A stretch of DNA of 41,241 bases from Oscillospiraceae bacterium. GTDB lineage: Bacteria; Bacillota; Clostridia; Oscillospirales; Ruminococcaceae. A program made the position numbers and the translations under genes. Location of the stretch: the NCBI GenBank assembly GCA_017829005.1, contig JAGAJF010000036.1, forward strand, positions 1 through 41,241, written 5' to 3'. The notes under the pieces are model-generated. The model had not been told where the DNA came from and searched no databases. It saw only the letters and a program-made list of their open reading frames with translations. Positions 1-41,241 of this stretch are shown here, piece by piece (the first letter of the stretch is position 1; each line of letters starts with the position of its first letter).

Positions 1-177
1 CGATGGAAGCTTACTGTGTTTACAGTATTTGACAGTTGGAATGCGCAAATACAGATCAGATGTTATGATCTTACTGTCAAAGCAATATTTCATATACAGA
101 CGAACTACCCTTACATTGCATGAGATCATTCCATCTTCGTAACGCAGCCTTTGTCTGCAGCATGATTAAGGATCGGT

Positions 178-205
178 ATTATACAAGTAACATCATTTTA
201 TGAAA
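178..205 (-). promoter_or_regulatory. weak candidate leftward promoter in gene-free left edge
   Basis: On the minus strand a TATAAT hexamer (178-183) lies 16 bp downstream of a poor -35 (TTTCAT, 200-205); a better TTGACA (207-212) is 23 bp away, too far. It would drive a gene lying left of the window. The rest of 1-325 shows no convincing ORF, RNA or terminator. Confidence 0.25.
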
Positions 206-325
206 TTGTCAAGTGTTACTGAAATAACCGTCATAACAAAAAAAATCATTGTATGACAGCTAAGTAAATGATTGTCTTTTTGTAATTTACCCGAGCAAAA
301 AGTTATCAAGCGGAGCTTTTCAGGC

Positions 326-1216
326 TCAGCTTTGGGGTTCTGCCGTTGACAGAGACAATGTTATCTTATTTCTGTATTCGGTTGGAGAGCAGCCGATTAT
401 CCGTCGGAATTGCCTGTTAAAGTTGGAAATGTTGTGAAATCCGCATTCAAAAGCTATTTCCAGCACATTCTTTTTTGTGCCGATAAGACCCTTGCAGGCT
501 TTATCTATCCTGAAATGGGAAATATATTCTACAGCGCTTAATCCCACGTGCTTGCGGAAACGGTTCATAAAATAGCTTTCGCTCAGATGGACCGAGGCGG
601 CAAGCTGACTGACAGTAATATTTTCATTAAAATGCTCCGCTATATATTCAAGGGCAGGACGAATGATGCTGTCTGCTCTGCATAGCTCGGGAGCGGTTTC
701 CGCCTCCGTTTCAAGAAGCCAGAAAAGCCTTATTAGCTCGCTTCGCATAAGCATATCAAGCTGAGGAGAATTCCCTTTTGCACAGGCAAAAATATTTTCT
801 GCTATAATTTCCAGCTCCGGATAATAGTGATGCTCAGGCGTAATATGCGTCCGGATTTTCATACTGCCGTTAATAAGCGGTCTGATACATTCGCTTATAT
901 ACCTGTCGGAATTTGAGCTGCCGAATATCTCATGGCTGAAAACAAGGGTATCATATACCTGCCCCGCATTGACACCGGGATAGATAGAGTGAAGTACATT
1001 TGGCTGAGTTATGATAATATCGCCCTTGGAGGAGGTGAATTTTTCCTCGCCGCAGATAAATTCCGCCGAGCCTTCTCGGATATAATTTATTTCAAACTCG
1101 CTGTGCCAATGCATAGGGACACAGTTGAAATGGTCGGGGATAATGCATTTATAATAGCTGAAAGGCTTGATGTCACAGCTGTGTATACGATTTTCCTTTG
1201 AATTGATATTGTTCAT
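326..1216 (-). CDS. AraC-family transcriptional regulator
   Basis: This is a 296-residue regulator. The N-terminal half resembles the cupin-type sugar-sensing domain (His-rich segment PMHWHSEFEINYI near residue 35). The C-terminal about 100 residues form the double helix-turn-helix AraC domain, with the usual ending AFECGFHNISNFNRQFRRIIGCSPTEYR. The ATG is preceded by AAAGGTGAG at good spacing. It is divergent from a GH31 alpha-glucosidase with a 130-bp shared control region, so the simplest inference is that it controls that enzyme in response to an oligosaccharide. Family assignment is firm; target and ligand are inferred. Confidence 0.93.
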   Translation of the reverse strand: MNNINSKENRIHSCDIKPFSYYKCIIPDHFNCVPMHWHSEFEINYIREGSAEFICGEEKFTSSKGDIIITQPNVLHSIYPGVNAGQVYDTLVFSHEIFGSSNSDRYISECIRPLINGSMKIRTHITPEHHYYPELEIIAENIFACAKGNSPQLDMLMRSELIRLFWLLETEAETAPELCRADSIIRPALEYIAEHFNENITVSQLAASVHLSESYFMNRFRKHVGLSAVEYISHFRIDKACKGLIGTKKNVLEIAFECGFHNISNFNRQFRRIIGCSPTEYRNKITLSLSTAEPQS

Positions 1217-1246
1217 AAGCTCACCTTTAAAAAGTAGTATAGTATC

Positions 1247-1262
1247 AGGATATGTTAGGATA
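1247..1262 (+). promoter_or_regulatory. 10-bp spaced direct repeat between araC-type gene and GH31 gene
   Basis: AGGATA occurs at 1247-1252 and again at 1257-1262, exactly one helical turn apart. It lies between the regulator start and the GH31 -10-like box (TATAGT, 1285-1290), which lacks a clear -35. AraC-family proteins often bind two half-sites on one face of DNA, so this could be the operator; that is inference. Confidence 0.3.
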
Positions 1263-1346
1263 CCAATAGATTTTTCCGCTGTTTTATAGTATTATATCAT
1301 ACAGAACATAGAATTTCAATAACGATACTGAAAGGAAGTGCTTAAA

Positions 1347-3326
1347 ATGATAAAAAAATATGTTTACGGGGACCCCTTTCCCACCGACGCTGTTGTAAAA
1401 CGCATTGAAGGCTCGGAGGATATGCTCCCTTTTTTCGAAACCGATAATAACGGCGTATTCACATATGCTCTTTCCGAGGACGACATCGTATATGGCCTTG
1501 GAGAACAGATACGAGGTATCAACAAGCGCGGCTGGCAGTATGTAAGCTGGAATTATGACAATCCCAATCACCACGAGGATACCCGTTCTCTTTACGGCTC
1601 CCATAATTTTATTATCGTCAGCGGCAAGGTGACCTTCGGAGCATTTTTCGACTATGCGGGAAAAATGGAATTCGACATCGGCTACACTAAGAGAAGCGAA
1701 ATGAAGATAAATGCCGAAAAGAATGACCTTGTTGTCTACATTATCACAGGCGAAAACGAAAAGGATATCGTAAAGCAGTTCAGACAGCTTATCGGCAGAA
1801 GCTATATCCCGCCTTTCTGGGCATTCGGCTACGGTCAGAGCCGCTGGGGATATAAAAACGAGCAGGATATCCGTGCTGTTGCAGAGCAGTACAAGGCAGC
1901 AGGGATACCGCTTGACAGCATCTATCTGGATATTGACTATATGGAGCGCTACAAGGATTTTACCGTTGACAAGGAGCGTTTTCCCGACCTTGAAAAGCTT
2001 GTGAGCGATATGAAAGAGCGGGGTATCAGACTTGTTCCCATAATTGACGCAGGCGTTAAGATCGAGGACGGCTACGAGGTTTACGAGGAAGGCGTAAGGG
2101 AAAACTATTTCTGCAAAAATGCCGAGGGCGGCGATTTTGTGGCAGCGGTATGGCCGGGACGGGTACATTTCCCGGATTTTCTCCGACCCGAAGCAAGAGA
2201 GTGGTTTGGAAGAAAATATTCCGTTCTCACAAAGCTTGGCATCGAAGGCTTCTGGAACGATATGAACGAGCCTGCTATCTTCTATACCGAGGACAGACTT
2301 GCTGATACCTGTGCCGAGATCAAAAAACTCACTTCGGGAAATATGGGTATAAACGAGTATTTCAGATTTACGGGAATGGTTGCGGGTCTTAACGGGAACA
2401 TAGGCGATTATGACAAGTTCTATCATAATGTAAACGGTCAGCGGGTAAAGCACAGCGATGTCCACAATCTTTACGGAATGAATATGACCCGTTGTGCATT
2501 TGAGTCGCTCAGAGAGGTATGTCCAGAAAAGCGAACGCTGTTCTTCTCACGCTCCTCCTATATCGGAGCGCACCGCTACGGCGGCATATGGCAGGGTGAC
2601 AACAAATCCTGGTGGTCACACATACTCCAGTCCATGCAGCAGCTTCCCGCACTCAATATGGCAGGCTTCCTTTTCACAGGCTCCGACACCGGCGGATTTG
2701 GCTGTGACACTACCGAAGACCTTATGCTCCGCTGGCTGCAGTATTCGCTGTTCACGCCCCTTTTCAGAAATCATTCCGCGGACGGAACACGTATGCAGGA
2801 GCTTTACCGGTTTGATAATGCTGACGCTGCCGCTGAAATGATAAAGATAAGATATTGCCTTATCCCTTATCTTTACAGCGAATTTCTGAAAGCAGCGCTG
2901 AATGATGAAATGATGTTTAAGCCTCTTGCATTTGATTTCCCCGATGACCGGACTGCAAAGCAGGCAGATGACCAGCTCCTTCTCGGCAATGAGCTTATGA
3001 TAGCTCCCGTATACAAGCAGAACGCTCAGGGAAGATATGTTTATCTCCCCGAGGAAATGATGCTTGTGAGAATGAAGTCCTGTAATGAATACGAAACACA
3101 GATGCTTCAGAGGGGTCATCACTATGTTGACATTGCCCTTGATGAGCTTGTATTCTTTATCCGCCATAAAAAGGCGATACCCTTCGGAAAGCCTGCGGAC
3201 TGCACAGCTCAGATAGATATGCGCTCCCTGAGGCTGCTGGGCTATGAAGGCAGCTCCTATGAGATGTATTCGGACAATGGATATTCACCCGAACCGGAGG
3301 AAAGCCTTACAATATCAAAAATTTAA
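1347..3326 (+). CDS. GH31 family alpha-glucosidase
   Basis: A 659-residue glycoside hydrolase of family 31, which releases glucose (or a related alpha-linked sugar) from oligosaccharides. The catalytic nucleophile signature WNDMNEP places Asp at about residue 305, and the acid/base region WQGDN places Asp at about 418. The family motifs YGLGEQ and PPFWAFGYGQSRWGY are also present. There is no signal peptide, so it should act in the cytoplasm. The ATG at 1347 has AAAGGAAG 8 bp upstream; a GTG three codons earlier would overlap that site and is less likely. It is divergent from the AraC-type regulator. The exact linkage and substrate cannot be read from the sequence. Confidence 0.93.
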   Translation: MIKKYVYGDPFPTDAVVKRIEGSEDMLPFFETDNNGVFTYALSEDDIVYGLGEQIRGINKRGWQYVSWNYDNPNHHEDTRSLYGSHNFIIVSGKVTFGAFFDYAGKMEFDIGYTKRSEMKINAEKNDLVVYIITGENEKDIVKQFRQLIGRSYIPPFWAFGYGQSRWGYKNEQDIRAVAEQYKAAGIPLDSIYLDIDYMERYKDFTVDKERFPDLEKLVSDMKERGIRLVPIIDAGVKIEDGYEVYEEGVRENYFCKNAEGGDFVAAVWPGRVHFPDFLRPEAREWFGRKYSVLTKLGIEGFWNDMNEPAIFYTEDRLADTCAEIKKLTSGNMGINEYFRFTGMVAGLNGNIGDYDKFYHNVNGQRVKHSDVHNLYGMNMTRCAFESLREVCPEKRTLFFSRSSYIGAHRYGGIWQGDNKSWWSHILQSMQQLPALNMAGFLFTGSDTGGFGCDTTEDLMLRWLQYSLFTPLFRNHSADGTRMQELYRFDNADAAAEMIKIRYCLIPYLYSEFLKAALNDEMMFKPLAFDFPDDRTAKQADDQLLLGNELMIAPVYKQNAQGRYVYLPEEMMLVRMKSCNEYETQMLQRGHHYVDIALDELVFFIRHKKAIPFGKPADCTAQIDMRSLRLLGYEGSSYEMYSDNGYSPEPEESLTISKI

Positions 3327-3330
3327 TTCA

Positions 3331-3558
3331 GCAGGCTGAGCCTGCAGCCATTCGTTCTGTAATTTATTCGGGCGGCAGGCGGACAGCTCGGTAACGATTC
3401 AAATAAGCTGCCCCAAAATTAACAGTAAAAGCCTCGCATTTTTTGTGAGGCTTTTTTAAATTGTAAATCATACCCTGACGTTACCGAGCTGTATGGTTAT
3501 TGTTCAAAACAAATTAAATAACGAGAGGCTGCAGGCTCAGCCTGCCGTTACCGAGCCG
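3331..3558. repeat. nested inverted repeats downstream of the GH31 gene
   Basis: A 19-bp sequence at 3331-3349 (GCAGGCTGAGCCTGCAGCC) recurs as its exact reverse complement at 3527-3545. Inside, CAGCTCGGTAACG (3384-3396) recurs inverted at 3479-3491, with a third near-copy at 3546-3558. The outer copies are themselves palindromic. This nested arrangement in a 490-bp non-coding gap suggests a small repeat element or MITE-like remnant. No ORF lies within it. A separate small hairpin (GCGGGT/ACCCGC) lies at 3600-3615. Confidence 0.5.
3431..3457 (+). terminator. Rho-independent terminator after GH31 gene
   Basis: An 8-bp stem, GCCTCGCA paired with TGTGAGGC with one wobble, has a 5-nt T loop and is followed by six T. 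It sits about 105 bp after the GH31 stop codon, inside the inverted-repeat region. Confidence 0.75.
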
Positions 3559-3726
3559 TAAATGAAATATTTTCTGCAAAACTTACCAACGCAGCCGCCG
3601 CGGGTCGTCACCCGCTAAATATGTACAAATTTATTCAAAGGTTACAAAGCGAAAACAAAACGGTATCAAAACCGGGGGAAAAGATTAAATGATGAAAACA
3701 AAAGGCTGACAATTCGGGAAAAACCA

Positions 3727-3755
3727 TTGACATAAGCCTTTTAGGCTGATATTAT
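3727..3755 (+). promoter_or_regulatory. sigma-A-type promoter for the PASTA pseudokinase gene
   Basis: TTGACA (3727-3732), a 17-bp spacer and TATTAT (3750-3755). The spacer carries a perfect dyad, AGCCT-TTT-AGGCT, which could be a repressor site. The start codon of the next gene is 65 bp downstream. Confidence 0.7.
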
Positions 3756-3820
3756 ATTATTGCGGGAGTGCGACTGTCTCCCCGTATGTATGATAATTAT
3801 CCGAAAGGAGCTGCCGGGCT

Positions 3821-5782
3821 TTGGCTGAATATAACTTAAAACTTTGTATGGGCTGTATGGAGCCGAAGGACTCGGAAGGCGTATGTCCCCTTTGCGGATA
3901 TTCTCCCGATGTTCCGTCTCTGCCCGAATATCTGTCTCCCGGGACCTTTCTTAACGACAGATACATTGTGGGAAAGCTCCTGCGCTTCAACGGCGAGGGC
4001 GCCGACTACATAGGCTTTGATACCGTTACCTCTTCAAAGGTAACTATACGTGAATATATGCCCGATACCCTTTGCAGCCGTGCAAAGGACAGCAGCGTTA
4101 TTGCCGTCAAGCAGAACTGCGTTGCTCAGTACAAGGCGTTTATGTCCGAATTTGTGGAGCTTAACAAAATGCTCGCCAAAATGAGGACTCTCGGTCACAT
4201 TAACCCCGCTATTGATATGTTCGGTGACAATAACACCGGATATGTGGTTTTCAGATATATCGAGGGAATGAACCTTGCCAAATACCTCAAGGAGCACGCA
4301 GGCGAGCTTACCTGGGACGAGGTCAAGAAGATGTTCCCCCCCATATTCACCACCCTTTCCCTTATCCATAATGCGGGACTTGTTCACAGGGGAATTTCTC
4401 CCGAAAATATAATCGTTGACGAAAAGGGCGAGCTGAAGCTCATAGGCTTCTGCATTGCCGACGCACGAACTGCAAACACGGAGCTTGCCTCGGAGGTATA
4501 CAGCGGATATGCCGCTCCCGAGCAGTACAGCTCAAGCAACTGGCAGGGTACATGGACAGATGTATACGGCATATGCGCCCTGCTTTACCGTATTCTCACA
4601 GGCACCGCTCCCACAAACGCTATGGAGCGTATCGCAAACGATACACTGCTACCGCCAAAGAGCCTTAACAATAACATTCCCGCCAATGTTTCAAAGGTCA
4701 TTATGAACGGAATGAGCCTTTCGGGCGAGCTTCGCATACAGACGGTCACAGAGCTTGTTACCCAGCTTTTTGAGGAGCCTGAGTTCAATAAGCCCCGTCC
4801 TGCGGCTCAGACCCAGACCATTTCTATCCCCAAGCAGCACAGCACCAAGGGACCCGCTCCCGAACCGAGACCTGCAAAGAAGCCCGACCGTATGAGCAGG
4901 CGGAAGGTATTCGTCATTGCTGCAGTTGTTACCTGTATTGTGGCATTTACGGGTATGGCTGTGCTTATGATGACCCTTGACGACAACAGCAGCCAGATAA
5001 CAAATGCCATCACTCAGGCTACTACTCTTGAAACGTTTCCCGATACCGAAACTATGCCAATAACCAACGAGAGCGGCGAGACCGTGACCACCTCTCTCCC
5101 GGCCTCGGTCACAGAAGCGGCTGATCCCTCCACTCTTCCCACTCTTGCGGTCATTGAGACAGCTGCCGTTTCCGACGGCACCTCCGAGCAGACCACCATC
5201 AAGCCCGGTGCAACGGTCTACATTATGAATGACCTGGTGGGTAAGAATTTTGATACGGTGAAAAACTCCTCGGCTAATGAAAATCTCACCATTATCCCCG
5301 AATATATCTACACCGATGAATACGAAAAGGGCATCATTTTCGAGCAGTCTATCGAAAAGGGTTCCAACTATGAGAAGGGCACCGAGGTCACTCTGAAAAT
5401 AAGTATGGGTCCCGCAAAGGTAGTAGTTCCCGAGTTCTTCGGACTGAACAAGAAGGATTATTTCGATATCCTCAACGCAAACGGCATCAAGTACGAGGAG
5501 AAGGCATACGAGACAGACAACACTCTTAACGATTATGTTGCATGGATAAGCATTGAGCCGGGCGAGTATATCGATCTGGAAGCAGGTGAGGTATTGTCCG
5601 TTTTCGTTGCGGTAAATCCCGAAAATACCGCTCCCTCTGAGACCACCACCACCGCCACCGAGACACCCACAGAGACTTCTTCGGCGTGGGTCACCACTTC
5701 GGTTCCCGAGATAACTACCGTTACAGAGTCTGCAACGGTGCTCACCGATGAGCCTGATATAACCATTTCATGGGATTACTAA
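3821..5782 (+). CDS. membrane PASTA-domain pseudokinase with N-terminal zinc ribbon
   Basis: A 653-residue protein starting at TTG (GAAAGGAG 10 bp upstream). Order: zinc ribbon (CMGCMEP...CPLCGY, residues 9-27), protein-kinase fold (about 45-315), linker, one membrane helix (about 363-385), two PASTA domains (about 465-533 and 533-602) and a Thr-rich tail. PASTA domains in bacterial kinases bind cell-wall muropeptides. The kinase fold is catalytically crippled: the VAIK Lys is Arg (VTIREYMPD), HRD is HRG (VHRGISPEN) and DFG is GFC (LIGFCIAD), while the APE motif (GYAAPEQY) remains. The fold is therefore probably a scaffold or sensor, not an enzyme. An active relative with the same zinc ribbon is encoded at 38731-40572. 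Confidence 0.88.
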   Translation: MAEYNLKLCMGCMEPKDSEGVCPLCGYSPDVPSLPEYLSPGTFLNDRYIVGKLLRFNGEGADYIGFDTVTSSKVTIREYMPDTLCSRAKDSSVIAVKQNCVAQYKAFMSEFVELNKMLAKMRTLGHINPAIDMFGDNNTGYVVFRYIEGMNLAKYLKEHAGELTWDEVKKMFPPIFTTLSLIHNAGLVHRGISPENIIVDEKGELKLIGFCIADARTANTELASEVYSGYAAPEQYSSSNWQGTWTDVYGICALLYRILTGTAPTNAMERIANDTLLPPKSLNNNIPANVSKVIMNGMSLSGELRIQTVTELVTQLFEEPEFNKPRPAAQTQTISIPKQHSTKGPAPEPRPAKKPDRMSRRKVFVIAAVVTCIVAFTGMAVLMMTLDDNSSQITNAITQATTLETFPDTETMPITNESGETVTTSLPASVTEAADPSTLPTLAVIETAAVSDGTSEQTTIKPGATVYIMNDLVGKNFDTVKNSSANENLTIIPEYIYTDEYEKGIIFEQSIEKGSNYEKGTEVTLKISMGPAKVVVPEFFGLNKKDYFDILNANGIKYEEKAYETDNTLNDYVAWISIEPGEYIDLEAGEVLSVFVAVNPENTAPSETTTTATETPTETSSAWVTTSVPEITTVTESATVLTDEPDITISWDY

Positions 5783-5820
5783 GCTTGTGCTGAACAAAAG
5801 AAAGATACAAAACGGAAAAA

Positions 5821-5860
5821 GCCGCTGCCCGAGGGGATAGATATAGCCTCGGGCGGCGGT
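5821..5860. terminator. bidirectional terminator between convergent genes
   Basis: The long stem GCCGCTGCCCGAGG / CCTCGGGCGGCGGT has a T-rich run on the plus side (GATTTATTTT) and five A before it, which become T on the minus strand. It separates the PASTA gene from the leftward cluster. Confidence 0.8.
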
Positions 5861-5863
5861 GAT

Positions 5864-7240
5864 TTATTTTCGTCTTGCTAAAAGCTTTTCGGCATATGCC
5901 CTTGTATCGGGATTTGCGTCATAGCGTGCTTCTTCAAGTATGCTGTCAGAAAGACAGCGGCACTTTGACATTGCTTTTATAACATAATACCTGCAAAAGG
6001 TGCAGCTCATTCGGGAATATATGTACGCAAGTATTTCCTTTGCCTTTCGTGTGGGATAGCGTCTGAACGCCTTTTCTATTTCTCCGTAAAGCATATGAAG
6101 CTGATGTTCGTCAAAATTTGTGTTTTCAAGAACGGATATCAGATATTTTGCGTCCTGTCCCTTTACCTTTGAGACATATGCGCTCAGAGCTGCAGCCATA
6201 AGCTCCGAGTCTGCATTTTTGGGGAGCTTTGAAAGCTCCTCTGCCGCATATTTTTTCACCAACTCCTCATTGTCCGTAATATTGCACATTACATAGAAAA
6301 GCTTCTCCCGCATTTCCTCCGAACCGCTTTCAAACATACGGAAAAGCTTGCCGCTGTCAAGGGGAAAGGGTCTGAAAATAAAGGCTCCAAGCATAATAAG
6401 CTGCTTTTCTCCGTCCTTCTCGGACAGCATAAGCTCCGCAAGCCTTTTCATATCCGTTTCATCGGCAGCTATGGCAAAGAGCCTTGTTGTCAGCCGCTTT
6501 TGTCCTGTATCATCGTCTCCGTTAAGACATTCGATAAGGCGGTCAAAGCTTGGACGGGGGCGCTTTTGGGGCTTGTTTTTTGGGTATCTCCCGAAAAGAA
6601 AATGCTCGGGGTCATAAAATGCATTATCAAAGGCTTTCACATATTCCCTCGGGACATCTTTCAGAAGCTTTCGTGAATACTCTTTACCTTTGTCACGCAG
6701 AAAACGCATATAAAAATATTCAAGGCTGAACATATCCGAATCTGGGTACTCCGTCAGATATTTTCCTACGTTTTTAACCGTTCTCACGAAATAGCTTTCG
6801 TCCTCGTCGGACAGGACGGTACAGAGATTTTCAAAGCCGTCTCTGCGATATCGGTTGGGGTGCTTCTTTCCCGTTGAAAGCTCGCTGAGCTTTCGTTCAT
6901 AGAGACGGTCAAGAAACTCTGTCGCCGCAGGATATCCCTTTCTCCGGTACAGCACAAGTATGGATATCATCTGCTGACATTCCCAGTCGTCTAAATTCCG
7001 CTCATTTTCAAGGCGGCGCATTATGCTTTCCAGAAAATAGGACTCCTGCCCGGTAAGACAGATTGCCTCGAAAAGATAATCTGCCCTGTCGCCCTCGCAC
7101 TGCATATCAAAGCAGGTGTTGTGGGTGCAGCAGTATTCTATCTGACGGGCATATTCCATTGGAGCGTTACAGTTTTTCAGAAAGATGAGCGCGCTGCCGT
7201 AGCCGCTTCCTAAAAGCTGTCTGAAGTCACTTTTTTTCAT
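5864..7240 (-). CDS. alpha-helical repeat (HEAT-like) protein of unknown function
   Basis: A 458-residue soluble protein without a recognised catalytic motif. The N-terminal segment is rich in cysteines (CNAPMEY...YCCTHNTC...CEG, residues 25-50). The rest is a succession of short amphipathic helices with Leu/Ala spacing typical of HEAT or ARM-like repeats, such as ELMAAALSAYVSKV and LISVLENTNFDEHQLHML. Its start overlaps the end of the upstream small gene by 14 bp, so the two are probably translationally coupled. A second helical-repeat protein is encoded at 23088-24635, but I see no clear sequence kinship. Function unknown. Confidence 0.7.
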   Translation of the reverse strand: MKKSDFRQLLGSGYGSALIFLKNCNAPMEYARQIEYCCTHNTCFDMQCEGDRADYLFEAICLTGQESYFLESIMRRLENERNLDDWECQQMISILVLYRRKGYPAATEFLDRLYERKLSELSTGKKHPNRYRRDGFENLCTVLSDEDESYFVRTVKNVGKYLTEYPDSDMFSLEYFYMRFLRDKGKEYSRKLLKDVPREYVKAFDNAFYDPEHFLFGRYPKNKPQKRPRPSFDRLIECLNGDDDTGQKRLTTRLFAIAADETDMKRLAELMLSEKDGEKQLIMLGAFIFRPFPLDSGKLFRMFESGSEEMREKLFYVMCNITDNEELVKKYAAEELSKLPKNADSELMAAALSAYVSKVKGQDAKYLISVLENTNFDEHQLHMLYGEIEKAFRRYPTRKAKEILAYIYSRMSCTFCRYYVIKAMSKCRCLSDSILEEARYDANPDTRAYAEKLLARRK

Positions 7241-7640
7241 TCTCTTCTCTCTTCACCCTCTCCTTTATCCTTTCGGGGTCGTTAAGATAATCGTCAAGGT
7301 CGAGATATTCCTCGCAGACAAGCTCCTTGTAGGCTCTCTGATTGTCAATATAGGTGGGGACGGTCTCGCGGCTGAGATATTCCTCTTCAAGCCATTTAAG
7401 CATTTCGGCGTGTCCATCTTCGGAAAGGGGAAACTCTCTCATTTCCACATTTTCCGACTTGTCAATGCAGTTCCTGCCCGACCAGATGTATGCTCTCAGG
7501 GTCTTGTCCCCCTCCTTGGGGCAGTTGGGCACTACCTTGTAGTTCATATCCTTTTCGGCGGCGCTGCCTGTGAATATGCCCTTTTCTCCGAAAACGAAAA
7601 ATTTCGGTATCTCAAAATATTTTGAGGCTGATGAACCCAT
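7227..7640 (-). CDS. small conserved-looking protein of unknown function
   Basis: A 137-residue soluble, acidic protein with AGAGAGG about 8 bp before its ATG. No known motif is recognised. It has a probable beta-rich middle (YKVVPNCPKEGDKTLRAYIW) and a charged C-terminal helix ending KRVKREENEKK. It sits 15 bp downstream of the M20 dipeptidase gene and overlaps the helical-repeat gene by 14 bp, which supports a real gene in a five-gene leftward operon. The overlapping pair may work together; this is inferred from coupling only. Confidence 0.65.
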   Translation of the reverse strand: MGSSASKYFEIPKFFVFGEKGIFTGSAAEKDMNYKVVPNCPKEGDKTLRAYIWSGRNCIDKSENVEMREFPLSEDGHAEMLKWLEEEYLSRETVPTYIDNQRAYKELVCEEYLDLDDYLNDPERIKERVKREENEKK

Positions 7641-7655
7641 TGTTTAACCTCTCTT

Positions 7656-9041
7656 TCACATACAAAGCCGCAGAATGGCTTCGCAGTATATTTCAATATC
7701 CTTCGTCAGCTCGTCTATGCCAATGAATTCATCGGCACCGTGCATATTGTTTTCGTCGCTCCACTCGGCGCCGAATGCAACGCCGTTTTCCGTATCGTGG
7801 ACATAGGTGCCGCCGCCGATGGCTATGCATTTGCCCTTTTTGCCTGTGCAGTCCTCATAAACGGAGAGGAGCGTTTTTATCATTTCGCTGTTTTCATCGG
7901 CGTGGTGTGGTTCGCTGACAAGTGAGGCACTGCCCGAAAGTCCTGCCTGTGTGAGCTTTTCGGTCATTACAGGAATGATGTCCGCACTGCGCCTGCAAAC
8001 GGGGAAGCGGCAGTCGGTCATAAATGAGAGATGTCCCTCATTGCAGTCCGCAAGGCTGAGAACAAGGGTGAGTGCGCCCGAAAGTTCATCTGAGCAGTCA
8101 ACACCTATGCCCTTGCCCTCGCTGTCGCCAAAGGGATAAAGCCCTGACATTGCCGTAATTTTTTCGGAGATGTCTCCGTCAAAGGGGAGCTTTGAGAGCA
8201 GGGTGATAAGGGCGGTAAGGGCGTTTTTTCCCTGGTCGGGGGTGGAGGCGTGAGCGCCTTTGCCCTTTGATTTTATACAGATTGTATTATTATCTTGATT
8301 TTCTACAGATAATATAACTCCCTCGGGCTGATACTCGCTGCAAAGCTTTTGGATATCTTCAATTTCAAAGCCCGATATGACCGCTTCCGCTCTTTCGGGA
8401 ACGGCATTTGCAACGCTGCCGCCTTTGAGTGACAGGAGAGCTTTATTTCCCGAGGTGTAGCTGCCCGATATGCCGAAACGTATCATTCCCTTTTCGATGT
8501 TTATTACGGGAAAGCTGCCGTCGGGGGTGAAAAGCATAGGAGGGAATTTTTCTTTTTTGGTGTAGTATTCCATATCCGCAGAGCCGTTTTCCTCGTTGCT
8601 TCCGAGAATTAGGCGGAAGTTTTTACGAAGCTTAATGCCGCTGTCACGTATCATTCGCATTGCGGTGATTACGGCAGCGGCAGGACCTTTGTCGTCAATT
8701 GCTCCTCTGCCGTAAACTCTGCCCTCACGCACCTCCGCTTTAAAGGGGTCGGAGTGCCATTCCTGTCCCTCGGTGGGGACAACGTCAAGGTGACACAAAA
8801 TGCCAAGCTCCGCTTCGCCCGCCCCGAAATCGGCGGTTATGGCGTGGTTGTCGAAATTTCTCACCTTGAAGCCATCTTCCGAAAGGGTCTTTGCCGCAAA
8901 TGCAAGGCAGTCGGCACATTCCTTGCCATAGGGCATATATGCTTGCGGCTCGCCCATTACGCTTTTAAAGCTTATGAGTTCGGAGAGAAGCTTTACGGCG
9001 CTGCCCAAATATTCGGGGGCTTTTTTTGAAATGCTGTTCAT
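7656..9041 (-). CDS. M20-family dipeptidase (Sapep/PepV-like)
   Basis: A 461-residue metallopeptidase that should cleave short peptides in the cytoplasm using two metal ions. Visible motifs are the metal-binding CHLDVVP, the bridging Asp in GRGAIDDKG, the catalytic SNEENGSADM and the late metal-site region AIGGGTYVHD. The ORF can be extended to 9131, but that would overlap the upstream membrane-protein gene by 61 bp. The ATG at 9041 has AAAGGAA upstream and matches the usual family N-terminus. It is part of the leftward cluster with two membrane proteins and two unknowns. Confidence 0.9.
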   Translation of the reverse strand: MNSISKKAPEYLGSAVKLLSELISFKSVMGEPQAYMPYGKECADCLAFAAKTLSEDGFKVRNFDNHAITADFGAGEAELGILCHLDVVPTEGQEWHSDPFKAEVREGRVYGRGAIDDKGPAAAVITAMRMIRDSGIKLRKNFRLILGSNEENGSADMEYYTKKEKFPPMLFTPDGSFPVINIEKGMIRFGISGSYTSGNKALLSLKGGSVANAVPERAEAVISGFEIEDIQKLCSEYQPEGVILSVENQDNNTICIKSKGKGAHASTPDQGKNALTALITLLSKLPFDGDISEKITAMSGLYPFGDSEGKGIGVDCSDELSGALTLVLSLADCNEGHLSFMTDCRFPVCRRSADIIPVMTEKLTQAGLSGSASLVSEPHHADENSEMIKTLLSVYEDCTGKKGKCIAIGGGTYVHDTENGVAFGAEWSDENNMHGADEFIGIDELTKDIEIYCEAILRLCM

Positions 9042-9070
9042 ATTTTTATTGAAGTTCCTTTCGTATTTTT

Positions 9071-9472
9071 TTATGGGTGTGACAGTCCTATTGCTCTTTT
9101 GATATCGTGTACCATTCCAATTGCCAACCACCAGATATATGAAATTATGAGCGACAGTCCAAATGAAATGACAAGTGATATAACCAGCTCTGCTATCTTA
9201 TCTCCTGTGTCATTCGGGTACTTGAAAATAAAGACAATATATATTATCCAGAGTAATATTGCCACTAAAAGGAAAACTAACCATATTATCTCATCAAAAG
9301 GCACTCTGTAAGGATGATTATATTCCATCAAACCAATTGAATCTAAAAATGAACCAAAAGATATCCCGCTTGAAAGGGATATGGCTGTTACCCAAAGCAC
9401 GCACTTCTTAATATGTGCGCTGTAGGAGCTGTCGGCAGCAAAATTTTTCAGTTTATAGGCTATTCTTTTCAT
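9071..9472 (-). CDS. small integral membrane protein, unknown function
   Basis: A 133-residue protein with about three hydrophobic segments: near residues 27-45, WLVFLLVAILLWIIYIVFIF in the middle, and LVISLVISFGLSLIISYIWW towards the C-terminus. Its ATG overlaps the stop of the upstream gene by 4 bp, so the two are coupled. No recognised domain. Base composition is more AT-rich than its neighbours. Confidence 0.75.
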   Translation of the reverse strand: MKRIAYKLKNFAADSSYSAHIKKCVLWVTAISLSSGISFGSFLDSIGLMEYNHPYRVPFDEIIWLVFLLVAILLWIIYIVFIFKYPNDTGDKIAELVISLVISFGLSLIISYIWWLAIGMVHDIKRAIGLSHP

Positions 9473-10659
9473 CGGCAGTCACCCGAAAATTCTCTCACGT
9501 GTCTGCCTGTGTACTGAACCGCTATGCGGCTTTCGGGGTCATTGTCAAAAAGGTACAAGGTGAGGAGGAAAATCCACTCAAGGGGCTTCATTGCGATATA
9601 TACAAGGTCGGCACGAAGCTTTGTGGTGATGTGCTTTGAAATGGGGTAGCCGTATTTATCGTAAACGAAGCGCACCCATTTGTGGAAACGGGGGGCTTTG
9701 TCCTCGATAAGCTGCTCGAATGCGTTTGCTATGCAGAGCTGTCGGTTAACGCCTATCTTCACCCCGTGGCGTATTCCAAGACGGGTGGGCTTTACCACCT
9801 TTTCGTGACCGTTTACCGCTACGGTGCAGAGGTAGTGTCCCTCGTACTCAACGGGGGGCGGGGATATCATTGTTGAATATGCCCAGTCGGAGGTCTCGGT
9901 GAAGGCTTTGATAATGCCTGTGGGTCCCTGTCCGAAAAGTATGCAGATGATAATAAGCAGTCCCGTTATGGGTATTATGCCAAGTATGGGGAACCATATC
10001 CAGCCTGCGGACTTTTCCAGAATTTTCCTGAGATGTCTGTCAAGGGCATTTTTGGGTTCAATGTCATTTTCACGGAAATGGGCGGTGTAGAGAAGTATCG
10101 TTTCCCTTATTACACGTGCGGATATGATGATGTAGTTTACACAGAACAGGAGCAGGTAGGGTATGGCAATGAGAGTAATATCATCGTTCAGCAGATTTAC
10201 CGAAAGCTGTGATACATAAAACAGGCTGAGGATCATTCCCCCGTATACCCCGCTTACGCATAATGCGGCGGCGAGGGGCGGCAGGACTTTTTCTCGGCTG
10301 AGTATCACAAGGCATACCGTTGCCGCAAGGGCAAACAGAAACAGGGAAAGAGCATAGTCGGAGGAAAAGGGCTCGTGGATACTTGTGAATCCGAGCGGCT
10401 CATTTATTACCACAGGTTCGTCCCACTTGTAGTCACTGATACAGGCGATATCAAATGCGCTGAGCAGGATCCCCGTCACCATTGTGATGACAGTACATTT
10501 CTGCTTTTGCTTTTCGGGCACATCTCTTTTTACAAGATGAATGATGTTTTTCACTGTTAATATTATGGGGAAAATGAAGCAGAGAAAAAATACCGCTAAA
10601 GCGATGATTATCCCAAGCAGCTGATTTACAGCTTCAAGCAAGCTTTCAACAATATCCAC
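9469..10659 (-). CDS. polytopic membrane protein (resembles DUF6688-type), unknown function
   Basis: A 396-residue protein with about six membrane segments in the first 260 residues, then a soluble C-terminal domain containing VAVNGHEKVVKPTRLGIRHG and ANAFEQLIEDKAPRFHKWVR. The latter pattern is, as far as I recall, typical of DUF6688 proteins; function unknown. It starts at GTG: AGGAGG lies 8 bp before GTG 10659, and the nearby ATG is out of frame. It is first in the leftward cluster, behind its own promoter. Confidence 0.75.
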   Translation of the reverse strand: MDIVESLLEAVNQLLGIIIALAVFFLCFIFPIILTVKNIIHLVKRDVPEKQKQKCTVITMVTGILLSAFDIACISDYKWDEPVVINEPLGFTSIHEPFSSDYALSLFLFALAATVCLVILSREKVLPPLAAALCVSGVYGGMILSLFYVSQLSVNLLNDDITLIAIPYLLLFCVNYIIISARVIRETILLYTAHFRENDIEPKNALDRHLRKILEKSAGWIWFPILGIIPITGLLIIICILFGQGPTGIIKAFTETSDWAYSTMISPPPVEYEGHYLCTVAVNGHEKVVKPTRLGIRHGVKIGVNRQLCIANAFEQLIEDKAPRFHKWVRFVYDKYGYPISKHITTKLRADLVYIAMKPLEWIFLLTLYLFDNDPESRIAVQYTGRHVREFSGDCR

Positions 10660-10681
10660 AGGTCATTCCTCCTTTTTCTCT

Positions 10682-10710
10682 ATAATATCATATCGGTTAT
10701 CAAATGTCAA
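10682..10710 (-). promoter_or_regulatory. promoter of leftward membrane-protein/dipeptidase cluster
   Basis: On the minus strand, TTGACA (10705-10710), a 17-bp spacer and TATTAT (10682-10687), 23 bp before the GTG start. It marks a new transcription unit after the oligopeptidase gene. Confidence 0.75.
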
Positions 10711-10758
10711 GAGATTTTTATTGAATTACGATATAATATTATTGAGCAAGAGAAATGA

Positions 10759-12450
10759 TTATTTTATGGGGTTTTCGTCGAGCCACTTCTGCGCTGCCTC
10801 GGAAACAGTTTTCAAGGCTTCATCTCCGAAGGGCGTGTCAAGTCCTGCGGCGGCAACAAGTCCGTCAAAGGTCTCCTCTCCGCCGAGGCTGACAAGCTTC
10901 ATATAACGCTCAAAGGCTTCCTTTCTGTCCCGCTGCATTACTGCCCAGAACTGCAGGGCAACGGTCTGGGCAAGGCAGTAATCAATGTAATAGAAGGGTC
11001 GTTCATAGATGTGGGTCTGTCTCTGCCATGCTCTGCCCTCGCCGTAGAAGGGGCTGCCGTCAAGGTCTATCCAGGGCATATATATTGCTGTCAGTTTTTT
11101 CCATTCGGCTATGCGCTCCTCGGGGGTCATTTTCGGATTTTCATAAACGATGTGCTGGAAATGGTCTACCATTGTGCCGTAGGGAATGAATTTAATTGCG
11201 TCCTCAAGGTGCTTGCGGCAGAATTTCATTGCACCCTCACCGAAAAAGTCCCGTGCACTTGCCCAGCCGAAAAATTCCATTGTCATTGAATGTATCTCGC
11301 AGCTTTCGAGGGTGGGGAGCTGATTGTCGGTGGGGCGTTTATGGCGGTTCACATATGCGGCAAAGGCATGACCTGCTTCGTGGGTGATGACCTCCACATC
11401 TCCCTGTGTGCCGTTGAAGTTTGCAAAGATAAAGGGTGACTCGAAATCGGTAAGCTCGGTGCAGTAGCCCCCGGCTGCCTTGCCCTTGCGGCTCAGCACG
11501 TCCATAAGCTCATTATCCATCATAAAGTCGAAAAATTCGGCGGTGAGGGGGGAGAGGTCATGATAAAAGCGTCTGCCTGCTTCAAGTATATCCTCGGGAG
11601 TTCCTTTGGGTATAGCATTTCCGTCACGGTAGGCAACGGGGGTGTCGGCATATTTAAGGGGATATTTTACGCCAAGGCGCTCTGCCTGCTCTCTGTAGAG
11701 CCTGTCGGCGGCAGGCACCATATATTTTACCACTGCTTCTCTGAATTTTGAAACGTCCTCGGCGGTATAGCTGTTGCGGCACATATTGAGATAGCCGAGA
11801 GGGACATAATTTTCAAAGCCCATTTTAACGGCTTCGGCATTCCGCACACGTACAAGGTCATCGTATATTCGGTCAAGCTCCGATTCATGCTCCTTGTAGA
11901 AGCCGCTTTCGGCTGCCCAGGCTTTATGGCGGATATCATCGTCGGGAGACTGCTTGTAGGGGGTGAGCTGGGAGAGGGTCTGCTTCTTGCCGTCAAAATC
12001 TATCTGGGCGGAGGCAATGAGCTTCTCGTACTCGGTGGTGAGCTTATTGTCCTCCTGCATTTCGGGGATTATTTCGGGGGAGAAGCTTTTGAGGAATATG
12101 TCGGTGTTTATAAACATCACTCTGCCGAATTTTTTCTCAAGCTCGGGGCGGAACTTGCTTTCGGCAAGAGCCTTTGCCACAGATTGACCGTACTCGGTGA
12201 AGGTGGGGTTTGAATTGTCGAAAAACTCGTTTTCTTCGCTGTAGAATTTGTCCTCTGTGTTGATGGTGTGGCGGATATAGCAGAGGCTGTACATTGTGTT
12301 ATAGCTGCCGCCTGTTTTATCCCACCCGAGATATGCTTCGGCTGCTTCTTCGGCTGAACCTGCATTTGCAATGCCCATTGCGGCTTTTTCGGCTGCGGCT
12401 TTCAGCTCGTTCATATCGGGTCTGGTGTAGTTCATTTCGGAAAATTTCAT
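10759..12450 (-). CDS. M3-family oligoendopeptidase (PepF-like)
   Basis: A 563-residue zinc oligopeptidase of family M3. The zinc site HEAGH (His357, Glu358, His361) lies in VEVITHEAGHAFAAY; the downstream ESCEIHSMTMEFF supplies the third ligand region. Length matches the family's oligoendopeptidase F branch. It is cytoplasmic, with no signal peptide, and should trim short peptides. AAAGGAG precedes the ATG at good spacing. It is monocistronic behind its own promoter; the next gene downstream has a separate one. Confidence 0.93.
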   Translation of the reverse strand: MKFSEMNYTRPDMNELKAAAEKAAMGIANAGSAEEAAEAYLGWDKTGGSYNTMYSLCYIRHTINTEDKFYSEENEFFDNSNPTFTEYGQSVAKALAESKFRPELEKKFGRVMFINTDIFLKSFSPEIIPEMQEDNKLTTEYEKLIASAQIDFDGKKQTLSQLTPYKQSPDDDIRHKAWAAESGFYKEHESELDRIYDDLVRVRNAEAVKMGFENYVPLGYLNMCRNSYTAEDVSKFREAVVKYMVPAADRLYREQAERLGVKYPLKYADTPVAYRDGNAIPKGTPEDILEAGRRFYHDLSPLTAEFFDFMMDNELMDVLSRKGKAAGGYCTELTDFESPFIFANFNGTQGDVEVITHEAGHAFAAYVNRHKRPTDNQLPTLESCEIHSMTMEFFGWASARDFFGEGAMKFCRKHLEDAIKFIPYGTMVDHFQHIVYENPKMTPEERIAEWKKLTAIYMPWIDLDGSPFYGEGRAWQRQTHIYERPFYYIDYCLAQTVALQFWAVMQRDRKEAFERYMKLVSLGGEETFDGLVAAAGLDTPFGDEALKTVSEAAQKWLDENPIK

Positions 12451-12496
12451 ATTTGCTTGCTCCTTTTCCTGCTGATTTTTGATTCATATATTATAT

Positions 12497-12525
12497 ATTT
12501 TACCTCTATTCGGGGTATTAGTCAA
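12497..12525 (-). promoter_or_regulatory. promoter of the oligoendopeptidase gene
   Basis: Minus strand TTGACT (12520-12525), a 17-bp spacer and TAAAAT (12497-12502), about 45 bp before the ATG. Confidence 0.65.
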
Positions 12526-12593
12526 TAGAAATTATTCTGTAAAAAATTTTCTGCAGTACGGATTTTTGGGGGGCTGAATGCAGAAAAAAGACC

Positions 12594-12633
12594 GTGCGCT
12601 CATTGTCAGGTGTATACCGATAATGAGCGGCAC
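12594..12633 (-). terminator. Rho-independent terminator after the diguanylate cyclase gene
   Basis: Read on the minus strand, GTGCCGCTCATT pairs with AATGAGCGCAC (one bulge) and is followed by GGTCTTTTTTC. It lies 16 bp past the stop of the GGDEF gene. Confidence 0.75.
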
Positions 12634-12648
12634 GATCACTTTGAAAAA

Positions 12649-13734
12649 TTACATACGTATTTCTCCGCCGCAAAGCTTTTTATAATTCTGTTTATCCTTG
12701 TACATTTCGGCATCGGCTTGTGCGCAAACTCTGTCGAAATCCTCACTTGTAATGTATGAGGCACCGAGAGCGCAGGTGTACGGCGTATTTTTCATTTCCG
12801 AGCGGATATCATCAAGCATTTTTTCCACAGCGGGCTGTTCTGTTCTGAAGCACAGTATCATAAACTCATCACCGCCTGTGCGGTAAAGAGTGCAGCCTTT
12901 GGGAACGATTTTTTCTATGACGTTTACGACTGCACAGATAGCTTCATCACCCTTGGCGTGACCTTGAATGTCGTTGATCTTTTTTAGGTCGTTCAAGTCA
13001 ACGGAGACAACAGCAGTCAGCTCCGTTCTGTGCTTTTCTTCATCAATATACAAGCAGCGGCGGTTGCGGGCTCCCGTCAGAGGGTCGCGCTTGAAGCTTT
13101 CCACGCAGAAAAAAGAGGAGTACAGAACAATTGAAAGAGAGTATGCGCTTCTTATGACGCCATGCATTCCTGCAAAGGATTCCATAAGCATTGCTATAAC
13201 ATTGACAATTACTATTAAAAATACAAGCAGTCCCTCCGAATAATCCTTGCTGCAGAATTTCTTTATCGTAAGCACCATCATAATGATAAGATAAATTATG
13301 CTGACAATATGCGCAGAAAATCCCAAAGGTCCTCTAACAAATTGATTTGCAGAGTCATATGAATAAGCTATATCTGTAAAGAAAGTCGAAAAAGCTATCA
13401 GCATATTCAGGGGCATGGGCAAAATGATAAGAGTTCTTGACAAATTACTTATCTGCTTATCCCTCAGCAGCAGCATAACAAAAAGATAAGCTATCATCGG
13501 ACGTACTGAGTAGCCGACAGCAGATAAGAATATTCTAAGAGTAGTCGGTCTGTCAAGACTTGCCGTCCATAATTCGGCACAGTAGGCGATCATTTCAATC
13601 ACCGTGAGTACAAGGCTCTGACCGAAAACCACATTTATCTTTTTCGGGAAAATGGAATTTATCATCAGAAAAACCGACATATACACAAGTATTATCAGCG
13701 TGGGGAAATTCATTTCAATAAACCATTGTATCAT
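12649..13734 (-). CDS. membrane-anchored diguanylate cyclase (GGDEF)
   Basis: A 361-residue protein: about six membrane helices (residues 10-205), then a GGDEF domain starting at DPLTGARNRRCL. The catalytic GGDEF is intact at residues 287-291 (YRTGGDEFMILCF), so it should make cyclic di-GMP from two GTP. The RxxD inhibitory site normally found just before GGDEF is absent (PKGC instead), which predicts no classical product inhibition. The membrane part is a generic sensor of unknown input. GGGAGAG is 8 bp before the ATG. It is divergent from the chimeric regulator ORF, with about 180 bp between them. Confidence 0.92.
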   Translation of the reverse strand: MIQWFIEMNFPTLIILVYMSVFLMINSIFPKKINVVFGQSLVLTVIEMIAYCAELWTASLDRPTTLRIFLSAVGYSVRPMIAYLFVMLLLRDKQISNLSRTLIILPMPLNMLIAFSTFFTDIAYSYDSANQFVRGPLGFSAHIVSIIYLIIMMVLTIKKFCSKDYSEGLLVFLIVIVNVIAMLMESFAGMHGVIRSAYSLSIVLYSSFFCVESFKRDPLTGARNRRCLYIDEEKHRTELTAVVSVDLNDLKKINDIQGHAKGDEAICAVVNVIEKIVPKGCTLYRTGGDEFMILCFRTEQPAVEKMLDDIRSEMKNTPYTCALGASYITSEDFDRVCAQADAEMYKDKQNYKKLCGGEIRM

Positions 13735-13917
13735 AAGCCACTCTCCCGGTGTAAATATTATGCAGAATTGTTTTTTTTTATTATATCACAGTATTCTTCC
13801 TGTGTCAATTGCCGGACATTTTATCTTAACATTCTTTGTATATCGCCGTAAATAAAATCCGGTTCCGGGGGCGATAGATTTTTTTCACGAAACATACTTA
13901 AATGTCTTTTTCGGTTA

Positions 13918-15267
13918 GTGCGAAACATAGATTATTTTCCAAAAGTATTGCCTTTTTTGATATATATGATAAACTCTGACTGTGAAATACATTTGACAAT
14001 AAAGGATATCGCAAGGCTCTCGGGCTGTGCCGTAAGCACAGTTTCAAGAGCGCTGAATGACCACCCCGATGTGAATGCCGAAACCAGGGAACGCATATGC
14101 AGGATAGTAAAAGAAAACAACTACTGCCCCAACCGCAACGCAAAGCTTTTAAAGCAAACCTCGGGAAAAACTGTACTTCTCATTGTCAAGGGCAGCGCTA
14201 ATCTGTTCTTCACACCCATACTTGAGCAGATACAGTCCTCGGCAGGAAAAAAAGGAATATCGGTCACTGTGAGCTACATAAGCGAAAATGACAATGAGGT
14301 CTCCGAGGCGCTGCACCTGTGTGAAGAAATGAAACCCATTGGAATAATCTTTCTCGGCGGAAATATATGCATTTTTCAAAGGGATTTTGAAAGGCTGCAC
14401 ATTCCCTGTGTACTTTGCACAGCGTATGCGGGAAAACCGGGCTTTGCAAATCTTTCATCGGTCAGCGTAAATGACTTTCTGGGAGGCAGAGCGGCTGCCC
14501 TTAAGCTGTGTGAGCTTGGTCACCGCAGGATAGGGATACTTAGCGGCGACTACAAATCGGAAGGACCCTTTTGTGAACGCTTCCGAGGCATATGCGATAC
14601 TATGTCCGAATATGGAGTAACGGCTGTGGAGAAAGTGACCGAGATATACGAATTTCCCTTCAGGTCGGCATATGAAAAGGCGTGGAAGCTTGTTTCGGAG
14701 CATAGTGATATAACGGCGGTCATTGCTATGTCGGATATAATGGCGATAGGCGCTGTAAGGGCGTTCGGCGATATGAAGCTGAAAATTCCCGATGATATTT
14801 CAGTTATCGGCTTTGACGGGCTGGAGCTTGCGGATTTTTACACTCCCAGGATAACGACATTTCATCAGCCTGTGGACAAGCTTGCCGAGATAACGGTAAA
14901 AATGCTTATTGATATGATACCCAAGGCTCTCGATGAATCTGCCTATCTGGACGGTGCAACAAAGGCGCAGGTGTTCTTCAAGATAACTCTTCCACTTTCA
15001 AAGCCTATAATAGTTTACACTATCCTCACTTCCTTTATGGCACCCTGGGTAGATTACATCTTCCCCAGCATCATCTGCGGCTCGAATTACGACAGCTATA
15101 CCGTTGCGCTGGGAATGTTCAAAATGCTGGAAAGAGAATTTATCGGAGCATATTATACTCAGTTTGCGGCAGGTGCGGTGCTTGTATCGATCCCTATCGC
15201 AGCACTTTTTATTTCAATGCAGAAATATTATGTTGAGGGTGTAACAGGCGGCGCTGTAAAGGGCTGA
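13918..15267 (+). CDS. chimeric ORF: LacI-family regulator fused to C-terminal half of a MalG-type permease
   Basis: One open frame of 449 codons. The N-terminal part is a LacI-family regulator: helix-turn-helix LTIKDIARLSGCAVSTVSRALNDHPDV, then a periplasmic-binding-protein-like sensor through VIGFDGLELADFYTPRITTF. At about residue 333 (about nt 14911-14925) the sequence switches to an ABC sugar permease: the EAA loop LDESAYLDGATKAQVFFKITLPLSKP, membrane segments and a typical MalG C-terminus. The regulator's last 20-30 residues and the first half of the permease are missing. The likely origin is an in-frame deletion of a lacI-malE-malF-malG type locus. The start is uncertain: GTG 13918, ATG 13966 and TTG 13990-region all lack a good ribosome site. 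Confidence 0.85.
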   Translation: MRNIDYFPKVLPFLIYMINSDCEIHLTIKDIARLSGCAVSTVSRALNDHPDVNAETRERICRIVKENNYCPNRNAKLLKQTSGKTVLLIVKGSANLFFTPILEQIQSSAGKKGISVTVSYISENDNEVSEALHLCEEMKPIGIIFLGGNICIFQRDFERLHIPCVLCTAYAGKPGFANLSSVSVNDFLGGRAAALKLCELGHRRIGILSGDYKSEGPFCERFRGICDTMSEYGVTAVEKVTEIYEFPFRSAYEKAWKLVSEHSDITAVIAMSDIMAIGAVRAFGDMKLKIPDDISVIGFDGLELADFYTPRITTFHQPVDKLAEITVKMLIDMIPKALDESAYLDGATKAQVFFKITLPLSKPIIVYTILTSFMAPWVDYIFPSIICGSNYDSYTVALGMFKMLEREFIGAYYTQFAAGAVLVSIPIAALFISMQKYYVEGVTGGAVKG

Positions 15268-15450
15268 TACCTTTCCTGCTGCGGAATACTGCACTCCTTC
15301 CCTCACGACCATAAATCAGAACAGGATACACATAGGAAAGGCTGCATTTTACACAATGATGCAGATCAAAAACGGAATACAGATAAGCTCTGTAAAGCTT
15401 CATACAAGCCTTGTTGAGCGAGATTCGGTAGCCGATATAAATTAAAATCA

Positions 15451-15491
15451 CACCGATCAGATTTCATTTCGGGTCTGATCGGTGTTTTTTT
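15451..15491 (+). terminator. strong Rho-independent terminator
   Basis: CACCGATCAGA (15451-15461) pairs perfectly with TCTGATCGGTG (15474-15484), followed by seven T. It ends the chimeric gene's transcript. The 180 bp between the stop codon and this hairpin shows no ORF I can support. Confidence 0.85.
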
Positions 15492-15527
15492 ACAGAGTAT
15501 CACTTACTCAAAAATATGAAAAAATGC

Positions 15528-15556
15528 TTGACATTGGAAAAAAATTGTGATATACT
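15528..15556 (+). promoter_or_regulatory. promoter of the leader-peptide/hydrolase/ABC exporter operon
   Basis: TTGACA (15528-15533), an exact 17-bp spacer and TATACT (15551-15556): a near-consensus promoter. Transcription would begin near 15563, just before the ribosome site of the short leader ORF. Confidence 0.85.
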
Positions 15557-15590
15557 TTACCTATATTATTTTTCGAAAGGAGGCAGGCAA

Positions 15591-15668
15591 ATGTTTACAC
15601 GTATGGATCATCACGGAATAAATACATTATTTGGAAATGAACCTTTGTCTGCCGCTATGGAAGTATAG
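15591..15668 (+). CDS. 25-residue leader peptide
   Basis: A short ORF beginning MFTRMDHHGINT and ending AAMEV, with a very strong AAAGGAGG 7 bp before ATG and a near-consensus promoter directly upstream. It is followed within 35 bp by mutually exclusive hairpins, one a terminator. This is the layout of a ribosome-controlled attenuator, as known for amino-acid operons and for drug-inducible resistance genes. The peptide is not rich in any one amino acid, which favours a stalling or drug-sensing model over simple starvation; that is inference. Confidence 0.6.
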   Translation: MFTRMDHHGINTLFGNEPLSAAMEV

Positions 15669-15681
15669 TTATCGCTGTATT

Positions 15682-15740
15682 TTTATCTTTATGCAGATAA
15701 AGCGTGCATTTCTGAAAAGAAGTGTACGCTTTTTATTTTT
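15682..15740 (+). promoter_or_regulatory. transcription attenuator (antiterminator and terminator)
   Basis: TTTATCT (15682-15688) can pair with AGATAAA (15695-15701). The latter overlaps the 5' arm of a terminator in which AAAGCGTGCATT (15699-15710) pairs with AGTGTACGCTTT (15721-15732), followed by a T-rich run. The two structures share bases 15699-15701, so they compete. It precedes the hydrolase start codon by 65 bp. Confidence 0.6.
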
Positions 15741-15805
15741 ATATATCAGGAGGTGCGAAAATACTTATAATGACGGCAGAGAATAATATCAAGGAGGACT
15801 TTATT

Positions 15806-16999
15806 ATGAACGTAATTCAAGGAAAAACCGAATGCAGACCCATTGACACAGGCTATGACGAAAGCAGGATAGAAATGCTAAATAAGCGCTTTGGCGAGAT
15901 GATAGACAAGAAGCTTATTCACGGCGCAATATACTGCATTTCCCACAAGGGCAAGGTCATTGCCCACGGCGCAATAGGCAGGAACAACAGTATGGGCATA
16001 GATACGCCTATGAGACCCGACACGGTTTTCGGCATTGCTTCCATTACCAAGACCTTTACGGCGACAGCAATAATGCAGCTTGTGGAGGACGGCTATATCA
16101 GGCTCAATACACCCGTGAGCGAGATACTTCCCCAGTTTGCCGAAAAGCCCTTTGACGGCATAACTCTCTGGCACCTGCTCACCCATACCTCGGGTATCTA
16201 TCCCGACGGAGGCTGTTTCCCCGAAGCCGCTCCCAAGGACACATGGGAGCTTATTGAAGCCGCCGCCGAAAAGTGGGACGGCAAAAGCGAATTTGACTGG
16301 ATATCCGCAGGCATCTCGGGAGGACTTCGCCGTCCGACAGGCACTGAGTGGCAGTACTGCTCATTCGGCTTTGCCCTCCTTGGAGAAATTGTCACAAGAG
16401 TAAGCGGCAAAAATGTCCACGATTATATCGAGGAAAAAATAATCCGTCCCCTGAAAATGACCGACAGCGGATTTTACTACACCCCCGAAACGGCAGCAAG
16501 GGGATATATCTTCGATGAGGGGCATAAAAATTACCTCGACAAAATAGTATCCGGCGAGATAAACGGACGTGACGGGGAAGGAAACGTGTGGGACAAAATA
16601 CCAAGCACAGGCGGCGGAATACACTCCACCGTATACGACCTTATCCGCTACGCAAACGCATACATATACGGCGGAAGGTTTGAGGGTGCACGTATCCTCG
16701 GCAGAAAGTCCGTTGAAAAGATGAGCACAGTTCAGCTTACAGGCATTCCCGACCACTGCTGGAATGCCAATGAGCCTGACCGCCTTTACGGCATAGGCTT
16801 TGATATCCGTCACGGACAGTCCTTCTCCTATTCGGACAGAACAATTATGCACGAGGGCGCAGGAGCTTCATCTCTTGACATTGATCTTGAGGAGCAATTG
16901 GCGGCAGCGTGGTTTGTTCCCTTTGACACGGGTGCAAACGGCTGGTCGGCAGAGCCTTTGTACAACGTTCAGAACATTATCTGGTCGGGGTTGATTTGA
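15806..16999 (+). CDS. serine hydrolase, beta-lactamase class C / penicillin-binding-protein-like family
   Basis: A 397-residue member of the beta-lactamase-related serine hydrolases. Catalytic Ser and Lys are in FGIASITKTF (SxxK); the Tyr motif is WQYCSFGFALLG (YCS in place of YxN). The third motif region is near MHEGAGASS. There is no signal peptide, so it is probably a cytoplasmic esterase or peptidase and not a true beta-lactamase. The ATG at 15806 has AAGGAGG 8 bp upstream; the open frame extends earlier, but those starts overlap the attenuator. It is first gene of an operon with an ABC-2 exporter, so it may act on the exported compound. Confidence 0.85.
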   Translation: MNVIQGKTECRPIDTGYDESRIEMLNKRFGEMIDKKLIHGAIYCISHKGKVIAHGAIGRNNSMGIDTPMRPDTVFGIASITKTFTATAIMQLVEDGYIRLNTPVSEILPQFAEKPFDGITLWHLLTHTSGIYPDGGCFPEAAPKDTWELIEAAAEKWDGKSEFDWISAGISGGLRRPTGTEWQYCSFGFALLGEIVTRVSGKNVHDYIEEKIIRPLKMTDSGFYYTPETAARGYIFDEGHKNYLDKIVSGEINGRDGEGNVWDKIPSTGGGIHSTVYDLIRYANAYIYGGRFEGARILGRKSVEKMSTVQLTGIPDHCWNANEPDRLYGIGFDIRHGQSFSYSDRTIMHEGAGASSLDIDLEEQLAAAWFVPFDTGANGWSAEPLYNVQNIIWSGLI

Positions 17000-17818
17000 T
17001 TGAATTATATTAAGCATAAGCTTGAAATGTGCAAAGCGGTGGCGTTTGTGACCTACAAGGAATGGAGCGCCTACCGCACACACTCGCTGGTATCGGTTTT
17101 CGTGGGACCCGTATATTTTATGGTGCAGTATTTCATCTGTACGGCAATATACGGCGGGAACATCACCTTAGGGGGACTTGAGTTTGAACAGACCGTCCGA
17201 TATTTCGGAGCTTCTGCTCTTATCGGCTATCTCACCATGGATTTTGCCGACTGGAATTTGCAGATGCTTGTGCGGACGGGGAAATTCCTCACCTTCACCC
17301 TCCGCCCCATGCACCACAGATTTTTTGCCCTGTCACAGAAGATAGGACACAGAGTGCTGGGATTTTTCCTTGAGTTCCTGCCCTGTCTGTTCATATTTGC
17401 CTTGCTGTTTAAAGTGGAAATAATCCCACGGTATATGGGCTGGACGGTGCTTTCGGTGGCTCTTGCCTTTCTTATGAATTTCTATGTGAATTACTGTCTG
17501 GGAATGACGGCGTTTTATTTCGTGCAGGCAAACGGCATAAGAGTGGTCTATCAGCTTCTGGGAAGCATTTTCTCGGGAGCGCTGATACCGCTCAGCTTCT
17601 TCCCCGAAGTCATTCAGCGGATAATGATGTTCCTGCCCTTTCAGTACACAAATTATATCCCTGCAATGGTATGGACGGGCAATAATTCCATCGGCGAAAT
17701 GGGAATGACTATCCCACAGGCAGTTTTGTATCAGGGAATAGCCGTAATATTCACCGCACTGCTCAGCGAGGTGATATACCGCTCGTCAATAAAGCGCTTT
17801 ACAGCGGTGGGAGCGTGA
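17000..17818 (+). CDS. ABC-2 type exporter permease (viologen/multidrug-export type)
   Basis: A 272-residue integral membrane protein with about six helices. The pattern MCKAVAFVTYKEWSAYRTHSLV followed by hydrophobic segments is typical of the DUF990-like permease pair of ABC-2 exporters. TTG 17000 directly follows the hydrolase stop (TGA 16997-16999), suggesting coupling; ATG 17027 is a possible later start. It is followed 4 bp later by a second permease and then the ATPase. Confidence 0.85.
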   Translation: MNYIKHKLEMCKAVAFVTYKEWSAYRTHSLVSVFVGPVYFMVQYFICTAIYGGNITLGGLEFEQTVRYFGASALIGYLTMDFADWNLQMLVRTGKFLTFTLRPMHHRFFALSQKIGHRVLGFFLEFLPCLFIFALLFKVEIIPRYMGWTVLSVALAFLMNFYVNYCLGMTAFYFVQANGIRVVYQLLGSIFSGALIPLSFFPEVIQRIMMFLPFQYTNYIPAMVWTGNNSIGEMGMTIPQAVLYQGIAVIFTALLSEVIYRSSIKRFTAVGA

Positions 17819-17822
17819 TGAA

Positions 17823-18602
17823 ATGAGATACATAAAAATTTATCTTGCCTGCCTGCATACCGCATTTTCAAGGGCGGCGGCATATCGACTGGACTTTGTT
17901 CTGGGCAATCTTATCACCCTGCTGTCGAATATAATTTTTCCCCTGGCAACAGTTCTTATCTACGCCAACGGAGCAAGGTTCTCGGGGTGGACAATGTGGG
18001 AAGTGCTGCTTATCCAGTCGGTGTTCTCCATGTCAAATGCCCTTGCCTCAATGATAAGCGGAAGCGTTCTCTGGGTGACAATGGACAGTATTCAGGCGGG
18101 CAGCTTTGAAACGGTATTGTTAAAGCCCCTTTCCCCGCTGTTTTTCATAGCGGCGGCAAATTTCGACACAGGCAGTATAGGACTTTTCTTGGGCGGACTT
18201 GCAATGACCGTCATATCCGCCTCCTTTACGGGAATATGCGGCACAGGGGGAATACTTCTGTTTCTGCTAATGTTCATATCGGGAGCGGCGGTAATGTGCG
18301 GACTTGACCTGATAATGGCGGCAATAAGCTTCAAATGGGTGGGAAATTCCAGAATACCCGAGATATTTGACAGCATAAAGGAATTCGGAAAATATCCCAT
18401 GGGAATTTTTCCGAGGAGCGTTCAGGTTCTGTCCTCGCTGATACTACCCGTCTCCGCCGTGGGATTTTTCCCCGCCTCGGCACTGCTGGGACGGCTTGAT
18501 ATACGGTCGCTCATATCGGTGCTGCCATGTATGCTGTTCCTGCTTTTCGGGGTGTGGATATATAACCGTATGATAAAAATTTACGAGGGAGTAGGTGGAT
18601 AA
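17823..18602 (+). CDS. second ABC-2 type exporter permease
   Basis: A 259-residue membrane protein with about six helices, starting MRYIKIYLACLHTAFSRAAAYRLDF, which resembles the partner permease in two-permease ABC-2 exporters. The ATG is 4 bp after the upstream stop. The C-terminal end runs to the start of the ATPase gene. Together the three genes form one exporter; the substrate is not evident. Confidence 0.85.
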   Translation: MRYIKIYLACLHTAFSRAAAYRLDFVLGNLITLLSNIIFPLATVLIYANGARFSGWTMWEVLLIQSVFSMSNALASMISGSVLWVTMDSIQAGSFETVLLKPLSPLFFIAAANFDTGSIGLFLGGLAMTVISASFTGICGTGGILLFLLMFISGAAVMCGLDLIMAAISFKWVGNSRIPEIFDSIKEFGKYPMGIFPRSVQVLSSLILPVSAVGFFPASALLGRLDIRSLISVLPCMLFLLFGVWIYNRMIKIYEGVGG

Positions 18603-18603
18603 A

Positions 18604-19578
18604 ATGGTTGCAATAAAGGCAGAAAACTTAGTAAAATCCTACACCACATACAAAAGGGGCAGCGGCTTCAAGGAAACGGTGAAAAGCTTTTTCAAGCGTG
18701 AAAAGGTACTGATAAACGCCGTTGACGGTATCTCCTTTGAGATAGAGCAGGGAACAGTCTGCGGAATTCTGGGACCAAACGGCGCAGGCAAATCCACCAC
18801 CATCAAAATGCTCTGCGGCGCACTTTTCCCCACAAGCGGCAATATTGACGTAATGGGCTATTCTCCCGCTCGTGACAGAATGAAATACGTCCGTAAGATA
18901 GGGGCGGTTTTCGGGCAGAGATCCCAGCTTATATGGGATATCCCGCCCGTTGACAGCTTTGCCATGAACAAGGCGATTTACGGCATATCCGATGAGGATT
19001 ACAAAAAGCGCCTTGATGAAATGACGGAGCTTTTTGATGTGGGCGAGGTGATACATAAGCCCACAAGAGTTTTGTCGCTGGGGGAGCGAATGAAGTGCGA
19101 GTTTATAATGGCAATGCTCCACAGCCCCGAAATAGTATTTCTTGACGAACCCACCATCGGACTTGACGTTATAGCCAAGAACCAGATACGTGAGGTGGTA
19201 GGGGAGATGAACCGCAAGGGAACCACCTTCATTCTCACAACTCACGACCTTGAGGACGTTGAACAGCTTGCGGACAATGTTATCATAATAAATCACGGCA
19301 AAAAGGTTTTCGATGATACTCTTACAAGCCTTCGAAATACTCTTGGCAGCAAAAAGATCGTAGATCTCACCCTCACAAAGCCATATAACGGCGATGAGAT
19401 AAACGGCGCAAAGGTCATCGGACGTGATAACGAGTTTGATATTTCCCTTGAGGTGGATACGGAAAAGCAGCCTGTAACGGAGTTCTTAAAAAGTCTTACA
19501 GACCATGTGAGCTTTCGTGATATATCCGTCAAAGAGCTGCCTATGGATATGATAATCACAAGGATATACAGCGAATAA
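18604..19578 (+). CDS. ABC exporter ATP-binding protein
   Basis: A 324-residue ATPase. Walker A is GPNGAGKST, the signature appears as LSLGERMKCEF (LSxGE variant), Walker B is IVFLDEPTIGLD, and the switch His is in ILTTHDLEDV. The C-terminal extension after about residue 240 is usual for ABC-2 exporter ATPases. The ATG at 18604 follows GGAG; a GTG 9 bp earlier is possible. It is the last gene of the operon. Confidence 0.93.
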   Translation: MVAIKAENLVKSYTTYKRGSGFKETVKSFFKREKVLINAVDGISFEIEQGTVCGILGPNGAGKSTTIKMLCGALFPTSGNIDVMGYSPARDRMKYVRKIGAVFGQRSQLIWDIPPVDSFAMNKAIYGISDEDYKKRLDEMTELFDVGEVIHKPTRVLSLGERMKCEFIMAMLHSPEIVFLDEPTIGLDVIAKNQIREVVGEMNRKGTTFILTTHDLEDVEQLADNVIIINHGKKVFDDTLTSLRNTLGSKKIVDLTLTKPYNGDEINGAKVIGRDNEFDISLEVDTEKQPVTEFLKSLTDHVSFRDISVKELPMDMIITRIYSE

Positions 19579-19580
19579 GG

Positions 19581-19628
19581 ATACAGCGCTCTGCAAAAGT
19601 ATTACGTCAGCAAAGCGCTGTATTTTTA
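19581..19628 (+). terminator. terminator of the ABC exporter operon
   Basis: ATACAGCGCT (19581-19590) pairs with AGCGCTGTAT (19614-19623), followed by TTTTTAT. It lies between convergent genes. Confidence 0.8.
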
Positions 19629-19635
19629 TGTGGTA

Positions 19636-21108
19636 TTACGCAGCCACAGCCCTGTATCTCTCCCTGTTTACGACCTCTTCCATTACGCTGTCGGGAGTAA
19701 TGCTGCCCGACTTCACCATATCGAAGATGGCAGGGGAGAAGCCCGAGACAAGAGCAGCTCCCGTTTGCGAAAGTGTAACGGGGAATGCTGCTCCTCTGCT
19801 GCAAAGGTTCCAGAAAACAATTTCGGGAAGCTCATAGCCGAAAAGGGCAAATTTTCTCTTCATCGTCTCAAAAAGGGGCAGGCTGTTTCCGCCCTCAACA
19901 CAGCAGTCAAACTGCATATCCGAAAGAATGTACAGCCTTTTGGGCATATCCGTTTTCGGCACCTTGTTATTTACAGCAGTGCTCAGGATAAGCTCGAAAA
20001 CCGCTTCAAGGTCGGTGTTTGCACATTCGTTATAGGAAGCGCAGTATTTTGCTTTTTCAAAAATGTCATTTCCCTTGACCTTTACCAGACGGGGCTTTTT
20101 TGAAAAAGTTATGAAATGACCGCCGAAAGCGCCCTTGTTATGCTCTGCAAAGTAAATTCCAAGGGAAAGCGCAGCGTCAATGGGACGGGGCGTGTTTCCC
20201 CAGGTCATAGAGCCTGAGCCGTCAATGACCGCAATGGCATTTTCGTTTGATGCGCCATGGTCGGGCAGGCTGTTCCATGTAACATCAAGAGCAGTCCTTT
20301 CCTCAGCCGAAAGCTTTTCAACAAGCACCCTGCGGATAACCTCGTAAGGATAAAGAGTATCGGCGTGAAGCACAGCCTTTCCCTCCCTGACGCTGCTCAG
20401 ATATTCACAGTAACGCTCTTTGTCGTTTCGGATAAACGCCTTTTTGTACTTGAGCATTGCTCCCGAAGGCTGCTTGCCGTAATCAAAGGTGTAGTCCATA
20501 ACCCTGAGACGGTTCTCGGTGATGTCGGTGTATTTTCTCAGAGCGGAAAGCGTGAGACGATAGCTCTTTTCGTCCATTCCGAGAAGCTTGCAAAGTCTTT
20601 TTGCATTTTTCACCGTCTCCTTTGAGGAAGCATTCACCGAGGGAAGCCATTTTGCAAGGAGAGATACGGGCTTGCCCTCATTCATTCCCGAAATATCCTC
20701 CTCAAGCTGAGCCTTTATAACGGCGGCAGCCTCCTTTTCACAGGGAGTACCCATAAGAGTGCAGAGATCGTCAAATCTTCCGTATTCCGCAAAAAGGGGA
20801 ATGTTTTTCTTGACGCTTTCGGAAGCGGAAAATGCAAGGTGCTTCACCGCAATGCGGAAAAATCGCCTTTCGCCCAGTCCCCCTCTTACGTCCCTTGCAA
20901 AGAAGATTATCTTCATAGTCTTGTGGGGGTCTTCGGCGTATGCCCTTAAAACCGCTGTGCCAATTTCCTCCTCAGATGCATTTCTCATAGCCCCCGCCTT
21001 GAAAAACAGGTCGAGACAGTCGGAATGGGTAGATATATATGCCCTGCCGCCGTTTTCGGTACGGGTCTCGTTTGCCTTTGCTTTAAGCGCATTTAAAAAA
21101 TCAAACAT
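19636..21108 (-). CDS. Ro60-like protein: helical domain plus von Willebrand A domain (DUF2828-type)
   Basis: A 490-residue protein. Residues 1-280 are helical, with conserved-looking KIIFFARDVRGGLGERRFFR and LAKWLPSVNASS. Residues 290-470 form a vWA domain with a complete metal site: DGSGSM (Asp296, Ser298, Ser300), Thr365 in ANTDLEAV and Asp397 in ILSDMQF. A helical (TROVE or HEAT-like) domain followed by vWA is the Ro60/Rsr architecture, and I recognise the sequence as DUF2828-type. Ro60 proteins bind misfolded RNAs and Y RNAs. The ATG at 21108 has AAGGAG at 8 bp; 23 extra codons upstream would run into the RNA element at 21128-21207. It is downstream of rtcB on the same strand, separated by the RNA cluster. 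Ro60 function is inferred. Confidence 0.8.
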   Translation of the reverse strand: MFDFLNALKAKANETRTENGGRAYISTHSDCLDLFFKAGAMRNASEEEIGTAVLRAYAEDPHKTMKIIFFARDVRGGLGERRFFRIAVKHLAFSASESVKKNIPLFAEYGRFDDLCTLMGTPCEKEAAAVIKAQLEEDISGMNEGKPVSLLAKWLPSVNASSKETVKNAKRLCKLLGMDEKSYRLTLSALRKYTDITENRLRVMDYTFDYGKQPSGAMLKYKKAFIRNDKERYCEYLSSVREGKAVLHADTLYPYEVIRRVLVEKLSAEERTALDVTWNSLPDHGASNENAIAVIDGSGSMTWGNTPRPIDAALSLGIYFAEHNKGAFGGHFITFSKKPRLVKVKGNDIFEKAKYCASYNECANTDLEAVFELILSTAVNNKVPKTDMPKRLYILSDMQFDCCVEGGNSLPLFETMKRKFALFGYELPEIVFWNLCSRGAAFPVTLSQTGAALVSGFSPAIFDMVKSGSITPDSVMEEVVNRERYRAVAA

Positions 21109-21127
21109 AGTAACACTCCTTTTCAAC

Positions 21128-21207
21128 AAGACAGCTTTTACCGATAATATAACATCGGACAGGATTTGAACCTGCATTGACCAATTATGCTATGCTGTAA
21201 CTGTCTT
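21128..21207 (-). ncRNA. candidate Y-RNA-like element E (D-arm and T-arm, next to the Ro60-like gene)
   Basis: The closing helix AAGACAGTT (21199-21207) pairs with AGCTGTCTT (21128-21136) over 9 bp with one wobble. ACAGCA follows the 5' strand at once. Inside are a D-arm-like hairpin (GCAT, loop AATTGGTCA with G18G19-like GG, ATGC; 21174-21190), a T-arm (GCAGG, loop TTCAAAT, CCTGT; 21159-21175) and a hairpin CCGAT/ATCGG (21141-21158) placed like a capped acceptor stem. D- and T-stems share two bases, so both cannot be full length. There is no anticodon arm. It ends 19 bp before the Ro60-like start codon, so it could also act as a 5' UTR structure. Confidence 0.6.
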
Positions 21208-21221
21208 AATATTTTGCCGAC

Positions 21222-21294
21222 AAGGCTCCTTCCTCGCAGCGCCCTTAACGAGCATGTACTGCGTCCCATCGGAAATAATTGCTGACTGAGCCTT
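21222..21294 (-). ncRNA. candidate Y-RNA-like element D
   Basis: AAGGCTC (21288-21294) pairs perfectly with GAGCCTT (21222-21228). The next two positions would be tandem A-G/G-A mismatches, after which the 5' strand reads TCAGCA, matching the motif in the sister elements. Inside, TTCC/GGAA and then CGCAG/CTGCG can pair. No canonical T-loop is visible. It is weaker than elements A, C and E. Confidence 0.45.
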
Positions 21295-21308
21295 TGAATA
21301 AATTGGAC

Positions 21309-21462
21309 ACGGCTCATTATTATTTCTGCTATTCCCTTTTGCAAGGTCTGCGAGTCGAACGCAGGGTAAGCTGAAAGCAAGGTATGCTAAAAGCAAGGGA
21401 AGCTGAAAGCTTACCATAGCGCCTTGGAGATAATATTATCATACATTTGCTGTATGAGCCGT
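21309..21462 (-). ncRNA. candidate Y-RNA-like element C (T-arm and capped acceptor-like stem, long insert)
   Basis: A perfect 9-bp closing helix, ACGGCTCAT (21454-21462) with ATGAGCCGT (21309-21317), has ACAGCA directly after the 5' strand. Inside is a T-arm with a 5-bp stem CTGCG/CGCAG and canonical loop TTCGACT, followed by CCTT-GCAA-AAGG, an acceptor-like stem closed by a GNRA tetraloop. This is the same order as in element A. The T-arm is preceded by a 7-bp stem, GGTAAGC/GCTTACC, holding three 16-bp tandem repeats. No D-arm is clear. Confidence 0.6.
21365..21412. repeat. three 16-bp tandem repeats inside RNA element C
   Basis: Units at 21365-21380, 21381-21396 and 21397-21412 follow the pattern GG(T/G)A(A/T)GCT(G/A)AAAGC(A/T)(A/T). 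They lie in the stem-loop before the T-arm of element C and probably arose by local duplication that lengthened that arm. Confidence 0.7.
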
Positions 21463-21484
21463 TGATTTTGATTTGAAATTATAC

Positions 21485-21542
21485 AAGGCGCATTTGTGGT
21501 TTCACGTGACAGGTGAATATAAAATTTTGCTGTATGCGCCTT
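21485..21542 (-). ncRNA. candidate Y-RNA-like element B (short form)
   Basis: A perfect 9-bp closing helix, AAGGCGCAT (21534-21542) with ATGCGCCTT (21485-21493), has ACAGCA immediately after the 5' strand. The 40-nt interior can form TTCAC/GTGAA but has no T-loop or D-loop. At 58 nt it may be a minimal member that keeps the protein-binding helix but lacks the tRNA-like module. Confidence 0.5.
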
Positions 21543-21558
21543 TAAGTCATTATTGGTG

Positions 21559-21587
21559 ACAGCTTGTTTGTGTCGTTATCAAGCCGT
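21559..21587 (-). ncRNA. small hairpin F within the RNA cluster
   Basis: ACGGCTTG (21580-21587) pairs with CAAGCTGT (21559-21566) over 8 bp with one wobble around a 13-nt loop. The helix resembles the closing helices of its neighbours (5' ACGGC), but ACAGCA is absent. It may be a decayed family member or a processing signal. Confidence 0.35.
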
Positions 21588-21597
21588 CCGCCTGCTC

Positions 21598-21694
21598 ACG
21601 GTACCTTTTTTGATGCTCTGCCAAACTGAGCTACGGGTCTCCCCGACAGGATTCGAACCTGTGACACTCATCAAAATATTGCTGTAAATACCGT
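21598..21694 (-). ncRNA. candidate YrlA-like Y RNA, element A: circularly permuted tRNA mimic
   Basis: The closing helix ACGGTATTT (21686-21694) pairs with AGGTACCGT (21598-21606), 9 bp with two wobbles; ACAGCA follows the 5' strand. TTTTGAT/ATCAAAA (21670-21676 with 21608-21614) then sits where the anticodon stem would be. In transcript order come a T-arm (ACAGG, loop TTCGAAT, CCTGT), CGGG-GAGA-CCCG as an acceptor-like stem closed by a GNRA tetraloop, the linker TA equal to tRNA positions 8-9, and a D-arm (GCTC, loop AGTTTGGCA, GAGC). It is a tRNA with its ends joined and its anticodon stem opened. It begins 12 bp after the rtcB stop. Bacterial Y RNAs such as Salmonella YrlA mimic tRNA and are encoded with rsr and rtcB. 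Confidence 0.78.
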
Positions 21695-21705
21695 TCTGTG
21701 ATAGC

Positions 21706-22932
21706 TTATCCCTTTACCACGCCCACCGTAAACAGCTTTTTGACCGCTTCGGTGAGATCCTGCTGATTTGTCATGACCGTGTCAATGTCCTTGTAGGCAA
21801 AACGTGATTCCTCCGCAACATCGGATTTCTTGTTTTTTCCAAGAACAACATTGTTTGCCTTGAGGTCGTTTATCACCGTGTCAACGGCGAATTTCTGCAT
21901 CGCCGCAGTACGTGAGTAAAGCCGTCCCGCCCCGTGGGAGGAGGACATAAAGCTGTCGGGATTTCCCTTTCCTCTTACAATGTAGCTATATGAGCCCATT
22001 GAGCCTGGGATTATCCCCATCTCGCCCTCTGCCGCCCTGATGGCACCCTTTCGGTGAACGAAAACCTCTTTGCCGAAGTGGCTTTCAAGAGCGGCATAGT
22101 TGTGATGGCAGTTTATCTCATCGGAATAATGCGCCTCAAGCCCCGTGTATTTAAGCACATATTTGGAGAAAATCTCTCTCACCCTTCCGAGCATTGCCCC
22201 GCGGTTCTCGTATGCAAAATCCATTGAGAGCTGCATCCAGTCAAAATATCTCCGACCCTCGGCAGAGTCCGCAGGAAGAAAGGGGAGCCGCCACTCGGCA
22301 GGAACGGCGCTGTGCCATTTTTCGTTAAGCCTTGCCGCAATGCCGTTAAAATGCTCGCATACCCTGTAGCCGAAATTTCTGCTGCCCGAGTGGAGCATTA
22401 TGGTGCAAAGCCCGTTCTCGTCCTCCTGAAGCTCAATGAAATGGTTGCCGCCTCCAAGAGTTCCTACCTGAAAATATCCGTCAGAGATGTTACCAACAAG
22501 CTCGGGGTCGCTCTCGTATTTTGAAAGCTCCTCCTTTGCCCTGTCAAGAACAGCCGAGGGCTGAGGGAGCTTGTGATGAGCAAAGCCTGTGGGAATGTTT
22601 CTCAGGATATCTCCCACAATTGCCTGCAGAAGCGTACCGCTGCCCGTTATGGTCTCACGAAGCACCGAAACGGGGATATCCGTCTGGAGGAAAGCCATTC
22701 CGCAGCCGATATCCACCCCCACAGCATTGGGTATCACAGCCCCGTCGCAGGCAATGACGCCGCCTATGGGCATACCCTTTCCCGTGTGAGTGTCGGGCAT
22801 TAAAGCCGCCCATTTATATGTAAAGGGAAGCATTGCAATATGCTCAGCCTGTTCAAGGCAGCTTTCCTCTATGGTATCTCTTTCCGCCCATATCTTTATG
22901 GGAAATTTGTCATTAACATTATGCACGAACAT
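21706..22932 (-). CDS. rtcB: RtcB RNA ligase
   Basis: A 408-residue ligase that joins RNA 3'-phosphate or 2',3'-cyclic phosphate ends to 5'-OH ends using GTP and Mn2+, repairing or splicing cut tRNAs. Metal and catalytic residues visible: VDIGCGM (Asp74, Cys77), GGNHFIEL (His164), HSGSRN (His181), CHHNYA (His276) and the guanylated His333 in SSHGAGR. From ATG 22932, with AAAGGA 9 bp upstream, the length is 408 residues, matching the well-known E. coli enzyme. Earlier ATGs give poorer spacing. It shares its strand with the RNA cluster and the Ro60-like gene and is divergent from the WYL operon. Confidence 0.96.
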   Translation of the reverse strand: MFVHNVNDKFPIKIWAERDTIEESCLEQAEHIAMLPFTYKWAALMPDTHTGKGMPIGGVIACDGAVIPNAVGVDIGCGMAFLQTDIPVSVLRETITGSGTLLQAIVGDILRNIPTGFAHHKLPQPSAVLDRAKEELSKYESDPELVGNISDGYFQVGTLGGGNHFIELQEDENGLCTIMLHSGSRNFGYRVCEHFNGIAARLNEKWHSAVPAEWRLPFLPADSAEGRRYFDWMQLSMDFAYENRGAMLGRVREIFSKYVLKYTGLEAHYSDEINCHHNYAALESHFGKEVFVHRKGAIRAAEGEMGIIPGSMGSYSYIVRGKGNPDSFMSSSHGAGRLYSRTAAMQKFAVDTVINDLKANNVVLGKNKKSDVAEESRFAYKDIDTVMTNQQDLTEAVKKLFTVGVVKG

Positions 22933-22971
22933 ATCGCTCATTCCTTTCATCTGTTTGCTTTCGATGTTCCC

Positions 22972-23000
22972 ATTATAATCCAAAAAATCCCGCCCGTCAT
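22972..23000 (-). promoter_or_regulatory. promoter of the rtcB-RNA-Ro60-like unit
   Basis: Minus-strand TATAAT (22972-22977) lies 17 bp from ATGACG (22995-23000). The -10 is consensus and the -35 weak, which fits an activated promoter. It lies back to back with the WYL operon promoter, the -35 boxes about 30 bp apart. Confidence 0.6.
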
Positions 23001-23031
23001 TTAAAAAAGTCTGCGAACACTCTCAGGCGTA

Positions 23032-23060
23032 TTGAAAAGCAAATTAAAATGTGATATTAT
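23032..23060 (+). promoter_or_regulatory. promoter of the helical-repeat/WYL operon
   Basis: TTGAAA (23032-23037), a 17-bp spacer and TATTAT (23055-23060), followed by AAAGGAGG and ATG at 23088. Confidence 0.7.
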
Positions 23061-23087
23061 GGTAATACAGCAAAGGAGGACAGATAA

Positions 23088-24635
23088 ATGAAATTATTCG
23101 ACATTATATTCGGGAAAAAAGAAGATGTAAAACGTGTACATCAATACGCCGAGAACCTTGCATACGGATATGAAGAAAATCTCTATCCTGCGCTTTATGA
23201 GCTATATAAATATGACAGCAAAGAAATAAGGACAGTGGCAAAAGCCTGCACGGATATGATCGGAGACAAAAACGGCAGGGAGCTTGCGGAGTATCTGTAC
23301 GATCTGAGAGTTGACTCTGACTATATTTACTATTACCGTAATATCAAGGAAAAGGACTACGGCAGATACAAGGAAATATGCGGAGAGGATTTTCCCTCTC
23401 TCCTTGCAGTGGGAATGTGCCACCGGGACGGCTATATCAGAATGAACAGCGTAAGGCATATGGGACAGTATCCGAAATATCTTCCTCTGATACTTTGCTT
23501 GTATAACGACTGGGTGCCAAATGTCCGCAAAGCAGCGGAAAAGGCTTTTTGTCAGGCAGCCCAAAAGGCAAATATCATAGCCATAGCCTCCGCCGCTGTC
23601 GAGATACCCGAACTCAGAAAATGCGGCAGACGTGAGACTGAAAGTTTCTCAGCGGCAGAAGATATTATGAGGAAAAGGCTGTCAAAGGAGCTTGATATAT
23701 CCGAACTCAGAAAAATAGGGATATCCCCCCAAAGCAGGTTTCCCAAAAGCCGCCGCCAAAAAATATACGAAGTCCTCATATCGGAATGTCTCATATCTTC
23801 CGAATGTGCGGAGTATATCATCGAAAATGAAAAGGGCGTCATAAGAGACCGCACCGAGCTTATGTATATCCGTAACTTTGACCTGCCCCGCAGCAGGCTC
23901 ACTGAATATCTGAGAAGCAAAAAACCCGTCATAAGGCGGCTTGCGGCGCAGAAGCTCATTGATACATACGGGCTGTGGGAGGGAGCGGAGGAAATGCTCC
24001 TTGACAGCACCCGAGCCGTAAGGGAGCTTATAATATATAATTTCCGGAAATCAAAGCCCGACTTTGACATTTCTTCATACTGCAAAGCACACCTGCCTGA
24101 CCCCGCTGCCATAATGGCATTAGGAGAAGCATACTGCCCCGAGGGAGAAGAAATTGCCCTCGAATATGTAAACTCCGAAAACTCAAAGCTCGCAGCGGCG
24201 GCAGTGTTTACCCTTTGCAGGCTTGCTTCGGACAAATATGATAAGCTTTACTATAAAATGATATCAGACTCCCGCCTGAAAGCGGCAAAATCGGCGTACA
24301 AGGCGTTTGTGTCCTGCGGCGGATATGTTCCCCCCGAACAGCTTTATGAGGATATCCTGCGCACATCGGGGGAGCCGTATCTCTGCAGGCGTTATGCCTC
24401 TCTCCTCTGCCGTCCGTCACAGGGAATATGGGAGGCAATGCCGCAGCTTATAAGGCTGTACAGCTTCCCCGATGAATGCATCCGCAATATGGTGAGACGT
24501 ACAATACTTGCAAGAAGCTGCTATTTTATAGGCAGCAGCGACCTCAGAGAGAAAATAAAGTCGGAGCTTTCCTTCTCGGAGGACGTACCCGACGAACTAA
24601 AAAAAGTCATATTATCTCAGATAGAACGGAAGTGA
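23088..24635 (+). CDS. HEAT-like helical-repeat protein, first gene of WYL operon
   Basis: A 515-residue soluble protein built of successive helical pairs with HEAT-like character, such as WVPNVRKAAEKAFCQAA, KPVIRRLAAQKLIDTYG, STRAVRELIIYNF and NSKLAAAAVFTLCRLA. No catalytic motif is visible. It is rich in Arg and Lys on the repeats, which would suit RNA or protein binding. AAAGGAGG precedes the ATG. It is 4 bp before the first WYL gene and divergent from rtcB, so a role in the RNA-repair island is likely by context only. Confidence 0.75.
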   Translation: MKLFDIIFGKKEDVKRVHQYAENLAYGYEENLYPALYELYKYDSKEIRTVAKACTDMIGDKNGRELAEYLYDLRVDSDYIYYYRNIKEKDYGRYKEICGEDFPSLLAVGMCHRDGYIRMNSVRHMGQYPKYLPLILCLYNDWVPNVRKAAEKAFCQAAQKANIIAIASAAVEIPELRKCGRRETESFSAAEDIMRKRLSKELDISELRKIGISPQSRFPKSRRQKIYEVLISECLISSECAEYIIENEKGVIRDRTELMYIRNFDLPRSRLTEYLRSKKPVIRRLAAQKLIDTYGLWEGAEEMLLDSTRAVRELIIYNFRKSKPDFDISSYCKAHLPDPAAIMALGEAYCPEGEEIALEYVNSENSKLAAAAVFTLCRLASDKYDKLYYKMISDSRLKAAKSAYKAFVSCGGYVPPEQLYEDILRTSGEPYLCRRYASLLCRPSQGIWEAMPQLIRLYSFPDECIRNMVRRTILARSCYFIGSSDLREKIKSELSFSEDVPDELKKVILSQIERK

Positions 24636-24639
24636 TAAC

Positions 24640-25881
24640 ATGGGCGGCTTTTCGGAGCTTATCAAAAATTTCGACAAAACAAGAGATTACATCAGAGATT
24701 TTTTCATCTACGGCTTTAAGGTGAGAAACGAATTTACGGGCAAAAGCTCCCGTACCTATGACGATGAAAAACGGCGTGCGGAAAGCTGGCTGGGAGATTT
24801 TTTCCGCTATGACAGCACAAGGCGGGGCAAGCAGGTGTCCATCACCGTTGACAGCGGACATATAAACGAAAATCCGCTTTACAGCGCCTATTATTCCAAA
24901 AGCTTCACCGACAATGATATAAAGCTCCATTTTATGCTTATGGATATTCTTGACGGTAAGCTTATGAATGTCCGAGAGATAACCGAAACCCTTAACAGCA
25001 CCTACGGACAGCTTTTTGACGAGCAGACCGTGAGAAACAAGCTTAAAGAATACGTAAGCGAGGGAATTATCCTCAGCGAAAAGAAGGGGCGGACGGATAT
25101 ATTCACCCTTTCCCCGGATACCGCCGAAAGCTTTTTTTCACGGTATGAGGGGCTTGAGGATGCTGTGAAATTCTTTTCCGAATCCCCCGAATTCGGCATA
25201 GTGGGAAACAGCATATTAAAGACCGCAGGGCTTACAAATGACATTTTCCTTAACAAGCATAACTACATCGTCCACACCCTTGAGGACACGGTGCTGCTTG
25301 ACCTTCTTAAAATAATGGAGGAAAAGCGGTTTGCAGTGATAACCAATTTCGGCATAGGGGGAAAAGCCACCGAGACCGAAGGTGTACCCCTTAAAATATA
25401 TTCCTCGTCCCGGACGGGACGAAGATATGCGGTGATGTATCTCCCGAAATATAAGCGGTTCAATTCATTCAGGCTCGATTACATAAAAAGCGTGCGTTCC
25501 CTTGGCGTTTACGGGGAATACGACGACATTGCCCGAAAGCTTTGCCGCTGCGAGGAAAAATGCTTCGGCGTTTCCTTCGGGGAAAGAAGCGGCGAGAGTG
25601 CGGGAGGAAGCTTCCGAATGGTTCTGAGGATAAACGAGGAAACAGAGGGCTTTGTACTTGAACGGCTTGAGCGTGAAAAGCGGTGCGGCAGTGTCCGTAA
25701 GATAGACCGCGACCTTTTTGAATACACCGTCTTGGTCTTTGACATCAACGAGATGATGTCATGGGTCAAGACCTTTATCGGCAGAATAGTTTCAGTAGAA
25801 AGCACCAATAAACGGATAACCGACAAGCTGTACCGTGATATTGCCCGAATGAAACGAATTTACAGCAGAAAGGAGGAGTGA
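24640..25881 (+). CDS. WYL-domain protein with winged-helix region, probable transcriptional regulator
   Basis: 413 residues. Residues about 85-160 look like a winged helix (LMDILDGKLMNVREITETL, then FDEQTVRNKLKEYVSEGIILSEKKG). Residues about 215-300 have the WYL pattern (FAVITNFGIGGKATETEGVPLKIYSS, RRYAVMYLPKYKRFNSFRLDYIKSV), followed by a C-terminal extension. WYL domains bind ligands, often nucleic acid or nucleotides, and occur in regulators of stress and defence operons. Spacing to neighbours is 4 and 3 bp. It is a plausible sensor controlling the divergent rtcB promoter. Confidence 0.8.
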   Translation: MGGFSELIKNFDKTRDYIRDFFIYGFKVRNEFTGKSSRTYDDEKRRAESWLGDFFRYDSTRRGKQVSITVDSGHINENPLYSAYYSKSFTDNDIKLHFMLMDILDGKLMNVREITETLNSTYGQLFDEQTVRNKLKEYVSEGIILSEKKGRTDIFTLSPDTAESFFSRYEGLEDAVKFFSESPEFGIVGNSILKTAGLTNDIFLNKHNYIVHTLEDTVLLDLLKIMEEKRFAVITNFGIGGKATETEGVPLKIYSSSRTGRRYAVMYLPKYKRFNSFRLDYIKSVRSLGVYGEYDDIARKLCRCEEKCFGVSFGERSGESAGGSFRMVLRINEETEGFVLERLEREKRCGSVRKIDRDLFEYTVLVFDINEMMSWVKTFIGRIVSVESTNKRITDKLYRDIARMKRIYSRKEE

Positions 25882-25884
25882 GGC

Positions 25885-26865
25885 TTGAAGCTTTTTTCAG
25901 AAGTTTACGGAGCATATTTCCGCTGTACCGAAAGGATACTTTCCGAAGGGGAAGTGACCGAAAAAAGGCTTCGGGAAATTGTTACCCAAAGCGCATTCAG
26001 AGACTCTCTGCTTTTCATTCCCGAAAAGCTCATTCCCGATAAATCGGGCAATTCTCCATGGGGACTGCTGAGACGCAGTGAAAGCGGCAGCCTTTGTTCC
26101 ATACTTTCCAAAGCACCCCCGAGAATAATCACAAGCCTGCAGAAAAGCTGGCTAAAAGCAAAGCTAAATGACCCGAAATTCCGTCTCTTTCTCTCAGATG
26201 AGGATATAGCCGCCCTTTCCCAGCGGTTGAAAGATGTGAGACCCTTGTATAACAGGGAATATTTCCGTGAATTTGACCGCTTCACCGACGGGGACGATTA
26301 TGACGACCCCCATTACAGAGAGGTGTTCGGCACTGTCCTCAGAGCAGTGCGGGATAATGAGCTGTTATCCCTTGAGCTTATCTCCCGCCGAGGGAAAAGA
26401 ATAACGAAAAATGCCCTTCCACTGAGGATAGAATACTCAAGGAAGAATGATAAATTCCGTGTATACTGCCTTACCCTTCCCAAAAGGGAGGAGTATCTTT
26501 TTAACATCGGCAGGATAGAAAGGGCTGTTTTAACAGGAAAGCATATCACAACGGAAACAGACCTCGAGGAATTTTTTAACAGGAGACGGTGCGAAAAGCC
26601 CGTTACCGTAGAGGTAAGCGGCGAGCGGAATGCTGTGGAGCGGTTTATGATGGAGTTTGCCGCCTTTGAAAAGCGAAGCGAGCTTGACCTTGCCACAGGG
26701 AAATGTCACGCCTCTGTTTATTACGATATGCAGGACGAAACGGAGCTTCTTATAATGCTTCTTGGCTTCGGACCCGTTTTAAAGATAACAGGCCCCGAGG
26801 ATTTCCTTGAAAAGGTCAGGGAGCGGGTGGAAAAGCAGTATGAGCTGTTTTATGGAAATGAGTGA
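25885..26865 (+). CDS. second WYL-domain protein
   Basis: A 326-residue protein with a WYL-like core (NELLSLELISRRGKRITKNALPLRIEYSRKNDKFRVYCLT) and the usual C-terminal extension (GFGPVLKITGPEDFLEKVRERVEKQYELF). I see no clear N-terminal winged helix, so it may work as a partner of the first WYL protein. It starts at TTG with AAAGGAGG about 8 bp upstream. It is the last gene of the operon and is followed by a terminator. Confidence 0.78.
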   Translation: MKLFSEVYGAYFRCTERILSEGEVTEKRLREIVTQSAFRDSLLFIPEKLIPDKSGNSPWGLLRRSESGSLCSILSKAPPRIITSLQKSWLKAKLNDPKFRLFLSDEDIAALSQRLKDVRPLYNREYFREFDRFTDGDDYDDPHYREVFGTVLRAVRDNELLSLELISRRGKRITKNALPLRIEYSRKNDKFRVYCLTLPKREEYLFNIGRIERAVLTGKHITTETDLEEFFNRRRCEKPVTVEVSGERNAVERFMMEFAAFEKRSELDLATGKCHASVYYDMQDETELLIMLLGFGPVLKITGPEDFLEKVRERVEKQYELFYGNE

Positions 26866-26867
26866 AC

Positions 26868-26905
26868 AATGCTCCCGGGTCGTATATCCCCCGGGAGCAT
26901 TTCTT
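26868..26905 (+). terminator. terminator of the WYL operon
   Basis: AATGCTCCCGGG (26868-26879) pairs perfectly with CCCGGGAGCATT (26890-26901), followed by TCTTTT. Confidence 0.85.
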
Positions 26906-27661
26906 TTACTTAAACTCCACCGAATTGATAACCGCATAAATATCCTCAAGGGAGTTCATATCTATGTATAAAGTATAGCTGTGATTAAGATTTGAGACAG
27001 GGTAAGCCTCAAATATGACCTCATATTCCGGCTGGCTCTCGTCATAGGTATTTTCCCTTATCTCAATTATCCCGTTTACATTTTCCGATTCGTAAACATA
27101 AAGGTACTTGCAGTTTGAGAATGCATACGCTCTGCCCATTCCCACAATGTTAAATACCGTAGCTTTGCCCAGATCCCAGAAGCAGTAGTCCTCCTCGTCA
27201 AGCAGAACAGTACATTTGTATGAAGCAAAGCGTGAGTCGGGCATACCGTTTCCGAAACTCTCAAATGCTTTGATCATCCTTTGGAAATCCTTTTCGGAAG
27301 CGTCATCGGCATATGGTTCGTAATCTGTCATATCCAAAACGGCATCATTAGGCTCCGAATGCATATAAACCGTTTCGCCTGTGTCATTGCATTTGTAAAA
27401 AAACGGTATATATTCATTTTCAAAAACCTCAAAGCCCGAAGGGATCGTCAGGGAAACATTCTCGTTCTCCACCCTTTTAAAGCTGTCGTTTCTCACATCA
27501 TACCCGTCAAAATACTCTCCCTTGCTCTCAAAGCAGGGCATAATATATTTCTTCGCCTCTATGCTCAAAGCCGCACGGGGCAGTATCACCCATATGACAA
27601 TGCCAAGTATTATAACCGCCGCCCCAATGCAGGAAATAATTATTTTGGTTTTCTTTTTCAC
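26906..27661 (-). CDS. membrane-anchored extracytoplasmic protein of unknown function
   Basis: 251 residues: KKKTK start, one membrane helix or uncleaved signal (IIISCIGAAVIILGIVIWVI, residues 7-27), then a mixed beta-rich outer domain with several cysteines (CFESKGEYF, YKCNDTGE, SYKCTVLL, YCFWDLG). No lipobox or known domain is seen. GGAAAGGGG precedes the ATG. It is a single gene between two terminators and has no obvious partner. Confidence 0.75.
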   Translation of the reverse strand: MKKKTKIIISCIGAAVIILGIVIWVILPRAALSIEAKKYIMPCFESKGEYFDGYDVRNDSFKRVENENVSLTIPSGFEVFENEYIPFFYKCNDTGETVYMHSEPNDAVLDMTDYEPYADDASEKDFQRMIKAFESFGNGMPDSRFASYKCTVLLDEEDYCFWDLGKATVFNIVGMGRAYAFSNCKYLYVYESENVNGIIEIRENTYDESQPEYEVIFEAYPVSNLNHSYTLYIDMNSLEDIYAVINSVEFK

Positions 27662-27773
27662 TTAATGTACCCCTTTCCAAATTCTGCCGAAATAACCGTT
27701 AAAATTATATTACCATATTTTCACCCAAATGTCAATTATAACAGGATAAAAGTTTCATTAAAGCAGGATTAAA

Positions 27774-27805
27774 AAAATCCCCGTCCGTAAAAGACAGGGA
27801 TTTTT
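27774..27805 (-). terminator. terminator of the RNase Y gene
   Basis: Read on the minus strand, AAATCCCTGTC pairs with GACGGGGATTT through one wobble and is followed by T residues. It lies 12 bp past the rny stop. Confidence 0.75.
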
Positions 27806-27816
27806 GCATATGTGAA

Positions 27817-29370
27817 TTACTTTGCGTACTCAATAGCTCTGCTTTCTCTGATAAGATGAACCTTGATCTGACCGGGATAATCCATCTCGTTTTCGATCTT
27901 GGCAGCGATCTCTCTTGCAACGAGAGCCATTTTTTCGTCGTTGATCTGCTCGGGGACAACCATAATTCTGACTTCACGACCGGCCTGGATAGCGTAGGAT
28001 TTCTCAACGCCCTCGTAGGAGGTGCATATTTCCTCAAGCTTCTGGAGACGTTTGATGTAGTTCTCGTAATTCTCGTTTCTTGCCCCGGGTCTTGCGGCGG
28101 AAATTGCGTCAGCCGCCTGAACCAGAGCCGCAACAACGGTCTTTGTCTCAACATCGCCGTGGTGAGCCTCAATAGCGTGAATGACCTCGGGGCTTTCCTT
28201 GTACTTGCGGCAGACGTCAACGCCTATCTGAACGTGAGAGCCTTCGATCTCGTAGCTGAGCGCCTTGCCGATATCGTGAAGCAGACCTGCACGCCGTGCA
28301 AGATTTGCGTCAACACCAAGCTCGGAAGCCATAATGCCCGCCAAGTGAGCCACCTCGATGGAGTGGTCGAGAACGTTCTGACGATAAGAAGTTCTGTATC
28401 TGAGTCGTCCGATAAGACGAACAAGCTCGTGGTTTATGCCGTGAACATTGGTCTCAAGGATAGCCCTTTCGCCCTCCTGCTTGATACGGTGTTCAACCTC
28501 GCGCTTTGCCTTGTCCACCATTTCCTCAATTCTTGCAGGGTGGATACGTCCGTCCGCAATAAGCTTCTCAAGAGCAATTCGTGCAACCTCACGTCTTGCA
28601 GGGTCAAAGCAGGAAAGGGTGATAGCCTCGGGGGTGTCGTCAATGATAAGCTCAACGCCTGTGAGAGTTTCCAGAGTGCGGATATTTCTTCCCTCACGTC
28701 CGATAATTCTTCCCTTCATCTCGTCGCTGGGAAGGGGAACAACGGAAACTGCCGTCTCAGCCACCTGATCGGCAGCGCACTTTGCGATTGCAAGGGAAAT
28801 AAGGTTTCTCGCCTTGTCCTCGCACTCGTCCTTGAGCTGAGTTTCAAACTGCTGGACCTTGAGAGCCTTCTCGTGAACCAGCTCATTTTCAAGCATAGAG
28901 AGCAGGTGCTCCTTAGCCTGATCCATAGTGAACTGGGAAATTTTCTCCAGAATTTCCATCTGGGAGTGCTTGATCTTGTCAGCCTCCTCAAGCTTTTCGT
29001 CAGCGGCCTTCAGCTTTTTCTGGAGCTGTTCGTCCTTTTTTTCCAGGGTGTCGTTTTTCTTGTCAAGGTTTTCTTCCTTCTGCTGGATACGTCTTTCCTG
29101 ACGGGAAAGCTCGTTTCTTCGCTCCTTGATCTCTTTTTCAAGCTCGGTGCGGCTCTTGTGTATCTCGTCCTTAGCTTCTACAAGAGCAATTTTCTTTTTG
29201 CTGTCGGCTTCCTCTTTGGCAGCTTCGATGATGCGCTCAGCCTCTTTTTCGGCGGAGCCTATGGCGGATTCTGCCTGAGATTTGCGGTAATTTATGCCCG
29301 CCTTAAAGCAGATAAAGCCCGAAACAGCCGCAGCCACAACAAATATGACCACATAAATGGCATACTGCAA
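27817..29370 (-). CDS. rny: ribonuclease Y
   Basis: A 517-residue membrane-bound endoribonuclease that starts decay of many mRNAs in Firmicutes. Order: N-terminal membrane helix ([18 protein letters not shown]), long coiled coil rich in Glu and Lys (about 30-200), KH domain ([15 protein letters not shown], about 215-280), and HD domain with metal motif HDIGKA (about 360) after [14 protein letters not shown]. Two TTG codons start the frame; the second (29370) has the better 8-bp spacing from GGAGG, so a non-ATG start is used. It sits behind a leader of about 340 nt. Confidence 0.96.
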
Positions 29371-29717
29371 CAAAAAAACCTCCTTTTCATGATACTAAAA
29401 ATATGGTAATCGCTTCGGAGGTCGGTGAAGCTCATAAATATTAAATAAACCGCTTGTTTGGGGAAAGTACCCTGCTTAAAATAATTTTTACCGAAAACGT
29501 ATATTTTTAAATAAGCCAATAATAATATCCCGAAAACTGAGCGACCGAATAAAAACGGAACGGACGGCTCATAATATATATAAACTTCAGCTATCCGCAG
29601 GGATATGCGGAAAACGGCTTGAAGCGATAATGTAAAAGCAGCTTCTATAAATGGCAGAGGGCATTTTTTTAATATCCTGCCGCCCGCCGAAAATATTTTT
29701 ACTGCAGACACAATATT

Positions 29718-29746
29718 ATTGTAATATAAAATTTTCCTCTTGTCAA
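29718..29746 (-). promoter_or_regulatory. promoter of rny with a long 5' leader
   Basis: Minus-strand TTGACA (29741-29746), a 17-bp spacer and TACAAT (29718-29723). This predicts a leader of about 340 nt (29371-29711) before the RNase Y start. The leader holds no strong ORF with a ribosome site and no riboswitch I recognise; a long leader may serve autoregulation. Confidence 0.75.
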
Positions 29747-29810
29747 GGAATTTTATATAATTTAACACTATTACATAATAAAATTGTTGTTTTGCTGTAC
29801 AAAAATACCG

Positions 29811-29839
29811 TTGACATACGGCTCGGTTAGTGATATCAT
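29811..29839 (+). promoter_or_regulatory. promoter of the T-box operon
   Basis: TTGACA (29811-29816), a 17-bp spacer and TATCAT (29834-29839). It is divergent from the rny promoter 65 bp away. Transcription should begin near 29846, just before the T-box stem I. Confidence 0.75.
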
Positions 29840-29855
29840 ATATATGTATAAAATT

Positions 29856-30119
29856 TTTAAATCGTTGAAGAGAGACCCGTTCTGTGAAAAAGCTGTTTTC
29901 AGAGAGCGCCCGGCACAGGCTGAGACCGGGTGCGGCAGTACGCAGTATCGGTACCGCTCTCCGAGTCCGCTTAATAGGCGGCGGCAGCCCCCGTTACAGG
30001 GCAAATGAGGCGTTTTACACTAAGGTAAAGCGTGAAAACGGGTGGAAACACGGTAATTTATCGTCCCGAGGCAATGGTTTTTTAACAAAACCCTGCGCTT
30101 CGGGGCGTTTTTATTTTTT
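29856..30119 (+). promoter_or_regulatory. T-box riboswitch, specifier ACC (threonine)
   Basis: Conserved parts in order: AGAGAG (29901-29906) at the stem I AG-bulge region; distal hairpin CCCGG...CCGGG; specifier ACC (29953-29955) just before GCTCTCCGAG; T-box bulge GGGTGGAAACACGG (30040-30053); and a terminator in which CGTCCCGAG (30062-30070) pairs with CTTCGGGGCG (30098-30107), followed by TTTTTATTTTTT. Uncharged tRNA-Thr would stabilise the antiterminator and let transcription continue. The next gene is an AAA ATPase; thrS is fourth and lies 3.2 kb downstream. T-box identity is firm; the codon reading is a hand alignment. Confidence 0.88.
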
Positions 30120-30138
30120 AGGAAAGAAGAATTAAGAG

Positions 30139-31323
30139 ATGAACCGGTTATCAGACCTTTACACAAGACTTTCGGGACTTGCGGTGTTCAGAGGTGTTTT
30201 AAAGCTCAAGACTATGGGCAGGCTTATGGATATGCTGAAAGAGCAGACACCCGCTTCGGTGGGCGAATTTGTAAACTCCCTCTATAAGCACGGCTCCAAC
30301 CTTTCAAGCTACATCATCAAGGCAGTCACCGAGGACGAGAACACATATCTTCTCAGAAAAGCCCGCAGGGAACAGATCCCTCCCGTAATGGAGACCGCCG
30401 TGCGCAAGGAGCTGGGACTTTTCAGCGAGATATCCATGCTCACCACCGAAGATGTCCGCACAGCAATGGGCTATATGGGCTATCTTCCCGAGTGGGAGAA
30501 TACAAATCTGGATTTCAGTGCTATCTACGCAGACAGGATAGACAAGCTTTTTACCAAGGGCTATGGCATATTCGCAAAATATACCGCCTTTATGCTCAAA
30601 GACCACGTGATAACCCCCGTCCTGACACCCGACCCCCAGCGGCTCTCACAGCTCCCCGCATATGAGACCCAGCGCAAGATGGTCATTGACAATACCCTTG
30701 CCCTTATAAAAGGACGTCCTGCCGCAAACTGCCTTCTCTACGGCGATGCGGGAACGGGAAAATCCTCCACCGTAAAGGCTGTTGTGAATGAATTTGCCGA
30801 CAGGGGACTAAGGCTTATCGAGCTAAAAAAAGCCCAGCTCCACGAGCTGCCCGACGTTATGGAGAGCATTGCGGACAATCCATTAAAATTCATCATTTTC
30901 ATAGATGACCTTTCCTTCTCCTCGGACGATGCGGATTTCGGAGCGCTGAAAGCCGTTCTTGAAGGCTCCATATCCTCCAAGGCATCAAATGCGGTCATCT
31001 ATGCCACCAGCAACCGCCGCCATCTCGTTAAGGAAAGCTTTTCCGACAGAAGCGGAGATGATATCCACGCAAGAGATACACGAGAGGAGCTTGCCTCCCT
31101 GTCCGAGCGCTTCGGCTTGAAGGTCACATTCCTCAAGCCCGACAAGGATACATATCTCAAAATTGTGGAGTATCTTGCAGGTCAGTACGGCATTACCATG
31201 GACAGAGACGAGTTGTTCACCAAGGCGGAAGCCTATGCCCTCCGCAGAAGCGGAAGAAGCGGACGTGCCGCAAGACATTTCGTGGAAATGCTCAAGGCAG
31301 GCGAGCCTGAAAATCAGCAGTAA
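30139..31323 (+). CDS. AAA ATP-binding protein (DUF815-type)
   Basis: A 394-residue P-loop ATPase. The N-terminal 190 residues are helical. Walker A is LLYGDAGTGKSST (about residue 200), Walker B is FIIFIDDLSFSSDDADF, sensor 1 is VIYATSNRRHL, and an arginine-rich C-terminus (LRRSGRSGRAARHFV) follows. This is the DUF815 family as I recognise it; its biological role is not settled. It is the first gene behind the threonine T-box and is followed 13 bp later by an ABC importer lipoprotein gene. Confidence 0.88.
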   Translation: MNRLSDLYTRLSGLAVFRGVLKLKTMGRLMDMLKEQTPASVGEFVNSLYKHGSNLSSYIIKAVTEDENTYLLRKARREQIPPVMETAVRKELGLFSEISMLTTEDVRTAMGYMGYLPEWENTNLDFSAIYADRIDKLFTKGYGIFAKYTAFMLKDHVITPVLTPDPQRLSQLPAYETQRKMVIDNTLALIKGRPAANCLLYGDAGTGKSSTVKAVVNEFADRGLRLIELKKAQLHELPDVMESIADNPLKFIIFIDDLSFSSDDADFGALKAVLEGSISSKASNAVIYATSNRRHLVKESFSDRSGDDIHARDTREELASLSERFGLKVTFLKPDKDTYLKIVEYLAGQYGITMDRDELFTKAEAYALRRSGRSGRAARHFVEMLKAGEPENQQ

Positions 31324-31336
31324 GGAGTTTTATAAA

Positions 31337-32461
31337 TTGAATATTCGTAAAATTCCAGCCCTTTGTGCGACCCTTGTATTTCTGACAGCCTGCGGGTCAT
31401 CGTTAAACACATCTGATACACAGGAAACCGCCCCCTCGGACACATCGGCAGTATCAGACAGTGTTACATCTGACGAAAGCTCAGAGATTTCCGTAAGTGA
31501 AGTATCATCGGCGGCTGAGGAAACCGAAACAGACACCGAAACCACTGCCATACTCACCGAATGTATGGAATATAACATCTCCTCCCTGAAAGGCCCCACC
31601 ACAATGGGAATGGTGAAGCTTATATCCGACAGCGAAAAGGGGGAGACCTTCAACAAATATAACGTGTCTATATATGCCACCGCCGACGAGATAGTGGCAG
31701 GGGTGGTAAGCGGCAATACGGACATTGCCAATGTCCCCGCAAACCTTGCCGCAGTGCTTTACAACAAGACCGAGGGCAATATAAAGGTTGCCGCGGTAAA
31801 CACCCTCGGAGTGCTATATGTAGTGACCTCGGGGGAGGATATAACTTCGGTTGCCGACCTCAAGGGCAAAACGGTCTATTCCACAGGCAAGGGGACCACT
31901 CCCGAGTATGTATTAAACTACATTCTGAGAGCAAACGGTCTTGAACCCCAGACAGATGTTACCATTGAGTACAAGTCCGAGGCAAGCGAATGCGCCGCTG
32001 TAATGGCGGAAAGCGAGAATGCAATTGCCGTTCTTCCCCAGCCCTATGTGACCGCCGCCCAGCTGCAGAATGAGAACATAAAAATCGCCTTGAGCCTCAC
32101 CGACGAGTGGGACAAGGTCAGCGAAACACCCCTCATTACCGGCGTGACCATTGCACAGAAAAACGTTATTGAGGAAAATACTGTCGCCTTTGATGATTTT
32201 CTCGGTGAATATCAGGCTTCTGTTGATTTTGTAAATGAAAACACCGATGAAGCCGCCGAACTCATAGGAAACTATGATATTGTGAAAGCCCCCGTTGCAA
32301 AAAAGGCACTGCCTTACTGCAATATAACTCTTTTACGGAGGGAGGATATGAGAAGTGCCGTAACAGGCTACTGGAATATCCTCTTTGATGCCGACTCAAA
32401 GTCTGTGGGCGGTAAGCTCCCGGATGATGATGCTTTCTATACGGAAATGATATATGAATAG
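31337..32461 (+). CDS. ABC importer substrate-binding lipoprotein (NMT1/SsuA/TauA-like)
   Basis: 374 residues. Signal peptide with lipobox LTAC (VFLTACGSS; Cys near residue 17), a Ser/Thr/Glu-rich linker (about 20-80), then a binding-protein fold containing ANVPANLAAVLYN, LGVLYVVTSGEDI, VADLKGKTVYSTGKGTTPEYVLNY and AVLPQPYVTAAQ, which are typical of the sulfonate/nitrate/thiamine-precursor binding proteins. Start is TTG 31337, with AAGGAG at good spacing; the open frame upstream overlaps the ATPase gene and lacks a ribosome site. Its end overlaps the permease start by 8 bp. Substrate unknown. Confidence 0.88.
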   Translation: MNIRKIPALCATLVFLTACGSSLNTSDTQETAPSDTSAVSDSVTSDESSEISVSEVSSAAEETETDTETTAILTECMEYNISSLKGPTTMGMVKLISDSEKGETFNKYNVSIYATADEIVAGVVSGNTDIANVPANLAAVLYNKTEGNIKVAAVNTLGVLYVVTSGEDITSVADLKGKTVYSTGKGTTPEYVLNYILRANGLEPQTDVTIEYKSEASECAAVMAESENAIAVLPQPYVTAAQLQNENIKIALSLTDEWDKVSETPLITGVTIAQKNVIEENTVAFDDFLGEYQASVDFVNENTDEAAELIGNYDIVKAPVAKKALPYCNITLLRREDMRSAVTGYWNILFDADSKSVGGKLPDDDAFYTEMIYE

Positions 32462-33257
32462 GTCTGACAAAAAGGACTTTTTTCATAAAGCTTTGGGTAT
32501 ATTATTCTGGCTGCTGCTCTGGCAGCTTGCCGCAATGCTCCTTGACAAGCGGATAATCCTCGTGACTCCCATTGCCGCAGTGAAACGGCTTTGCGAGCTT
32601 TGCTCCGAAGGGGATTTTTTGAAAACCGTCCTCAATTCCTTTCTAAGGATTGGCGGCGGCTTCTTTGCAGGGGTCATAGCGGGAACGGTCTTAGCGGTGC
32701 TGTCGCAGGCTTTTTCATTTGCTAAAGCGGTCATATCTCCCGCAATGTCGGCGGTGAAGGCAGTTCCCGTGGCAAGTTTCATAATCTTTGCCCTGTTTTT
32801 TCTGAAAAGCTCCGCATTGTCATTTCTCATATCCGCACTTATGGTAATGCCCGTCATATATGACGCCGTAAGCAAGGGGATAGAAAATGCGGACGGAAAG
32901 CTTATTGAAGCTGCGAAGATTTTCGGTCTCAGCCCCATGAAAAAGGCAAGGTATCTCTACTTTCCCTCGTTAATGCCCTTTTTATCTGCCGCATTCAGAA
33001 CGGGAGCGGGACTTGCCTTCAAGAGCGGAACAGCGGCAGAGGTCATAGGACAGCCGGATTTTACCCTTGGGGATATGCTCTACCGCTCGAAGATATATCT
33101 TGAGACCGCCGACCTTTTTGCCTGGACAATTGTGATAATCCTGCTGGGAAAGCTGTTCGAGCTGCTTGTGACGAGTTTGCTTGACATTATATATAAGCGT
33201 TCTCAGCATTATAAAATAAACCATAACCTTAAAGGGGGTGTTTGCTCCGATGAATAA
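32454..33257 (+). CDS. ABC importer permease (SsuC/TauC-like)
   Basis: A 267-residue membrane protein with about six helices and the EAA loop LIEAAKIFGLSPMKKARYLYFPSLMP, followed by TGAGLAFKSGTAAEVIGQP, as in nitrate/sulfonate-type permeases. It overlaps the binding-protein gene by 8 bp. Its stop overlaps the start of a 24-codon ORF that looks like a cut-off ATPase gene, so the importer appears to lack its own ATPase here. Confidence 0.9.
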   Translation: MNRSDKKDFFHKALGILFWLLLWQLAAMLLDKRIILVTPIAAVKRLCELCSEGDFLKTVLNSFLRIGGGFFAGVIAGTVLAVLSQAFSFAKAVISPAMSAVKAVPVASFIIFALFFLKSSALSFLISALMVMPVIYDAVSKGIENADGKLIEAAKIFGLSPMKKARYLYFPSLMPFLSAAFRTGAGLAFKSGTAAEVIGQPDFTLGDMLYRSKIYLETADLFAWTIVIILLGKLFELLVTSLLDIIYKRSQHYKINHNLKGGVCSDE

Positions 33258-33324
33258 TTTTAAACGCTTTTCAAAGGAGCGGCATACCGTTACAGCGGTA
33301 AATGCCGCAGAGTTTACAATATGA
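33250..33324 (+). pseudogene. truncated ABC ATPase gene, first 24 codons only
   Basis: An ATG overlaps the permease stop and has AAAGGGGGTG about 9 bp upstream. The 24-residue product, containing FKRFSKERHTVTAVNAAEFT, reads like the first strand region of an ABC ATPase (pattern K-x-F/Y ... T-A-V-N/D-x-x-x-F-x-I) and then stops at TGA, before any Walker A. This is where the importer ATPase is expected. An 11-bp interrupted hairpin (33279-33308) lies inside. Assignment rests on position and a short match. Confidence 0.5.
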
Positions 33325-33355
33325 AACAATTTTAATTTACAAAGGAGAATAAAAA

Positions 33356-35302
33356 ATGATAAAGCTTACACTCAAGGACGGCTCCGTAAGAGAAGCCGAG
33401 AGCGGAATATCCGCCGCAGAAATTATCAAGGGAATCGGAATGGGTCTTTACAAGGCAGCCTGCTGCGTAAAGCTTGACGGCGAGGTCTGCGACCTGAGAA
33501 CTCCCGTGGAAAAGGACTGCACCTTTGAAGTCTGCACCTTTGACTCCGAAGAGGGCAAAAAGACCTTCTGGCACACCGCTTCCCACATTCTTGCACAGGC
33601 TGTAAAGCGCATTTATCCCGAAACAAAGCTGTCCATAGGTCCCTCCATCGACAACGGCTTCTACTACGATTTTGACACCGACCTCCCCTTCACCTCCGAT
33701 GACCTTGCAAAGTTTGAAGCGGAGATGAAGAAGATCGTCAAGGAGGGCATTGAGATAACCCGTTTCGAGCTGCCCCCCGCAGAAGCAGAGACAAAGCTTT
33801 CCGAAATGGGCGAGCCTTACAAGGTAGAGCTTTGCAAGGAGCACAGCGACAAGGGCGAGAACATCAGCTTCTACAAGCAGGGTGACTTCATCGACCTCTG
33901 CGCAGGTCCTCACCTTATGTCCACCGCCCCCGTAAAGGCATTCAAGCTCACAAACTGCACAGGCGCATACTGGAGAGGCGACTCTAAGGGCAAGCAGCTT
34001 TGCAGAGTTTACGGCACAGCCTTTCCCAAGGCTTCCGAGCTTGAGGAATATCTCAAAAAGGTGGAAGAGGCAAAGAGCCGCGACCACAACAAGCTGGGAA
34101 GAGAGCTTGAGTATTTCACAACAGTTGATTATATCGGTCAGGGTCTGCCCATACTTCTTCCCAAGGGCGCAAAGGTGATTCAGCTTATGCAGAGATGGGT
34201 GGAGGACATAGAAGCAAAGCACGGCTGTCTGCTCACCAAGACCCCTTATATGGCAAAGAGAGAGCTTTACAAAATTTCGGGACACTGGGATCACTACCTT
34301 GACGGTATGTTCGTGCTTGGCGACCCGAACGACGAGGAAAAGGAGTGCTTTGCCCTCCGTCCCATGACCTGTCCTTTCCAGTATCAGGTATTCCTCAATC
34401 GTCAGCGCTCCTACAGAGACCTGCCTATGAGACTTACCGAGACATCTACCCTGTTCAGAAACGAGGACAGCGGCGAGATGCACGGTCTTATCAGAGTAAG
34501 ACAGTTCACCATTTCCGAGGGACATTACATTCTCCGTCCCGAGCAGCTTGAGGAGGAGTTCAGAGGCTGTCTTGAGCTTGCAAAGTATTTCCTGGGAACC
34601 GTAGGACTTCTTGAGGACTGCACATTCCGCTTCTCACAGTGGGATCCCGCTAATCCAAAGAACAAGTACGAGGGCACTCCTGAGCAGTGGGAAGAGGCTC
34701 AGGCTGCAATGAAGACAATTCTTGACGATCTGGGCGTTGAATACACGATCGGTATCGACGAAGCCGCATTCTACGGTCCCAAGCTGGATATCCAGTACCA
34801 CAACGTTTACGGCAAGGAGGACACTCTTGTAACCATTCAGATAGATATGCTCCTTGCACAGCGCTTCGGAATGGAATATGTAGATGTTGACGGCACAAAG
34901 AAGAACCCCTACATTATCCACCGCACAAGTCTGGGCTGCTATGAGAGAACTCTCGCATACCTTATCGAGAAATACGGCGGAGCACTTCCTCTCTGGCTGT
35001 CTCCCGAGCAGGTGCGTATCCTGCCCGTAACCGACAGAGCAAAGGAATACGGCGAGGGTATTGCCGAGAAGCTTGACAGTATGGGCATAAGAGTTACCGT
35101 TGACAACAGAAACGAGAAGATAGGCTACAAAATTCGTCAGGCTCAGCTTGAGAAGATACCTTATTTCTTTATCGTGGGCGACAAGGAAGTGGAGGACAAT
35201 ACCGTTTCCCTCCGTTCGAGAAAGGACGGAGACTTAGGTGCATCTCCTCTTGACGATGTTATCGCTAAGATAATCGAGGAAAACGCTTCCAAGGCAAGAT
35301 AA
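33356..35302 (+). CDS. thrS: threonyl-tRNA synthetase
   Basis: A 648-residue class II synthetase that charges tRNA-Thr. Domains: TGS (1-60), the editing domain with zinc-type HTASHILAQAVKR and the conserved CAGPHL, the catalytic core (MRPMTCPFQYQVF, RLTETSTLFRNEDSGEMHGLIRVRQF, CYERTLAYLIEKYGG) and the anticodon-binding domain (RILPVTDRAKEYG, RNEKIGYKIRQAQLEKIPYF). AAAGGAG precedes the ATG. No T-box lies directly in front. The nearest one, with a threonine specifier, is 3.2 kb upstream beyond three genes, with no clear terminator in between. Confidence 0.97.
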   Translation: MIKLTLKDGSVREAESGISAAEIIKGIGMGLYKAACCVKLDGEVCDLRTPVEKDCTFEVCTFDSEEGKKTFWHTASHILAQAVKRIYPETKLSIGPSIDNGFYYDFDTDLPFTSDDLAKFEAEMKKIVKEGIEITRFELPPAEAETKLSEMGEPYKVELCKEHSDKGENISFYKQGDFIDLCAGPHLMSTAPVKAFKLTNCTGAYWRGDSKGKQLCRVYGTAFPKASELEEYLKKVEEAKSRDHNKLGRELEYFTTVDYIGQGLPILLPKGAKVIQLMQRWVEDIEAKHGCLLTKTPYMAKRELYKISGHWDHYLDGMFVLGDPNDEEKECFALRPMTCPFQYQVFLNRQRSYRDLPMRLTETSTLFRNEDSGEMHGLIRVRQFTISEGHYILRPEQLEEEFRGCLELAKYFLGTVGLLEDCTFRFSQWDPANPKNKYEGTPEQWEEAQAAMKTILDDLGVEYTIGIDEAAFYGPKLDIQYHNVYGKEDTLVTIQIDMLLAQRFGMEYVDVDGTKKNPYIIHRTSLGCYERTLAYLIEKYGGALPLWLSPEQVRILPVTDRAKEYGEGIAEKLDSMGIRVTVDNRNEKIGYKIRQAQLEKIPYFFIVGDKEVEDNTVSLRSRKDGDLGASPLDDVIAKIIEENASKAR

Positions 35303-35318
35303 AAACAACATAATTCCG

Positions 35319-35349
35319 GACTGCCGCATATCCTGCGGCAGTCTCTTTA
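35319..35349 (+). terminator. hairpin terminator after thrS
   Basis: GACTGCCGCA (35319-35328) pairs perfectly with TGCGGCAGTC (35334-35343), followed by TCTTTAA. The weak T run may allow partial read-through to the thioesterase. Confidence 0.65.
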
Positions 35350-35365
35350 AGAGAGGATAAAAGCT

Positions 35366-35803
35366 ATGAAGCTGAAACCCTATTCAAGACGGGTATACTA
35401 CTACGAAACGGACAAAATGAGAATAGTCCACCACTCAAATTATATCCGCTGGTTTGAAGAAGCAAGAGTTGACCTTATCGAGCAGGCAGGACTGCCCTTT
35501 CAGTACGTTGAAGCGGAGGGGCTTATGACTCCCGTTCTCTCGGCTGAGTGCGAGTATAAGCTGCCCTTTAAATTCGGGGACGTATTTCTGGTCAAGGCGT
35601 ATATCCCCGATTTCGGAGGGGCGAGATTTTCCGTTACCTATGAAGTCACCGACCCCGAGGGAACAGTCCACGCCACGGGAAAGACAACTCACTGCTTTGT
35701 GGATATGAATATGCGCCCCGCAAGGATAAAAAAGACCCACCCCCACGTTTATGAGGTCTATGACGAGATATGCAGAAGCTCGGAGGGGCTGTATGATGAA
35801 TAA
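35366..35803 (+). CDS. acyl-CoA thioesterase, 4HBT/YbgC-like
   Basis: A 145-residue hot-dog-fold thioesterase. The active-site region YYETDKMRIVHHSNYIRWFEEARVDL matches the YbgC/FadM pattern with its catalytic Asp, and LPFKFGDVFLV and THCFVDMNMRPARI follow as usual. It should hydrolyse short or medium acyl-CoA in the cytoplasm. GAGAGGA precedes the ATG. Its stop overlaps the start of the following lipoprotein gene by 8 bp. Confidence 0.9.
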   Translation: MKLKPYSRRVYYYETDKMRIVHHSNYIRWFEEARVDLIEQAGLPFQYVEAEGLMTPVLSAECEYKLPFKFGDVFLVKAYIPDFGGARFSVTYEVTDPEGTVHATGKTTHCFVDMNMRPARIKKTHPHVYEVYDEICRSSEGLYDE

Positions 35804-36578
35804 AAAGCTTGCGGCAATATGCTTCGGGGTATTGCTGCTCACCGCCTGCGGTGCGGAAAAAGCCGCTCCCGAGGTAACCGAAGCTCAGGAGACTACAGTT
35901 TCCGAAACGGTAACCACTTCCGACACTCAGCCCGAAAGCGTTTCCGAGACTACTGCCGAAACTTACGGCGAGACGGAAACCGAAACAACGACAGAAAGCG
36001 TGAACGAAACTCCCGACATTTCCGCCGATTACAAGACGCTCTACAAAGAAAAGCTTTCCGAAATACAGGAATACGAGGAATACGAGCCGTCAATCTCCAC
36101 CTTTGACCTCTGCGATATTGACAATGACGGCACGCCCGAGCTTTTTGTGGCTTTCGGAAATTATCATGTTGCCATGGTTACGATATATTCCGTTCGGGAC
36201 GGAGAGGTGATAAAGCTTTGCGATCCCTCGTCAGGCGATGAATATTCGGGCTTCGGCTCATGGGGAATGGCGCAGACCGCTGAGGGGGGATATATCGCAA
36301 GCCGTTATTCCGGAATGGGTTCGGGCTATGCGGATTATTATCGTCTTGAAAACGGGGAGCTTACCCATCTTGTCAGTTCCGAGCATCATATGTATTTCCC
36401 CGATGAAAGCGAAGAGGAAGGGGATACATACGTTATTGACGGCAATGAAGTTTCCGAGGAGGAATATAACGAAGCTGTAGGAAAATACGAAGCAATGAAC
36501 TGGACAGATGTGGGTCAGGGCTATCGTTTTTTCGATATTGACGAGGCAGAAAAGGTAATTGATGATTATGGAAAATAA
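35796..36578 (+). CDS. lipoprotein of unknown function with acidic calcium-loop-like repeat
   Basis: About 260 residues. Signal peptide with lipobox LTAC ([11 protein letters not shown]), then a Thr/Glu-rich linker (residues 20-85) as in other surface proteins here. The outer domain contains [20 protein letters not shown], a DxDxDG loop typical of VCBS/EF-like calcium sites. ATG 35796 is preferred because CGGAGGGG lies 7 bp upstream; ATG 35793 is also possible. Its end overlaps the RNase HI start. No specific function recognised. Confidence 0.8.
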
Positions 36579-37029
36579 TGTAAAAATGCAGACAGTTGAG
36601 ATATTCACCGATGGCGCCTGCTCGGGAAATCCCGGTCCCGGGGGCTGGGGAGCAATCCTCAGAATGGGCGGGCATTACAAGGAGCTTTCCGGGGGCGAGC
36701 CCGATACCACCAACAACCGAATGGAGCTTACCGCCGTAATAGAAGCCCTTTCCGCCCTGAAACGCCCCTGTCACGTTATCCTCACCACCGACAGCAAATA
36801 CGTATGCGACAGCATATCAAAGGGCTGGGCGGCAGGCTGGAAAAAACGTGGCTGGATAAAAGCAGACAAGAAGCCGGCTCTCAATTCCGACCTTTGGGAA
36901 AAGTGCCTTGCCCTTCTCAATATCCACGATGTGGAGCTGAGATGGGTGAAGGGTCACGCAGGTCACCCCGAAAATGAGCGCTGCGATGAGCTTGCGGTCA
37001 TTGAAAGAGATAAAAATGCACGAAAATAA
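36562..37029 (+). CDS. rnhA: ribonuclease HI
   Basis: 155 residues. It cuts the RNA strand of RNA-DNA hybrids. Active-site residues: Asp in [16 protein letters not shown], Glu in [13 protein letters not shown], Asp in TTDSKYV, and the late Asp in NERCDELA; the His of the flexible loop is in [10 protein letters not shown]. It overlaps the lipoprotein gene by 17 bp. ATG 36562 follows AAAGG by 6 bp; ATG 36568 or the ATG at 36586 are alternatives. Confidence 0.95.
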
Positions 37030-37034
37030 CAAAT

Positions 37035-37063
37035 GCCTCCCACCGCCTGTGACGGTGAGAGGC
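37035..37063. terminator. hairpin between convergent rnhA and metK
   Basis: GCCTCCCACCG pairs with CGGTGAGAGGC (one mismatch on plus, G-U on minus). T-rich runs are weak on both sides. It probably serves both convergent genes. Confidence 0.6.
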
Positions 37064-37082
37064 AAATTTATTATATACCCAT

Positions 37083-38261
37083 TTACTTAACAGCCTCAAG
37101 CAAAGCGTCTGTCCTGTCGGTCTTCTCCCATGCAACGCCCAGATCCTCACGACCCATATGACCGTAAGCCGCAAGCTGGCGGTACTGGGGCTTTCTCAGC
37201 TCAAGAGTCTTGATGATAGCCGCAGGACGAAGGTCGAATACCTTGCTTACAGCCTCGCTCAGCTTTTCATCGGATACCTTTCCCGTGCCGAAGGAGTCAA
37301 CCATAATTGAAACAGGCTCCGCAACGCCGATAGCATAGGCAAGCTCAACCTCGCACTTGTCCGCAAGACCTGCCGCAACAATGTTCTTAGCCACATATCT
37401 TGCAGCATAAGCCGCACTTCTGTCGACCTTTGTGGGGTCCTTGCCCGAAAATGCTCCGCCGCCGTGACGGGAATATCCGCCGTAGGTGTCAACTATTATC
37501 TTTCTTCCCGTAAGACCGCTGTCGCCCTGAGGACCGCCGATAACAAATCTGCCTGTGGGATTTACAAAATACTTGGTGTCAACAAGCAGCTCTGCGGGGA
37601 TAACAGGCTTAATCACCTTTTCGATGATATCTGCTCTTATCTTCTCAAGGGACACCTCGGGAGCGTGCTGGGAGGATACGACAACGGTATCAACTCTCAC
37701 AGGCTTGTTGTCCTCGTATTCAACAGTGACCTGAGTTTTTCCGTCGGGACGGAGATATGGGAGAACCCCTGTCTTTCTCACCTCGGTAAGCTTCTTTGCA
37801 AGCTTGTGGGCAAGGGAGATGGGCATAGGCATAAGCTCGGGAGTCTCATTGCAGGCAAAGCCGAACATCATACCCTGATCTCCTGCACCCGTGTCCATAT
37901 CGTCCTTCTTTGAGCCGTCACGGTACTCAAGAGCCTCATCAACGCCCATAGCGATATCGGGAGACTGCTCGTCAATAGAAGTCACCACCGAGCAGGTGTG
38001 ACCGTCAAAGCCGTACTTTGCCCTGTCATAGCCTATGTCTATAACTACCTGTCTCACGATCTTGGGGATATCCACATAGCAGCTTGTGGAGATCTCACCC
38101 ATACACATTACAAGACCCGTAGTGGTGCAGGTCTCGCAGGCAACTCTGCCCGCAGGGTCATTTTTAAGTATTTCGTCCAGTACAGCGTCGGATATCTGGT
38201 CACAGATCTTGTCGGGATGTCCTTCGGTAACGGATTCTGATGTAAAAAGAAACTTTGACAT
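37083..38261 (-). CDS. metK: S-adenosylmethionine synthetase
   Basis: A 392-residue enzyme making S-adenosylmethionine from methionine and ATP. Signatures: [17 protein letters not shown] at the N-terminus, [12 protein letters not shown] (ATP-binding hexapeptide region) and [18 protein letters not shown] (second signature). Length is typical. GGAGG precedes the ATG. It is expressed from its own promoter through a SAM-I riboswitch, a direct product-feedback circuit. Confidence 0.97.
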
Positions 38262-38285
38262 TTTTAACCTCCATATAAAATAAAC

Positions 38286-38339
38286 TCAAAAAAGGCACCC
38301 GAAAAACGAGTGCCTTACAAAAAATCGGATTTTGTAATT
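38286..38339 (-). terminator. expression platform of the SAM-I riboswitch
   Basis: On the minus strand, AAGGCACTCG (38307-38316) pairs with CGGGTGCCTT (38292-38301), followed by six T: an intrinsic terminator about 30 nt before the metK ribosome site. Just upstream, TTACAAAA and TTTTGTAA (38314-38339) can form a competing hairpin. Confidence 0.8.
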
Positions 38340-38341
38340 TC

Positions 38342-38451
38342 CTCATCTCTCGGAAAACTTCCGCAGGAATTAGCACCTTACTTACGCCTCAGCTTGGCGC
38401 AATCAGGTTGCCGGGCTTCACAGGTCCAGTACCTCAGCCGCTCTTGATAAG
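38342..38451 (-). promoter_or_regulatory. SAM-I (S-box) riboswitch aptamer
   Basis: The minus strand reads CTTATCAAGAG, then GGCTGAGGTACTGGACC and TGAAGCCCGGCAACC, the S-box core with its kink-turn. The P1 helix is CTTATC (38446-38451) with GATGAG (38342-38347). When SAM binds, the downstream terminator should form and metK is switched off. Confidence 0.95.
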
Positions 38452-38466
38452 GTTTTATCAATTGGT

Positions 38467-38495
38467 ATTATAGCATATAAGTGAGGCTATGTCAA
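38467..38495 (-). promoter_or_regulatory. metK promoter
   Basis: Minus-strand TTGACA (38490-38495), a 17-bp spacer and TATAAT (38467-38472): a consensus promoter about 15 bp before the riboswitch. Confidence 0.85.
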
Positions 38496-38551
38496 TAGAG
38501 ATGAGAAAATTTCCGAAGGTTTCCTGAAAAATCGTTTGCAGGTCAATATTA

Positions 38552-38581
38552 TTGACAAAAAAATCATTTGTGTGTTATAAT
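38552..38581 (+). promoter_or_regulatory. first promoter of the LRR kinase gene
   Basis: TTGACA (38552-38557), an 18-bp spacer and TATAAT (38576-38581). Transcription would start near 38588, upstream of two copies of a conserved motif. Confidence 0.75.
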
Positions 38582-38614
38582 TATATCATAAAGCAGGCTT
38601 TATTCAAAGATAAA

Positions 38615-38640
38615 ATAATGCAGAACTGCACACCATTATT
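38615..38640 (+). promoter_or_regulatory. conserved motif copy 1 upstream of LRR kinase
   Basis: ATAATGCAGAACTGCACACC followed by ATTATT. Contains the dyad TGCAG-AA-CTGCA. The same 26-bp block, with three changes, lies at 41026-41051 before the next zinc-ribbon gene. A TATGAT box (38650-38655) 18 bp after its CTGCAC suggests it overlaps a second promoter's -35. Confidence 0.6.
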
Positions 38641-38668
38641 GTGTCGGAATATGATATAATTTAAAAAA

Positions 38669-38686
38669 ATAATGCTGATCTGCACA
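38669..38686 (+). promoter_or_regulatory. conserved motif copy 2 upstream of LRR kinase
   Basis: ATAATGCTGATCTGCACA, a shorter second copy 54 bp after copy 1 and 45 bp before the ATG. Two sites could let a regulator bind cooperatively. Confidence 0.5.
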
Positions 38687-38730
38687 AAAATAAAGCATCA
38701 TAATAACAAACATAAGACGAGGTGATCGGT

Positions 38731-40572
38731 ATGTCGGTCAAGCGAAGTCTGTGCGGAAACTGTTTTTCTCCAATGAAGGGGAATACCTGCAAAAAATGCG
38801 GATATACTGAGACCCGCAGCTTTTCAGAGCGTGACGCACTCCCTGTTGGAACAAAGCTGAACGGCCGCTATATCATGGGAAAAATACTTGGCAAAGGCGG
38901 ATTTGGCATTACATATCTTGCCTATGACGAGGTCGAAAGCAGGGCTGTGGCAGTCAAGGAATACTATCCCGAGGCTGCGGTGCGTGCAGAGGACGATATC
39001 AGCGTGGAGCCAATGACCACCTATCAGAGCGAAGAGTTTTCGGAGGGGCTGGAGCGTTTTTTCAAGGAAGCCGATATTATACGCAGTTTCAGGGAAAGCA
39101 CCGATATACTTGGACTTTACGATGTTTTCCGAATGAACGGCACTGCGTATTATGCTATGGAGTTCTTTAACGGAATATCGCTGAACAGCTATATAAGCAG
39201 CGGAATAAAGCTTACCGAAGGGCAGGTTGTGAACATTGCGGAGCAGCTTCTTCACGAATTGTCGGTGATACATAAGGGCGGCATACTTCACCGTGATGTG
39301 TCACCGGACAATATTATGCTTTGCACAGACGGAAGAGCCGCACTTATCGACTTCGGCTCAGCGAGGATACTTGCGGAGGGCAGGCGGCAGAATATGTCGG
39401 TAATTCTGAAGGACGGCTTTGCCCCTATCGAACAGTATCAGCGTGAGAGCAATCAGGGCAGATGGACGGATATCTATTCTCTGGGAATGTCGCTTTATTA
39501 CAGCATTACGGGAAAATCTCCCGATAATCCCATCATACGCCTTGATGACGACAGCGCTTTTATAAAGGAAACCGACAAGCTTTCGGATGGCATTAAAAAT
39601 ATTCTCCGAAAGGCGTGTGCCGTGAGAAAAGAGGACAGATACTCACAAGCCGATGAAATGCTTGAAGATATAAAAAGCTGTTCCATAAACTCCGAGGAGA
39701 TAGAGCTGACTGTTGAAGCTGTTCTTCAGACCAATGTGAAAAAAGACAGCAGGAAAAGGAAAGGACTTATCGCCGTTATAACGGCGGCAGCAGCGGCTAT
39801 TTCATCGACAGCGGCATTATTATGGTTTGATGCTCCTTCGGAGGTCAAAATAGGCGGCGAGATGTTTTCCCTTGATTCTACCGAGCTTTATCTGCAGAAC
39901 AGAGAGCTTACAAATTCTCAGATATCAAATCTCAGGCATATGAAAAAATTGAAGTTCCTTGATCTGAGCAACAATTTCATAACCGATATGTCCTGTCTTG
40001 ACGGGCTGTCGGAGCTTGAATACATCTGTTTCGACAACAACAATATTTCTGACATAAGCTTTATGCGCTCTATGACGCATTTAAAGCATATAAGCGGGAA
40101 CAACAACAGTATTTCGGATATTTCGGTGCTAAGCGGTCTGACCGAGCTTGAGAACGTGTTTCTGGGGGATAATTACATTACCGACATATCGCCGCTGAGA
40201 AACAGCAGGGGGCTTGTTTATGTTGGCTTTGACGAAGCTAAGATAGGGGATATCGAGGTGCTTTCGGGAATGACAAGTCTTAAAATGGCAGGCTTTTCGG
40301 GCTGTGGGCTTGAGAGCATAGAGCCGCTTCGGGACTGCAAAAGCCTGGAGCTTGTTTATTTCGGCAGAAACCGTCTGACGGATGTATCTCCGCTGGCAGG
40401 CTGCAATATAAAGGAGCTTTATCTTGACAACAATCTCCTTTCGGGACATACCGACACCTTTTCGGGCATAACTCTGAACGGCTTTGCCTGCATGGAGGGC
40501 AACGGCTTTACCGAGGAGGAAATAGAGAATATTAAAAATAAAATGAACGGTGATTTTACATTATATTATTAG
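38731..40572 (+). CDS. membrane Ser/Thr protein kinase with zinc ribbon and extracellular leucine-rich repeats
   Basis: 613 residues. Zinc ribbon (CGNCFSP...CKKCGY, residues 8-24); kinase domain about 38-305 with glycine loop GKGGFGITY, Lys76 (VAVKEYYPE), catalytic Asp189 in HRDVSPDN, Asp207 in DFGSAR and APIEQY; membrane helix about 345-367; then about seven 21-22-residue leucine-rich repeats of internalin type (NNFITDMSCLDGLSELEYICF and similar) outside the cell. All catalytic residues are present, unlike the PASTA relative at 3821. ATG 38731 follows GAGGTGA. The repeats probably bind a protein or glycan signal. Confidence 0.92.
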   Translation: MSVKRSLCGNCFSPMKGNTCKKCGYTETRSFSERDALPVGTKLNGRYIMGKILGKGGFGITYLAYDEVESRAVAVKEYYPEAAVRAEDDISVEPMTTYQSEEFSEGLERFFKEADIIRSFRESTDILGLYDVFRMNGTAYYAMEFFNGISLNSYISSGIKLTEGQVVNIAEQLLHELSVIHKGGILHRDVSPDNIMLCTDGRAALIDFGSARILAEGRRQNMSVILKDGFAPIEQYQRESNQGRWTDIYSLGMSLYYSITGKSPDNPIIRLDDDSAFIKETDKLSDGIKNILRKACAVRKEDRYSQADEMLEDIKSCSINSEEIELTVEAVLQTNVKKDSRKRKGLIAVITAAAAAISSTAALLWFDAPSEVKIGGEMFSLDSTELYLQNRELTNSQISNLRHMKKLKFLDLSNNFITDMSCLDGLSELEYICFDNNNISDISFMRSMTHLKHISGNNNSISDISVLSGLTELENVFLGDNYITDISPLRNSRGLVYVGFDEAKIGDIEVLSGMTSLKMAGFSGCGLESIEPLRDCKSLELVYFGRNRLTDVSPLAGCNIKELYLDNNLLSGHTDTFSGITLNGFACMEGNGFTEEEIENIKNKMNGDFTLYY

Positions 40573-40585
40573 GAGCTGACAGACA

Positions 40586-40978
40586 ATGCAAACATCCGAT
40601 CTGGAAAGAATGATAAAAAGGACGAAAAATCTGAATATGGGTGTTATCGCGGCAAATCCGCCGCCTACTTTCAGCGAATACGTTCTCGGTCTGCTGGAGG
40701 AAAAGGGAGTTAAGCGAAGCCGCCTTATCCTTGCACTTAATCTGGACAGAAATTACGGCTATCAGATACTTAACGGCACCCGTATCCCCACTCGTCAGCA
40801 GATGATACATATTGCGCTTTATCTTGGGCTGGACGTGGCGCAGACTCAGAAAATGCTGACCCTGGGAAAAAGGGAAGCACTTTACGTCCGCCGCCCCGAG
40901 GACGCTAAGATCGTCCATTGCCTTGAGCATAAAATGTCCTACGAAAAGGCGTGCGAATTTATATGGGAAAACGAATGA
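40586..40978 (+). CDS. small helix-turn-helix (XRE-like) protein
   Basis: 130 residues. Residues about 28-85 (FSEYVLGLLEEKGVKRSRLI, then YGYQILNGTRIPTRQQMIHIAL) have the five-helix pattern of XRE/Cro-type DNA-binding domains. The rest is a short helical tail. GGAG precedes the ATG, 13 bp after the kinase stop, so it is co-transcribed and may be a kinase target. It is a candidate binder of the motif found upstream of both zinc-ribbon genes; that is inference. Confidence 0.8.
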   Translation: MQTSDLERMIKRTKNLNMGVIAANPPPTFSEYVLGLLEEKGVKRSRLILALNLDRNYGYQILNGTRIPTRQQMIHIALYLGLDVAQTQKMLTLGKREALYVRRPEDAKIVHCLEHKMSYEKACEFIWENE

Positions 40979-40986
40979 TTTTATAA

Positions 40987-41016
40987 GGCTCTGTCCCGAC
41001 GGACAGGGCTTTTTTA
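40987..41016 (+). terminator. terminator after the kinase/HTH operon
   Basis: GGCTCTGTCC pairs with GGACAGGGCT through wobbles around CGAC, followed by TTTTTATT. Confidence 0.8.
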
Positions 41017-41025
41017 TTATGACCG

Positions 41026-41065
41026 ATAATGCAGCCTTGCACACCATTTTTCGGAAAAATATGCT
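41026..41065 (+). promoter_or_regulatory. promoter overlapping conserved motif copy 3
   Basis: Motif ATAATGCAGCCTTGCACACC followed by ATTTTT (41026-41051). Its TTGCAC (41037-41042) forms a -35 box 17 bp from TATGCT (41060-41065). The downstream gene starts at 41118. Confidence 0.6.
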
Positions 41066-41117
41066 ACAATGATTATAGTATTTATCCTGATCTTTTTTGG
41101 AAGGAATGATTTTTTGT

Positions 41118-41241
41118 ATGATAACCGTTTCAGATAAAAAGCTGTGCAGCTGCTGCTTTGCGGAGATAACCTCGGAGCCATGCAGTGAATGCGGCTTTTC
41201 TTCCGTGAGATACGTTGCCGACCCTGCCGTGCTGCCCTGCG
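41118..41241 (+). CDS. start of a third zinc-ribbon protein, probably kinase-like (runs off the window)
   Basis: Only about 41 codons are present. The N-terminus has CSCCFAEITSEPCSECGF, a four-Cys zinc ribbon spaced as in the proteins at 3821 and 38731, followed by a stretch ending LPC. AAGGAA lies upstream of ATG at a somewhat long distance. By analogy a kinase or pseudokinase domain should follow. The window ends before it can be seen. Confidence 0.65.
   Translation, partial: MITVSDKKLCSCCFAEITSEPCSECGFSSVRYVADPAVLPC

Follow-up and report, generated by a model that had tools for sequence, protein, structure and literature searches.

We identified, in the 41,241-nucleotide stretch of DNA from a gut bacterium of the Oscillospiraceae analysed here (the window), an array of five RNA modules located between the genes coding for the RNA ligase RtcB and for a DUF2828 protein with a predicted Ro60 fold, and we read this system as a second class of Ro60/Y-RNA-type ribonucleoprotein, joined in Bacillota to RtcB. 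We give a probability of roughly two in three (0.68) to an inducible RNA-care operon organized around this second particle branch and working by the steps proposed below. The gene order, the array, the shared module end with its compensatory changes, the predicted fold, the co-occurrence and the types of module tips are demonstrated in the following sections.

Gene content and regulation of the locus

The minus strand carries the DUF2828/DUF7788 gene (19636..21108), coding for a 490-aa protein, and the rtcB gene (21706..22983 as the listed open reading frame; Pfam E 3.7e-109), whose actual start, judged by eye, is probably an ATG near 22950; the gap between them (21109-21705) contains the five modules, also on the minus strand. 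On the plus strand are the genes of a HEAT-repeat protein (23088..24635; Pfam HEAT) and of two regulators, WYL1 (24640..25881; WYL domain and probable winged helix) and WYL2 (25885..26865; WYL-like domain and WCX). All these genes were found where the first-pass annotation had placed them. It had also grouped the helical-repeat gene with the two WYL genes as a divergent unit, of which only the WYL pair proved to be conserved: by tblastn (E 1e-6), among the loci compared, the HEAT gene is present only in the window and in two relatives (L033 and L034), and is therefore outside the conserved system, a local passenger that we rejected as a component. The bacterial version of the system thus includes the WYL pair and a conserved promoter and excludes the HEAT gene. 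The RtcB profile matches RtcB in the PDB (E 4e-58) and the family match is full-length, with Asp91, Cys94, Asn180, His181, His198 and His350, which we take to be active-site residues, invariant in 18 of 18 sequences.

The promoter of the rtcB-array-DUF2828 unit consists of a fixed predicted operator, GTTCGCAGANTTTTTTNNATGAT, followed by an extended -10; in the window, the predicted operator GTTCGCAGACTTTTTTAAATGA (22997..23018, minus strand), the single copy of the searched pattern in its genome, and the -10 box TATAAT (22972..22977, minus strand) were located. The exact operator pattern is missing in 26 of the 37 genomes with DUF2828 and occurs in 5 of the 359 without it, in one case next to WYL1 and RtcB where a contig ends (G181) and in another 1.4 kb from a WYL pair (G267). 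Seven operator sites lie away from DUF2828 and may point to a wider regulon; among the five whose contexts were viewed (L130 and L131 were left out), a -10 box stands at roughly the expected spacing in L132 and L133, counted by eye for L132. The WYL domain was recognized in 11/22 WYL1 and WCX in 19/21 WYL2 sequences, with weak scores, and WYL2 matches the PADLOC WYL profile (E 1.8e-13), while the N-terminal region of WYL1 matches PaaX in 4/22 and Penicillinase_R in 2/22 cases; neither WYL1 nor WYL2 profiles found a WYL structure in the PDB. Like the mycobacterial PafBC heterodimer, as described in the accessible part of PMC11804915, the window shows paired WYL/WCX regulators and a promoter whose -10 is combined with an atypical upstream element; in sequence, its WYL proteins are too distant for a PDB match.

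RNA modules of the window

Where structured elements on one strand, three of them with tRNA-like arms, had been proposed, five modules were delimited, with a T-arm in modules 1, 3 and 5. In order of transcription, these are module 1 (21597..21694), a YrlA-like permuted tRNA mimic; module 2 (21484..21542), a short hairpin type (stem AAGGCGC/GCGCCTT-G) that belongs to the training set of our short-module model, R1; module 3 (21308..21462), of 155 nt (stem ACGGCTC/GAGCCGT-G); module 4 (21221..21294), of the GGGACGCAG type, with the motif variant TCAGCA (stem AAGGCTC/GAGCCTT-G), missed by the first strict scan and picked up by R1; and module 5 (21127..21207), an elbow type whose T-arm has TTGG upstream (stem AAGACAG/CTGTCTT-G). 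The closing stem is intact in the fold of every one of them, with shuffle z-scores from -2.2 to -3.9.

Module 1 has the arm order of YrlA: a closing stem formed by its 5' and 3' ends, then T-arm, acceptor-like hairpin and D-arm. This order is absent from modules 2 to 5, which have no D-arm. Against the Rfam YrlA family (RF02553) module 1 scores 43.8 bits (E 2.2e-8 for 711 bases), and the best score outside the window is 47.8 bits; since the curated cut-off is 69, module 1 is not called a YrlA member, and no Rfam match in the gap 21109-21705 reaches its cut-off. In contrast to YrlA, most modules have other tips, and the printed RF02553 consensus has no ACAGCA anchor. ARAGORN finds no genuine tRNA gene in the window; gap matches to MIR5286, snR85 and a group II intron (Rfam, E 2.3 to 2.8) were taken as chance, and so, probably, is a model match elsewhere in the same genome (C43:11211, E 0.005), which on reading by eye lies on an inverted repeat.

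A module family that accompanies DUF2828

In relatives, the modules share an end composed of a 7-bp closing stem and ACAGCA: a perfect 7-bp partner plus G was found at 255 of 353 ACAGCA sites in 83 bacterial arrays, against 5.4% with swapped arms. The first-pass annotation had suggested looking for conserved helices in the corresponding gaps, and these are present with compensatory changes; across the window and its relatives, 84 non-redundant gaps hold 319 modules on the strand of DUF2828 and a single one on the other. Model R1 matches 26 of 396 family genomes, all 26 among the 37 with DUF2828, and finds no module in the 359 without it; the 11 DUF2828 genomes missed are an under-count, because the model covers long types poorly and 14 candidates were scored per genome. 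An association with any Ro-type gene was rejected, as six TROVE loci (of eight genomes) lack this array form and show only two isolated pattern matches, one of them within the TROVE gene of L169. One locus labelled Alistipes (L048) groups within Ruminococcus and was taken as a mis-binned contig.

The tips vary from a hairpin to a tRNA elbow, a permuted tRNA and a whole tRNA body. The tRNA shape is mounted on the shared anchor in at least three ways: with the stem on the acceptor side (L098, L102), with the stem on the anticodon side and permuted order (the window, Felix O1), and as a tRNA in its usual, unpermuted order, within which the stem closes (L162). An order search had returned L162 as permuted, a match that fuses two adjacent elements and was excluded from the counts. 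The L162 form would become the permuted form if its stem loop were cut and its acceptor ends joined.

The DUF2828 protein and Ro60

The Ro60 architecture proposed for the helical and vWA protein was recovered in the predicted model, in which the window DUF2828 protein shows a helical-repeat ring and a vWA fold as in Ro60, known as an autoantigen in humans (AlphaFold model, Foldseek and VIA). The DxSxS residues Asp296, Ser298 and Ser300 of the vWA domain, presumably its metal-site motif, are invariant in 49 of 49 members. Pfam TROVE (PF05731) has no match in the same genome, and none for the window protein at E <= 1; for the 49 DUF2828 members TROVE is not among the 25 families listed of 40, and the DUF2828 profile has no PDB match at E <= 1. 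Profile-profile comparison with TROVE (hhalign) gave a probability of 80 (E 1.4e-5, 254 columns), with only six rows in the TROVE profile. Ro60 binds misfolded RNA, and Y RNAs have been proposed to act as gates covering its ring.

Occurrence in phages and relation to RtcB

Of 50,697 phage records, 680 gave a match to DUF2828. Among 80 IMG/VR loci, modules flank DUF2828 in 51 and no clear module is nearby in 29; among 14 named phages the figures are 9, one of them Felix O1, and 4. The proposed Firmicutes layout of a multi-RNA array with RtcB stands for the window, but the array-protein pair, being common in phages, is specific neither to Firmicutes nor to RtcB. An RtcB match is near only 1 of the 80 IMG/VR loci, and no such match lies beside 18 of the 63 bacterial DUF2828 loci with enough flank, so repair is not the sole role.

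T-arms (74 matches in a relaxed search, against 6 on the wrong strand) tend to accompany RtcB, a link resting on few independent changes: over six starred pairs the T-arm goes the same way in 3.2 and the opposite way in 0.1 (sign test, p at least 0.125), three loci have T-arms without RtcB (L044, L072 and L101) and two RtcB without T-arms (L099 and L108).

Comparison with known systems

The window resembles the Salmonella rsr-yrlBA-rtcBA operon in having a Ro60-fold protein, RtcB, an inducible regulator and Y-type RNAs, among them a tRNA mimic, and, as the first-pass annotation had claimed, differs in protein family, RNA number and regulators: DUF2828 instead of the TROVE protein Rsr, five RNAs with the ACAGCA end instead of YrlA and YrlB, and the WYL pair instead of RtcR (Salmonella as described in the accessible sections of PMC7790460). 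Neither RtcR nor RtcA is among the 12 window proteins scanned. With the Deinococcus Rsr/Y RNA/PNPase particle (RYPER; available excerpt of PMC8394870) the window shares a Ro-fold ring and a tethered tRNA-mimicking RNA, here predicted from sequence and model; unlike RYPER, a TROVE-family particle, it has no identified nuclease partner.

The mycobacteriophage "Ro-like RNA binding protein" belongs to the same DUF2828 family, its Ro-likeness being already annotated, and so does the Rsr-like protein CKA15_055 of a Listeria phage, by gene position and DNA match to A511. In the accessible text of the CKA15 paper (PMC12282133) the authors guessed that Y RNAs lie nearby, and we found there no description of the modules, their shared end or the bacterial operon. 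The region of the most abundant CKA15 RNA (26,236-26,727) is outside the modules (25,290-25,551), and this RNA was ruled out as a module. We found no description of the array or the ACAGCA anchor in the literature searched; one may exist in Burroughs and Aravind's review of RNA repair or in papers on bacterial Y RNAs. The literature found under DUF2828 consists of plant papers.

Alternative explanations

Instead of free RNAs, the modules could form a cis-acting folded leader by which DUF2828 regulates its own mRNA (or that of rtcB). The bacterial arrays counted do lie upstream of the DUF2828 gene and share its orientation, in L136 and L139 ahead of a second RtcB type that itself precedes DUF2828, and no terminator-like site was found between the window modules on their strand; however, 44 of 100 nearby modules in viral loci are downstream of the gene, as are all three in mycobacteriophage Moostard and the four that in Felix O1 lie among tRNA genes, and one leader would not need three to nine modules with different tRNA-like tips. 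We regard a leader as quite improbable. Degenerate tRNA genes in series, or a mobile repeat whose units serve no common function, are disfavoured to the point of being hardly credible; they would account for tRNA-like T-loops and D-arms and for the real tRNA cluster in the gap of L112, but not for stems that differ in sequence and keep their pairing, the 319-to-1 strand bias, the silence of R1 in genomes without DUF2828 or the same module end in phages.

Two other explanations overlap with the one we favour. The tRNA-shaped modules may be decoys for toxin or phage anticodon nucleases, or for tRNA-modifying enzymes, the Ro-fold protein merely stabilising them; several phage copies adjoin tRNA clusters, an anticodon arm is retained in several mimics, with loops that differ, and in the accessible part of their paper Hughes et al. 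raised competitive inhibition for YrlA (PMC7790460), although the same source has the YrlA tRNA-like domain as no substrate of the nuclease in Salmonella, and most modules have no T-loop (62 of 257 strict modules have one). This we judge unlikely. It is likewise rather doubtful that the ligands of DUF2828 are other RNAs, namely broken or misfolded tRNA, with modules gating the ring and RtcB a bystander in a stress operon: the best fold matches of the DUF2828 model include Ro60 structures with misfolded RNA and the protein-array pair occurs without RtcB, but gating alone leaves the variety of tips and the association of T-arms with RtcB unexplained.

Proposed mechanism and significance

For the favoured reading, that of an inducible RNA-care operon, we infer that the array is expressed and cut into separate RNAs, that these are bound, that damage is sensed and that tRNA repair is served. 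The WYL pair would sense nucleic-acid damage and turn on the promoter with its fixed operator and extended -10, and a single transcript would yield RtcB, five small RNAs and the Ro60-fold DUF2828 protein, which would hold each RNA by the 7-bp closing stem and ACAGCA. The tips differ, and each would determine the partners of its particle: those shaped like tRNA (elbow, permuted tRNA or full tRNA body) may recruit or block tRNA-handling enzymes, and plain hairpins may gate the ring or have another task. Where RtcB is nearby, the particle would most likely aid the sorting and re-ligation of broken tRNAs; in phages, in which the pair is often beside tRNA genes, it would most likely protect the phage tRNA supply.

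A broader proposal, to which we give slightly less than even chances, is that DUF2828 and the ACAGCA modules constitute a separate and very widespread bacterial and phage class of Ro/Y-type particles, distinct from TROVE/Y-RNA, with its own RNA anchor and with one protein serving an exchangeable RNA set, a modular array of tips. A nuclease and RtcB could convert the L162 form into the permuted one, and RtcB may therefore make or remake the RNAs.

Bacterial Y RNAs in the comparison systems, as far as the accessible sources describe them, number one or two and accompany a TROVE protein; DUF2828 has an RNA class of its own. This family, of "unknown function" in Pfam, gains a lead to its function and a search rule for its RNAs, and the pairing of DUF2828 with RNA in many phages suggests that RNA-care particles of this kind form a large class that has escaped notice. 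Ruminococcus flavefaciens strains and phages of B. subtilis and M. smegmatis offer cultured, laboratory-friendly systems for Ro particles, in which their role in tRNA repair and in the contest between phage and host can be asked.

RNA modules in the gap between rtcB and the DUF2828 gene

In the window, rtcB (21706–22983, minus strand) and the DUF2828/DUF7788 gene (19636–21108, minus strand), whose product has a Ro60 fold in predicted structure, are situated upstream and downstream, respectively, of a gap of 597 bases. Two WYL-type genes and a gene for a HEAT-repeat protein are divergent from them. We identified five RNA modules on the minus strand that fill this gap (21597–21694, 21484–21542, 21308–21462, 21221–21294 and 21127–21207). 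All five have their own closing stem of 7–9 bp and are directly followed by a G; ACAGCA, which is TCAGCA in module 4, is located two bases 3' of the seven-base 5' arm. T-arms are present in modules 1, 3 and 5. Module 1 mimics a permuted tRNA in the manner of YrlA, with the T-arm before the D-arm (43.8 bits, E 2.2e-8 in Rfam, below the Rfam cut-off of 69). No terminator-like sites were found between the modules on the minus strand.

A gene for RNase Y (27817–29373, minus strand) lies near the RNA-repair locus and is a candidate processing enzyme, a proximity that may be coincidence. Elsewhere in the window we noticed a SAM riboswitch (38340–38453, minus strand, 78 bits) and an ORF (13918–15267, plus strand) in which a LacI-type regulator (Pfam, residues 27–342) continues into the C-terminal half of an ABC sugar permease (326–439), which may reflect a genuine gene fusion, a deletion or a join made in assembly.

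Conservation and specificity of the array

DUF2828 relatives were found in 136 cases in genome contigs, of which the best 80 were kept with their flanks. A first strict scan, covering 111 gaps with some loci represented twice, yielded 382 modules in the orientation of DUF2828 vs none in the opposite one and 1.5 per shuffled set; in 84 non-redundant gaps (86 minus two duplicates) the counts were 319 and 1. The cleanest control is that in which sites were chosen by ACAGCA alone and then checked for a 7-bp partner and the G: both were perfect at 255 of 353 sites, vs a mean of 5.4% (maximum 8.5%) when arms were swapped between sites. Locus L112, whose gap consists of clustered tRNA genes, was for that reason excluded from this partner test. 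There are 42 distinct stems, and among 62 short modules, whose rows were preselected for pairing, all seven pairs have changes on both sides. Strict modules are present in 82 of 83 arrays, with lengths from 43 to 243 nt (median 69).

DUF2828 is present in 37 of the 396 genomes of the window's family. R1, a covariance model of the short modules (built from A2, 62 rows; threshold E 1e-4), has matches in 26 of the 396, all 26 within those 37, and none at this threshold in the 359 genomes without DUF2828; since at least 11 of the 62 rows derive from 10 of the matched genomes, the matches are partly by construction, whereas the absence elsewhere is not. In 393 Bacillota genomes, DUF2828 was found in 7 and TROVE, the family of known Ro60/Rsr proteins, in 8, with no co-occurrence. 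Modules were identified in five of six distant DUF2828 loci, with variants recognized by eye in the sixth, and no module array was found at the six TROVE loci examined (eight TROVE genomes).

Three loci from genomes of another family (L163, L164 and L165; one to three contigs) have DUF2828 and the array beside a tRNA-Ser gene, without RtcB or WYL matches within 13–14 kb, an arrangement suggestive of island insertion at this tRNA gene.

Tip types, tRNA mimicry and RtcB

The tips, i.e., the inserts beyond the closing stem, are of several types: short hairpins, GGGACGCAG...CTGTG, an "elbow" (TTGG before the T-arm), a small T-arm, and a YrlA-like T-then-D arrangement. A further type, in Lachnospiraceae and some others, is a normal-order tRNA body with the module stem in place of the acceptor stem, and ARAGORN gives tRNA-like matches inside such modules (L019, L026, L098, L102, L103, L110 and L111). 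Their anticodon loops vary, some not being of seven bases (by eye), and therefore no single anticodon is imitated. A simple D/T search of 83 arrays gave the permuted order in seven loci and the normal order in five; L006 and L013 are additional permuted cases. Locus L162 was rejected as an eighth, its match joining two neighbouring elements. At 6610–6836 this locus has two normal-order tRNA-like bodies with the module stem closed inside and the 3' half preceding the 5' half, an unpermuted counterpart of YrlA.

T-arms, by a relaxed definition (74 on the right strand, 6 on the wrong one), are present in 43 of 45 gaps adjoining RtcB vs 3 of 18 without it, loci with a flank too short to call RtcB absent being left out. 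A stricter definition gave 39 of 45 vs 2 of 18 (strands 61 and 1), and the first count, with L112 included, 38 of 46 vs 1 of 18. On a tree the association has one direction, but the independent supported pairs number only six, too few for sign-test significance. RtcB itself, encoded upstream or downstream of DUF2828, is of two kinds, with ~70% or more vs ~30% identity to that of the window.

The WYL pair and a predicted operator

Both WYL genes are present in 49 of 80 named loci, many other loci being cut short; they are divergent in most loci and co-directional in the more distant loci. The sequence GTTCGCAGATTTTTTTA.ATGAT, with an extended -10 after it, was identified 5' of rtcB or of the array, and the -10 box is at identical offset in 29 of the 39 sites that have one (including an off-locus site in L133). 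TTCGCARNNTTTTTTNNATGA occurs as a single copy in the window's own genome (22997–23017) and in 16 of the 396 family genomes, 11 with DUF2828 and 5 without, so that 26 of the 37 DUF2828 genomes are without the exact pattern; among the family-genome matches listed there is none to the reversed pattern. We infer that WYL1 and WYL2 bind this predicted operator. The paired WYL/WCX proteins and the promoter without a standard -35 recall PafBC, which is activated by ssDNA (PMC11804915). Operator copies away from DUF2828, with a -10 at about the right distance, were noticed in L133 (4733–4753, minus strand) and L132 (5228–5248, plus strand), genome G019; these sites are possibly further members of the WYL regulon.

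Modules in phages and plasmids

Among 50,697 phage records, 680 have a DUF2828 protein match, as do 4 of 72,556 plasmids. Among the IMG/VR relatives (80 of 118 kept), 93 exact modules are on the DUF2828 strand vs 1 on the opposite strand, 51 of the 80 loci have a module within 2.5 kb of DUF2828, and by placement 100 modules are near, 14 far and none inside the gene. In the partner test 94 of 443 sites were paired, vs 0.5% with swapped arms and 1 of 206 on the opposite strand.

In the parts covered of the records of 14 named phages, at least two modules were identified in nine (FADO 4, Moostard 3, Felix O1 4, wV8 4, A511 3, CPX 2, PEf771 4, S-CoN_Ph5 3 and vB_BcoS-136 6), one in phiM12, and no clear ones in nt-1, phiAS5, phiKSUM and an Erwinia phage. 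The modules of Felix O1, and most of those in BcoS-136, are situated among tRNA genes. One of those in Felix O1 has the predicted fold of a permuted tRNA mimic, with no Rfam match at E 0.05; in PEf771 and Moostard, modules are overlapped by Rfam YrlA matches (47.8, 37.9 and 34.3 bits). In A511 a tRNA splicing ligase is annotated 1.3 kb downstream. We also observed five modules upstream of DUF2828 (L255, 6219–6734) on a 247 kb replicon from Subdoligranulum that is catalogued as a plasmid.

In Listeria phage CKA15, according to the published study, the DUF2828 protein is present in purified virions and non-coding regions near its gene are strongly transcribed, the authors suggesting Y RNAs (PMC12282133). 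We identified three modules at 25,290–25,551, immediately upstream of this gene, and no ACAGCA modules in 26,236–26,727 (L270 record), which is the most abundant phage RNA region in the published RNA-seq (PMC12282133) and thereby a separate RNA, apart from the modules.

A proposed pairing of a Ro60-fold protein and a dedicated RNA class

The simplest account of these sequence patterns is that of a predicted Ro60-fold protein and a class of RNAs dedicated to it, with one anchor and many tips. DUF2828 would bind the modules, and RNA processing, damage sensing and RNA repair are likewise proposed. In Bacillota the system would be wired to RtcB and the WYL pair as an operon, probably damage-induced, and in phages it often accompanies tRNA genes. 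The tRNA-like tips point to a putative role in tRNA repair or tRNA protection.
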